The position numbers and the translations under genes were made by a program. Positions 1 to 64,000 of a stretch of DNA of 64,000 bases are shown in pieces. This stretch comes from Diphasiastrum complanatum (Eukaryota > Streptophyta > Lycopodiopsida > Lycopodiales > Lycopodiaceae), in NCBI GenBank assembly GCA_029204225.1, contig CM055107.1, positions 7,964,472-8,028,471 on the forward strand. Direction: 5' to 3'. How positions within the stretch are numbered: position 1 is the stretch's first letter; each line of letters starts with the position of its first letter. The notes below the pieces were generated by a model that did no database searches, was not told the origin of the DNA, and saw nothing but the letters and a program-made list of their open reading frames with translations.

Positions 1-304
1 ATTTCCTTGGTTTAGAGTAAACTTCAAACTCCATTTGGTTTTATTACTCATACTTATTGCTAAAGTCCATCCTTGAAAGCTTCTGAAGATGCCCTTATCC
101 CTTAGTGTGTCCACACCAACTACACTTTTTTTATTAATGAAGTTAGATAGGAAATGAAGCCTGAGTTTTTTTACCTATTTCTAGGTTGAAATGATTTTCA
201 AAGTACCTCCAAACCGAGCTAGTTCCTTTTAGCATACATTCAAGAAAGAAATAGGAGGAACAACTTGTCTTCTACATTCCTTGGCAACTTAGCACTTTCC
301 ACGT

Positions 305-818
305 GTAACTCAAAGCAATATTCATTTTTTTAGCATTTTCTTTTGGTTTTGGGTACTTCCATTGGTAGTGTGCATGAATGTCTTACTCACTTGTAGAGAT
401 GTATTACATTACTAATTGAAGATCCTCCTTGGATCAATGTATCATGCTTAGATCCGCTAGTCCTATCACCATCTCTTTCTCTCCATATACAATCCTAGCC
501 ACTATTCTAGTCTCACCTCTCATTAACTTTGAAAGTAAGCTTTATAATAAAAGCATCAAAGGTAACTCAAAGCAATATTCATTTTTTTAGCATTTTCTTT
601 TGGTTTTGGGTACTTCCATTGGTAGTGTGCATGAATGTCTTACTCACTTGTAGAGATGTATTACATTACTAATTGAAGATCCTCCTTGGGATCAATGTAT
701 CATGCTTAGATCCGCTAGTCCTATCACCATCTCTTTCTCTCCATATACAATCCTAGCCACTATTCTAGTCTCACCTCTCATTAACTTTGAAAGTAAGCTT
801 TATAATAAAAGCATCAAG
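305..818. repeat. Tandem duplication, ~257 bp x 2
   Basis: A segment beginning with 'gtaactcaaagcaatattc' at 305 is repeated almost exactly from 562. The only difference I see is one extra G (ccttggatc versus ccttgggatc). Both copies end in 'ataataaaagcatcaa'. There is no coding potential. The near identity suggests a recent duplication or an assembly duplication. Confidence 0.9.
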
Positions 819-964
819 GTCTTTGTAAACGCATTCATTACACAACTACATACTTTATAAACAAGTGTGCAATGTTAAGCTGAATTTAACATGTAAACCA
901 ACCCCCAAGCATGTCAAGCAAGTAGGTGGGGGTTTGAGCCTACATCATTATGTTAGGAAGTTCT

Positions 965-1209
965 CCCTTTTCCAACTCATCCCATTGTCCTTGACACAAC
1001 TTGTCTTTGAAAGCAAGGTTCAAAAGTGACAAGTGAGGTTCATGCTTGAGAACTAGCATTTTGATTGATTTATGTGTCCTCCAAGTCCTTTCCAACTCAT
1101 CCCATTGTCCTTGACACAACTTGTCTTTGAAAGCAAGGTCCAAAAGTGACAAGTGAGATTCATGCTTGAGAACTAGCATTTTGATTGATTTGATGTGTCC
1201 TCCAAGTCC
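965..1209. repeat. Tandem duplication, ~120 bp x 2
   Basis: The unit starting 'tccaactcatcccattgtcc' occurs at 971 and again at 1091, with a few substitutions and a short indel near the end of the unit. An antisense open frame through it (940-1284) is repetitive only because the DNA is duplicated, and is not called as a gene. Confidence 0.88.
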
Positions 1210-2218
1210 TTTGTAAAAGAAATGATATAATATTACATGCCTTTGGCATGTATATAAAAGATGAATACTACCAAGGTTAACCATTAAGGTGATAACTTGG
1301 GTTCCATGCCAATGACATTATGAAGGGGATTTTACCATGATACCTCCATCATTTAATGATGGAACTTGACTTCAAAGCCAATGATATCATATTGGGGATT
1401 TGTTTCTCTCCTTAGTATTTTATATCTTTACTTCCATGATCACAAATTGTTTTGCAATTTGCAAGATATTTCAATAGTTTATGATGAGAGGCCATGATAC
1501 TTGAGAAATAAGTTCCAAGTGGAGCCCCTTTCATTGCCACAAAAACAAATTTGCATATGAAACCCTTAAATCTTATATGGGAGGCATGGGGAAATCAAGC
1601 TATCATCTACTTAAGGCTATTATTAGTTCTAACTTATTCCTATTTAAAAATTAAGAGTGATATTGTATGTTTTTTTCAGACACTATTTCATCTAGCTTTA
1701 TAATGTACAGCATGTAGACTTATATCACATAGTAAGGCCAAGCCAAGAAGCACAAAGCTCCAAGTGTCCACTCGTACATGGTTACAATTCAAAGTTCAAT
1801 GGTGACTGGTGTAAAGGACATGATCATCAAGTTTAAAAAATCATATATTGTCATTCCAATAATTATTTTGGAGAATAATATTGACTCCTACCTTGAGCTA
1901 CAATAGTGTCAATAAGAGAGTAAATGTTGTTGATTTTTTTATATAGTAGCTTGACATGAAAACAATTCATATTGTATTTTTACCAGATATTTAATTTGCA
2001 CTAGCATTGTTATGTACATGCAATGTATAGTATGTAAAAATAGCATATTTCTAGCCTAGGAATATGTACATCCTCGGTTGGTTCTAATTAAGATGGAGCT
2101 CGAGGCTCTGAACATTGACAACGCAACAGTTGTGATTCAAGCCAATGCATTTGTGGATGTAGTAACAATTTTTCGCTAACTCAACTGATTTCAAAGGGCG
2201 AAATCTTAATTTCCATGA
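1210..2218. other. No gene seen
   Basis: AT-rich sequence with no open frame that resembles a protein family, no RNA gene and no clear repeat boundary. Confidence 0.6.
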
Positions 2219-2340
2219 CAAGGTCCAAGGCCCTTACATTGGCCAAAGGGTCACAAATGAGGCTCCTCTCCCTTAAAATCAGGTCTAAGGCCCTTACATT
2301 CGCAAAAGGGTCACAAACTAGGCTCCTCTCCCTTAAAATG
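2219..2340. repeat. Tandem duplication, ~60 bp x 2
   Basis: Two adjacent units both contain 'aaggcccttacatt' and 'aggctcctctcccttaaaat', with a handful of substitutions. The open frames on both strands here are products of the duplication. Confidence 0.85.
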
Positions 2341-2376
2341 AAGAGCCCGTTTTGTTTTATGGGCATATTCATTGCT

Positions 2377-2452
2377 TCTTGGTTTTCAAGGGAAGGCTCA
2401 AACTTGAGACCAAAGAAACTTTGGATGTCAAGTTAACCAATTGAGCCAACCC
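2377..2452 (-). mobile_element. tRNA-derived SINE-like fragment
   Basis: The minus strand reads a tRNA-like A box (TTGGCTCAATTGGTTAAC) and, about 40 nt later, a B-box-like GTTTGAGCC. A close relative lies at 28636-28710, with the same order of boxes and the same flank (cttggtttycaagg). Shared flanks outside the boxes argue for a dispersed SINE rather than a tRNA gene. No acceptor stem can be formed. Confidence 0.5.
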
Positions 2453-2826
2453 CCTTGGGTAACCTTTCTGGGAAGATTACTTCACAACCTTTTGCACAAG
2501 TTGAGCAAATCATAGTTGTATACTTTAAGATTTGTGCAGTTTCCAATTCTATTGCATATATTATAAGTGTTAACATTATGATTGTTCAACGGGAAGATTC
2601 TTAGAATCTCTTGAAATGTTTGAGTACAGTTCTAGAAGCTGTAACGTTCTAGAAGCGATAGACAATTAACAAAATGAAAAACATTGCAATTTAAAAGGAT
2701 CTAATAAATTGAAACAAACTAATTTTCAAGCTGAAACTGAAGTGATAATACACCTCACCTTTTAACCCATAAAAAATATCGCAATAAATAAGCTATCTCT
2801 GGAGCCTGCATTGTATTTTGCTTTGG

Positions 2827-2828
<2 letters not shown>

Positions 2829-2880
<52 letters not shown>

Positions 2881-2947
2881 AAGAAAGAAAAAGAGAAAAA
2901 AGAAGAAGAAGAAGAAGAATAGGAGGAGGAGGAGGAGGAAGAAGAAG
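2829..2947. repeat. Compound microsatellite (GA)n-(GAA)n-(GGA)n
   Basis: About 25 GA units are followed by A-rich purine sequence, GAA units and GGA units, all purine on the plus strand. It lies roughly 600 bp upstream of the ORF at 3556 and could be in its promoter or 5' leader. The long Ser/Leu-rich open frames on the minus strand are artefacts of this tract. Confidence 0.95.
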
Positions 2948-3555
2948 CTTGGACAGATCGAGGCAATAGATCGTGTGAAATAATATTTTTCCAACAAATC
3001 CAGCTGCGGGTAAAGTTTCTAACTTTTCTATTGCGATGAACTTCATGGAATAAAGAGAATTGGTTTGTTCTTTGATTTGAGACGATTAGCATTTTACAGT
3101 GAAGATGTTGAATTGGAGCTTACGCTAGGGTTTGAAAATGTGTAACGTTTGCTAGAATTTTTGAGTTGTGGCTTTTTTATTTTAACTTTGCGGACCTTTC
3201 TTGTTTTCTTTTGAGGAGCATGTTCTTTGGCGCTTGACTTTTCATGTACGTTGTGGCTGTTCTTTGATGTGAAGTTGCTCCAAGGGTTCAGTTCTTAAGA
3301 ATTTGATATAGTGATTTTATCTGGGGTTTTTTGAAAATTTTAATGAACAATTTTGGGGTGACTTCATCTTGGCTTTGAACTGAGCATCGGTGCTTTGCTG
3401 TTGTGTCATGGAAGCTTTGGTGGTAGGATTTGTGTCAGTTGCTTTTGATGCGTGCACAGAGATTTATTTCCAATTAAATTGTATATTAGACCTCTTTTCG
3501 AACTCTTATTTGATGTAGCATATGACAAACCATAGCAGGTGTTCGGAAAATTACA

Positions 3556-3960
3556 ATGAGCGATTGGCACTTTGTTTTTCTTGTAATTTTGTTCGTCGGC
3601 ACAGTAGCCCTTGCAACAAGTGCACCGCAAAGGGAGGGGGGAAACTTATCTTCAGGAGGAAGTATTGAAACCCTTGACCGGAGCAAGGAAGTGGAAGGGG
3701 ATAAGCCGGCTGAAGCGAGTTCTGGAATTTCATTCAACCTTATGCAGTTTCCGACAGAAACTGGGAAAAACAGACAGCAGTTTATTCATGACATTGTGAA
3801 GAGGGATAAGCAACGGTTACAGTATTTTGCAAGTCGGATTGAAAGGGCGAAGTCTGAGAATAGCCACAATCAAACTCCCAAGCCGAAGGGCTTAAGAGTG
3901 GTTAAAGTTGAAAATGGAGGTTCAGAAGAAGAACAAACTGAAAAAACGAGCAATTCTTGA
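3556..3960 (+). CDS. Small predicted secreted protein, unknown function
   Basis: A 134-codon ORF. Residues 1-22 form a good signal peptide: a short charged start, a hydrophobic core FVFLVILFVGTVALA, then a small-residue TSA site. The mature part is hydrophilic. A central amphipathic stretch near residues 75-100 (HDIVKRDKQRLQYFASRIER) is reminiscent of the propeptide helix before plant pepsin-like aspartic proteases, but no catalytic DTG/DSG domain follows in any frame. The C-terminus is rich in Glu, Lys, Ser and Asn. It could be a small secreted protein, a precursor of a signalling peptide, or an orphaned first exon of a protease gene. The intron-free frame and the purine microsatellite upstream fit an expressed gene. 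I do not recognise the family. Confidence 0.5.
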   Translation: MSDWHFVFLVILFVGTVALATSAPQREGGNLSSGGSIETLDRSKEVEGDKPAEASSGISFNLMQFPTETGKNRQQFIHDIVKRDKQRLQYFASRIERAKSENSHNQTPKPKGLRVVKVENGGSEEEQTEKTSNS

Positions 3961-5392
3961 AGCACTGATTCGAATCAATCAAGTATTGTGAGCTACTGGA
4001 GACTATGCCCTGATGGCTGTTTGTGTAAGATATTTGAATATCGTAAGTTAAATTATGTGAATATATGGAATATCAGTGAGTACAATTGGCCCAATCTCTA
4101 TGCTGCTGTATATTACTAGGAGATTAACCTAGCTCGCCAACTTTTGTACTGGTCTGCAACGCAGTATTTCATTTTGTCTTTACAGCTTCTGATACATCTC
4201 TATAATAGCGTGATTATTATTTGTAAAGCTGAACTGCAGTTTACAACTTTACGCATCCATCTTGCTGCACATGAGGGTGTCAGTTTTCAATGGGCTTATG
4301 AAGTGATCAAACAAGCTAGTGGCCCGAAAGTCTGTAGATCGAGGCTTGCTAGTTGTTTTACTCTGAGCTTTATTTGATAACTGTGCTACTTGTCGTTCCC
4401 CATGCACTTTGCTCCTTCAAGAAAAGGAGACGACATCTATGCACTCAGAAAAGTAGCATAGACATAGCTTATTACCACGAGAATATGCTTGGACAATGTG
4501 AATCACTTTTTTTCAGCTAACAAGGAAGCTTGGTTAATTTTAAGCATCTGTGGAAAGGAGGAATCGTCAGCTTGGGTGATCTTTTGTGAGGAGCCGGCTA
4601 AACCCTTGACTAAGGTCACAATATGAGATTTAGACTTAGGGCACGAGGACCCATTCTTTTAAGCTCTAAAGGAAACACAAGAAAACAAATTATTTTCAGA
4701 AACCTGTGATGGGTATGGAAAAAAAGCATTTCGATTTACAATTCTAAAAAATAATTCAACGTACCGGTCACCAGCGTTTAAGTGCCTCATCAAAAAATTT
4801 CCTCGTGTAGTCGGATCTTCATTAAGTCACTTTCAAGTATGTAAAGATATATCTTTTTGTCAAGGGCTTTTATCGGAAAATATGTGATTATACTATTTTT
4901 AATGAACTACAAACTATAATTTGCATAGAATGGTTAAGCATAAAAAATAGTGCAGACAAAAATGAAAAAGCATTTGGGCAGAAAATGAATATTTGTCGAT
5001 CTACGTGACATTCAAAATAGGGGTCTTTTTTGGATTCAAAATTCCTCTAATGATTCACTGCTACTTTTTAAAGCACATAACCTTGCACTTTAAAGGTAGA
5101 TGATCCTTTGTTAACTTTCTCAAAAGTTCAAAAAAAAGCTCGATAAGTTTTTGGCCCGTACAACTTTTCGTAAAATAAAATATGTGTTTTGACATGTCTA
5201 TTCTCTAAATATCAGCAGAATTAATTGGAGGACGAACCTTGATCAAAGACATTTTGAAACAATCTTGAAGCTGCAAAATGGTTGTTAATAAGTTACAAGG
5301 TTAAAGGATAAAAGTTGGAGTCAAATTTTTGAGGATTTTAATACATTAGAAATAGTAATAAAAAACAAACATCAACTCACAAAAATGAGAAC
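3961..5392. other. No gene seen
   Basis: Probable 3' UTR of the gene at 3556, then AT-rich intergenic DNA. Short ORFs such as 4144-4377 lack family features. Confidence 0.6.
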
Positions 5393-5602
5393 CCAAACCA
5401 ACCTATGCCGAGCATAGGTCTTGGTGGGAACAATACTAGACATAGCTTTCATTGCAATCTATGTCGGACATAAGTCATCAGTTTGAGAGCTATGGAATAC
5501 ATAGCTATCACCTTCACCTAGTATGTATGACATATTTCGAGGTGGGATCTATGTTTGACATACATCCCACTAAAACCTATACTTGGCGTAGTTGTGCTTG
5601 GA
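5393..5602. repeat. Cluster of four to five short palindromes
   Basis: Position 5401-5419 is an 8-bp-arm hairpin (ACCTATGC-cga-GCATAGGT), extendable outwards through 'accaa'/'ttggt' with one bulge. Others are ATGTCggaCAT near 5461, GCTATG-gaata-CATAGC near 5490, and a long one near 5543-5572 with outer arms GTGGGAT/ATCCCAC and inner arms ATGT/ACAT. Several share an ATGY-n3-RCAT core. Confidence 0.7.
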
Positions 5603-5837
5603 GTGATGGGAGAAGGAATGACGATTCGATAAGTCGAACTATCGAACGGAGTGGAACGAACATTCTTTCCTAATGCATGACTACGCCTATCAATAATTGA
5701 ACAAAGCTATAATGACATAAGTCAGTTCAATCTTTTAGCAACTAACTTTGAAATCATTAGTACTAAATTGATTTCGGAGTCGAACAATTTAAGAGTTTGA
5801 AGTGATGTATAGAATATTGCAGCGTTGAAGTAATAAT

Positions 5838-5995
5838 GGATCAGATGCAACAATAAGAGATTTGTCTATTACAAATGACTACAGAGAAGCATACATTCTG
5901 ACATGATACAGAACACAATAAGAAAATAGATTGATTCAGTAAGTAGCATGTACAAATCAGATGATGAGAGCACAAAGCAATAGCGGATATAAACT
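5838..5995 (-). repeat. Dispersed repeat, inverted partner at 43255-43412
   Basis: The stretch containing 'agcatacattctgacatgata' and 'attgattcagtaagtagcatg' matches the reverse complement of 43255-43412 over about 150 bp with scattered differences. It is probably part of an LTR-type repeat; the ends are not resolved. Confidence 0.75.
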
Positions 5996-6678
5996 GTGAA
6001 ATTTTCAGCAGTTCACACGTGTGGGGAAATTTGTGAATGATCTTACTAAGCTTTGTGTTTGCACGTAGAACATTGTAGATTGAAAATCAAGATCTAATTC
6101 TAGATTCTATGGCTAGATCACAATCTAGCATGCTAATAATCAATAGTTAATTACTTTCACACGTGTGAGAAAAGTACAAACAATATTAATGTATGGGAAA
6201 GGCCTTCTCCTCGAGTTAAAGAGAGAATGGGCAATTCAAGCTTACAATGAAAAAATCCAAATTGACAAGAGAATATCTTCTATGCTCGATTCATCATCAA
6301 AATTGTGAGGAAACTCACATACATATATAATGGATGGGACTAGCTCGAAGTAGATCAGCCCTCAAATTTTATTGGTGCACTTCTAGGAGTAGTATCTACC
6401 AAAAATTTGACACCTACCACTTTGAAATGCAACTTTAACTACATTTTTTTTACATGTGTCACTTTCTAGATTACATATGTACAAATATGCATGCATGTGC
6501 CAATACAAGTCTTAGTTTGATTTGCATATCACACTTGCATATTAAGTGACTTGAGTTTTTACTAGGCCAAACCTATGCTTGATGAAGGAACTTTTACTTA
6601 AAGGTTTGGTTACAACTACAACAAAATAAGTGCTATGGATCAAAAGACTACTTTTTGAGCTAAAGACTATCAAGGAAG
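5996..6678. other. AT-rich, with two CACACGTGTG palindromes
   Basis: No gene. CACACGTGTG occurs at 6014-6023 and 6158-6167. Neighbouring Copia fragments suggest decayed LTR sequence. Confidence 0.5.
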
Positions 6679-6861
6679 ATGATGATCAAGTGTGATAATA
6701 TTTTGGCACAAGCCATTGCCAACAATCCATTATTTCATACAAGGAACAAGCACATCGAAGTTGCACACCATTTCGTGAGAGAGAAGCTCATTGGAGGAGA
6801 GATCTATTTGGAACATATTGATACAACATCATGTATTGCCGATCTATTCGGCTTTACATGA
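6679..6861 (+). pseudogene. Copia RNase H C-terminal fragment
   Basis: Sixty codons match the end of Copia RNase H: CDN, then NPLFHTRNKHIEVAHHFVRE, then LEHIDTTSCIADLF. The intact element in this window has the same order near residues 1231-1283. It is in the opposite orientation to the neighbouring Copia pieces at 6945-12243. The upstream domains are missing and the end is broken after DLF. Confidence 0.85.
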
Positions 6862-6944
6862 TGAGAGAGATATGCTATCTTGTTTTTCAGAAAGCCAAAA
6901 TATTAGATTTCCACCAAGATATATGGCATATGCACTTGTAGAAT

Positions 6945-7070
6945 TTCAATCCACTTTGTCACTAGCAAAATCCGAGTCTAAGTAGCCAATGATTGACAGA
7001 TCTTCACTCTTGTAGAACAAACCATAATCATAAGCTGAAGATATGTATCTTAGTACCCTTTTGGCCATTA
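6945..7070 (-). pseudogene. Host Copia copy: RNase H start
   Basis: The minus strand encodes MAKRVLRYISSAYDYGLFY, then L-x-I-I-G-Y-L-D-S-D-F-A-S-D-x-V-D. This matches the RT/RNase H junction of Copia elements (YISG..DYG..Y, GYSDSDFAGD). It continues the older element whose RT piece lies at 12029-12243; the element at 7071-12028 separates the two. Confidence 0.8.
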
Positions 7071-7747
7071 TGTCGCGAACGGGTTTAGTTTATCGCAAAC
7101 GATTTTGTTTCTTTTGAATTTTCTTAGGCGGAAGCTTGCAGGATCCTGGACACGCAACTATAGATATCATTCTGGCAATAAAGACGACGGAAGACAAGGA
7201 GATGCACAAGATTATCAGTGTCTCACTCGTTGGCGGCTTGACACTCTGCTCCTTCGCTGTGTTCTGCTCGTTGGCAAACTTTCATCCACAGCTATTTCAT
7301 TTCTATTCTTTTTCTTTTCTGCTCTACTCACGTACACTCTCTGTGTATTCTTTTTTATCTGGAAAAAATGTTTATATCTCCACTGTGTGGAGTTTACAAG
7401 ATAGCTAAACAGAGAATTACAAGAGTAGTTAACACTAATCAACTAATCAGTTACTCTTCGTTATTGCTAGCTGTTTCAGTTGAGCATGAAGTTTAAGACT
7501 CCACGCCCGTTGAGCTACCAATTGGCAGCGTGAAAGATTTTCTTCCGACTCTTTCGTTTCATGTCGTTTCGTGTCTTTTTGGTCCTGGAGGCATGTTTGA
7601 CTTTCACGAATCATTCGACCTTCGAGTTTCGCTTTGCTTCGTGTCTTAGAGTTTTTGAGGAGCGTTGACTTTCGTGAATTGTTCGCCATTCGACCTTTTC
7701 TTCTCTTCACACCGCGACAAAGTTGTAGAAGTTCACCATTTCTAACA
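7071..7747 (-). repeat. 3' LTR of the degenerate Copia element
   Basis: It begins TGTCGCGAACGGG on the plus strand and ends TTCTAACA, so the minus strand starts TGTTAGAA. A pyrimidine run, the complement of the polypurine tract, follows directly (ctctctcttg). Compared with the other LTR it lacks about 14 bp and about 39 bp. Confidence 0.85.
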
Positions 7748-10700
7748 CTCTCTCTTGAACCTTGCAGCTTTGCACGTTTAATCCAATTGTCTTTCTTTGC
7801 TTTGCGAAGAGTGGCTTGTCGAGTGGCTTCGTGAGCAGATCTACAATCATGTCTTTAGACTTTATGTACTGGACCTGGAGCTCTCATTTCGAGATCAAAT
7901 CTTGAATGTGATGGTACTTCAGAGGTATGTGTTTTGTCTTTGAATGCAAGACAGGACCCTGGGACAGATAAATGGCACTCTGAGAATCCATCATCATTGT
8001 GCATGGTCTTCCTTGTCGTATCCCAATTGCCTCCAGCATCATCTGCAGCCAAACTACCTCGTTCGCCACCTTTGAAGCTGCGACGTATTCAACTTCGCAA
8101 GAGGATTGAGCTACCAAGGTTTATTTTTTGCATATCCAGTTGATTGCTGCTTCGCACGCTATTGAACAGCCTCCAGTTACGGACTTGCTGTCATCTTTGC
8201 AGCTCACCCAACTTGCATCACTGTAGTGGTGTAGCTCAAATTTTTTTCTTTTATTTTCTGCTCTGTAGGTTAATCCCATATTTTGGGTACCCTTTAGAAA
8301 TTGCAGGATTTGTTTCATCATTTGCCAATGTGCCATTCCAAGATTGGAAGAGAATTGGCTTAAGGCATAAACAGAGAAAGGTAGATTGGGTCTGGTACAA
8401 ATTGTAAGGTACATTCAGACTACCGATTAGATTTTGGTAGGGTATACCTTCCATCTTCTGTTTTTCTTCTTCTATTTTTGAGAAATCCTACTTCGTCAAC
8501 TTGGCTCCAGCTATCATTGGTGTGGCCTTTTCTTTGCAGTCTGTCATGCGATACTACTTCAGCACCTTTCTGGCATATTCAGACTGACTCAAGTGCATTT
8601 CGTCTTTTATTCGATCTCTTCTGATCTCTAGCCCGAGGTATTTTGTTGCTTCTCCTAGATCTGTGATTTCATAATTCTCAAAAATCTGACTCTTTGTGTC
8701 ATTGATTAGCTTCAAAGAGTTACCTATCATAAGGGAATCATCCATGAAAATAGTCAGTATCACAAAATCTTTTCCTACTCTTTTTATGTGGACATTACAG
8801 TCTGGTTGTGTAGGATTGAAGTCTAGAGACTTCATAAGACCGTCGAGCTTCTTGTACCAAGCTCGTGATGCATGCTTTAGACCATAAATGCATCTCTGCA
8901 ACCGTCAGACATATTGTCGATTGTCGAAGTCTTCAAATCCTTCAGGATGCTTCATGAAGATTTCTTCCTCTAGATCTTTGTGGAGAAAGGCTGTCTTCAC
9001 ATCAATCTGGTGAATTTTCAGATTGTGTTGTGTAGCATATACAAGAAGCAGTCGTATGCTTGTCATCTTGACCATCGACGAATATGTGTCGAAATAATCA
9101 ACACCATATCTTTGTGTGTAGCCCTTCGCGACAAGCCTTGTTTTGTAACGGCCAACATTGTCATCTGATTTCATTTTCTTCTTGTACACCCACTTGTAGT
9201 CAACGATCTTTATATTTTCTGGCAGTGGCTCTAGTGTCCATGCCTCGTTTTGTCTCATCGACTCTATCTCCTCTGACATTGCCTGCTTCTTGAATTCTCC
9301 CTCGGGACTCTGGATAGCCTCTTGGTATGTTGTTGGCTCTTCAGTGAAGCTGCAGGACTCGAATTGCGCATCTTCGTTCCATTGAAGATTGTCCATATAT
9401 AGATCTGGAGGTCTTCTTTGTCTTGTTGACCTTCGGGGTTTGTTTTGTCGCTACTTGATTGTTTCTTGTTCGTGGGGTTGATCTTCTGCTTACTGCTACT
9501 CTGGAGTCTGTGGCTCAACATTCTGACTTGACGTCTGTCCTCGATCTCCGTCTTGAATTGGTAGCGGTGTGAAGATCTCATGGCCATTCTCATCTTTTAG
9601 TCTAGGGAATGTGGACTCATCGAACTTCACATCTCTACTCAAAACAATTTTTTTTGTGGTTGGATTGTAGAGTCTGTATACTTGTAATCCGTTCAAGTAT
9701 CTGACCATGATTGTTTGCTCTGATTTATCATCGAACTTGTTTTTTTTTTTTTTTGGAATGTGCTTGTACACGTACATATGATAGATCTGGCTTTCTACCT
9801 ATCGACATTTCGTACGGTGTCTTGTTTTCCAGTGCTGTCATTGTTGATATGTTCTGCAGGTGTACTGCTGCAGCTATTGCCTCAACCTAGAATTGACTTG
9901 GCAATCCAGCCTGTGCCATCATGCATCTAGCTCCTTCGACTAGCATCATGTTTCTTCTTTCCGTGACACCATTATATTCTGGTGTGTATGCAGGAGTGAA
10001 TTGATGCTCTATTCCCTGTTCTTGGCAGAATTTTGAAAATTCTTTGCTCTTGTACTGACCTCCATTGTCAAATCTGATGATCTGAATCTTCTTTGAGGTG
10101 TGTCGCTCTGCAAATGCCACGAACTTCTTGAAAGAGTCAAACACTTCAAATTTCTTCTTTAGGTAGTAGATCGTAGTCATCCGGCTTGAATCATCTATGA
10201 ACGTCAGAAAATACCTCGATCTTGAGAGCGAATCCATTTTCATCGGTCCACAGACATCTGAGTGGACGAACTCAAGAACTTCTTTGGCTCTTCTTCCCTT
10301 ATGTGTGAATAGATTCTGATGTTGTTTGCCTTTTTGACAGGCTTCGTAGAACTCAATATCGGGTCTTGATATCTTAAGACCTATGACTATGTCTTTCTTT
10401 CTTACACATATCATACAGGCTCCTCATGTTCAGATGATACATTCTCCTGTGCCAGAGCTGATCTTCAGAATTGCTATCAGAGTATGCTATTAGATTTGCT
10501 GATTATCTTGGCTTGGTAGAGGTTTCCTTCTCTGCATCCAACCATCAGCAATTTGTTTGTAGTTTTCTCGATCATGCGACATGTATTGCCATCGAATAAA
10601 ATCCGAATTCCAAGATCTGCCATCTTGGAGACTGATAGCAGGTCTTTTCTTAATGAAGACACGTAGAGTGCTCCTGGCAGCTCTGCTTGACCTAAAAGTG

Positions 10701-11696
10701 TCTGTAGTTGTAGAGTCCCGATGCCTTTGACATCGTGTCTGCTCCCATCACCTAGAATCATTGCTATGTTATTTTCGAGTTCTCTAAAGTCGATCAAGAT
10801 TTTCTTGTTGCAGGTGATGTGTGATGTTGCTCCTGAATCAATGGTGTAGCTCATTGAAGCTTCATTAAGTATTGTGAAGGCTTCATCACCTCTATCTACA
10901 TCTTTAGATGACTCTGCAGCATTTGCTTTCTCAGTCTTGTTCTTTCTTTTTGGGTTGAATATGCAATCGTTTGCAGAGTGCCCCTTCTATTTGTAGTGCA
11001 TGCAAGGTATTGCTGGATTGAACCAGCATTTGTTGGCTGTATGGCCTGGTTTGGTTTGTGACAGTGATCATAGGAAGAAGATTGTTGATTCAAGGACTTT
11101 GTCTTGTCGAATCTAGGTTTGTTCTTATTCTTCTTCTTCTCTTTTGTGAAGAGGGCTTTCTCTTGATCATTGCTTCCTTCTCCTTCGTCCCTCATTAGTC
11201 TCTCATCAGCGACAAGATTGATTGTTTTGTCGAATGTCATATATGGTAGACTCAGTATGAGCATTCTCAATGGCTGATAGGATGAAGGTAGAGACTTCAT
11301 GAAGTACATCAACTGTTGTGGTGCTGGGACCTGGTGCTTCTGTCTTGATGCAGAAAGTTGAGCAAAGATCATTCAGATCTTCTCAACGTGCTGGTCTAAT
11401 TGGTTGCCATCCCATCGTATGGATTGTAACTGATTGTGAAGATGCATCATTGAAGCTGTAGTCCTCACCTCGTGCTTCTGTTTTGATTTTTCCCATGCTG
11501 CATAGCTGCTTTCGCAGTCTTCAATCTGCATGAGTAGATCTTCGTTGATGGACAAAACGATGATCGCCATTGCACTCTCATCCTTTCTGATCCATTCAGC
11601 TCTCCTCAAGTCCCCCTCTGGAGGCTGCACCTTTGAGAGTTCGGTCACCGACCAGATGCCTTCGTCCTTAGAAGTGTTTTGATTTTGAATTTCCAT
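7748..11696 (-). pseudogene. Broken Copia gag-pol polyprotein
   Basis: Read on the minus strand, gag starts at 11696 (MEIQNQNTSKDEGIWSVTEL). Degenerate zinc-knuckle Cys residues lie near 11000-11050. The protease active site is TIDSGATSH near 10840. The integrase has HSDVCGPM, RFDNGGQYKSKEF and EYNGVTERRN (9890-10320). RT carries YKTRLVAKGYTQ near 9120 and IFMDDS at 8745-8760, in place of the usual YVDD. RNase H carries SYSxAS and SxCEVEYVAAS (7990-8240), and the end has DLLTKPL. At least six frame changes or stops separate these pieces, so no polyprotein can be made. The dispersed decay fits an old insertion. Confidence 0.92.
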
Positions 11697-11807
11697 ATCC
11701 TGTAGTTTGCGCCATCAAGACTGATTGTTACTCTTATCTGTATTGTTGTAGTCATATTGTGTTGCCAAGATAATCACTGCTCAGATATCAGTAGTGATAC
11801 CCTGTTG

Positions 11808-11819
11808 GCTCTAATACCA
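11808..11819 (-). other. Primer-binding site, tRNA-iMet type
   Basis: The minus strand reads TGGTATTAGAGC directly after the 5' LTR. It differs at one base from the 12-nt TGGTATCAGAGC site complementary to the 3' end of plant initiator tRNA-Met, as used by many plant Copia elements. Confidence 0.85.
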
Positions 11820-12028
11820 TGTCGTGAATGGGTTTAGTTTATCGCGAACGATTTTGCTTCTTTTGAATTTTCTTAGGCGGAAGCTTGTAGGATCCTAGAC
11901 ACGCGACTACTGATCATAGAACATATATCATTCTGGAAATCAAGATGGCGGAAGACAAGGAGATACACAAGATAGAGCAACTGTATTATCAGTTTGATTC
12001 TTGGAGCGAGATGATCAGTGTCTCGCTC
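11820..12028 (-). repeat. Truncated 5' LTR of the degenerate Copia element
   Basis: It begins TGTCGTGAATGGG and matches the left LTR through 'cagtgtctcgctc'. After that the sequence becomes the RT of the host Copia. About 470 bp of LTR, plus the target-site duplication and a few codons of host RT, were lost in one deletion. Confidence 0.85.
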
Positions 12029-12243
12029 ATCAATTTATGAACACTAAATCTCAAATCGGGCCTAGTTATTGTAAGCCATATTACGGAGCCAATAAGAATC
12101 CTAAAAAGGGTGATGTCCTTGAAGGATCTTTCATATCCCTTATTAGGATTTTTTACAACTTGCTCCATAGGTGTGTCAATTCTCCTACAATCTATCATAC
12201 TAAACTTTTTCAACATTGAAAGAGCATACTTAGAAATTCTCAA
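12029..12243 (-). pseudogene. Host Copia copy: RT C-terminal fragment
   Basis: The minus strand encodes SKYALSMLKKF, DTPMEQ, RSFKDITLFRILIGSVIWL and TITRPDLRFSVHKLM, which is the connection between Copia RT and RNase H. The next codons of this frame resume at 7070, on the other side of the inserted element. About 14 codons at the junction are missing. Confidence 0.85.
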
Positions 12244-12244
12244 A

Positions 12245-12990
12245 TTGCAAAAGCAGCAACAGCAGCAATCACATCAGCAATATGCCAATGTACTTGAAGG
12301 TTCAAAAGACTTCAACAAAGAAGTTGATGAAGCAACATTTATGGCAAATGAAGACTGACAATATGCCAGATTCTTGGTATTTGTATTCGAGTGCTACTCA
12401 ACACATGACAAGCTAGTGAAATTGGTTTCATGAGTACAATCAAGCTATGACTCAGAAGTATGTCTCATTAGGCGATAACAGGAGTCACAATATTAATGGT
12501 ATCAACACTATCAAATTGCAATTTTGAGATGGTACTTCTTTTATTTCAAATGTTTTTCATGTTTTGAATCTCACCAAAAACCTACTTTATATAAGTGGAA
12601 TCGCTGATTTGGGCCATAAAATTGAATTCGATTCTAATACTTGTTCGTATTAAACAAAAGTAGAAAGGTACTTGCACTTGGAAAGAGGCAAGGTAATCTT
12701 TGTAAGCTTAGTCATTGCAATGCTTCTACTATCCAAGCTCTATCTACTTCTACTTTGAAGATAGAGATTTACTTTGGCATTACAGAATGGGTCAAATATG
12801 TCAACGAAAAAGATTGTTCAAGATCTCAAGCAGCAATATTTCAAAGCATATTTTTTGTCGACCTTGTATTCTAGCCAAACATGCTAGAACTCCTTTCAAG
12901 TCTAATTTGTAACACAAATCCAAAGGTGTGTTGAATATTGTGCACAGTGACATATGTGGACCCATGCAGACTATAAAGACCCCCAAGAAG
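12245..12990 (+). pseudogene. Copia gag-protease-integrase fragment
   Basis: In broken frames the plus strand shows a Gln-rich linker, YSSATQHMT (protease active site, with Asp-Ser-Gly decayed), ISNVFHVLNLTKNLLYISG, then a GAG_pre-integrase zinc segment (LWHYRMGQICQ ... CRPCILAKHARTPF) and IVHSDICGPMQT, the start of integrase. Several in-frame stops are present. It lies back-to-back with the minus-strand RT piece to its left. Confidence 0.8.
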
Positions 12991-13404
12991 ACTACTAAAA
13001 TGAGGACAACATCAACACACATAGAGACTAGTAGGAGCCAAACTACTCATCCAAACTGAGATGTATCCGAACACCTCACCCTCAAGCCATGGCAAGTGAA
13101 TACATGAGGAGAGGAGAGAAACCGATAACCTAGAACCAAAAGCTTAGAATGGAGGAGGCCGTGTCCCTACTCGTATACATAGAGGTAATAAGCCTGTGTA
13201 TGCGCCATGCATTCCATCTAAACATAGGTCACATATTACATGCTATCCTCATGCATATAACCATCAAGCCATGCACTACTCCACACGTCTCAATGGAAGT
13301 GTCTAGGTCCTCTCAAGGTTATTAGTTACAAACTGTCCTTGACATGGACTTAAATCAAGGCATACCAACAATCTTGAACACTAGAGAATCAGTCTACCAT
13401 ATCA

Positions 13405-13475
13405 AGACTATTCTAAATCCTTTGAGCTAGATATGGCCATAACATTCTTCCCCCCTTAAATAGGTTTTGTTCTCA
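13405..13475 (-). mobile_element. Ty3/Gypsy 3' junction: polypurine tract and LTR start
   Basis: The minus strand reads TTAAGGGGGGAAGAATG followed by TGTTATGGCCATATC. This arrangement, with a coding remnant 'FENKTYLRGEEC'-like before it, is typical of plant Gypsy elements where the polypurine tract abuts the 3' LTR. The LTR would extend leftwards (below 13444); its other end is not resolved. Confidence 0.6.
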
Positions 13476-15457
13476 AAAAGAAAGACAAAAACCATGTAAA
13501 CTATTCCTTAAGCTTTCAACTTTTATCCAAGAGTAGTTATTCTCAGTCTGATCTTTTCATCTAGAACAACTACTTAGAGATGGAATAATTTTCTAATTGC
13601 TTGGCCCTACACATAAGTATTAACTGAGAATCCAAAGATACACTAAGCTATAAATATTCTAAATGGATTGGTCTTCTCCAAATAAAATACATCACCTTCA
13701 TGTATTCCCAATTACGCAAACCCCTAAGTGCATCAACTTTTTACTTCAGAGATCAAGTCCAAAACCTTAAAAAAATTCATTTTAATCATAGTCTAAAATC
13801 TATCCACAATTTTTTGTAGATGATAGTGTTTCTTGATATGTATAATCTTAGTATATCCAAATATTCCAAGGCACAACAACTCAATTAACCAAAATCTCAA
13901 GGAGAGCTATTAGTCTTAGATAGCTATAACTCAATCCGGGGCATTATAGTTACTCTAATGAGTTGAATGCAAGTAATTGTCCATTGATCATATGTCTATG
14001 TTCACCGACTAGGTTAAGTGCATCAAATAACCCTAGTAACTAGGTATACATAGTAGATCCATACAAGATTAATCGTGCACATATGAGAATATTTTCACTA
14101 TGACCAAATACATACACATATGCCCTTATCTAACAGATTGCTTCAAAATCTACATATGTTACTCACATACCTCATTGAGAATCTTGTAACTCAAGCACCA
14201 AAGGATTCCATTTCTCATGACTAAATAACATATTTGAGAAATCTTTGAGACTGAGAACACAATCCTCTCTCATGAGCTTCCAACCCAACTTACCTCTTGC
14301 CATATAGTTCCTTCCACTAAATCAACCATTTTCCTAATCCTAGTATCCACTAAGATTAGGTTGACCCAATACAGACATTCCAAACTTAAGGTTATGATCA
14401 AACTTACTCCTATCCCTCACAAAATTGGGATAAGTAACTTTTGATCTTACTTAGTAATAATTGTAATGATTTCCCATTTCAAAGTACCTCTAGTTCTAGA
14501 TTGTTCAATACAATCCCTAGAGAATTTCTCTTATTTGAAAAATTCTAGTTCTATATCTTACTCTAGATTGTCTAAAAATGCATTCAAATAATCATATTTC
14601 TATACATCTACTAGTTTCCATCCAAAAACTATGCAACTAATAGGTTCCCTAACGGCATCTTACCCATCACTTCACCCCTCCTTTGAAAGATATTATCTAA
14701 TTTCTTGCAAAAGTTAGCTAGAGAGATGACACATGAAAATATTTAAAGTCAATAATAAGTGTCTTCCATAAATGACTCACTCTATTATAATTAGGACTTA
14801 TGTTTCAAACATTTTCAATACGAGTGACAATAACCATCATCCATTTGAAATCTATCTATGCATAAGAAACAATCTAGGTTTAAGAAATTGAAATACAACT
14901 ATCTTGGAACGTCTCAAATTCCAAGCTTTAACCATACAAGTAGTAATTCGCATGATGATAATAGTCTTTAAAAAAAGAAGTGACTTTTACGCTGGAATGA
15001 TCGTATGAATTTAATCTAATGTCTAGTATTCGAGAAATTCAAAAGAAGTAAGGGTTCTTTAGAAGGTGAGAAATAGCTTTAAGGGTTTCCGATTTGTAAC
15101 TTTATGAGATACCATTAGGGATTCGGATCTGAAAACTCATAATCTAACAAAATATCCTAAAAAGACCATTGCATATCAATTAGGTAATATTTCGTGGAAA
15201 TGAGAACTATAAGAAATATTCCTAGAATCACGTTAAATAATGGCACTTTTTGAAAAAGAATGTCCTGCAGTATCATACCCATTACTAAAAGTACATAGAA
15301 AACACATCCTTTTTTTTTTACAATTTTGTAACAAAATTTCAAAATATGTAAAAAACTGAAGTATTCAACAATTTTCCTAAACGTTACAATACATAGGAAT
15401 TAGAAAGGGCCCAAGTAGTATAAATTATTCAAATTTCTACATATTGTGATACAAAAT
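13476..15457. other. AT-rich, no gene recognised
   Basis: Presumably the decayed interior of the Gypsy element whose 3' junction is at 13405-13475. I could not read convincing RT, RNase H or integrase motifs in any frame. Confidence 0.5.
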
Positions 15458-15811
15458 TTAGATTCTTTTGGATCTAGTATCAAAACTTATATCATCATAT
15501 GTGTCCACGCCTCCATATTCAGCATCATCAATTTCATCATTGGAAGGTGAAGAAGTGGAAGATCCATCCTCCTCATTACTTTCAATCAAAACATTATTTT
15601 CATCCCTATGCAATCCGAGGGCAACTTCCACACATGCCCTTGTTCTTCTTGACGAAGGTCCAACGTCAACAATACATTCTTTTCTTGGCAACCTTTGACG
15701 AACGATTTCCTTTGTTGTTTTTGGAAGTCGACCTGAATTCGTTATTTCAAAATCATAAACAATATTGTCAACTTCCTCAAGGACAAGGTCACTTATTTTA
15801 TTGTGCGGCAT
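15458..15811 (-). other. Acidic 117-codon ORF, unrecognised
   Basis: An open frame with an acidic C-terminal half (EEDGSSTSSPSNDEIDDAEYGG) and a basic middle (RQRLPRKE...SSRRTR). An in-frame stop lies just upstream of the ATG. The tail composition resembles the acidic ends of plant hAT-type transposases, but I see no BED finger or dimerisation motif, so this is a guess. It may be a chance ORF. Confidence 0.25.
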
Positions 15812-16704
15812 TTTCTTTTACCATTTGAGTTGCCAATCATTTCAGGAACATACTTTCATGTGTATGCATAAACCTATTATTGTCTCAAACTTCCATCTGT
15901 TGGATGCAAAAAGTACCTCTAAGAAATTGGCCACCAAGAATATTCTTCATGTAACTAGTTAGCAGGTTGAGGTCTCATTGACCATCATTGACAGCTGCCC
16001 CCGATCCTCTCATGAGTGGCACAAATTATTAGTCGTACTTCATTTGTGAAAAATTGTCAAAATTGACAAATTTTAGACCTTGTAAATCTGTACATAGGTG
16101 GGTCCCAAATGTGTATATGCTGCTCACACGTGTAAAGTATAGGCCTAGGAAGGTTAGATCCAAATCTTACTAGTTTTGTAAGAAGTTTGGTCAAATGCAC
16201 CATTAGCTATTTGAGTTGATAGTTGACCATGTTTCTTCCAGTCCTCTGAGAGCATTTCATGGAGCTACAAAAGCTCATTGCGGCTCCTATAAGAGAACAA
16301 ATCCAATAACCGTATCACTCACGTCAGCATTAATGACAACCAAAATAGGAGCTACCCCCAAAAATCAAGGAAGTTGGTGTTGATCTAACTACCATAAATG
16401 GTATACCTAATGGTTAGGTCAAAGTGACTTGAGTAGGTCAACCTAATGACTGTTTGGTTGTACCAGCTCAGTCAACCTTGTATATCATTCTCTTTGTACT
16501 TACAAATCAATCAATCAACGTGGGAGAGATCATGATTTTGGAGCTTTTACACCATTTGTGTTGGAAGTTTTTGATGTGAATGCAATTTTACCTTAGTAAA
16601 GTTGATTCTCTGTTAGTAGGCCATACTACATTCCATACTTCACATGTGTGGGGTCGTTATATAGTGTGGGTTTGTTTTGATCAACAATTGATTGTTCTTG
16701 CTTG
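15812..16704. other. No gene seen
   Basis: AT-rich. It contains CACACGTGTA at 16125 and CACATGTGTG at 16641, motifs that recur in LTR-like sequence elsewhere in this window. Confidence 0.5.
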
Positions 16705-17102
16705 AAAGAACCAAGAAATTGTGTCTCTCTCTTCAACCGATGTCGAGTACAAAGCCTTGACTTCCACCACAGAGGAGATATTGTGGATCAAGAGGATATT
16801 GGTGGAACTGAAGGTGATCAAATTTGAAGACATTCCACTCATTATGTGTGACAATATCTCAACTCAAAGACTTGCAAGAAATCTTATCTTTAATGCTAGA
16901 AACACACACATTGAAATTGCTCATCACTTTATGAGGGAAAGGGTTCAAGCCAAAGAAGTAAAGTTGGAGCATGTGGATACTTCAGATTCTGTGGCTGATA
17001 CTTTTACCAAACCATTGTTGAAAGCATCATTTATTAAGTTCAGATCAATCCTTGGAGTTATAAGTAAATCCATGCTAGATTCTAGCTAGTTTTAAGGAGG
17101 AG
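16705..17102 (+). pseudogene. Copia RNase H 3' end with polypurine tract
   Basis: From about 16705 the frame reads QEIVSLSSTDVEYKAL, EEILWIKRILVEL, IMCDNIS, ARNTHIEIAHHFMRE, VKLEHVDTSDSVADTFTKPL. This is the C-terminal RNase H of Copia with E, D and D catalytic positions retained. The frame stops at 17089. Purine-rich AAGGAGGAG follows and the 3' LTR begins TGTTAGAAATGC at 17103. Everything upstream of this segment is missing. Confidence 0.88.
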
Positions 17103-18589
17103 TGTTAGAAATGCTAAAACTAGCTTATAGATTATTGAGATTTGGCATTATTATGGATAGACAAGTGTCTCAATGTCTTGTACATAGATAAGTGATGATT
17201 AGGAAAGATCAAAATCATTCTTTTTTGGTTATTCCCCAAGAATTTGAAGCTACACGTCAAGCTCCTAGATTGTAGGGATTTTTGGCAATATTGGCCATCC
17301 ACTACATGAGTCACTAGAATCCAATGTCAAATGGGTCAAGCTTATCAAAAGCATTGGATAATCTAATTTAGGTCAACTTATGAAGGAATCATATGCAAAA
17401 ATTGTAGCCTCTATCATCCTTTAAAGAGAGCTCAATTGTACATGATTTTGAATACAATCAATCTGAGAGAAAGTGATTTTGACAATCTTTGAGGAGGTAT
17501 GGTGCTTGATCTTTTCATAGTCTTTGGATGTTTTGAGTGGATATGAACCTGAGGAACCTACTGCATGTTTCACATGTGTGATAGGGGGGATATCAGGTTT
17601 TGCTATTTTGTTGAGATATCTTAGAAGATCTTGCTAATTTAGATGCATTTTAGCTCAACTTCAAGCGTTGGTCACTCATAGAGTGTAATCTAGTGCAATT
17701 TTCAATGCTTTATTGATTATAAGTGAATCAATTGAGGTCCCATCCTCTGATTTGTTTTTATGAGTAGGGCATTGTAAGTCACATACATAAGCTTAGGGAT
17801 CCAATGTTGGGTTAGAGACCCATGGGACCCCTATTTAAGTAATAAGGCCTAAATTGAGCATAGGGCCCAAAATGAATAAGATCCTAAGATAGGTAATGAC
17901 ATGCATACAGTAGTTAGGTGTCCTATGAAATTGGAAAAGATGATAAACTAAGTTAGTCCCTATTGTATTTTCTTAGCATCTAACATTCTAACATGATTAT
18001 TTGTGTAGATGGATATATGTGTATACTCTCCTCAACTTGACAATGTTTTAAGGATGGGTTTCAACTTTGTTATCTTTATTAGATCATAATGCATAATTTG
18101 CGACTTTTCTAGCTTTGTTTTTTTATTATGTTTTGAAGAATTAGCCTCTTGAATACATGGATTTGTATTTAATGGATGTAAATGTCATGCTTTCAACTGT
18201 AAATTGATGTATAATTTCCTAACTACTATTAAGGATTAATAGCTTTAGATATTCATATTATGAATAAGAAAAGGTGGATGTATTTTTGGGCAAGGAGTGA
18301 TTTTACTCCAAGAAGGAGTTGGTAGAAAAAGGATTAATTAGCTCATAGTTTATTCTTTTTGCATAATGGCTCATTGCTAGAACTAAAAGGTGATGTCGAC
18401 GTGTCTAAATATCCCTTTCGTTTTAGCCTTGGAAGTAATAAAATGTTTGCAAGATTGTAAGTAATGTGTTTATTTCTTTGATATTTGAGAATGATCATGC
18501 TATTCAAAGTCTAAACATTGGTTTGTCACGCATGCTTGTTGAATACCTCTTGATAACCCCTTAAGTGAGGACTCACCTTAAGGTTGGTG
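17103..18589. other. LTR start, then no gene seen
   Basis: A 3' LTR begins TGTTAGAAATGCTAAAAC at 17103, but its end could not be placed. CACATGTGTG is at 17571-17580. The remainder is AT-rich non-coding DNA. Confidence 0.45.
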
Positions 18590-18898
18590 TTTATGAGGCT
18601 TAGGCAAAAATTCAAGAATGTATTTTCTAAGCAACTACTTGAAGGTCTATCTCACTCTAGAAGTATAGAGCATCAAATAGAGTTATTTTCTAAGAGTGCT
18701 CTTGTATCAATGTTTCCTTACAGGATTAGCCAGAAGAAAGAGAATGAAGTTGCTACGAAATTTTAGTGGTATCTTAAAATGTGTCAAATTTATCCTAGTA
18801 AGTCCCCTTGAGAAGCATCTTTTGGTTAACAAAAAGGATGAAGGCATCCACCTTTGTGTTGATTATAAATAGTTGAATAAAATGATTATTAAAAACAT

Positions 18899-18968
18899 AT
18901 TAGCGAAGTGGGCCCGTCGATGACGAGCGGCCGATGGTGTGTCTATGTGTGCGCATGGGGGTGTGCGG

Positions 18969-19065
<97 letters not shown>

Positions 19066-19354
19066 GGTGCCCAAAATGAAAAAAAAAAATCAAAAAAGAA
19101 AGGTGGGAGGGGGGCCTGGGGTACAATGCCCCTCCCCTTGTACCCCCCGCTCCCGCCTTTCTCTCTCCCTCCCCCGTACCCACTCCCAGCTCCTTCGCAG
19201 CTCGCTCTCCCACCCCCGGGCCGCTAGCCCGATTGGGGGCGCAACAGCCCGAGGGCGCCATGGTGGCACACCCCCCCCCTTCCAGGAAAGTGCGAGGGGG
19301 GGGGGGGTGTCCCGACAGTGTGAGCGGCCCATGAAACACTAAAATTATAATTAA
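18899..19354. mobile_element. GC-rich insertion in a Gypsy RT
   Basis: This block interrupts the RT frame between NKMIIKN and KYLLPQ. Its composition is sharply different: GC-rich with runs of C and G, against AT-rich flanks. Both ends carry TTAG, a short spacer, then TGGGCC reading inwards, a weak terminal inverted repeat, and AT-rich flanks that could be a short target duplication. It holds no protein-like ORF. It may be a MITE-like element; the GC-rich block at 55614-55880 looks similar in composition. Confidence 0.5.
18972..19062. repeat. (AG)n microsatellite, ~45 units
   Basis: Uninterrupted AG repeat inside the GC-rich insertion. Frames through it encode Arg-Glu or Ser-Leu runs and are not genes. 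Confidence 0.97.
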
Positions 19355-19525
19355 TATAAATATCTCTTACCTCAGGTGACTGATTAGTTGGATTGTCTTG
19401 CTAAGTATATCTCCAAGATTGACATTAAATTAACATACTATTTAATAGGAATTAAGAAAGAAATTAACCTAAGCCTAGTTTTTGAACTAGAGATTATCAT
19501 TGCTATTTGGGATTTGGAGTTAGAC

Positions 19526-20620
19526 AAAGGAAGGCTAACAATCAAAAAAATATTCAAGCTATTCTTTAGCAGTTTAATACTCCAATGCTTTTCTTGTTTG
19601 GTAATTAGCTTAACTATTGTTCATTCAATAATCTCAATTGGAATTTGCTATTTGTTCATCACTATACATCATTTTGTGCTTAATATGTGATGTTAAATCA
19701 ATGATTAGGTCCATGAGGAGGCTTCACATAAGTCTATGAATTCTCATGTTCTAATTTCATTCTATAAAAAAATAGTGGTATAGACATATTTATTTTGGAC
19801 ATCCCTCTATTGGCTCATACTTGATGTCAAGGAGAGAAAAATGAGTGTTGGCAATGACTCTTATTGGGTGACGTTGAACAATAACATGGCCTATGTAAGC
19901 ACAAACCTTTTTGAGCATTTGACTTTGTCTCATGGATTCATGTTTGTTAGTCAACACAATATAGTCTCTAAGTAAGGTCAAAGATTGAATTTATACAAGA
20001 ATGTCCAGGTTGCTTTCTTACTAGTAAACCCTCCCTCTCATTGGAGGCCCGTAAAAGATTAGTGTGACATTATAATGCTTATTCTTGATGTGCATGAAAT
20101 TTTACAAAGATTTGCATTCCTCAAAAATTTACATGAAGTTATGTTTGACAGATTAGGGGATTTTTTTCTTTAGAATCTTTTGAAGATGGGAGTATAAGAG
20201 AGCTCAAAATCAATTTTGACTTTGGAAAGTGACATGCCTCTCTAGCCCTGTAGTAGGGCCCTCCTAGGTTGGAAGGCCCGAGGTGCTCAAGCTCTTCCAT
20301 GATGTAATGCCATGTTTTAAGGGTTGTTTTGCTCTCAAAACTTGCTTCTCAAATGAAAATTGTTCACATAATTTGCACAAAGCAAGTATTTTTGTGAAAA
20401 TTTTGCATAGAACTGTCATTTTGTATCACTAAGAGGCAAAATTTGCCTTTGAAGGTTCATTCACAATACAAAGCAAAATTGTTGACGAGGGGCCAGTGCC
20501 CAATGACCCAGTTCCTTTGTAGGAGCATAAGGGTTGCAATAATAGGGCCTTCCACTGTGTAATGCACACGGCCTTCCACTCTCTAATGCACACTCGAACT
20601 TTCTTGTTTCGATTTTAAAA
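19526..20620. other. No gene seen
   Basis: AT-rich. Near 20549-20600 a ~27-bp unit (ggccttccactstvtaatgcacac) is repeated twice. The remainder is likely decayed retroelement DNA. Confidence 0.5.
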
Positions 20621-20919
20621 AAAAATAGTGCTCATAAAATATACTGAATTCAATGAGGCCTGCCCCAAATACAAAGGAAACCCGAAGCAAAAAAGAACTT
20701 GGCCATTTATGGGTCGGCCATTCCCAATAAGAGTTCTCCGAAGCCGTCAACCTTTCTTAGAGGGTCGACAGAAATCAAAGGAAGCTACCCTTCACGAATT
20801 CCTGAAAGGCGTCAACCCTTCATCCGGGGGGATAGATGAACACATGAAAGATACCCTTCTCGCTAAGCGACACCATTCGCGAAACAGGAAGAGAGAAAGA
20901 GTCAGCGATGGAGCAAAAG

Positions 20920-21000
20920 CAGCAGCAGCAGCAGCGAGAGGAGGAGTAGGAGTACGAGTACGAGTACGAGTAGGAGTAGAGAGATGAATTGTATATATTA
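20920..21000 (+). promoter_or_regulatory. Likely core promoter region of HDS
   Basis: A CAG run (20920-20935) and a (GAGTAC)n-like run (20944-20978) are followed by TATATATTA at 20992-21000, a plausible TATA box. Transcription starting about 30 bp downstream would give a 5' leader of roughly 250 nt before the ATG at 21277. The TSS is inferred, not seen. Confidence 0.4.
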
Positions 21001-21276
21001 GGATAGTTTAGAGAAGGCATGAGCCTCTCCTTACAGTGAAGAGCGCAATTTGGTGAGCTCTTTAACATTAAATTTGAGTGACGGACAGGCGGATTCAGCT
21101 GAGGGTTTATGATCTGTATTGCACAGACTGCGTAGTTGAGGTGAATAGAGCTCATTTCCGATTTGCGCAGATTTCAAGTGTGGTGGTTTTGCAAAAGGAA
21201 GCGGAGAGCTTGAGGGGGAAGGAATTGGTAGATTGATTATTGTGAGGTTGGAGGAAGGAATTTGAAGGTTGTGGTG

Positions 21277-24200
21277 ATGGCGGGTGCCGCAATGGCAATG
21301 GCGCATGTAGCAGGGGTCGCAGTTGTCCCTACGTCCTTCTCCGGGCTTAAGAACATGGAATTTGCTGCAGATTGTGTGAAATCTGTATCAGGTTCTAGCC
21401 AGGGCTTCAGGACGGGGACGAGGCTTCCAACCAAAAGCGCTTCTCGCTCGCAGAGAGATGCTGGTGCAGTGAGAGTGAGAAGTATGGGACCTGAAGTGGC
21501 GGAATTAGAGCCAGCATCACCAGGCAGCCCTCTCTTAGGTTCGTTCACAACTTCTGTTTGTTTTTCTTCGTTTGATGTATACTCATTTACACATATGAAA
21601 CCGCTGGAGCTGATTATTGAAAGCTATTGCATTACTTGCTTCATGCACTTTTGTATGCAAGCTCAGCAGATGATAACGTGACAATACGTAGCTTTCTGTG
21701 CTGTTTATACCGATCTTCTGTTAATAGTCCATTGGATTCGCCTAATAGCATGTCATTGCGAGTATAGGACTAAATGACATCTTTACTCTGTTAGTATGTA
21801 TGCAGCCGTCAATTTAGTGGATCGTGGCTTTAGATGAATTTCTTGCTTTATTATAACGCTATCCCTGGTAGTTCCAGCCTGCACGGCCGTTGGCAAATTG
21901 AGAACAGTATAGCTGAATACGAACCTTGCAATACTGTATCGACATGAAAATCTTTATAGATTTCTTATCAAGTATAAAGTTTTTTCTGTTCCCTCACTGT
22001 TATTTTCTTCTGCGTTAGGCTGTAAGAAAATGAAACGCCTGTCTAATTTCTGAGACGCTGTAGATCCTGTAGCGCGAGTAATTGCTGTTCTATAATAAAT
22101 GAAAGTGATGTATTTTAGGCGGTTTTAAACCTTCTGTAAAAATAGGTTATGCTGACAGTCAATTGGTTTATGCAGTGCCTAGACAAAAGTACTGCGAGTC
22201 AGTTCACAAGACAGTTCGTCGAAAAACGCGCACTGTGATGGTTGGAAACGTACCTCTGGGCAGTGAACATCCCATTCGTGTTCAAACCATGACCACAACG
22301 GACACTAAGGATGTTGCGGCAACTGTTGATCAGGTTTTTGTCAATGTTGTGCTCATTACATATCATATCATACTCCCTTGAAATCTTTCTAGAATGATTC
22401 TGATTCGGACTTTTGACTATGTGCAGGTTATGAGGATAGCAGACCAAGGAGCAGATATCGTTCGCATCACAGTACAAGGCAAGAAGGAAGCCGATTCCTG
22501 CTATAATATAAAAGATACTCTTGTCAAAAAGGGGTAAGTAGGATCAGTTATGAGGACTTTTTAGACATTTAAGTCTATGTAAGCTTACCTTTGCAGCTTC
22601 TGCACCATTCATAGCTTGCTTAAGGTGATTATGTACTATGCAGGTACTCTATTCCCTTAGTTGCGGACATTCACTTTGCACCTGCAGTTGCAATGAAAGT
22701 AGCTGAGTATTTTGATAAAATCCGCATCAATCCTGGCAACTTTGGTGAGTTTTCCTGACAACTTTTTGTTGTTCTTGCATGATCTCGTTTTCGTGTTGAT
22801 ATGAATTGAAAGTTTTAATAATGCTAACATGTCTTTGGAAGTTGCGAGTGTCATATGCTTTCTCCTTTATTTCCCGAAACTGAGTTAGAGATTATTCTAT
22901 GGTTTGGTAATGCGATGAATAAGCTTGTATACTTTCTTGTAGCTGATAGGCGTGCACAATTTGAGAAATTGGAGTACAATGAGGATGAATATCAGAAGGA
23001 AATTGAGCATATTGAGAAGGTATGCAAGGCGTAAACTTTTTCAGCTGTATTTGAAATCAGGATGCTGAAAGGCCTTCAGGCCATTATCATAGAGTTGAAT
23101 ATCTGAACATCAGATATTATATGACAGGTCTTCATACCTTTGGTGGAGAAGTGCAAAAAATATGGACGTGCGATCAGGATAGGAACAAATCATGGCAGTC
23201 TTTCAGATCGAATTATGAGCTATTATGGTGACTCTCCTAGGGGAATGGTATAGTTCTTTCCTGCATTTTGTGGTATTGTTACTCTTTTCTGGGAATGCTT
23301 CACCTTTAAGAGCTTGAGCCTAGTGTTTTTTTTTTTTGCAAAGTTAAACTTCCTGCATGAAAGAATCTGGCTGGTATAGGCTACTCAGTGCACATCTTAC
23401 TTGAAGCATTATACTTGTATCCAGCTGCCAGTTTCCTATTTCTCAAACTTTTACCATTAGAGGACATCGAAGGTGGTCAAAACCCATGTGGACAGTGACC
23501 AGTATTGGTCATGTTTTTGGTCCTGAGAAATGGAAGTTTTTTGTCTGTTTGAGATTTAGCTAAAAAATTCATATTTGCAGGAACTTAATCATCAGGGTTT
23601 GTGTGTGCCAGGTGGAGTCTGCCTTCGAGTTTGCACGAATTTGTCGCAGATTAGACTTTCACAACTTTGTTTTCTCTATGAAAGCCAGCAACCCTGTTGT
23701 CATGGTCCAAGCTTACCGGTTGCTAGTTTCTGAAATGAATCTGAATGGTTGGGATTATCCTCTGCACTTAGGAGTGACAGAAGCAGGTGAAGGAGAAGAT
23801 GGACGAATGAAATCAGCAATTGGCATTGGTGCTCTTTTGCAAGTATGCAAATCACTTTAACATAATGCTTCTTTTTCAGCAGTTTATTCTTCTCTTGGTT
23901 CTCACTGATAGGCTGGAACAAGCTAATTGACTTTCTATTACATTACAGGATGGTCTGGGTGATACAATCCGTGTTTCACTGACTGAGCCTCCGGAGTTGG
24001 AGATTGATCCTTGTACAAAGCTTGCCAACCTTGGGATGCGAGCATCTGCCCAACAACGAGGAGTTGTAAGTACTACTGCTGAGTTGGTTGAGTTGCAAAA
24101 TGACCTACAACTGAAAGTGGACCACGTTATGACTAATCCTGATTATCCAGTGGATCCATTGACCATATCAATCTCCTGTATTTTGAAACAGGCTGAATTT

Positions 24201-27099
24201 GAGGAGAAACACCGCCACTATTTTGAATTTCACCGTCGAACAGGCCAGCTTCCTGTGCAAAAGGAGGTTGGTATTATATTGCAACAGCCTCACCAAGATG
24301 ATTAGTTGAATGAGACTATTTAGGTTCTTAACTAAGATTTGAACTAAATACTTTCTGACAACAGGGCGAAGAGGTTGACTACAGAGGAGTGTTGCATCGG
24401 GATGGTTCAGTTTTGATGTCTGTTTCTTTGGATAAGCTCAAGGTAGAACTTAACCTGATTCAATTAGCTTTTAATATGGACAAGAAGTTTTTAATTACGC
24501 CTGTTGTCATCGTTACCTTTGATTTGCTGCTTATGCAACTTTTGTTCTACTTAAGAACAGTACTATGTATGACATAATACAAAATACCAGCTTACAGTGA
24601 CTGGATAGGCTTTTGGGCTTCATTAGACATTCTAATTTGTTATGATTTTCTTAGTTTGGCTTAGCTACTAACTTGTATAGAATGCTTAGGAGCACTCTCC
24701 TTCAAGGCCATGCACTCTGGGGGTAAATCATACCCATGCATCTCTTGGGAAATATTTTTTGAAAAAATGGGTCATTATTATTGTTGCCAAAGTTCTTTCC
24801 TCCTTTCCAGTTGATAGCTCCAAGCACGTTAAACTAAACTCACGTTCTATAGTTCTCATCAATGGAATGGACACTCTATTTGACAATTTGCAGAATCCGG
24901 AGTTGCTGTACCGGTCATTGGCCACAAAGCTCATTCTTGGCATGCCATATAAGGTTTGTGTGCTTGATCAGAATCATGAAATAATACATGTCTCAGAGCA
25001 ATTTCTTGGATTAGTCTTTTACATGTATGATGGGCTCTTGCTAGAATTTTCTGACTGGTTCCTAATATCAGGCAATTTGTTTATGCTTGTTTCTTTTGCA
25101 GGACCTTGCAACTGTTGACTCCATATTATTAAGGGAGCTGCCACCTCTTGATGACAAAGATGCGGTAAGTTCTTTCATGCCTTTCCATCATCTTAGTTAT
25201 CTGACCTTTCAGTTTTGAAGCTTCTCCATGCATTACAATTGAGCAGTTTTTTGCATGTTTGTCAAAAAATGTTACTTTCTTATTTTCAATCAGCAAAAGT
25301 GGAATGCTGTTTTGAAAATGTACGCATCCATTCATTCAAAGCAGGTGATGCTTGATTGATTATTTAGCTTGTCATAGGAAGTACCTAGCAAAAGTAAGCT
25401 TTCCTTTTAGTGTCAGATATTAAGGTAGTGTTTGGAATTGCCAAGGTTGAGAGAAAAGCTCATCTGGCAATATCATTTGTTTCAGAGATTGGCAATCAAA
25501 AGACTCACAGATATAAGCATGGGAGTGTTGACTCCACTATCAGAGCAGCTGTCAAAACCTTTGCCTCATGCTATTGTTGTGGTCAATCTTGAGGAGATAT
25601 CTTCCAGTGCATACAAATTGCTGCCTGCAGGTTGGAAGCCTACACTTAATCATTTAAGTTAGTTGGCTCCATTTTCACTTTCCAAAAACTATGACTATCT
25701 TGAAGTTCACAATTTAAAACGTCTCAGCCTCAATTTTGAATGGTGCTTGTAGGGACACGGCTGGCTGTAACTCTTCGTGGGGATGAATCTGAGGAGCAGT
25801 TAGATTTGCTGAAGTCTATTGATGCCACTTTACTGCTAGTTTATCTTCCTGAGGACAAAAATGTTAGTCGAGTACATGCTTCTCGCAGGTGTGCAAGCTT
25901 TCTAGAATCTTCAAAGACATAAAAGGCCATTGCTTCTGCTTTATCTGCTTTTGGCTCAAGTGAGTATCCAGATGCTGATTACTATCCTATCGTTTGCAGG
26001 TTATTTGAGTACTTGCAATCAAACAAGTTGAACTTTCCTGTCATTCATCATCTACACTTCCCAGCTGCCATTCACAGGTAAATGTGAAAATCTTCCATGA
26101 AAATTTGAAGATTGATGACAGCTCCAACCTTTTGTATGCTCTCCCATCTCAAGTGATTTCTTGCTTCCAATTTATCTATGCTATGGATTGTTGAATACAG
26201 ACATTGCTTGTGATATTTCAGGGATGATCTAGTGATTAAAGCCGGCAGTGAAGCTGGTGCTTTGCTAGTGGATGGTCTTGGAGATGGAATTCTTCTCGAG
26301 GCTGGTGACCAAGATTTGGACTTTCTTCGGTCTACCTCCTTTGGTCTGCTACAGGGTTGCCGTATGCGTAATACAAAAACGGTAAACCTGTGCTCAAAAC
26401 AGAAACTTTGATGTTCAACATGACTAAGCTCTTTGCAGCTTCTTGTTCCACTGCTGTGCACAGCCTGTTCCAGTTATGGAGCTCATAAAAAAGTCAAGCA
26501 GAATTTTGGCAGAAGAGTATGTGATGGCTTGGCCTGAATATTATTCTTGTTGTATTTCAGGAGTATGTTTCCTGCCCATCTTGTGGAAGGACTCTCTTTG
26601 ACCTTCAAGAAATCAGTGCAGATATTCGTGAAAAGACATCCCATCTACCCGGTGTATCGGTGGGTTGCATCAGCTTACAGTTGGGTGTTATGTGACTGAC
26701 ATTCCTGTTTCAATCTGCTGTCTGGTAGAACATTGTTTTGATATTCTGAATGAACTTACAGATTGCTATCATGGGCTGTATTGTCAATGGTCCTGGAGAA
26801 ATGGCTGATGCAGACTTTGGCTATGTGGGTGGGGCTCCTGGAAAGATCGATCTTTATGTTGGCAAGGTTTGTATTAATTTCAATATGCCATAACGAGATT
26901 TTCTATGTCCCTAATCAGTAGGAATTGAATTTGAGCTACTCTTGATTTTTTATAATTACCTTACACTTATGGATGCAATATTTCACTTGCTGTACAGGAT
27001 GTTGTCCAGAGAGGCATAGCAATGAGTACAGCAACAGATGCACTCATCCAGCTGATTAAGGATCATGGTCGATGGGTTGATCCACCAGCTGATGAATGA
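21277..27099 (+). CDS. HDS: 4-hydroxy-3-methylbut-2-enyl diphosphate synthase, plastid
   Basis: Penultimate enzyme of the plastid MEP pathway; it reductively converts MEcPP to HMBPP for isoprenoids. I resolve 19 exons with GT-AG introns: 21277-21538, 22176-22333, 22427-22533, 22644-22744, 22943-23019, 23128-23247, 23612-23842, 23949-24065, 24192-24266, 24365-24442, 24894-24953, 25102-25164, 25486-25630, 25753-25888, 26000-26077, 26222-26381, 26561-26659, 26762-26866, 26998-27099. Reading frame is kept throughout, giving 757 aa (Arabidopsis about 740). Exon 1 (87 codons) is a transit peptide rich in Ala, Ser and Arg. The barrel domain begins near [20 protein letters not shown] and [13 protein letters not shown] are conserved. 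The plant-specific insert follows (EEKHRHYF...[10 protein letters not shown]). The cluster domain has [10 protein letters not shown] (Cys661, Cys664) and [11 protein letters not shown] (Cys695, Glu702). Start: ATG at 21277 opens the transit peptide. It appears functional. Confidence 0.96.
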
Positions 27100-27626
27100 G
27101 CTCACTTCAGGCGCCTGAACTCTCTTACTTTTGAGAATTTTGGAAAGCTTCTCCTTTGGCTCGTTCAACTTCTGCTTACATCAGATTTATGCATAACACT
27201 TGGAGTGTCTCTTACTGGAAGAGGTAAAAATGGTCAAAGACCATACTTACAACAGAGTTTTCAGATTCTTCACGACATGCTTATGGATTGTTGCACAGCA
27301 GTCGGGCTTTCCACCACAGTATTTTTGGGAGAAATATTAGATGACTTCGTGGACAAAAAGCTCTCTGTGCCATGTTGAGATTGGATTTGCGTCACCCTAT
27401 AATTTTTCCAATTTTAAATAGTAAAAGATAGAAATGTTCTAGCTGAAAAATGAAATATTCCATAACCCTGATGGCTACATGCAGGGGATTGGAAAATTAT
27501 TTATTTTTTTCTGCCTTGAAATTCTTAGAGAGATCGTGAATTGTACAAGTATATGAAGGAGGATACATTATACAAACATGGTATGATTATGTCCCTATAG
27601 ACCATTGTGTTTTGGTTATAGTTGAC

Positions 27627-27629
<3 letters not shown>
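27100..27629 (+). other. HDS 3' flank
   Basis: Probable 3' UTR of HDS and downstream AT-rich sequence; no defined polyadenylation signal stands out and no other gene is seen. Confidence 0.45.

Positions 27630-27708
<79 letters not shown>
27630..27708. repeat. (CT)n(AC)n microsatellite
   Basis: About 32 CT units followed by about 8 AC units, some 530 bp past the HDS stop codon. Confidence 0.97.
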
Positions 27709-27709
<1 letters not shown>

Positions 27710-28635
27710 TGCATGAAAGCACGCATTTACTTGCAATCTCTCTCTCACACACTGATAGCATTTGACATTAGTAATGAATTCTTCATGGTTAGCCACAGAA
27801 ATCCATGGACTCCATGGTTTGAACTGAACAAATAGACCCCATGTAGATATATGGCCAAAGTGCCAAACAGAGGAAGAAGTTAATTGTCATGGCAAATGAT
27901 AGTCATTATCACTCTTTAGAGATGACTCGAGGACGTTTAGCTTCTTTACAACCGAAAAAGAGGACCTAAGGTAGCCACAATGCGGACCATGAACACCACA
28001 TGCAAGTTATTGAAATAACCATGAATGCCAAGAACGAAAACTAGAAAATATAGTTGATTGCAGCCCCACAGATGATGAGTGTCATCTAATAATAGGCTAA
28101 GAATGTAGAAATAGTAGCCAAGGTAATCATTTGTATGGACCAAAAGGTGCCATTTGAAATAGTTGTGATCTGGCTTGGTACTTCCAATAAATCTTGCCAT
28201 GATTGCCATGTAATAACCGAAAGAGATGCCCTATAACACACATATCTTACAAGCTTAGACCAATAATGTCACTAGAAGCAACAGGTATGGTCTCAACACA
28301 TACAAAGTAATCCGCAGCCAGATTGTGAACTGCCTAAAATTCTACATCCTAGTGCAGCCATATAGAACAAGACTGTCATGTAAATAGATGATACTTCTCA
28401 ATATCGGGGACTTCCAGAATTGAGCTACATGAGGAGTAATGGAGGCTTGTGTAGACTTCCGAAATGAAGATTAACAACAATGTCAAAGCAAGTGTTGCAA
28501 ATTTTTGTAGAGAAGAATAGAGCAACTTGGAGTAGAATTTTTTGGGAAGAGTGTCTGCTTGGCAAATGGAATAATAAATATAAGAGAAGGTAGTGTGGTT
28601 AAGAAAAGGTAGTAACAGTGAGAACTGGAAAGTTC
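27709..28635. other. No gene seen
   Basis: AT-rich intergenic sequence without protein-like ORFs. Confidence 0.55.
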
Positions 28636-28710
28636 ATCTTGGTTTCCAAGGGGCTCGAACTTGGGACCAGATAAACTTTGGATATCAAGCTAACCAACTA
28701 AGCCAACCTC
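28636..28710 (-). mobile_element. tRNA-derived SINE-like fragment, second copy
   Basis: The minus strand has A box TGGCTTAGTTGG and B box AGTTCGAGCCC separated by about 35 nt. It matches the copy at 2377-2452, including the sequence between the boxes (atccaaagttt) and the 3' flank. Both boxes are closer to the Pol III consensus than in the other copy. Confidence 0.55.
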
Positions 28711-30257
28711 ATCATAATCGAAAAGTAAGATATAACCATGATGTAGATGCACGATCAATAACCATGCATATTGCCAATAATGGCATGAATGATGAAATGG
28801 CAACAAAGAGGCACATGTAACTAGTGATGGAAACAAAGGGAGGTGGACATACTAAAGGATGTAATAATCATCATTTTCGTGTATAAACGTGCACCAAATT
28901 AAGGTTTACGAATAACAATGCTGAATACAAAAATGAGTGGAGTGTACATTAAAAGGTGATCATCTGGAAATGTAGAATAACGGCAAAAAGAAAGAATCAA
29001 AATCATGAGTGTACATAAAAAGCAGATAATTTTGTAATAAAAATTAGACAATAATGAGTAAAATAGTCATCATAATGAAGTAGGAAAAGAGATACAAAGG
29101 GAATGGCACATAATTAGAGACATGACTATTGTTGGAATAGGTAAGAGATTGGGATGATGTATGGGATGCGCAAAAGAATCTTCATCTTAAACTTGAAGAT
29201 GAAGTCAAAGGGAATCGCTACTTGTGGATTGAATAGATGAAATAAAGGGAACAATGAGAAGTGAATAGTAGAGTGCTCATAAGATGGAGACGAGAGCAAC
29301 AAGAAAGAAGGGTTAAGTTCTATAAACAAACATTCTTAGGAGAAATAATCGAAATTGTACTGAAGTATATATAACAAAGTCAAAAATCAATATTAAAAAT
29401 AAAAAGAGCTCTTTGTGAAGACACAAGGAGAAACAAGTGAAAATGGTACTATAGGTGTGCTCAAGAAGATGAAAAGAACGCATATGGGATAAAAGGAATA
29501 GATACTAAATTTGTCACTAGAGAGGGATTTAAAGTTGTAGGCCAATAATTCGACTTTAATATATGAAGTGCATAACTCTTTACTCAAATTGTCTGCTCTA
29601 GTTTTTTAGCTATAAACACACGTACCTCGTTCATGCTTACTCATCTCTCAATTGGAAATTGACGTGATGATGATATTCTATTTAAGGGCTTCTATTTGGT
29701 CGCTTGTACGTGCTTGCCTCACATTTTCATGCGATTCTCCCATCTATAGGTACCTTTCTATGATCTAGAATTCCTCACTTGTAAGTGCTTATATCTCATC
29801 TAAAGGTACTTTTTATTCATTTATTGAAGGCTGAGGAGTAGAACTCGAAACTAGAAATGAGACATGACAAACAATGGACAAGATTTGTTGTAATGTGAGG
29901 CAGGACAAGAAGATGATAATGTGTAATAGAAAGTGTTTGACTCTCATGTAAATGTAACTCTTATTTCTTTGTATGTGTCTCATTTGCACATTCATATTCT
30001 TTTGTCTTCTTTGTAGATACATGTCTTTCAATAATAAGTGTGAAATTGATATGAAGATATGTGTTTCTCAACTAAACATTCCTTCTTGTCATAACACAAG
30101 CACATAGCTCATCCAAATGTCCATCTCTTATTTGGTGGTAAATCTCAAAATGTGTTTGATATGTCACCTCCTAGACAATGTCTCTCATTTTCAAAATATA
30201 TTTCTCTCAATTGCAAACCTATGTCTTTTATTTGCAAACTCCTCATCTACACAGTCT
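28711..30257. other. No gene seen
   Basis: AT-rich sequence. The 5' LTR expected for the element that follows is not recognisable here. Confidence 0.5.
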
Positions 30258-33200
30258 ATGGCCATAAAACTGTTCTTGGTTGGATTGTCTAAAAACATCC
30301 GTCGCGAACTAAAACCAGTTGACCTTTATGATCAACTTAAAGACGTGATGACTGATGCTATCCGTGAAGAAGACGAAGGTTCCGACGATGACTTTGACCA
30401 TCGTGAAAAAAAATCTAAGAATCCTGACCATCTTAATCACCCAAAGTCTGAAAATGTTGCCCAATCTTCTGAACTTTTGCATCAAATGGAAACCTGGCAA
30501 AAAGCTCAACAATTTCATATGGATAAACACACTGCCGATTTTCAAACTGCCATGAAACAGATTGCTGAGAAATCTTTTCCAACATGAAAAAATGTCTGGT
30601 GTCCAATCTGCTCACTACATCATACTGCTAATGAATGCCCTCAACTGCGAAACCATTTTCTAGCAGCACCCAGATCCACGATCTATTGAGCATACCGCCC
30701 CTACCCTCCACAACAGCCTATGGCACGACAGGGGTATACCAACCACGACCAACTACACCAAATCAGTGCCAACCACCACGTCAACAGTTTGTCGTTAACC
30801 AACGTGCTCCACAGCAAGCTATGCATTATCTTGATCCCAATACTATCGATCCATCAACCTACTATGTGGAAGACCATACTCAACAGTAGTACCCCACTGA
30901 GACAGTTGTTTATTATACATATGACCATAATGCCCAAGCAGTGGACCCCAATGCCCAAACATACGATCCAAACCACGTTGTATTTGCTGCACATCAACTC
31001 CCAACAATACGAGGATGTTTTATCTATGTAGGTAAGCATCCTAGTATTCGCTGCCCAGATAAACTTCGCTTTCTTCCAGCTTGTGAAAACTGCAGTATTG
31101 AACATCACGTGAAGGACTGCCCATCTTGATCCAAACCTGCTACTCCTGTGTGTTCAGTGCAAGTAGAAACTTTGCCAGCTGAAACTCATCCTGCATGGGT
31201 CTTAACTCGGGCACAAACCCAACGCCAAGCCCCTACACTTGTACCCAACAAAACTCAGTAGTATGTTGTCCCTCCAAGTGAAGATTCGGCCCCGATAGTT
31301 TATCCTCACCCATCTGAAAAAATTTGGCTGCATCATCAGTATCGCCAGCAAATCCACAATGCCGACCAACAATCTTCCACCTCCCATAAAGTACCTCACA
31401 AGCCTTTTGAAAGCAAGACCCTTGAAGGTACTTAAGTCTAGGGGGATTTACTGCAAGCCAATGTCACTCTCTCTTTCCATGTTCTATGGAAGCATGCTGG
31501 CAAATGGAAACACCAGATCTAATCCACTGACACCACCACCCCGGATGAGTTGTCTGAAATGCCATTATACCTCACCAATCCACTCAGTGAACGGGGCAAC
31601 ATCAAAATCCTAGCTACCCATCGCCAATCTTGCGAAGTCTTAGCTATTCTTGACGGCGGCTCAGGTGTCAATATCATTTCCACATCCCTCATGCTAGAAT
31701 GGAATCTGAGAGACAAGCTTACTAAATCGACTTGTCAGCTTAGGATGGCTGATCAAAGTGTGGTTCGACCTACCAGTTTCCTTCTGCAAGTGCTGATCAA
31801 ACTAGGAGGTCTAAAGTTTTCTATAGATCTAGTAGTACTTGATATTCCTGGTAATGCCTATTCCTATGAGCTACGCCCATGGCTCACCTATGCATGAGTC
31901 GTTCACGACTGGAGCAAAGGCCGAGTCACCTCAGCCATGATTGGCTTTCTCGATTCTGGCGAGTCAGTCCATGGCAAGGGCACTAGCTATGACCAAAACT
32001 ACTTCAAGAAATTCCTGCTCGATGACGGCAAAACCATCGCTCACACCCACGATGGCATCACCACGAAACTCATCAAGGATCCTAAGCTATGCGTCGCAAC
32101 AGAAATCCTTCTGATCTTGACTGAGGTTCACATAGTCTGCATGGATCGCATTCCACCCAGTGACTTCTTTGTGTTGACCATGACGTTGAACGACCCCACT
32201 CACACCTGTAAGTGGGCAGAAAAGATTGCTGAGAAACTCTACTGGGCCCTCAAACATCATAAGGCTACCACTACATGTGGTTATCTTTTGCAGATGATAC
32301 ACCAGCAACACATGGGATGCAAGACAACAGCCGCTCTCAAGGACCTAGAGACACTGTTCCCTAGTACCAGGAAACGAGCCAGCCCCCAAGTAGCAACTAC
32401 CACACTGGACCAACCCATCAACAAACAAAAAGGCAAGGCGGTCAATACTGAGGCTGACATATCTCCAGAGATTTTATTTAGTGACATCGGGACCGAATAT
32501 GTTGAATCCAACGAGAACCTTAAAACTTCTCAGGTCCCAAAAGAGGTACTAGCCCAACATGAAGCCCTTCTCCAACAGGATGTGGCAAGACGGCAAGCAA
32601 TAGCAGCAGACAGCTCTGGGGATGCAGGTGCATCTGGATCTGGTTCAGTAGGCGACGGGATATAGGCCACTTAGGGCACTTTAGCAGTACAGGCAATATC
32701 TCCTCCTCTTACCATCTCCCTGCCACTACAGCCACCACTTGCTACCACTTGCACCCCTTCCATCACGCTTAACACAGAATTTAATTCCACTATTCTCACA
32801 AAACCCTCTCTTGTACATGCATCTCCTCTACTTGACTCCTCAGTCGATGTCGATGATTTTGCTCTCCAGTTACTTACCTCCCCCGAGAATTCCAACACCT
32901 CCCACTTCATGACAATCACCACCTCTCAATCCACAATCTCCTCCTTTGCAACCCCAATCCCCTCCACCCTCCTATTCTCCAAATCCCTCTTCTCCACAAG
33001 TTCCAACTACAACCCCATGCCTTATCCGAATTACCAATGGTCCTTTTCTGACATCGGCCCATGGGAGCAACTACCACTAACTGCCCAGAAGATGGTATGG
33101 TTTGTAAATGAGCTTCAATACAACATCTATGGCACTTTGTCCCCAGTAAGGCAGGTCGATGATGGCGCCATTTTGCAACTTCAGTGGGAAAATGAAAACT

Positions 33201-34443
33201 TGGTGGCTGAATCTGCTCAACAACAACAACAGATCCATAATCTCACAACCTATACTCAACAGCAGCAGCAAATGCTCAGCCACCTAAAGAACCAACTCCA
33301 GCTGAAGGTATCCAATATGCAAACCGTCATTGACAAGCTTTCTGCAGAACGGGACGAGACCTTAACCGATGCAAGAGTAGCATGTTCCGCTATGAAGGAA
33401 CAATTGGAATTGGTCGATTTCAATGATTTTGCACCACTGGCTATTCCCGAGAGAACCCAAATTCCAGTGGGCACATATAAGCAGTTAGCCCAAAAGTTAA
33501 AGGCCACAACAGAACAGCACACTAAACTACAACAATCATACATTGCTTCTATCGAGGCCCTTAACCACCACATAGCCACCCTAGAAGAAAGATTGAAGGT
33601 GACCACTCAGTCCACCTCTTCTGTCCATGTGATGCAGAACATGCTCAGTTCCATGACTCCAGACATCACTTTGATGGCTCAGATGGTGGTGATGGGGCAG
33701 GATTTCAACCACCATCAACACATAATCAAGGCTCGTCATTCCAAGGACAGTCTCAAGGGCCAACAGCTCAACCACCAACCAATCCTCAGGGCACTGGTGG
33801 TACTTCCTCCCAACAACAACTCACTTCTACCGCTTTTAACCCCATCGACACAACTAACCTTCTCTTTCCTCACCAATTTTCTCCCGAATCCCAACGCATT
33901 GCTGCTTCTAACCCTTCATCTCCACTCTCCCCTAAACCAGACCCCCAAATTGAACATGCCTTAGCTGCTGAAGCACCCAAAATAAGGCACCGGATCTCTC
34001 CAACTGCACCAAGCAAGGAGCATCTCATCTCCCAAGAATTTGCAAAAAAATATCCACCCAAGGAGCGTGGTGGTTACATCTTACCAAACCTGGACCACTG
34101 CAAAACTCACAAGGAAGCCGTCAAGCTCTTGGATCCGCAACCTGCATGGCGCCATCAGCTCTTCTTTCAAAGCAAAACATCCATGGAAAGGTATCTCAAC
34201 ACACCGACATACATGCGCATCAATCCATATTATTACCGGCCGGTGGCACATAGAGAACCATTCTCCACCACAAAGCAGAAAAATGTGATTTACTGGCCCA
34301 AGCTTACTGGTGTAAATATAGGCAATCCAGCAGATGACATGATAACCAATTGTCGTGTCTTTCACCAGAAACACCATGGCAACCCGGATCGAGATGTGCG
34401 CTACTTTGCAGATAATTACGGCCTGATAGCTTTCTTGGCATAA
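30258..34443 (+). pseudogene. Gypsy-like gag-protease with long C-terminal extension, no RT
   Basis: One reading frame runs almost continuously from about 30635 to about 33660, with only a few stops, and a single frame change then carries it to the stop at 34443. In order: a gag core (MAIKLFLVGLSKNIRRELK) near 30258, in another frame; two CX2CX3HX4C-like knuckles (CPICSLHHTANEC, CENCSIEHHVKDC); retropepsin with ILDGGSGVNIIS near 31650; then LRPWLTYA and VVHDWSKGRVT, which normally end the Gypsy protease. About 850 further codons follow: a region near 31940-32460 of unknown fold, a low-complexity acidic and Ser/Gly part, a Gln-rich coiled coil (33200-33620), a Pro/Gln linker, and a C-terminal domain with KYPPKERGGYILP and YMRINPYYYRP. 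I see no YxDD, no HHCC and no DDE motif. The 3' end has a polypurine tract and LTR. A non-autonomous element is the likely reading. Confidence 0.75.
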
Positions 34444-34726
34444 CTCACCGGCTATTGGGATAGAGGCCTCCTCTCAATCGCCCTTGATATCAACAAGCCC
34501 TTGCAGACTGAAACGAATCACATCAATGTGACACGCCTTTATTACCGTGCAGCACTCACTTTAGCGATATGGTGGAACTCTGGAAGATCCATGGATTCTT
34601 GCAAGGCATGCTGCATTGTTACAAGCAACTGCCCTTCCTCAATAAACTCCGCTGGCAAATGATGAAAGGCATCAGCAATAAAATCTATCAAATCCGTCAA
34701 CAACAATCTCGCCTCCAGGAAGCTCA

Positions 34727-35020
34727 AAAGCTTCGATTGGTGTGGGACCACCAATCCAATAAGGAGGGGGATAATGTTAGCAACTGTGCTGATACAGAGA
34801 AAAATAAAAAAGAAATAAATAGAACTCTGTGGCATGTGTTTTGTAAGCCCAAGTATCTGAAAAGATCTAGGACGAAAAAGCTTCGATTGATGTGGGACCA
34901 CCAATCCAATAAGGAGGGGGATAATGTTAGCAACTGTGCTAATACAGAGAAAAATAAAAAAGAAATAAATAGAACTTCGTGGCATGTGTTTTGTAAGCCC
35001 ATGTATGAGTATCTGTCAAT
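34727..35020. repeat. 150-bp tandem duplication at a PPT/LTR junction
   Basis: The unit begins aaaagcttcgattg at 34727 and again 150 bp later. Each copy contains the polypurine tract AAGGAGGGGGA and the presumed LTR start TGTTAGCAACTGTG (34775 and 34925). A partial third repeat of 'ggcatgtgttttgtaag' follows near 35033. Confidence 0.9.
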
Positions 35021-35768
35021 AAACTTCCACCATGGCATGTGTTTTGTAAGTCCATGAGTAGAAGCTTAAAATAATAATAAAATAGCTTAAACTTAGATTT
35101 AGAACTTAGACTTAGGAAACTTAAGATTAGAGTTATTTGTCCTAGGTTTTCCTAAGTTAGAAACTTTGAAGTTCTAAATCCTAAGTCAGAAGTTCTAGAA
35201 TGGCTAGAAATAAATTAGTCCCATAAGTTAGTGGATACTTATGGAAGACCCTCCTTGCCATAAAAGGAGAGGTATTTGCCATGTATATAACACTTTTGAG
35301 ATTATGCTAATTGCTCTCTCTTGAGATTATCTTGCTATTTCACTTGTGTTCCCTTTGGAAAGGTGCATAGCTTGAGGGAGGTGCTCGGGCCTCCTCTTGC
35401 CTCCTTTTCATCGGTTTCTATATTGTGGCATGTTCTTATTCGCTATTTGCTTAGTTAGCCGCAATCTATTATTCCTATCTCTCTTTTGGGTGTTAAATCA
35501 AAAGTAGTTTAATCTTCTTGCTAGTTGGGTACCGCCTTAGGAATGTCTTATTATTTTGTTAATCTTGGTTAGTTGGGAAGTCTTGGCCAAGCTTGTTTTA
35601 TTTTTGTATCGAGAACCAGTTTGGGAAAGCCTTGGTGCTCCCGTTCTTGTTTGTTTATTTCCATTTTGAAAGCTTTGGTAGATTCTTAAAAGGTGGACGA
35701 TCCTCTCTACACTATACTACACCCGCGAGTAGATCTAGCCATCGTGTGAAGTAGAAATACTTCCAACA
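34775..35768 (+). repeat. 3' LTR of the gag-protease element
   Basis: It starts TGTTAGCAAC right after the polypurine tract and ends ACTTCCAACA at 35768, giving the short terminal inverted repeat TGTT/AACA. Length is 994 bp, or 844 bp from the second duplicated start. A truncated relative in inverse orientation lies at 43417-43865. Positions 35090-35184 form an imperfect hairpin. Confidence 0.7.
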
Positions 35769-36689
35769 ACGTCCAACTGATACTTGCCACCATCCCACAC
35801 AACAAAACCGCTCAAGTTAGTTACGTGAGGAAGACATGTGTCATGGCTTAACGTTAGTTGTTAGACCATCTTATTGGAGTCCTTACAATGAATTTATTGA
35901 CCAAGGTTTCTTTGAGAATTAGTTAGTAATAGTGTCTTTTACTTAAGTCGTTTCTTTTTGAAGAAAAGAAGATGTATATTGAAGAACCGTAAAAAAGGCT
36001 TTTTTTGAAACTACTTATCCTGTTCGTGTGTTGTAGTATTCACATATGAATTGATAACAAGAAGTCATATCTGAATGTTTGTAGATGAGGCTTCTTGAGA
36101 TGCTGCCATAGTTGTTTTTCCGATAAAATACTATCTTTATATCATAACAACGACAAAAATGGTCTTTTTAGTCCATAGTTACATTTTCAGAGTAGAAAGA
36201 CGTTTAGATAGAGTAAGCAGAGTACATTTTCTATTTTGTAAAGTCTCATTAGAAAGCATACCTTTTCTTTGGATATGACAATGCTTGGTTCAAGAAGAAC
36301 CAGAGCATAGAAGAAAAAGGTTATAGTAAAAGATGTCGCTACATTTTCACATGCACAGATAACAGTTCAGTTTCGTAGGATGAGATTTGCAAAATGTAAA
36401 GAAACAGTATTATGAGAGTATCAATACATTGTAAGAACAGAGAGTAAAATCATTTTTCAGAAGTGAGCCATCAAAGATCCTTCTATCCATCTCTGGATAG
36501 TAGAAGGAATGAATATGAAAAACAACAAACAATTATAGAGTATCCTTGTTATCTGTCCATCGCTGGACTGCAAGCCAAAGACTCAAAAAAAAATTCAAAG
36601 TATAATGAAAAGATGATACTACTGTCCAGCGACAGTAGATCCTCTTGACAACACTATTTTAAAATCATTTTTTTGCAAGCAAGCCTTCA
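35769..36689. other. No gene seen
   Basis: AT-rich sequence after the LTR. Repeated short words (gtccatcgctggac, gtccagcgacag near 36558 and 36626) are noted but not explained. Confidence 0.45.
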
Positions 36690-36804
36690 AGTATTTTTAG
36701 CAATTCAAGCAGGAAGTTGAGAATCAAACTTCCAAGAAAATCAAGACAATTTGGACTAATGGTGGAGGGGAATTTATTTCAACTAGATTCAAAGATTACT
36801 TTCG
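36690..36804 (+). pseudogene. Copia integrase fragment
   Basis: The frame reads FKQEVENQTSKKIKTI, then TNGGGEFISTRFKDYF, matching the second catalytic Asp region of Copia integrase (usually TDNGGEF). The Asp is replaced by Asn here. It is cut off directly before the sequence that begins the methyltransferase-like pseudogene. Confidence 0.75.
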
Positions 36805-39010
36805 GATGTGGGATGGCAAAGAAGTATTTTACGACACCTTAGCAATTGAGTGCACTAGTATCTTTGAGACGTGTGACAATCTCACAGGTTGGTTTCACTT
36901 TATAACATTCGCAAGTGTTGCATTTCGATGCATGTAATTGATCTTGCTTTTTTCTTCTGATATGTTATTGTAAATAGGTGTTGTCAACTGTGGAGCTAAT
37001 TCATTTGAGAAGTACCTTGACTCAATGAAATAAATTGGCGGCCAAACGAGTAACTTGGAGGTGAGTTCCCTCTTCCTTTTCCTTATTAATGGTGGTTTTT
37101 TTTGTGGTCTACTTAAAATACATATAATTTGTAATCTTTGTTGAAAGTACAGGTATATCTTTTTCTTGAAGTCTAAAGAGATTGTCCAAGAAATGCCTAT
37201 TTTCATATCCATGTGGAATCAAATATCTTTGGCAAAAGAGCTTAGCATGTATTCCACCAGAGTTCATTTTAATCAAAAACCTGGCTTAAATGAATGGGAA
37301 GTGAAATATTGCCCATGGTGGATCGATTTCAAGGATGGTACATACCCTCATTCGGAGAGCAAACAGTACGAGCTTCCTGAGAAAGGGAGACTTGTTGTTG
37401 ATGACTCAGCTGATGATTCTCATGCAACACAGATGGCAAAGGTTTCAACGGTTGTTGCTGCTCCTGAAAAGCCATCTCTTGTGCCAAGCAAGAAACGTAG
37501 GAAAAGATTTGACAATGAAGTACAGAAGGATGAGGTATGTCTAGCTTGCATATAAGATATGTTACGTTAAGTTATAAACTGTTTTTCAATCCTAACCGTC
37601 TCTCCGTGTTCTCACAAGGTTGCTGCTCCTATCAATTTCTTAAAAAAACGCAAAGAAGAGTACGAGTTTGTTAGGGTTGAGAGTTTGGATGTGAATATAC
37701 AAAGCAATTCCTCGATCGATGTTATCGTCGCTGATGTTATTTTGCTGTGAGATAGTCTTGTCAAAGGAGAATCTGTTGGTACATATCGGGCCATGAAATA
37801 GTTCATGGTGAGCAATACCAATGGTAGAAGGCTGAGGGATGGAAAATCGAGCACATACGGAGCTAATCTCATAATAGTTGATTTACCTTCAGGTTATGTC
37901 GTTGAAGATGTGATTGACAGTGAGACCACTTGTGGAACAAGTGGTCAACAGATATCTTGGAGGCATGCCTGGATGTTTTCGTTGTAGTTTTGGACAACAA
38001 TGGATGGATAGTATTAATTGGTCCTTAGACACAAAGATTTCAGGTAGAGATCCAAATTGCTTGTCGCCTTGTTAGTGTTCATGTTCATAACACATTAAGA
38101 GAAGTGGAAAACTTCGGAAGAGGGGCACCGATGGACGAAATGTAAGTAGTTTGGAATGAAATACCTCCATTTACAATATTAAACATATAGTTAGCTATAA
38201 TATCTTTTTGATATTCCATTTTCTCAAGTTTTAATGCTTTCATGTGCAGATGCATTCCATGGATGTTTATATCTAGTCAAGGAAGGGTTGCATGCCTTAG
38301 TTTTATCAAGAGCGTGCTCGTGTAATCGATTCTAGCCCTTTTAGTCTTGATAATAATACTTGGAGCCACTAACTCCCTCGTTCGGAGTGGTCAAAAACTA
38401 AGGATGCCGCTAAGCCAATTCGGGGCAATGTGGAAAAAAGTGAGCATTTTATGTTGTTTCTTTTGTTCGCCATTGTCAGGAGGATGGCATTGTTCTAGAC
38501 CTTTTGGTTGGGATCGGCAATTCAATTCCTGCTGCACACAAACCAAATGTGCATTTGTTTGGGATGGACAAAGATGAGCAATGTGTTGCCTGGTTGAAAG
38601 AAAAAAGGGGTAGGTATTCTTACTCATGAGATCTATGATCAATTTTGTCACTTTGTTATATGTTGTGATTATTGGTAACTATCTTATTCTTATTTTATGT
38701 AGCACTAGGAATAGTAACCAGTGCTCCCAGTCAAGAGATTCATGAGAGCATTGTCGCTCCGGAGGTGGGATCAATGGCATTTAGGGTGCACTCTCCAGGA
38801 GATTAGTAAGTATGTATCATAATTGTCTTGTAGCTATTTTGTTTGGCATGTTTACTAAACGGTTTACATTTATTTAGTGTCTTACCTTGTTATGCAGAGT
38901 CCATGGCGAAGTCAATGATCAAGATATAAAATGTTGGCGAGGGTATAGGTCAAATGCAAAAGCCTTACAACAAATGCATTTATATCGATAATGAGGCAAT
39001 GGTTGTATCA
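36805..39010 (+). pseudogene. Decayed beta-class DNA methyltransferase-like gene
   Basis: Several coding blocks are separated by intron-like AT-rich stretches with GT-AG borders. Blocks in order: WDGKEVFYDTLAIECTSIFE (36808); VNCGANSFEKYLDS (36980); a 130-codon block ending in a basic tract (37166-37536) with CPWWIDFKDGTYPHSES; a block from 37618 with YGANLIIVDLPSGYVVEDVID, resembling motif IV (D/N-P-P-Y/W); after a frameshift, LEACLDVFVVVLDNNGWIVLIGP, like the strand that follows motif IV; then RSEWSKTKDAAKPIRGNVEKS, and EDGIVLDLLVGIGNSIPAAH...LFGMDKDEQCVAWLKEK, resembling the SAM-binding motif I (DxFxGxG) and the acidic motif II. The order IV before I is that of beta-class amino methyltransferases. 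Stops and frameshifts mean it is not functional. What it methylated is unknown. A family search is needed to confirm. Confidence 0.55.
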
Positions 39011-40540
39011 GAAGAGGAGTAGATGGCATGGCATGAACATGAATTATTATTTCTTGGCATGAAAACACGAGACACATGAACTATATTTGTTGGTTAATTT
39101 TTCGTACTAACTTCAGATGATTTACATCATATTTTATATATCTAAATTTGGTTGACATATTGCCCAATCTCATCCATCTTTTGGTCAAGTGTATGTGATG
39201 TTAGCTCAATTTCCTATATGGTAGATGCAAGAGAGTATGAAAGCTAGGTAAATCTACAACTTCCTCATGATGTAACCAAGTAACAATGGAATTAGTATGG
39301 CGTGAGATGAAGTGGCTACGAAAAAATAGGCAAGCCAAAGGGAATAGATCTAGGAAGATGCAAAGTGTAAAATAATTCAGATGACGACAAATCAGTAAGT
39401 CCCATTGTTCAAATCTTCCCTTTGGTAGCAACATATCTTCTAAATCTTCTTTCTCCTAAATGATGAGCATTATTTCCAATTTCTTGTTGCACATGTTTGA
39501 TTTGATAAATCTTCCACGCATGGTCCAATTTTTAGGCATGTGACATATCTTTTTATGTGTATGATGAGTCCAAAAACGAAACAAATTTGTAGATATCATT
39601 AGGCACACAGGGAAGATTCAAAATCCAATTAATTTTTGAGATAAATTTTCATATCAAAATAGGCTGCTTTCAAAGCTAACACCCCAATTGTTGGCATAGT
39701 CTCTAACAAATAAAACCTATCAATCTTGTAATTCATTCATCATGTAATCTACTTAGTCCACTGCAGCATCAACAAAAAACCTCAAAATGGGTAGAAAATG
39801 GAGGTCAATGACATGTATTATTTTCAATACAATGAAAAAGCCCACTACAACATCCAAAAACCTTCAAACTGGATGCTCCTTGACAATGGAGAAGTGCTAT
39901 TCTAATTCCATAAAATTTCTCTTCTACCATAGAAATTACAAAAGATAAGGGACATCAAATTGTATCTAATCAGGCTAAGACAACATGAATTGGGTATGTG
40001 ACAACCAAAGCTACCAAAAAGCTACAAAACCGAGCCTTCTTCCTTTTCAAATAAGCTAGTGCATTTGCCGCCACTTCCCATCACCAATAGTCCCCACATG
40101 AACACAAGCCATCCTTTAAATATGGAAGTGATTCTATTCACTGCAATGATTTCACGTCTGAGAATTTCAAAGATAACCTTGGTGCCATTGTTAGAGCACA
40201 CCTGAAAGTTTTTCTTGAGGTGGATAGGTGTTTCATGGGGCGTGCTGATGAGCCCAAAGCAATGGCCATCATCTCACTGTGTTCAGTCAAAGCATTTTGC
40301 TTCTCCTCATCCTCCATATCATGCAGCACAGTCTTCAAACCATGCCTACACCCTACCTTATGAACCCCAACAATCTATCCAATTCGGTCCAATCTCCTAG
40401 CTTTTGGATGATGCCTACAACAAAAGTGTCAACTTCAATCCAGCTTCACCCAGGTAATGTTTTCACACCTACATAATTTCTTTCCTTAAGTTTGTATCCC
40501 AATTGTCCTGCCAACTAACATATAGGAAATTGAGCTAATA
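39011..40540. other. No gene seen
   Basis: AT-rich DNA, probably decayed repeats. Short ORFs on both strands have no family features. Confidence 0.5.
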
Positions 40541-42291
40541 TCACATACACTTAACCAACAAAAGAATTTTTGGACATACAAAAATATTCAAATTTGATAG
40601 CACACCAGAAGCAAGTCTACTACACAAGTAGTTTGTACATAATAAAGCTTCGCCCCAAAACCTTTTAGGCAAGCATGCATCCAACCTCATAGACTTAGCA
40701 CATTCACATAATGTCCTATTTCTCCTCTCGGCCACTCCATTTTGCTGAGGGGAATATGCACATCATAGTGGCTTCATCAATGCTAGGTGTGCTAGAAAAA
40801 TGTATATCAGAATGAATCAATTATAGAGGAGATGATTTCCTTGTGAGAGACTTTGAAAAAGAAAGCTTAAGCACAAGACCTGCATACAAAATCCACCTTT
40901 TCCAAGATTTTAGGTATTCCAAGAGCTATCTCAACCTTGCCATAGTTTCCAATGACTTGAAATTGACATGTCCAAGCCTTTTATGCCAAATCTCCACTTG
41001 TGAAAATTTTTCCTTGGCACTAATCACAAGATTACAAGACATAACACTTGCATTTAACTTGAAAAGTCTTCGATGCCTCACTCCAAAAGCCATAGCCTTA
41101 CCATATTTTTGATCTTATAAGAATTTGCATCAAAGTCTACCACCAAACCAACACTCAACGAATTCTTTGTAATAGAAGGCACATACAAAACTCCATCAAG
41201 TTTACTTTTCTTAGAAAATCCAATGCAAATGGGGATAGAACCCACCCCTTCAACCTTGCATTCAAAATCATTAGCTGTGAAGATAGATCTACTAGCATCA
41301 AGAGAAGAAAGTTGAGAAAAGTACTCTTTATGGCTAGTCAAGTGGGAACAAGCCCCACTCTCTATCCACCATGGATCTTCACCTCTTAGACCTGATGATG
41401 ATGCCAAAAACATAATCAATAATCCTTCATGCTCCTCGGCCTCTTGATCAACAACATTTGCTTGGTTATATTGTGCATTCTTCTCTTAGAAACATCCAAA
41501 TGCATATTGGCCCATCTTGCCACAACAAAAGCATTTGATCTTGTTTATATCCTTCGTAGTCTTGCCTTTGCATGAGGATTGAGTTGAGGATGTGTCTCCA
41601 CCTTCCTTGGGATGATCCTTGATACTCCTCTTTGCCTTGACTTTTCCCTTGCCTTTGATGAACATAGCCTTGTCTCTATCATCCTGAATCTGCATGCTCC
41701 CAAGCATGTGAAGCATGTAGGCCTTCCTGGAATCCTTAGCCACCAGAACTTCTTGTAAGTATTCAATGCTAGGAAGATTACCCAACTGGAGTAGGATTCA
41801 ATAAGATTAGCATAATCATTATCTAATCCATTCGTGATAATTTGGACAAGTTCACTCTCCTTTATGCCATGACCGATGCAAGACAACTCTCTATTCAAGT
41901 CTTTGACTCTTAGAACAAAAGATTGTGCACTCTCTCCTCTCCTTTGGAAAGATTGAAGGATCTGATTTCTAAGCGTCAATACTCTTGTGGTGTTCTTAGA
42001 CTCATAAATAGATTGAAGGATATCCCATGCCTCTTGTGCAAAAGTACAACCACCTACTTCTTTAAGGAACTCATTAGAGACATTCATTTTCAAACAATGT
42101 AAGGCAATTTTAGACCTCTTCTTGAACCTGGATAACTCTTGTGGATTTTGAGTCTCCTCCTCATTATCCAACACTATATCCATAAGATCTTGGAGTACTA
42201 AAATAGTCTCCATCCTTATTTTCCACAAAGAATAATTTGAAGAATTAAGTCTTTCAAAAACTTCCAACAAATAGACTCCAATTGAAGCCAT
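40541..42291 (-). pseudogene. Copia gag-protease-integrase fragment
   Basis: On the minus strand: gag from 42291 (MASIGVYLLEVFERLNSSNY, NSSNYSLWKIRMETIL, RVLTLRNQILQSF), a zinc knuckle (CFCCGKMGQYAFGC; the usual His is Tyr), protease DPWWIESGACSHLTSHKEYFS (the usual DSG reads ESG, so inactive), pre-integrase WHKRLGH-like residues near 40980, and integrase AERRNRTLCECAKSM with FWGEAL to 40541. RT and RNase H are missing. Frameshifts occur near 41790, 41480 and 40840. It is closely related to the intact element at 49189-55608. Confidence 0.9.
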
Positions 42292-43254
42292 AGCAAAAAT
42301 ATTTGTGGTACAATAAGTTCACACGTGTGAATGATGATAAGAAGTGAGCTTACTAGTTTTTGAACCCTTATAGTGATATACACAAAGTATTAGCAAGATC
42401 TTGATCACTATCTAGATCACTTTCCTCACCAATGTCAAAAATACTTGAAAAATTGACCTTGCCCATTTCACTATGAATAAGCACTTTTAGTGATGAGTTA
42501 AGAATCCTCTTTCTTAGATCCAAAAACTTCTTAAGACTCAAAAAAGGCCTAAATCACTCTTATTCTAAGAGTTGTAAAGGATCAAAAGAGATTTGAAACA
42601 AAACTATGTCACAATTTTTCAATCTATTGACAATTTTGAGAGAATCAAGATCAAACTTGGGTTTGACATAAGGTATGAATGATCTGAAACTTTATGACAC
42701 AAAGTCAAGTGCTCTAGGGACACAAATAGACCCTCTAAGTATTGGATTATTCTACTATCGGAGTGACTCATCCGAATAATTGATCCTTAATCTACATCCA
42801 TTCATTTATCCAGTAGTTTTATTTGTGTTTCTACACATTTTGCAGAAATACTTAGGAATCACTCAATAGGTGGCTCCAACATATCGAATAGCATCTGACA
42901 TATCAATGAAGATGACAGAAGTCGAAGGAGTCGGACATGTCAAAAAATGACAGTTACTATTCTGCCTAAAGACTTGTCCTAACTACTTTGCAAGTAAATT
43001 TTTGAAAAGTCCTAACTAGATGGATGACAACGCATTACAGCCAACTGGCAATTGCGATTGTGACCTAATTAGCCGTTGTACTGGATAGGCTTAAATTGCT
43101 TTAGTATAAATACTTGATTATCAAAGACTTCTATAGCTCTCTAGTTCAGTTTTATTTTAGAGTTCTATTAGAATATTGTTATTTGTGTTTATTGCTTATC
43201 AACGAAAGTGCATCAGACAGAGTTTTTCAGTAACTCAGAGATAGCCTAGAGTAC
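42292..43254. other. AT-rich, no gene; G-box palindrome
   Basis: Upstream side of the Copia gag. It contains CACACGTGTG at 42320-42329. It is probably untranslated leader or LTR of that element; no primer site was found. Confidence 0.45.
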
Positions 43255-43412
43255 GTGGTTTCATCCGTTATTGTTTTGTGCTCTCATCATTTGATTTGTA
43301 CATGCTACTTACTGAATCAATCAATCTTCTTATTGTGTTCAATATCATGTCAGAATGTATGTTTCTCTGTAATTTTTTGTAACTGATAAATCTCTTATTG
43401 TTTCGTCTGATC
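43255..43412 (+). repeat. Dispersed repeat, inverted partner at 5838-5995
   Basis: About 150 bp match the reverse complement of 5838-5995, e.g. catgctacttactgaatcaat and tatcatgtcagaatgtatg. Likely end of an LTR, abutting the next LTR at 43417. Confidence 0.75.
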
Positions 43413-43416
43413 TGTG

Positions 43417-43865
43417 TGTTGGAAGTATTTCTAGTGTGTGCGGTGGCTAAATCTACTTACAAGTGTAGTATAGAGATGTAGAGATTCGTCCACTTTTTAA
43501 GTTTCTACAACAAGCTTCAACGGAAATACGAAAAGAATCAACAGGGATGAGAGCAGTAAGGCTTACCCAACTAGTGTCCGAAACGGAAATAAAGCTAATT
43601 AGAAACAACAATAAAAATCCTTGCTAAGGCAAACCCAGCTAGCAAGATTGCTAAACTAAGACCTAGATTAACACCCAGAGGGTTTGAAAGATAAGGTGTG
43701 GCTAACTAAATAAACCAATAAAAACATGCCACAATAAGCTAATGAAAGGAGGCAAAAGGAGGCTCGAGCACCTTCCCTCAAGCTATGCACCTTCCAATGG
43801 GAACACAAAGAAATAGAATGATAATCTCAATAGAGAGAACATGATGACCAAAAAAAAGAGAATTG
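43417..43865 (-). repeat. Truncated LTR, same family as 34775-35768
   Basis: Minus-strand sequence matches the end portion of the LTR at 34775-35768, including the terminal TGTTGGAAGTATTTC (here on the plus strand), aaatctacttacaagtgtag, and cttccctcaagctatgcacctt. It breaks off near 43865 into AT-rich DNA. Confidence 0.75.
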
Positions 43866-45060
43866 ACTTGAAGACCTCTTTTTTATAGATTTTTAATTTT
43901 TTTTAAAAGTACTCAAATTTAAAATGCTTCAAATAAATAGATTGTAATGTTAAGAAAATGTTATATTTTGCAAAAAAAATAATTCAGGCTACAAAAATTT
44001 GGTCAATAGATTTTCGTAAATAGCTTAAAATTAGCTTATATTGAATAATAATACTATTTAAAATAAAATCATTAGATACACAACCACTAAAATACCTAAA
44101 AAATATTTTTTGCTTACTTAAAACAAAAGTTATAGTTTTTTTTTTTTTGGAATTTTAAAAGTTTTCTAAATTACAATTCTTGTATCGAAAAAAATATTTT
44201 CTAAATTATATTAAAAAATTGAATCAATATTTTTGAAATTTTTTACTTACACCCATGTAAGTTTATTAAAAATTTAAACATTAAATAAACGCAAATAAAA
44301 TTACTATACAATAATCGAGATTAAATGATTTGTGAAAATATTTAAATCACCCTGAAAAAAATCTAAAAACTCTTTTTATTTCTTATAATTTCTAGCAATA
44401 TTTTTTTTACAAAAAATATTATAAAAACACATCTAAAATTAAAATATTGTAAACTCGACAATTTTAATTTTTGGTAATAATTATCAATGTTAAAATTTTT
44501 AAAATACTTCAAATTCTAAATTTTAAATCGTTAAAAAACATATTTAAGAATATTAAATCAATTAAAAAGAATTCAAAACACAATATATGAAAAAATATAA
44601 ACGCAATTATTCTTTAAAACAAAAGAGAATTTTTTATTCCCAAAAATCATCGAGGTCATTTACATATTTTTCTTTTGTTTTTTCTTGAGTAGCCACTGTA
44701 CTTTCAAGTGGCACCTCTTCTTCAATTTCCTCGACTATAGTTACTATATTGTAATCTTGAACCAAGACATCAGCACATTCTCTTGTGTCGCCTACTTTTC
44801 TGCTAGTAAGAGACTAAGGTTCCTTGGACAAGGAAATTATTGTATCCTCGCTGTCTAAAATCTTTCCCACCTCAGATAATTCATCTGGCAAAACTGAAAG
44901 AGATTTCATTCTCATTTTTATAAAATCAACTAAATTAGTATCTAAATCTACTACAACAGCATGTCTGCTCGTAGTGCCGCTAAATAAATCTAAAACCCAA
45001 TCAACTGGGTGAGAAAAAATATCAATTAAGTGAATATCAAGTGAGTTGCAAGTGAAAATG
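43866..45060. other. Very AT-rich, no gene seen
   Basis: 43880-44640 is extremely AT-rich with poly-A/poly-T runs. No repeat boundary or ORF with family features. The ORF 44824-45012 is not convincing. Confidence 0.6.
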
Positions 45061-46440
45061 CATTCTCTTAGAAGCTAGTGAGCGGTTAAATTCTACAAAC
45101 TACTCAATATGGAAAGTGAGGATTGAGTCACTCTTAGTGCTCCAAGATCTCTATGATCTTGTCCTAGATGAAGAGGATGAACCTCTACGTGGACGCAATA
45201 CTAGCACTACATTGTGTGAAAATGAACGTTAGTAATGATCTTGTCAAGGAAGTTACCACTTGCACTTTAGCCAAGGAAGCTTGAAATTCTTTAAAAGCTA
45301 TATATGAATCCAACAAAACTTCATGAGTGCTTATGCTAAAAAACCAAGTCTTGCAAAGCATGAGGAGAAGTGATGAAAGTTCACAAGAATATTGCTAAGA
45401 ATCAAATGTCTTTACAAGGAACTTGCTTCAATAGGAGATAAGATTCGTGATAATGAACTTGTTCAAGTGATCCTAAATGGACTTAGAGATGAGTACTTCA
45501 ACTTGGTCCAAATTTTTTCCATTCAAGGTAGTCTACCTTCTATTGACAAGCTACATAGTGTGCTTGTGGCTGAGGAGTGTAGAGTCCTGCACTTGAGTGA
45601 TCTCCTCCTTTGCCATGTTCACACTCTCAATATCAACATTAGCATCCAACTTAAACAATCTTCCATGTTTAAATCTCTTTGCTATGCAATTATCACTCTT
45701 CAAAATGGAACAAGCACAATGTTTGAAGTGAATATCCAAACCATTATCCATAAGTTGACCAACACTTACCAAATTTTTGGTGATTGATGGTACATAAAGA
45801 ACATTGTCTAGGTCCATTCTTTTAGAAGATCCTAGACACAAAGGGATGGTTCCAACACCATCTATTCTACATTCTTGATCACTTGATGTAAATATGGACT
45901 TTTTAGCACCATTAAAAGAAAGTAGAGTTGAGAAATAGTCCTTTTGGTATGGCATGTGGGAGCTAGCCCCACTATCAATCTACCATGATTCTCTTGAATT
46001 GCTTTTATTTGTTGGTGAGGATGTAGATGCCATCAAGGATGAGTCTCCTTCGTCCTCCTCCTCTTCAGTGTGGAAGGTTTCCTTGTTTGCTCTCCTCTTG
46101 TGCATGTTGCCTCTTATAACATTCGGATGCAAAATGCCCCTTCTTTCCACAAAAGAAGCATTTAACCTTGGACTTACCTCTCTTGCCCTTTGCCTTTGAG
46201 CTTTTTGCTTGATCCTCCTCCCTAGAATCCTTGCTTTGGTTCTTTGTTTTGCCTTTTCTACCTTGTCAAAGTGTGATATTGCTAGGATTGAGGAGGAGCA
46301 TCAAAGAGATGAAGATCTTGATGATCAACCTCAAAATCCGAGAGCTCCAAGAAGGTCCTCAAGGACAAAAGCCAAGTCATAAAAGTTCATGCCAACTCTT
46401 CACTCAAGTGTGCACTTTGCAAGAGTGAGAAGCGATGGAG
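45061..46440. pseudogene. Rearranged Copia gag-pol mosaic with inverted segment
   Basis: 45061-45585 (+) is gag: LEASERLNSTNYSIWKVRIESLL, then RDNELVQVILNGLRDEYFNLVQ and the SIDKLHSVLVAEE segment. From about 45590 to 46260 the coding sense switches to minus: protease-flanking region with FSTLLSFNGAKKS, VLYVPSITKNLVSVGQLMD, and a zinc knuckle CFFCGKKGHFASEC. From about 46265 (+) the frame reads EEEHQRDEDLDDQPQNPRAPRRSSRTKAKS, the linker between integrase and RT. So an inverted block sits between two plus-strand blocks of the same family. Confidence 0.8.
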
Positions 46441-46921
46441 AAGCTACTGTCTTTTAGATAGTGTTAGAAGACTTGAAGTTTTGGTGTTGATTAAGCAATT
46501 TCATTGGATAACTATTTTTGTAATAGTTTGAAAAATGGTGTAAGAAAGTCAATACTATATAATGTAATGTACTTGAAATTCTTTGAGTCCACATGCTTTA
46601 TGCATGATCATTTCAATGTAAGGACCAAAGATTATCCTACTTCAATGAAAGAAATAATGGTAGTTTTTTGCTCTTTAAGTAGACATTGTAGAGTCTACAT
46701 TTTGTTCCACCAAAGAAGTTGTCAATGGTAAAATATGATCTTTCATGAGTGGAAGACTTGCAAACTTGAAGGAGCATCTTTGGATCAACACCTTATTCAA
46801 CTCATTGATGGAGAGGAGCTGAGCCAAGTACAAGGAAAAGGTGAAAGGCCGAGAATTCCAAGAAGACCTTCAAATTCTAAAGTGGGGTTAAGTTTATTGG
46901 CAAAGGAAGGAAAAGTGAGGA
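46441..46921. other. No clear gene
   Basis: Continuation of degraded retroelement sequence in plus sense. No convincing motif. Confidence 0.4.
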
Positions 46922-47023
46922 GATGGAAATCCAAACATTGGTAGGATAGAACGGAATGCTCCGATACCAATTGATGGAAATCCGAACATTGATAGGATAG
47001 AACATACTGCTCTAATACCGATG
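46922..47023. repeat. 51-bp tandem duplication at a primer-site remnant
   Basis: Unit starting 'gatggaaatccraacattg' occurs at 46922 and 46973. Each ends in a variant of GCTCTGATACC (gctccgatacc, gctctaatacc), the complement of the iMet primer site, so an old LTR/primer-site junction appears duplicated. Confidence 0.7.
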
Positions 47024-47153
47024 TTGGGAAGATCGGAAATGAGAGGAAGAAGGAACAGTGTGGAACAACTCCCGAATCGATGTGTAGGACCGGTTAAAAA
47101 CAAATGCGTGTTCAGATGCTAGTTTGATCACATCCACCGAAGAGTGTTGGAGA

Positions 47154-47495
47154 TGTGAAAAGTTTTTACAACTTGGTGTATGTGGTCGGGCTAGGGATTG
47201 TGGGCTAGGGATCGAACCTAGGACCTCCCCCATTCCGGTGGGGTGCTCTACCACTGAGCTATCCATCCTTTTGTGTTCCTAGAGTGTTGTGCAAGGGCTA
47301 TATCCTTGACACTTTCTAACACTCCCCCTCAAGGCATAGCCTTTTTTAGCCACCGATCGCCTAGACCACACCCACAACCATGGCTCTGATACCACTGGTG
47401 AAAAGTTTTTACACTTGATGTGTGTGGTTGGATTGAGCCTAGGACCTGAACCTAGGATCTCCCCCATTCTGGTGGGGTGCTCTACCACTGAGCTA
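47154..47495 (-). mobile_element. TRIM retroelement with tRNA-like LTR, copy 1 (truncated)
   Basis: LTR 47154-47321 (168 bp; TGTGAAAAG...CTTTCTAACA on the plus strand). Internal region 47322-47394 is only 73 bp: complement of a polypurine tract (ctccccctcaaggc) at one end and complement of the iMet primer site (gctctgatacca, 47383-47394) at the other. The second LTR begins at 47396 after one spacer base and is cut off near 47495, where a ~374-bp segment including 5' flank (gatcacatccaycgaagagtgttggaga) starts again. The element reads in minus sense. No protein is encoded. Confidence 0.85.
47204..47268 (-). promoter_or_regulatory. tRNA-like Pol III promoter inside the TRIM LTR
   Basis: The minus strand forms a clean D-arm (GCTC-AGTGGTA-GAGC), an anticodon-like stem (CCCC/GGGG) and a perfect 5-bp T-arm (CTAGG-TTCGATC-CCTAG). 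A box TAGCTCAGTGG and B box GGTTCGATCCC fit the Pol III consensus. The acceptor ends do not pair, so it is a tRNA-derived promoter rather than a tRNA gene. Confidence 0.75.
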
Positions 47496-47527
47496 GATTG
47501 ATCACATCCATCGAAGAGTGTTGGAGA

Positions 47528-47929
47528 TGTGAAAAGTTTTTACAACTTGGTGTATGTGGTCGGGCTAGGGATTGTGGGCTAGGGATCGAACCTAGGACCT
47601 CCCCCATTCCGGTGGGGTGCTCTACTACTGAGCTATCCATCCTTTTGTGTTCCTAGAGTGTTGTGCAAGGGCTATATCCTTGACACTTTCTAACACTCCC
47701 CCTCAAGGCCTAGCCTTTTTTAGCCACCGATCGCCTAGACCACACCCACAACCATGGCTCTGATACCACTGGTGAAAAGTTTTTACACTTGGTGTGTGTG
47801 GCTGGATTGAGCCTAGGACCTGAACCTAGGATCTCCCCCATTCTGGTGGGGTGCTCTACCACTGAGCTACCTGTCCCTTTGTAATCCTAGAGTGTTGTGC
47901 AAGGGCTATAGCCTTGACACTTTCTAATA
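47528..47929 (-). mobile_element. TRIM retroelement with tRNA-like LTR, copy 2 (complete)
   Basis: LTR 47528-47695 (168 bp), internal region 47696-47768 (73 bp, polypurine tract and iMet primer site only), LTR 47770-47929 (160 bp, final CA reading TA). The 5-bp target duplication GGAGA lies at 47523-47527 and 47930-47934, so this is a bona fide insertion. Both LTRs carry the tRNA-like segment (47579-47640 and 47810-47876); in the second the B box reads GGTTCAGGTCC. Total about 402 bp, no coding capacity, so replication would depend on another element's proteins. Confidence 0.9.
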
Positions 47930-47945
47930 GGAGATAATATCGGTA

Positions 47946-49172
47946 TGTTAGAATCGGAAGGTTTAACATGGAATAATGATGTAGAACGATTGGGCTTGTT
48001 CCTCAGGTGTCAGAGACAATCATCGTCTGAACAGATGCTGAGGAGTCAGAGACGTCCGTGATCTGTCAGATTGAGTGAACGAGCTAAACAAGCAAATAGA
48101 TTGATGTAATGAAATCACAACACACAGACATCCACATAAAACAAAGATGATAAATAAGTTTTGTTTGTATATTACATTCAATGCTTGTAGTGAAGCAAGA
48201 GCAAGAAATTGATTACAGATCTTTCGCTCTTCTCGCTTATTTCTAAATGAGAGCTGGAGATGTATTTATACACATCGTTCTTGCTTGTTACAAGAAACGT
48301 TTTAACTAATCTATAATTACAAGACTAGTTGAACGTTGGATGAAAAACACAAAACTAGTCCAATTCCCATGCCCTAACCGTGTTATCTTCGAAACGAAGG
48401 GTGCTTCTGAACGGACAATGTCGAAACTAAGCAACAGTCCGACCAGTTCCAAGTCTTGACCTGCCAATTGCCTCTAAAGCCCTTTTTTGAGCTGGACTTC
48501 GAACAGAGGTCCTGAGTTCCCTGTCTAACATGTCGAGGATTGAACTGTGTACTTGGTCATGAAATAATGTACAACGACATCTATACAGATCGTATATCAG
48601 TCAGGTTTAAGCTTCGCTTCGAGAGCGTGAAGTTGTGCCGTCATAGAAGCCGTGGGTGAACCACAATGTTGGCTTGGCAGTTTTTAACAGTCGCAATGTT
48701 TGTCGCAAGACGTAGCTTGCGGTTCCCTTCGGTTTTGGTCTTCGTAAAGTGACTGCAAGTTTACTCCTGCGGTGCCTTGCGATAAATCGTAGCCATTGCC
48801 TTGGCGGTTCCTTGCGGTGGCTTGCAGTTGCCTTCGGTGCCTTTGTTGAAACCGTTTACAGGACTTGCGGTTGTTTATGGTTTTCTGTGGGCAATTTTTG
48901 TGTATTTCTGCAGGCTGTGCAGAAACAGTTCATTTCTGCAAACTGTGTAGAAAAGACTGATTTTGTTGAAGACGTTGAAGATGGCCAGGTCGGTCTTCAA
49001 ATAACTTAAACTTGACATTTGAACGAGAAAAGAATAGGATTGGTTACCTTTTATGCTTTGATCCATGGATGAAGATCAGTTTGAAGCCCAAGCCGGAAGT
49101 CCGATGCAATCGTTCTTCAAATAGTTCGGCCGTTTGAGTTCAAGAAAGAAACTACGAGCTTAATTTCCAACA
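47946..49172. repeat. Possible solo LTR
   Basis: Begins TGTTAGAATCGG and ends TTTCCAACA, a terminal inverted repeat like those of other LTRs here, with a TATTTATA motif near 48258. No flanking duplication is seen, and no primer site or polypurine tract adjoins it. The ORF 48749-49009 inside is not convincing. Confidence 0.4.
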
Positions 49173-49188
49173 ACATCCACGAAAGGGG

Positions 49189-49842
49189 TGTGAAAAATAC
49201 AGATCCTAAGTGGATCTAAACTCCAAGATCATTGGCTTGAATGCTTGCACTCCAAACTACATAAGCTAGGAATTGGCAACACATTCTATGCTACCTAGAA
49301 TGCAAAGAACTTGATCAAAAAGCATTTATCACAAATGGAAACTTCCATAAACATCAAGTGCGGCCCAAAATAGCATTATACAGTCCATAATACATCAGCC
49401 TATCACTTTTGGAAAGCACCTAAGATCATACACAATAGCTTGAAGACAATACACACAACAATGCTCTCAATGGAGGAAGAAACAATGACAATGATCTATT
49501 GATCTCAATGAAGCATACAAAAGGTTTCTCCAACCTGTTCTCCACGACTTCCTACTATTTATGGATGAGGAAGATGACTCTCTCTCCTCTCTCTAGAAGG
49601 TACTTGACCCTAGATATTCCCTATATAGGAAAAATAGCTAAAAATGGCTTATATGACCAAAATACATCAAAATGGTCTCATTTTGAAGGGTATGAAGTTT
49701 GACACTTCATCATACTGAAAAAATACAGTAAATAAAAACATTGTGGCCTGGTTCACACGTGCAAAACTCCAGAACCAAAACTATTTACAATTTTAGCCAA
49801 TTTAGGCCTCAAACTAGCTAGGAAATGTTGACAATTTTCACA
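49189..49842 (-). repeat. 3' LTR of the intact Copia element
   Basis: 654 bp. The stop codon of the polyprotein occupies bases 3-5 of this LTR in element sense. It contains GTTCACACGTGCAAAAC, a G-box-like sequence, at 49751-49767. Confidence 0.95.
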
Positions 49843-52800
49843 CTCCCTCTTCAACATTGGATGCTAGTTTCAACATAGTCTTTGAGCACATTCCAAGATT
49901 AGATCTATGCATTAAATATAGGTCCTTTCTTAATGGTTTGGTGAAGATATCAGCCACACACTCCTTTGAAGAGACATGTTGAAGCTCCACCTCTTTGGCA
50001 ATGACTTGATCTCTCACAAAATGGTGAGCAATCTCAATGTGCTTGCTCCTTGCATGAAAAACAGGATTGCTTGCCAAGCTTTGGGCTGAAAGGTTATCAC
50101 AAAGTATGATTGGAGTCTTCTCTGGTTCCAGCAAGTGAAGATCCAATAACATCCTCTTGATCCAAAGAATCTCCTTGGTGCATGTTGTTAATGCCTTGTA
50201 CTCGGCTTCGGTGGAAGATAGAGAGATAGTTGGTTGCTTCTTTGATAGCCATGAGACCACTCCATCTCCAAGATAGATTGCAAAGGCACTTGTTGACTTC
50301 CTATCCATTTGATCACCTGCAAAATCTGAATCTGAAAATCCACAAAGGTTAGGTGTAGTACCTCCATACAAGATGCCAAAATCTCTAGATCCCGAGATGT
50401 ATCTAAGTACTCTCTTTCCTAGCTTCCAATGAGCCTCACTAGGATCTTGCATAAATTGACTTAGTTTACCAACCACAAAGCTTAGATCAGGTCTTGTGAT
50501 GGTTAACCATATAAGAGATCCTATTAGCTTTCTATAGAGAGTAATGTCCTTGAAGGATCTTTCATTACTTCTTGTAGTTAGCTTTACATTTGATTCCATA
50601 GGAGTAGAAACAACTTTACAATCTTCCATATGAAACCTTTTTAGAATAGAGTTAACATACTTTTCTTGACATATGAATGTAGATTTAGAAGTTCTAATAA
50701 TCTCTATTCCTAAGATATAATGAAGTTTACCAAGATCTTGAATTTCAAACTCTCTTTTGAGTGCCATCTTGATTTCATCTATATCTAGATTGTTACCACC
50801 ACTTAAGATAATGTCATCAACATAGATCAAAAGTAAAGTGATATCATTTTCATTCAATCTAAAGTAGAGAGAATGATCATACTCACTCATAACAAAGTTT
50901 TGAGAAAGTAAGAAGGAATTGAGCTTAGCATACCAACTCCTTGGTGCTTGCTTTAGCCCATACAAACTCTTTTGGAGATAGCACACATGATTAGGCTCAT
51001 CATGTGAAACATAGCCCTCGGGTTGCTCCATGTAAATATCTTCTTCAAGATCACCATTCAAGAAGGCATTAGTAACATCCATTTGCCACATATCCCAATC
51101 ATAAAGAGTTGCAAGAGAGATTAGGATTCGAATAGTTACCATCTTTGCCACGGGTGCAAAGGTCTCATCATAGTCAATACCATATTCTTGAGCATACCCC
51201 TTTGCCACCAACCTTGCCTTGTACTTGTTGATTGATCCATCTTGATTTGTCTTGATCTTGAAGATCCACTTACAACCAATTGCCTTCTTGTCCTTTGGAA
51301 GCTTTACCAACCTCCATGTGTTGCTTTTGATGAGTGCTTGATGCTCATGATCCATGGCTTGGATCCATTCCTTCTTTTGAATTGCTTCACCTACACAAGT
51401 TGGTTCATCAAAAGAGGTAAGAAAAGCAAAGTTAGAGTTGTCCACCACTTGCTTTCCTTTTTCATCATAGGTTAGCCTTGATGGCTTAGCCCTTTGCCTT
51501 TGAGTCTTCCTTGAAGTTTGCTTTGGAGTGGCATCTCCATCTTCATCCAAGACATCTTGCACATCATGATGATTAGTAGGCACATCAACATCAACATCAA
51601 CAACATTGGAAACATTCTCTTCATGAAAGATGACATCCCTACTTATGACAACTTTCTTTGTAGAAGGAATGTACACTTTGTAAGCCTTGCTTACTTCACT
51701 ATAGCCAACAAACACACCCTTCTTTGATGAAGGATCTTCTTTAGTTCTATCATCAAGTGTGATATTGACAAAACATGTACATCCAAAGATCCTACAATGC
51801 TTGACACTCGGCCTTCTACCATAAAGAACCTCATGAGGAGTTTTACCATCCAAGGAAGCACTTGTCCATCTATTACATAGATAGTTAGCACATGCTAAAG
51901 CTTCCCCCCAAAAAGACTTAGCAAGATTAGCATGTAGTCTCATTGCCTTGGCACATTCACAAAGGGTTCTATTCTTCCTCTCGGCCACTCCATTCTGTTG
52001 TGGAGTCCTAGGACTAGACATCTCCCTCTTAATCCCATGTGCTATACAAAAGTCTTTGAACCTATTTGAGGTGTATTCCCCTCCATTATCAGATCTTAAG
52101 CATTTGATCTTTGTATTGAATTGGTTTTCCATTTCATTCTTGAACTTGACAAATGCAGCAAACACTTCATCCTTACTTTTAAGAAGATAGATCCAAGTAT
52201 ACCTACTAAAGTCATCAATGAAAGTTGCATACATCTTTGCCCCACCATTGCTAGTTGTACTAGAAGAATGAATATCAGAATGCACAAGTTGAAAAGCTTC
52301 TTTAGATCTAGAAGTAGATCTAGAATAAGCAAGTCTATGAGATTTGGACAAGGCACAATGTTCACAAACACTATTGTTTGCAACAAGACTTTTAGGGAGA
52401 CCAAGAACAAGCTCTTTCTTTGCCATTACCTCCAAAGATTTGAAGTTGGGATGGCCCAACCTCTTGTGCCAAACTTCTTGGTTTGTCAATTGCTCCCTAG
52501 CCATACATCCTTCATGATTAGAGATCACACATGCATCAAGCTTGAAAAGTTTACCATGCGTCCTACCTTGAGCAATCAAGGATCCACATTTACTTATCAA
52601 ACATGCATCTCCAATGAACTCCACATCAAGTCCTTTGTCAATCATTTGACTTACACTAAGCAAATTCTTAGTGATTGAAGGAATGTACAAAACATTTTCA
52701 AGATTTGCTTTCCTATTTGTTGAAAGGGAAATAGGAATAGTGCCTATGCCTTTGATGTCACATTGACCATCATTTGCAGTGTAGATGATGTTACCTTCTC

Positions 52801-53791
52801 CCTCATAAGACAATAAGGATGTAAAGTATTCCTTATGTCTTGTCATGTGAGATGAGGCTCCACTATCAATCCACCAAGGATCATTATCATCTATGTTGGC
52901 TAACAAACTTGAAGTCATAACAAGTGATTCACATGTGTTATGTTCTTCCTCATCTATTGTAAGATTTCCTTGCCTCTCTCCTTGCTCTCTTTTCTTCTTA
53001 TAACATTCATTTGCAAAATGACCTTTTATCCCACAATAAAAGCACTTGAACTTTGACTTATTGTTCTTAGTAGAAGAGGAAGAGGAAGAGTGATCATCAT
53101 GATCAAAGTTACCACCTTTGGACCATTTCCCTTTGCCTTTACCTTTGCCCTTGAATTTGCCTTTTGTGAAGAAAGCCTCTTCACCTCCACCTTGCAAGGA
53201 TGCACCATCAAGCTTTGATTGCAACCTATGCTCTTCAGCCAATAAGATTTCTTGCAAGTCAACCACACTTGGCAAGACTCTTTGAATGGCAAAACTTTGC
53301 ACAAGGTTAGCATGTTCATTTAGCAAACCATTCAACATAACTTGGACTATTTCACCATCTTTTATGTTCTCATCAATGCATGCTAAATCATCACTTAGGG
53401 ACTTAACTCTCAAGATAAATGCATGAGCACTTTCACCCTCTCTTTGCCTACTAGAAAATATTTGTCTCCTTAGGGTCAATACCCTAGATGTGGACTTTGA
53501 TTCAAAGAGCTTCTTTAAGGCATTCCATGCCTCACTTGCACTTTGACACTTTCCAACTTCCTTGAGAAGTTCATTTGTAACATTCATTTTAATGATATGA
53601 AGAGCCCTTTTGGCCTTCTTATCAAACCTTTGTTGCTCTTGAAGTGTGAGAGGTCTCTCTTCAATTTCTGCAACTATGTCCATGAGTTCATTCAACTCAA
53701 GTAAGGACTCCATCCTCACTTTCCAAGTAGAGTAGTTTGATGAACTCAACCTTTCACTAGACTCTAGCATGATCCCACCATTGGAAGCCAT
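49838..53791 (-). CDS. Copia gag-pol polyprotein, intact
   Basis: One 1317-aa frame. Gag residues 1-235 (UBN2-type, NYSTWKVRMESLL, RVLTLRRQIF); zinc knuckle C250-x2-C253-x4-H258-x4-C263; protease with D309-S-G; pre-integrase H442/H446 and C476/C479; integrase D506, D568, E604 (D,D35E spacing); RT with first Asp at 905 (QMDVTNAFL) and YVDD at 990-993; RNase H with D1156, E1197 and D1232 and C-terminal DIFTKPL. No stops or frameshifts and every catalytic residue present, so the element is potentially active. Gag and Pol are in one frame, as in other plant Copia elements, so the ratio must be set by processing or splicing. The start ATG is the first, near the end of a 1.15-kb leader. The last codon and stop extend into the LTR. 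Confidence 0.96.
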   Translation of the reverse strand: MASNGGIMLESSERLSSSNYSTWKVRMESLLELNELMDIVAEIEERPLTLQEQQRFDKKAKRALHIIKMNVTNELLKEVGKCQSASEAWNALKKLFESKSTSRVLTLRRQIFSSRQREGESAHAFILRVKSLSDDLACIDENIKDGEIVQVMLNGLLNEHANLVQSFAIQRVLPSVVDLQEILLAEEHRLQSKLDGASLQGGGEEAFFTKGKFKGKGKGKGKWSKGGNFDHDDHSSSSSSTKNNKSKFKCFYCGIKGHFANECYKKKREQGERQGNLTIDEEEHNTCESLVMTSSLLANIDDNDPWWIDSGASSHMTRHKEYFTSLLSYEGEGNIIYTANDGQCDIKGIGTIPISLSTNRKANLENVLYIPSITKNLLSVSQMIDKGLDVEFIGDACLISKCGSLIAQGRTHGKLFKLDACVISNHEGCMAREQLTNQEVWHKRLGHPNFKSLEVMAKKELVLGLPKSLVANNSVCEHCALSKSHRLAYSRSTSRSKEAFQLVHSDIHSSSTTSNGGAKMYATFIDDFSRYTWIYLLKSKDEVFAAFVKFKNEMENQFNTKIKCLRSDNGGEYTSNRFKDFCIAHGIKREMSSPRTPQQNGVAERKNRTLCECAKAMRLHANLAKSFWGEALACANYLCNRWTSASLDGKTPHEVLYGRRPSVKHCRIFGCTCFVNITLDDRTKEDPSSKKGVFVGYSEVSKAYKVYIPSTKKVVISRDVIFHEENVSNVVDVDVDVPTNHHDVQDVLDEDGDATPKQTSRKTQRQRAKPSRLTYDEKGKQVVDNSNFAFLTSFDEPTCVGEAIQKKEWIQAMDHEHQALIKSNTWRLVKLPKDKKAIGCKWIFKIKTNQDGSINKYKARLVAKGYAQEYGIDYDETFAPVAKMVTIRILISLATLYDWDMWQMDVTNAFLNGDLEEDIYMEQPEGYVSHDEPNHVCYLQKSLYGLKQAPRSWYAKLNSFLLSQNFVMSEYDHSLYFRLNENDITLLLIYVDDIILSGGNNLDIDEIKMALKREFEIQDLGKLHYILGIEIIRTSKSTFICQEKYVNSILKRFHMEDCKVVSTPMESNVKLTTRSNERSFKDITLYRKLIGSLIWLTITRPDLSFVVGKLSQFMQDPSEAHWKLGKRVLRYISGSRDFGILYGGTTPNLCGFSDSDFAGDQMDRKSTSAFAIYLGDGVVSWLSKKQPTISLSSTEAEYKALTTCTKEILWIKRMLLDLHLLEPEKTPIILCDNLSAQSLASNPVFHARSKHIEIAHHFVRDQVIAKEVELQHVSSKECVADIFTKPLRKDLYLMHRSNLGMCSKTMLKLASNVEEGV
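49843..49852 (-). other. Polypurine tract of the intact Copia element
   Basis: Minus strand GAAGAGGGAG directly before the 3' LTR TGTG. It is coding: it specifies the final Glu-Glu-Gly and the first base of the last Val codon. Confidence 0.85.
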
Positions 53792-54941
53792 GATTCTAAT
53801 GTTTCTTCAACTTTTAGGTTCTGTCCTAAAGCACTTAGCACTCACTTTTCTCTCAACAAATGATAGATAAAGAGATCTATGAAGATTTAGGACCCTAAAA
53901 CACTTCTATCTTGAACCTAGATGGTTTCCAAGCATAGAAAGGAAGATTGAAACACATGCAACACTTTGCACACACTAAGAATGGATTACAAAATCAAACC
54001 AACCTGAACACACTCTTGCTTAAGCTCCAGCAAGTGACCAAATCAAGTTATGGTGTGAAGAGTTACTTGCATTCTTAGAAAATACCCAAAACTAGGATGC
54101 CAAGATTACCTAGTAATGAACAAACTTGATCAACATATGATCAACACACTAAGATATTGATTCAACCTGTAAAACCACATGTAAACCACACTTCTAAAAG
54201 TTTATAAACTCCAGCAAGTGATAAATACAAGATTTAGAGGTGAATGAATGAGCACACTTAGTGAATCACAAGACTAGCTTCACTATCTTGTCAAATCTTG
54301 GTGTTTAGATGTAGATCTAAGATCACTTCACATGAGAATGTTCCTCAACCTGTTAAGAACCTGAAAACACACTTGCATAATGGTTAACACCTTCCAGCAA
54401 ATGCTCCAATCAAATTACATAAGGAGAGTTACTTACATGCTCAACAAAGTACACCAAAATTTATGCCAAAATTGATGACAATCTTTACAATATGCTCTTC
54501 ACAATGGAGCTTACAATATGTTCACCCAAAAAAGGGGATCTTTCATCCAAATGGGGGCTTTGCTCAGCCTTTAGGAGAATTACAACTCACTCAAAAGAGC
54601 ATTTGTCATCCACTTAAGGAGAAGTTTCATCCACTTAAGGAGAGTGTTCATCCAAGAATGGAGATTGTCAACAATAGGATTGAAAAGAACATTGTTAGTA
54701 TTGAATATGCACAAGCCTCACAATCACAAATGATTAGGTGTTATGATCTGATCCAAAATAGTTTCTTTTCAGCCTCTGATCTTCAATAGACCTGAAATAT
54801 GCTTTTGATCCACAAGTTCAACTCACAAAACAAAGGTTAGTAAGATTTGATCAACAAAGCAATGCAAAATCATGCTAGAACTTGATCAAACATCCAAATA
54901 TCACCAAAAATGGAATACTTACTGTAAATAGAAGCCAACCA
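53792..54941 (-). other. Long untranslated leader with degenerate tandem repeats
   Basis: 1150 bp between the primer site and gag ATG. On the plus strand, units starting aacctg(t/a) at 54002, 54164 and 54347 repeat the pattern 'aacctg...cacactt...tccagcaa(a/g)tg' every 163-183 bp. Near 54600-54655 a ~17-bp unit (ttcatccacttaaggag) is repeated. A 108-codon plus-strand ORF (54463-54789) here is antisense to the leader and not called. Confidence 0.65.
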
Positions 54942-54953
54942 GCTCTGATACCA
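54942..54953 (-). other. Primer-binding site, tRNA-iMet
   Basis: The minus strand reads TGGTATCAGAGC immediately after the 5' LTR, a full 12-nt match to the complement of the 3' end of plant initiator tRNA-Met. Confidence 0.95.
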
Positions 54954-55608
54954 TGTGAAAAATACAGATCCTAAGTGGATCTAAACTCCAAGATCATTGG
55001 CTTGAATGCTTGCACTCCAAACTACATAAGCTAGGAATTGGCAACACATTCTATGCTACCTAGAATGCAAAGAACTTGATCAAAAAGCATTTATCACAAA
55101 TGGAAACTTCCATAAACATCAAGTGCGGCCCAAAATAGCATTATACAGTCCATAATACATCAGCCTATCACTTTTGGAAAGCACCTAAGATCATACACAA
55201 TAGCTTGAAGACAATACACACAACAATGCTCTCAATGGAGGAAGAAACAATGACAATGATCTATTGATCTCAATGAAGCATACAAAAGGTTTCTCCAACC
55301 TGTTCTCCACGACTTCCCTACTATTTATGGATGAGGAAGATGACTCTCTCTCCTCTCTCTAGAAGGTACTTGACCCTAGATATTCCCTATATAGGAAAAA
55401 TAGCTAAAAATGGCTTATATGACCAAAATACATCAAAATGGTCTCATTTTGAAGGGTATGAAGTTTGACACTTCATCATACTGAAAAAATACAGTAAATA
55501 AAAACATTGTGGCCTGGTTCACACGTGCAAAACTCCAGAACCAAAACTATTTACAATTTTAGCCAATTTAGGCCTCAAACTAGCTAGGAAATGTTGACAA
55601 TTTTCACA
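54954..55608 (-). repeat. 5' LTR of the intact Copia element
   Basis: 655 bp, same as the 3' LTR but for one inserted C at the run cttccctac (cttcctac in the other copy). Confidence 0.95.
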
Positions 55609-55613
55609 AGGGG

Positions 55614-55967
55614 CGCCCCCCCATGCAACCCGGCCTGTGCATCTCATGGCTCGGGCTGCATGGCCCACCCTGGTCCCAAGCTCAGCCACAAGCTGGCACC
55701 CCCCTCTGGAGCTCCATCACGGAGAGGGGGCACACTGGCCCGAGTGGGCCACTACGCCCCCCCCTGACTAAGGGGGCTCAAGGAGGGGTGACACCCGGCT
55801 CGGGGGCCAAGTGCCACCCACCGGGGCACCGAGTCTTGACCCTGGTGGCCCCCTCCCCCCCCCCCCCCCCCCCCCCCCCCACCCCCCCGTCACACACACA
55901 CACACACCAATATTAATACAAAAATACAATCCCTCCCCTCTCCCCCTCCTCCCCTCCCTTCTCTGTT

Positions 55968-56034
<67 letters not shown>

Positions 56035-56035
56035 A
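55614..56035. other. GC-rich block, C-run and (AT)n microsatellite
   Basis: 55614-55854 is GC-rich and carries clumps of C and G, then a ~26-base C run (55855-55880) and (AC)n, then (AT)~30 at 55970-56030. The left part lies before the Copia insertion (49173-49188). It looks like the insertion at 18899-19354 in composition; sequence identity is not demonstrated. Confidence 0.55.
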
Positions 56036-57880
56036 ATTAAGATATTGATTGTAAAAAAATTTGCACCTTAAATTTTGTATTTTTCCCAAGCCTCTTCTCA
56101 CACTTTTTATTCTCTCTTTCTTTGGCACTTATGGTTTAAAAAACTTTAGCTTGGGGGGAGTTCAAGGCTCTAGGGTGTCGATGACTCAACATATGTTGAA
56201 CATTTTAAGTAACACTCCTACCCAACTTGACTTGTAGGTCTTCAATTTGTTTTTTTTAATTGTTCAATTAGGTGACTTTTTTATTATTTTGCTTTCCAAT
56301 TGATTCTTTGCTGATTAAAATTTTTGTTGTTGAAATGGATTACGTAGTCAAAGTCAACATTACTAATTCTATCAAGGTGGTCTTAAAGTCACGATTCTTT
56401 GAAAATGGGGTCCTGGAGGCTGCCGTTAATCCAAATGTTCAAAAAGAGTCTCCCCTCCTTTCATACAAAGCTTGAGTTGCCACCATATGGCACATGAGGT
56501 GGCAGGAGATCTTTGCCATGCCGTGGTTTTTTGTATGTGTGGGACAATGCGTGGCAAGTTGAGCTACAAGGCCAAGTTAAGACAAATGAACCAATCAAGT
56601 TGCAAGAAATTAAATGGGTCAATCATATTGCAATATTGATCCATTTAAATTTATTTGACAAGTCTAAGAGTGTATTTCCCCTTGCATTGCATCTCCCTTG
56701 CCCGGGCATGACAGTGGGGGGTAACAACAAGCAACTAGGCAATCACATTTGACGTTGGTTTTAAACCACCCTTGGTGTTTTTATGCATAAACGTATATGG
56801 GAATATTGAGCATAGAGCACATGGCTCCTAGATGTCAATAGCACATCGGCCGATGTTTGACAATGTAATCGTAGTAAAAGCAATCATACCAGCTCAACCA
56901 GATGCAAATTTTTGCATAAAAATACCATAAAAATGAAGAGCTACAACTTGAGCTCCAACATTAGAAAACTAACATCATCCAAATAAGCTATGACAAGATC
57001 TCAGCTCGCATTTTATAAGGGCCTCTTTCCATGTAAAAGTGAGATTGGTTGTTGACATTGGCAAGGAAACAAGCTGTGGGCTCACACAACACTCGTTTTC
57101 CATGGAATTTGTTTCCAAATAGTTGCTGCTATGAGCTACTGTCACCTTAAGTGTGGGCACCTTCTACCTCAAAAAACTTGTTATGAACCTCTTGCCCTTG
57201 CAAAATTGTTATAAGATGTTGCAAAACAATTTGGTAGTTGGATATGCCAAACAATCTTTTGATGCACAAGGATATGCATTCTCACATAATCCTTATATTG
57301 CAACATAACCTCCCACCTACCATATGCCATAGCTGAATTGTTTGACGATCGTCTCCCTTCTCCAAAACATATGTGGGCAAGAGAAAGAGTAGAAATACTG
57401 AGTAGGAGCATGAAAAATGTGCAAGAAAAAGCAAGCAAAAAGGACAAGAGAGAGCAAGAAAATGTGCAAGAGAAAGCTGGGCATGCAAAATGGATGACTT
57501 GTTGCTATACCACATACACAAGGAAAATACCTTGTGGGTGGGTCAGAAATCTACCCATTCTCCACCAATAGGAGGCACAACAGACACTAACATTGGGTTA
57601 AACGAATCAGGCTTCCTATTGAATTCATGGAAGGATATGCGAAGAGGGGTTGGGACATGTTCTTGGCATAAAAAATGAGTCCCACTGCGAGATGGGATGA
57701 CTAAAAGGTACCTTATTAGGTGGCCACCTTGGGGCCCTCCAAGACTTTAGAGAGGAAAAAAATAAAAAATACCTCTCTCTTTCCTTTGGGGGGGGCCCTC
57801 TTAAAGGTACGCTATTGGATTCGCTCAAAAAGATGTCAGAGCTTGCCACCTGCTTAGAATTGACTGTTGAAAAGCTCTCA
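56036..57880. other. No gene recognised
   Basis: AT-rich to mixed sequence. Several ORFs of 60-95 codons have no family features. Lies upstream of the PII1-like gene. Confidence 0.5.
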
Positions 57881-57894
57881 ATTGACAGATATAC

Positions 57895-58303
57895 CACGTG
57901 GCAGGAATCCAAGTGGGCTCGCTTAGAATATTCCGTGCCTTAACGCCCATCGGAAGGGGGATGGGAAATAGTGGGGCACTCGTATTTTAATGGCACGATA
58001 AGATTTAAAGCACTCCTGCTTTCTAGTTGTTCAGATGTTGCCACGTGTCTAAATGTAAACCACGTGGCGATGATCCAAGTGGTCCTGTGAAAAGTGTGTC
58101 GTGTCATTAAGCCTCACGAAGAGAGCCCTCAGCCCTGACGCGTGGTTTAGCTGATTCGCCCTCGCTTTTCTTCTAGCCCTTGTTCGTCCAACCGTAAGGA
58201 CACGGATCGATGTAGACCGTTGGATTCTCTTAAATACGTTCAGATCTTGCCACGTTGTAATCGCAACCGTTTAAACGTCTCCAAGTGGCGTTGGTGACAC
58301 GTG
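57895..58303. promoter_or_regulatory. Cluster of G-box motifs upstream of the PII1-like gene
   Basis: CACGTG occurs four times: 57895, 58042, 58061 and 58298, in contexts such as CCACGTGGC and ACACGTGGC that match G-box/ABRE sites bound by bZIP and bHLH factors. Suggests light or ABA control, by inference. Confidence 0.5.
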
Positions 58304-58450
58304 GCAAATATCCTGTGACAATAAGCGCTTCGTCGTCGCCATCTTCTTTTCGGAAGCTTCAAAGGTTGATTGTTCGGAAGAGAGACGCTTTCCTGAAGAA
58401 AATAGCGCATGGATCGCGTTTCGAAGCTCTCTTTGTTCTTGGATATGGCG

Positions 58451-58723
58451 TCCTGTGCATAAATCCTTTATAAAAATGCTCTGATCTGCTGCTTTGTCTC
58501 TCTATCAAACTGTTCACTGCAGATTTTCGCAATATTTTTCATATTGCAATGCTTTTTCATGTCAGCAACGGTGCCAGCCATAGCCTATTCCTGTGCAAAA
58601 ATCCTTCGTAAAATGCTCTGATCTGCTGTTTTGTCTCTCTATCAAACTGTCAGTGCAGATTTTCGCAATATTTATCATATTGCAAGCTTTTATTTGTCAG
58701 CAACGGTGCCAGCCATAGCCTGT
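58451..58723 (+). promoter_or_regulatory. Duplicated core promoter/leader, ~138 bp x 2
   Basis: Unit starting tcctgtgca at 58451 and 58589 is repeated, including ctctgatctgctgytttgtctctctatcaaactgt and gtcagcaacggtgccagccatagcct. The first copy has TATAAAAA at 58469-58476; in the second this position reads cgtaaaa, so the TATA box is lost. Confidence 0.7.
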
Positions 58724-59188
58724 GATGCTTAAGGCTTGTTCTGTGAGGAAGATGGATGGATATGTTGGTGTAGGATCGTTGTGCAAGGGCATCCGGAGGG
58801 AGCGAGAGTGTGTGTGATGTTGCAGAGAGTGTTTTGAAGGTGGCGTCAGTTTTGTTGGTTCATCCAGACATTTTTTGAATGGCGGTAAATGCAGCCTAAC
58901 CGAGCGGCCTGATATCTTCGTTGTTGGTACGTTGTTCGCAAATGCTAGGAAGGATCGAGAATGTGTGTGACTTAGCAGGGATTTTTAAGAATGACAGAAG
59001 AACCTTAGCTGAGAGCCTAGGCTCTTCGGTGTGCGGCGTTTTTCCCAAAGACTAGGTTCTGTGGTTTTGCAATATCATTGGTGGATTTGAGATACCCTCG
59101 GGGAGGACTGTGGCAGGCTACAAATGTGGTGGAAAATGATCTTCACGAAAATCGATATTATTATAGCTTATCTCGGCGGAAAGTAGAA

Positions 59189-62015
59189 ATGGCATCAGCA
59201 TCTGCTGCTGTCACTGTTATGCAGCATGTCGGGAACACCGGCATGTCAAGGAACGCATACTTGCCGCCTTTAATATCTAATCACAAGGTACCGTGACATT
59301 TTGTTGATTTTAGTAGATTTACGTTGTTTTCGTGCAAATATTGTTATCGAAAACAAATTGAGCTCATTGTCTTGTATATTAAGATGTTTCGTCTTTCAAA
59401 TAATCTCCTGTGTGATCAAACATACCATTCTTTCTATCTTTCTTTTGCGAGAGAGAGAGGAACCGAAGGGTGGGGGGTTGTGTGAGGGGTTGTGTGTTAA
59501 AATTAAGTCATATAGAGATTGTGTTAAGCCATTTTGTACTGTGATGATCTGACACTTCCTTGGTCTATTTTCCGCTTTTCAGTTTCACATGAAAGTTTCT
59601 TGGAAAAGGAACACAGGTTTCAATTTTAGCGGTTACAATATCTGGTCGAAGGCAGGAGGTCGGCTGCAGAAATCGTGTACACATGCAGTTCTTGAAAAGC
59701 CTAGCAATAGTGGCAGGGATTCAACTGACCCTGCATGGGCCTCATTGGAAAAGCTATATCTTCAGAATCCTGGAAGCGCCATCACGTTTGGCGCATCTGG
59801 AAATGGATCCCTAGATTTGGCTCTTTCGCCTTTGGATCGCAACGTTGCAATACAGGATTTAAGGAAGAAAGAGGAGCAGCTAAAGGTAGCAGAAAAGGCA
59901 GCAGAAGAAGATGGCAAGGAGGTCCAGATTGCGCAATCCGCTTTGGTGAATGGTGAGAAAGATCTTGAAGTGGCTGCCATTCACCACAAAGCAAGGCGTG
60001 AAGAAATAGTTTTATTGAGAGAGCAATTGACGATGCAGTCAAAAGAGCTTAAGGAGACAAAGCGCGTGGTGAAATTGCAGCAGCGCGAGGTTCGTGTATC
60101 GAAAGATCAGTTCACAAAGAAACAGGCAGAGCTAAGAAGTGTTAAAGTGAAACTACTTGAAAAGGATCAAGCTCTTTCTGAACTCAGACTAGAAATAAAA
60201 TCAAGAGAATCTCAACTACTCGCTGCAAACTCTGTCATTTCGCAGCAATCCTCAGACATTGATCGGCTTAGAAGTTCCGTGAAAGAGAAAGAGAACGAGT
60301 TGAGGAGATCCGAAGAGGAGAGGTTTTTGAAGCAGGAAAAGCTTCTGAGGACAGAATCAGATTTGGAGAAGCGTGTGGTTGCCTATCTAAGTGCACGGGA
60401 GGAGTTAAGGGTTTTAAGCAGTGATGCAGAACTTTATGAGAAAAGAGGCCTGGCGTTTGAACAAGAACTTGAGCAAGCCAGGTCTCTTCTTTTTGATGTT
60501 AGAAAAGAACTGGAAATCTCTCAAAAGGTTATTGCCAACTACAGGCAGGAAGTGGAAGAAAAGGAGATGCAAATCAGGCAACAACATGAAGAACTTGCCT
60601 CCCAACTTTTCTTGTTGAACTCATATACTGCAAGCCTGCAAGATGCTAAAACGGAACTTGAAGAGGAAAGAGAGCATGTGCGGCTTTTGAAAGGATCATC
60701 AGAACAGCTTGAGCACATATTGCTGGAAAACAAATGCTTGGTGAAGGACTTGCAGTTGCAATTAGACAAGGAGAAGACAGCATTGCAAAGTTCTGTTTTA
60801 GAGGTTAATTCATTGCGAAAGGAATTACAACAACAGGAATCTGCCGTTTCTGATAACCAGCTTCTTGTGCAACTGAAGGAAGCTGAGCTGATATCAATGA
60901 AACTGGATATTCAAGAGATAAGATCTGACCTGACTTCCATGCGCATCTTGCTTGATGAGAGAGGCCAAGAGTTGGAATCTGCCAGGAAAATGGTTAAGGA
61001 GCTTCAAATGGAGGTGAGTCATCTGAGAGCTCGTCTGAAATTAGAGGAGGAAAGGTACATTTCAGCAACAATACTTCTAAAGGAAAGAGATGAGGAGCTC
61101 GATGTTATGAAGCTTGACCTAGATGAGAACAAGGCAAAGCTTTCCGAGGTTACTACAGTTGTGGAGCAGATTGCAAAATTATCAAGATTTTTGGCAGAAT
61201 CCAGCATTGAAGGCAAATCCAGTCTTTCTCAAGAAGGTTCTGTCTTAATGGAAACCAATTATGAGCTGTTTAGTGCAAATCGGGCACTTCTGGAAAAGGA
61301 GTTTGAACTACAACAGCTTCATGAGAAGTCTTTACAAGACAGGTTGAATCGACAGGGATTGGAAACAGAGCTGAAGGAACTAAGAGGTCGCCTGCGGCAG
61401 AAAGATAACGAACTTCAAGCTGTTCATAGAGCACTTGTAAACAAAGACAGTGAGTTTAAGCAGCTCCAGGCCAAATGGCAGACTCGGGAAGCTGAGCTAA
61501 ACAAGATGCGAGAGGATGTGATTGAGGAAGCTAAGGGTTTAACCAGTCTTCATGTGCTAGCTCAAACGCCAGGGAAGAATGGACAGAAAAGCCCTGGGGT
61601 TGTGGCAGTGGAAAAGTTGGAGTTGGAGGTCTCAAAACTAGAGGTAGAGGCTGCCAAATGTGCTCTACAAAAACTAGCAGAACTGAGTTTTGAGCTTCTT
61701 GAAGATGGACAGGACTATCAATTTACCCCTGTTGATGCAGATGATAAATCTGTGTCATCCCTGGGTAGAAATTCCCAATTGCTACGGGGCAATATAGGTG
61801 GGTATAGTGGGAATGACATGAACGATTCATCAGGCTTCACCTTATCTGAGGTTGTTGCTGACCTTGACAATCTGAAAGTGAAACTGGAACAGAGAGATGA
61901 AGTTCTTGAACATACTAAGAGAGCTATGGTGAATTTGTCGAAAATGACGAGAGAGTTTCTGGTGGAAGCTGGTGTAAATGTTGAGAGGCCTTTTAGTCAT
62001 GCCTATTCTTTTTGA
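59189..62015 (+). CDS. PII1: Plastid coiled-coil protein, PII1/MRC-like
   Basis: Exon 1 59189-59287 and exon 2 59583-62015, GT-AG intron of 295 bp, 843 aa. The first ~80 residues (Ser/Ala-rich, few acids) look like a plastid transit peptide. A conserved-looking stretch LEKLYLQNPGSAITF is near residues 88-102. From about 125 to 725 the protein is almost all heptad-type coiled coil (e.g. QLTMQSKELKETKRVVKLQQ). The C-terminal ~100 residues include SGFTLSEVVADLDNL and a helix ending FLVEAGVNVERPFS. The family match is to Arabidopsis PII1/MRC (At4g32190, about 780 aa), which interacts with starch synthase 4 in granule initiation; this is from memory of overall features, not alignment. Alternative: another plastid coiled-coil protein such as MFP1. 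The 59189 start opens the transit peptide in frame with exon 2. Confidence 0.7.
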
Positions 62016-64000
62016 GATAAGCTCTTTTAGCCTTCTCATGAAGGCTATACGTTGTATTAATTTGTATACCTGACAAAGGATGTATGGCCATTGTTGAGGT
62101 CTTACAATCAGCTTCAGCATGTAGATGATGTACAAATGAGTACTGGCTTTATAAGTTTTTTCAGGTACGTGAAGAGGCTGTAAATATTGGCAAACTTTTG
62201 TTTTTCGATGGGCCTTTTGGTTTTTTCAAGCAATGTTATTAGTCCAGTTAGCTATTGAACTTATTTCGGGTTTGATTTTTTTTGGTAAAAAGACATTTTT
62301 AGCTTTTGGAGAAGTTGGGATTTTGTTTAAATATGGTGGCTACTCTACGATATTTCAACAACTCCTGCAAGTTGAAGTGAAAAACAGACAGATAAATCAG
62401 CTGTCCTTCTCTGCTTCTAGCCTGTGAACACAATCCTTTGCTACCAGTGTGGATTTATCACTTTTAATAGATGGAGATCATACTACCACAAGTTTGAAAT
62501 TAACTTCCCTTCGGAATTCAGAGAACATTAATATGGTATGCAACATATTTGTTTTTAGTCTATCAGTTTCCAAATGTATTGCCTTATAGCAGCAACAATT
62601 TTGGGTAATATGCATTTTAATTAGTACAGACCAGTTTGTATGGAAGAGTGGGCTTGTAAAAACTTTCTGATTTTGAGTATACAACCTTTAGTAAGTGGTC
62701 TGTGTCATCATGCAGAAATGTGAACGAAGTTTGTATGAGGATACATATTTTTTGCATATGCTGAAAGGTTGTTGAAAATGATAAAGTAGCTTTTGTTAAC
62801 ATGGAGAATCTACTGAATTTTCAAATCAACAAACTTTTTTGAACTAACTAGAAATGAAATGCATTTTTTTACCATGCAGCACTATTGAGTAGAAACTGAA
62901 GATATTGTGACACATCTCTGTGCGTCCTACATAATTAAGGATGTATAGCATATGGTGCATGCTATGTAAAATAGAGCCAACAGTCTAAGAATATGAAATC
63001 ACTTAATTGATGGTAGTATTCTTTGTTCTTTTATAATGTTTAGTATGTCGTAAAATGATCATGATAGGTTGGTGGACGGGATACTAGTGATAAAGTGTAT
63101 TTTCCAGGCAGCTGTTTGGGTTTTTCTTTCTACCAACTTACCTGCCATTATATTAGCTTCTGCATGAACTTCTATATAGGATGATAAGGATAACCATTGT
63201 GTTTGACTTCTGGAGTACTATTTGGCCGATGACAGTCAGTCTAGCCAACAAAGCATAGATGTTTGAACTGTGGACATGTTGTGTTGGGATGGTGTTTTGA
63301 CATGTTGGTTCCCGAATGTGCTGTGTTTCAGAATTATGAAATGCAGTTGAGAAATCTATTTTGGATCTGTATAAAATTTGGCCATCCTGTTATTGTACAG
63401 TATATCATCTAAAAAGGTATTGTTAAAACTCTTATAAAGTTGATGATATGGTTTAGGATTTGGGGTCGAATGTTTCATCTCTCTATAATCTTGACAATTA
63501 TCTAAATTTCACAGAAAAATGCCGAGTAGAAGGTATCTTGAAACAAGGTCAAAATCATATAGGATTTCAGGTAGCATACTTAAAAATTCTAGGATACTAC
63601 TGATCATAATGTTGAAGCACAATGTTGGTGGAGATTTTTAAATTCTATAAACATTTCAAGAATGCAATATGTAGCCTCTAAGGTTATTACAAGGAACTAT
63701 GGATGGGATTGGTTGCAATGCAAGTCTTTGGTAGGACCAATGGATTGGCATGCAAAAAAACAATTGATGATATCATGAGGATAGCATATGCTCACATCGA
63801 AGATAGGTGGCCCATATTTTGAGAGGAGTCCATAAATTTGAAGTGGGATTGGTCATGCATGGTATGCATCCTCATGGCCACCAATTTACAAGTATAACAA
63901 TATGACTGGTGTTAATCATGATTTACTAAATACCCCCATAGATTGTAATGCCTTTTACTTGTCCTCGGAATTGTAGGTTGTTGTAAGAAAATGGATGTTG
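62016..64000 (+). other. 3' flank of PII1-like gene; no further gene
   Basis: Probable 3' UTR near the start, then AT-rich sequence with no recognised ORF, RNA gene or repeat. Confidence 0.55.

Follow-up and report, generated by a model that had tools for sequence, protein, structure and literature searches.

TRIMs with tRNA-like sequence in their LTRs were named Helenus by Kojima 2024, where they join Cassandra and Ajax in the group TRIMp3 (PMC10886601). In the part of that paper available to us, Helenus is reported in plants from Selaginella only, where Helenus-1_SMo of Selaginella moellendorffii has an LTR of 120 bp and an interior of 85 bp, and Pol III transcription of Helenus is stated to be unproven. 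Gao 2016 lists eight TRIM subfamilies in Selaginella, and its main text never uses the term tRNA (PMC4717578). Judged by titles and abstract openings, we found no other literature on tRNA-bearing TRIMs beyond PMC10886601. The kind of element considered here had been thought possibly unnamed when it was picked out from sequence alone; the class in fact already had a name.

The element described here comes from Diphasiastrum complanatum, and its likeness to Helenus-1_SMo is one of description. As in the available account of Helenus, it is a TRIM with tRNA-like sequence and A and B boxes in both LTRs, a PBS and a PPT; it has 5-bp target duplications, as do plant and fungal Helenus, and the 120 and 85 bp of LTR and interior in Helenus-1_SMo are close to the 153 and 72-73 bp found here. 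Cassandra resembles it in being a TRIM whose LTR carries Pol III promoter sequence, in the PBS used in a search pattern for Cassandra (TGGTATCAGAGC) and in forming tandem arrays (PMC7215508, as far as that text was available), but the Cassandra LTR has 5S rRNA sequence, whereas we find tRNA matches and no 5S (there was no Rfam match to 5S rRNA in the window, in the 30 distinct insertions or in the second sample described below). Ajax of nemerteans, as presented in the accessible part of PMC10886601, shares the proposed TRIMp3 grouping, a small-RNA promoter and 5-bp duplications, but is 5S-derived and animal.

Direct reading of the window, by which we mean the whole 64-kb stretch of DNA analysed, showed that 47528-47929, read on the minus strand, is an LTR element of 402 bp without genes. 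We think it probable that this is a degraded member of a Helenus-type TRIM family of high copy number, typically about 378 bp long, with tRNA-derived promoter sequence in its LTRs. Its features, and those of an adjacent partial duplicate, are as follows (A and B boxes were placed by eye).

47930-47934, either strand: 5' copy of the target site duplication (minus TCTCC, plus GGAGA)
47771-47929, minus strand: 5' LTR, 159 bp, starting TATTAG where the family norm is TGTTAG
47803-47876, minus strand: tRNA-like segment of the 5' LTR, Rfam RF00005, 32.2 bits
47859-47869, minus strand: A box of the 5' LTR, consensus
47816-47826, minus strand: B box of the 5' LTR, altered
47775-47778, minus strand: TTTT close to where the 5' LTR ends, a candidate weak terminator for Pol III
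47696-47770, minus strand: interior, 75 bp, with no room for a gene
47756-47768, minus strand: PBS, TGGTATCAGAGCC, beginning 2 nt past the 5' LTR (PBS-proximal sequence, CCATGGTT)
47696-47706, minus strand: PPT, TTGAGGGGGAG, the final bases of the interior, ending at 47696
47528-47695, minus strand: 3' LTR, 168 bp, TGTTAG...TTTTCACA
47573-47642, minus strand: tRNA-like segment of the 3' LTR, RF00005, 34.9 bits
47625-47635, minus strand: A box of the 3' LTR, one change
47582-47592, minus strand: B box of the 3' LTR, intact
47532-47535, minus strand: TTTT close to where the 3' LTR ends, a candidate terminator for Pol III
47523-47527, either strand: 3' copy of the target site duplication (minus TCTCC, plus GGAGA)
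47118-47491, minus strand: partial duplicate, a 374-bp tandem copy of 47492-47865 with most of a second interior, a second 3' LTR (47154-47321) and flank
47431-47502, minus strand: RF00005 match across the duplication junction, 32.1 bits
47199-47268, minus strand: RF00005 match in the duplicate's 3' LTR, 37.2 bits

The sequence-only reading had proposed a TRIM in which both LTRs carry a promoter sequence of Pol III type derived from a tRNA; this was borne out by the LTR pair, the PBS, the PPT and RF00005 matches in both LTRs; the GGAGA duplication that it reported is indeed exact on either side of 47528-47929. The overall length of about 400 bp was also right, while LTRs given as 160-168 bp measure 159 and 168 bp and an interior given as 73 bp measures 75 bp. 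By eye, the D and T stems of the tRNA-like segments are fully paired, in keeping with the perfect arms that had been claimed; the boxes, said to be consensus, depart from it in the 3' LTR (A) and in the 5' LTR (B). The PBS is presumably the complement of the 3' end of tRNA-iMet. The four tRNA matches (32.1-37.2 bits, against a gathering score of 29 bits for RF00005) are the sole above-gathering matches in the window, and folding of three tRNA-like segments of this copy was not clearly above that of shuffled sequences (z of 0.09, 0.62 and -0.85).

The interval originally assigned to the element, 47154-47934, does hold one TRIM insertion; the remainder belongs to the 374-bp duplicate. As 47118-47491 and 47492-47865 are 98.4% identical with flanking DNA included, we read the interval as one insertion plus a partial copy and not as a second insertion. 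Comparison of the LTRs within the window copy gives 24 differences over 159 sites, plus 9 gap positions, which marks this copy as an old, degraded member. It also has a near-identical, inverted second copy 0.5 Mb away on the same contig (L006, C16:7509300-7511300, against 46500-48500 of the window), and similar inverted pairs, each confined to one contig, are formed by L010 and L014, L012 and L013, L015 and L016, and L019 and L041. Such pairs are either inverted duplications or an assembly artefact. Elsewhere in the window lie other near-perfect two-copy tandem duplications (305-817, 969-1212 and 34726-35006, with units of 120-258 bp) and an 820-codon open frame (59553-62015) that appears coiled-coil-like by eye and gave no Pfam match at E 0.001.

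A similarity search of the host genome assembly (1.74 Gb, 5176 contigs) turned up 772 candidates when the window element was the query and 701 when copy L023 was, with 40 scored per query. LEAFY-type exons are also present in the assembly; the one solved relative listed for them, Ginkgo LFY, is identical at 63 of 103 aligned positions, as would suit a land plant. A 40-nt LTR-start pattern, allowing up to 3 mismatches, occurs at 633 sites genome-wide (301 on one strand and 332 on the other), some of them in arrays or duplicated stretches; the reversed pattern, used as a control, occurs at none. From the 40 scored candidates for the window element we fetched 39 loci, a set therefore selected by similarity, and removed 9 as repeats of the same insertion on the basis of shared left flanks, leaving 30 distinct insertions in which L006 stands for the window insertion. 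Most fetched copies are 378-379 bp long, with LTRs of 153 bp and interiors of 72-73 bp, and so have the two LTRs, the length below 1 kb and the lack of coding capacity of a TRIM.

Two expectations about the family, namely that other copies would have LTR pairs with target duplications and that the tRNA-like part would recur in their LTRs, agree with what we found. Of the 30 distinct insertions, 16 lie between exact 5-bp target duplications, where 0.04 would be expected by chance from an offset control and 0.10 from a cross-locus control; one of the 16, L010, sits in a TC repeat. The 14 insertions with no exact duplication comprise: (i) copies in arrays or with tandem neighbours (L017, L022, L035 and L044); (ii) copies adjoining other repeats (L011, L026 and L037); (iii) copies with an end cut off or altered (L039, L040 and L043); (iv) near misses (L021 and L029); and (v) plain absences (L012 and L015). 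At least two LTR matches to RF00005 were obtained in each of the 30 insertions, with scores of 28.9-61.4 bits overall (L020 being the highest, and one LTR of L006, at 28.9 bits, falling marginally below the gathering score). LTRs without a tRNA match do occur: L017 carries two matches across its three LTRs, and L035 carries seven across nine LTR hits.

For 19 chosen insertions, of which 15 have exact duplications, K80 between the paired LTRs ranges from 0.013 to 0.070 with a median of 0.027, and these low values indicate that other copies of the family moved recently. Among 16 interiors the PBS TGGTATCAGAGCC is exact in 11 and has one change in 5 (L007, L012, L015, L017 and L023); the PPT end GAGGGGGAG is exact in 14 and changed in 2 (L009 and L022).

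Several loci have unusual arrangements. L035 (C6:17887003-17890755) is a tandem array of nine LTR hits with mostly full or shortened interiors between them, and in this it is like Cassandra, which also forms arrays. In L011 and L037 the TRIM adjoins, in opposite orientations, the start of one and the same repeat (TGGTATCATG..., an LTR in L045), and in L026 19 nt of reversed TRIM interior stand directly before the 5' LTR. These junctions may have arisen by end-to-end joining of cDNA or by repeated targeting.

A second sample was chosen to avoid the bias towards whole-element similarity and consisted of 20 isolated sites among the exact LTR-start matches listed, picked as they follow one another on C1-C4 once pairs, dense clusters and previously fetched loci had been set aside. 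All 20 sites run on into the family LTR (over at least 79 of 153 positions), and the tRNA gathering score was reached at 14 of the loci. With boundaries set automatically, L066 is the one locus of the 20 where the 5-bp duplication is exact. Many of the loci are cut short or belong to arrays, the lone LTRs L057 and L067 both stand without a target duplication, and L048 and L050, like L058 and L063, appear by eye to be one insertion per pair. In L066 (C4:9528598-9529898) both LTRs show an identical loss of 16 nt, covering the D-arm hairpin and A box, between exact AGACT duplications; either the copy was already deleted when it moved, or reverse transcription dropped the hairpin. Losses in the T-arm region affect one or both LTRs of L048, L051, L059 and L064. 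The second sample shows a decaying family and weakens the claim that the promoter is kept in every copy.

The majority LTR has an A box (TAGCTCAGTGG) and a B box (GGTTCAATCC), which some copies have lost. In the majority of 30 LTRs, counting from the start of the tRNA-like segment, CAA occupies -5 to -3 and the TATA-like motif CTATAG occupies -35 to -30, and TTTT is found at LTR positions 146-149, followed by CACA. Signals of plant tRNA genes include CAA at -1 to -10, TATA motifs and poly(T), each in part of the genes only, according to the accessible part of PMC11700998. The average number of differing rows per site among the 30 LTRs is 0.91 in the A box and 0.30 in the B box, the LTR mean being 0.73. 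The B box is therefore the least variable segment measured and the A box lies slightly above the LTR average; since the A box is no more constant than the remainder of the LTR, a promoter role gains little from conservation. T-runs of at least four are confined to the vicinity of the LTR ends in all seven copies checked and in the window copy, and are present at both ends in five of the seven (L009 and L042 have each lost one). The TTTT is also part of the LTR end of a neighbouring Copia (TTTTTCACA), so its presence is no proof of termination and it may be there for integrase.

That Copia (49189-55608) is flanked by CCCCT on both sides and has LTRs that are 99.85% identical, which makes it a very recent insertion. 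Its open frame, 1322 codons long, matches Copia domains, among them gag, integrase and reverse transcriptase. With the TRIM it has in common a 20-nt LTR/PBS junction (TTTTCACATGGTATCAGAGC) and a similar purine tract. We rejected it as a demonstrated partner because its LTR and interior are otherwise dissimilar to those of the TRIM; the shared junction and similar PPT support a Copia-type helper in general and not necessarily this one. It is likely, in our estimation, that Copia elements help the TRIM to move. No autonomous partner was established among the LTR elements beside L011, L026 and L037. Viral contigs contained no relatives of the neighbouring Copia polyprotein; the exact 18-nt LTR-start pattern is present in five of them, as a match of 16-19 nt with no more of the LTR or tRNA sequence, and we attribute this to chance.

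Our working model, drawn from the arrangement of these signals, leans towards transcription of the TRIM family by Pol III. Pol III would start close to the CAA that immediately precedes the tRNA-like segment of the 5' LTR, would often pass the weak TTTT near the end of that LTR, and would then cross the interior and terminate at the TTTT close to where the 3' LTR ends. Tandem Cassandra transcripts, presumably arising from read-through of intervening LTRs, are described in the available part of PMC7215508. The predicted RNA would have at each of its ends an R of about 100 nt that contains the tRNA-like part, and a U5 of only about 4 nt (CACA) would be left. A Copia-type element would provide reverse transcriptase and integrase in trans, with tRNA-iMet priming at the PBS and the PPT priming the second strand. 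A rather more doubtful extension is that the Copia-like LTR end CTTTTCACA does double duty, the T-run ending the Pol III transcript and CACA being the integrase substrate; this would account for a U5 of only about 4 nt and would place nearly the whole promoter in R, to be regenerated at both LTRs in each cycle.

The alternative that deserves most attention is that this is an ordinary TRIM transcribed by Pol II, whose LTR ancestor captured a tRNA gene or the head of a SINE, so that the tRNA-like part is an unused passenger. Pol II is the polymerase of most LTR retrotransposons, which counts in favor of this idea, as do the lack of special conservation of the A box, the absence of an above-gathering tRNA match at 6 of the 20 loci of the second sample and the deletion of the A box from both LTRs of L066, a copy with an exact target duplication. 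We nevertheless consider it unlikely, if well short of negligible: the family majority forms a cloverleaf, with scores of up to 61.4 bits in L020, CAA upstream and TTTT downstream are both in place, and the loss in L066 covers a hairpin, so that a single skip during reverse transcription could explain it.

If, on the other hand, the tRNA-like segments were functional tRNA genes carried by the element, a cloverleaf would also be expected, and the majority sequence does fold as one (6 of 7 pairs in the acceptor stem, 4 of 4 in the D stem, 5 of 5 in the anticodon stem and 5 of 5 in the T stem). The anticodon loop has 6 nt, however, the acceptor stem has one mismatch, and ARAGORN returned an undetermined type with a two-letter anticodon; a 6-nt loop without an assigned type makes a working tRNA unlikely, and we find this explanation hardly tenable. 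Equally hard to credit is a chance SINE insertion in one LTR of a single element. SINEs are tRNA-headed units without LTRs, and nothing beyond the tRNA-like sequence itself speaks for one; what the TRIM has in common with tRNA-derived SINEs is a tRNA-derived, Pol III-type promoter sequence, but here it comes with LTR pairs, a PBS, a PPT and 5-bp target duplications, and at least two LTR matches in each of 30 distinct loci contradict a single event. Spread of a tandem or segmental repeat by DNA duplication alone, with no retrotransposition, would fit the existence of arrays (L035 with its nine LTR hits, L017 and L065), the tandem duplication of the window copy and the 9 of 39 fetched loci that repeat another fetched insertion, flank included. 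It is contradicted by the exact 5-bp duplications at the LTR ends of 16 of the 30 distinct loci, beside which the arrays look secondary, and we regard it as very improbable.

Given our preference for a Helenus-type TRIM carrying a tRNA-derived promoter sequence, the family, compared by description, falls under the definition of Helenus and looks like another, large plant family of that class. The class is already known; the family in the Diphasiastrum complanatum genome may be unreported. Where the available part of Kojima 2024 has one plant species with Helenus, the plant family described here has been active recently and counts 633 LTR-start sites. It would be a good test bed for asking whether tRNA-type promoters drive LTR retrotransposons and whether Copia enzymes can carry a Pol III transcript. 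In addition, counts of tRNA genes in such genomes may be inflated by TRIM LTRs.
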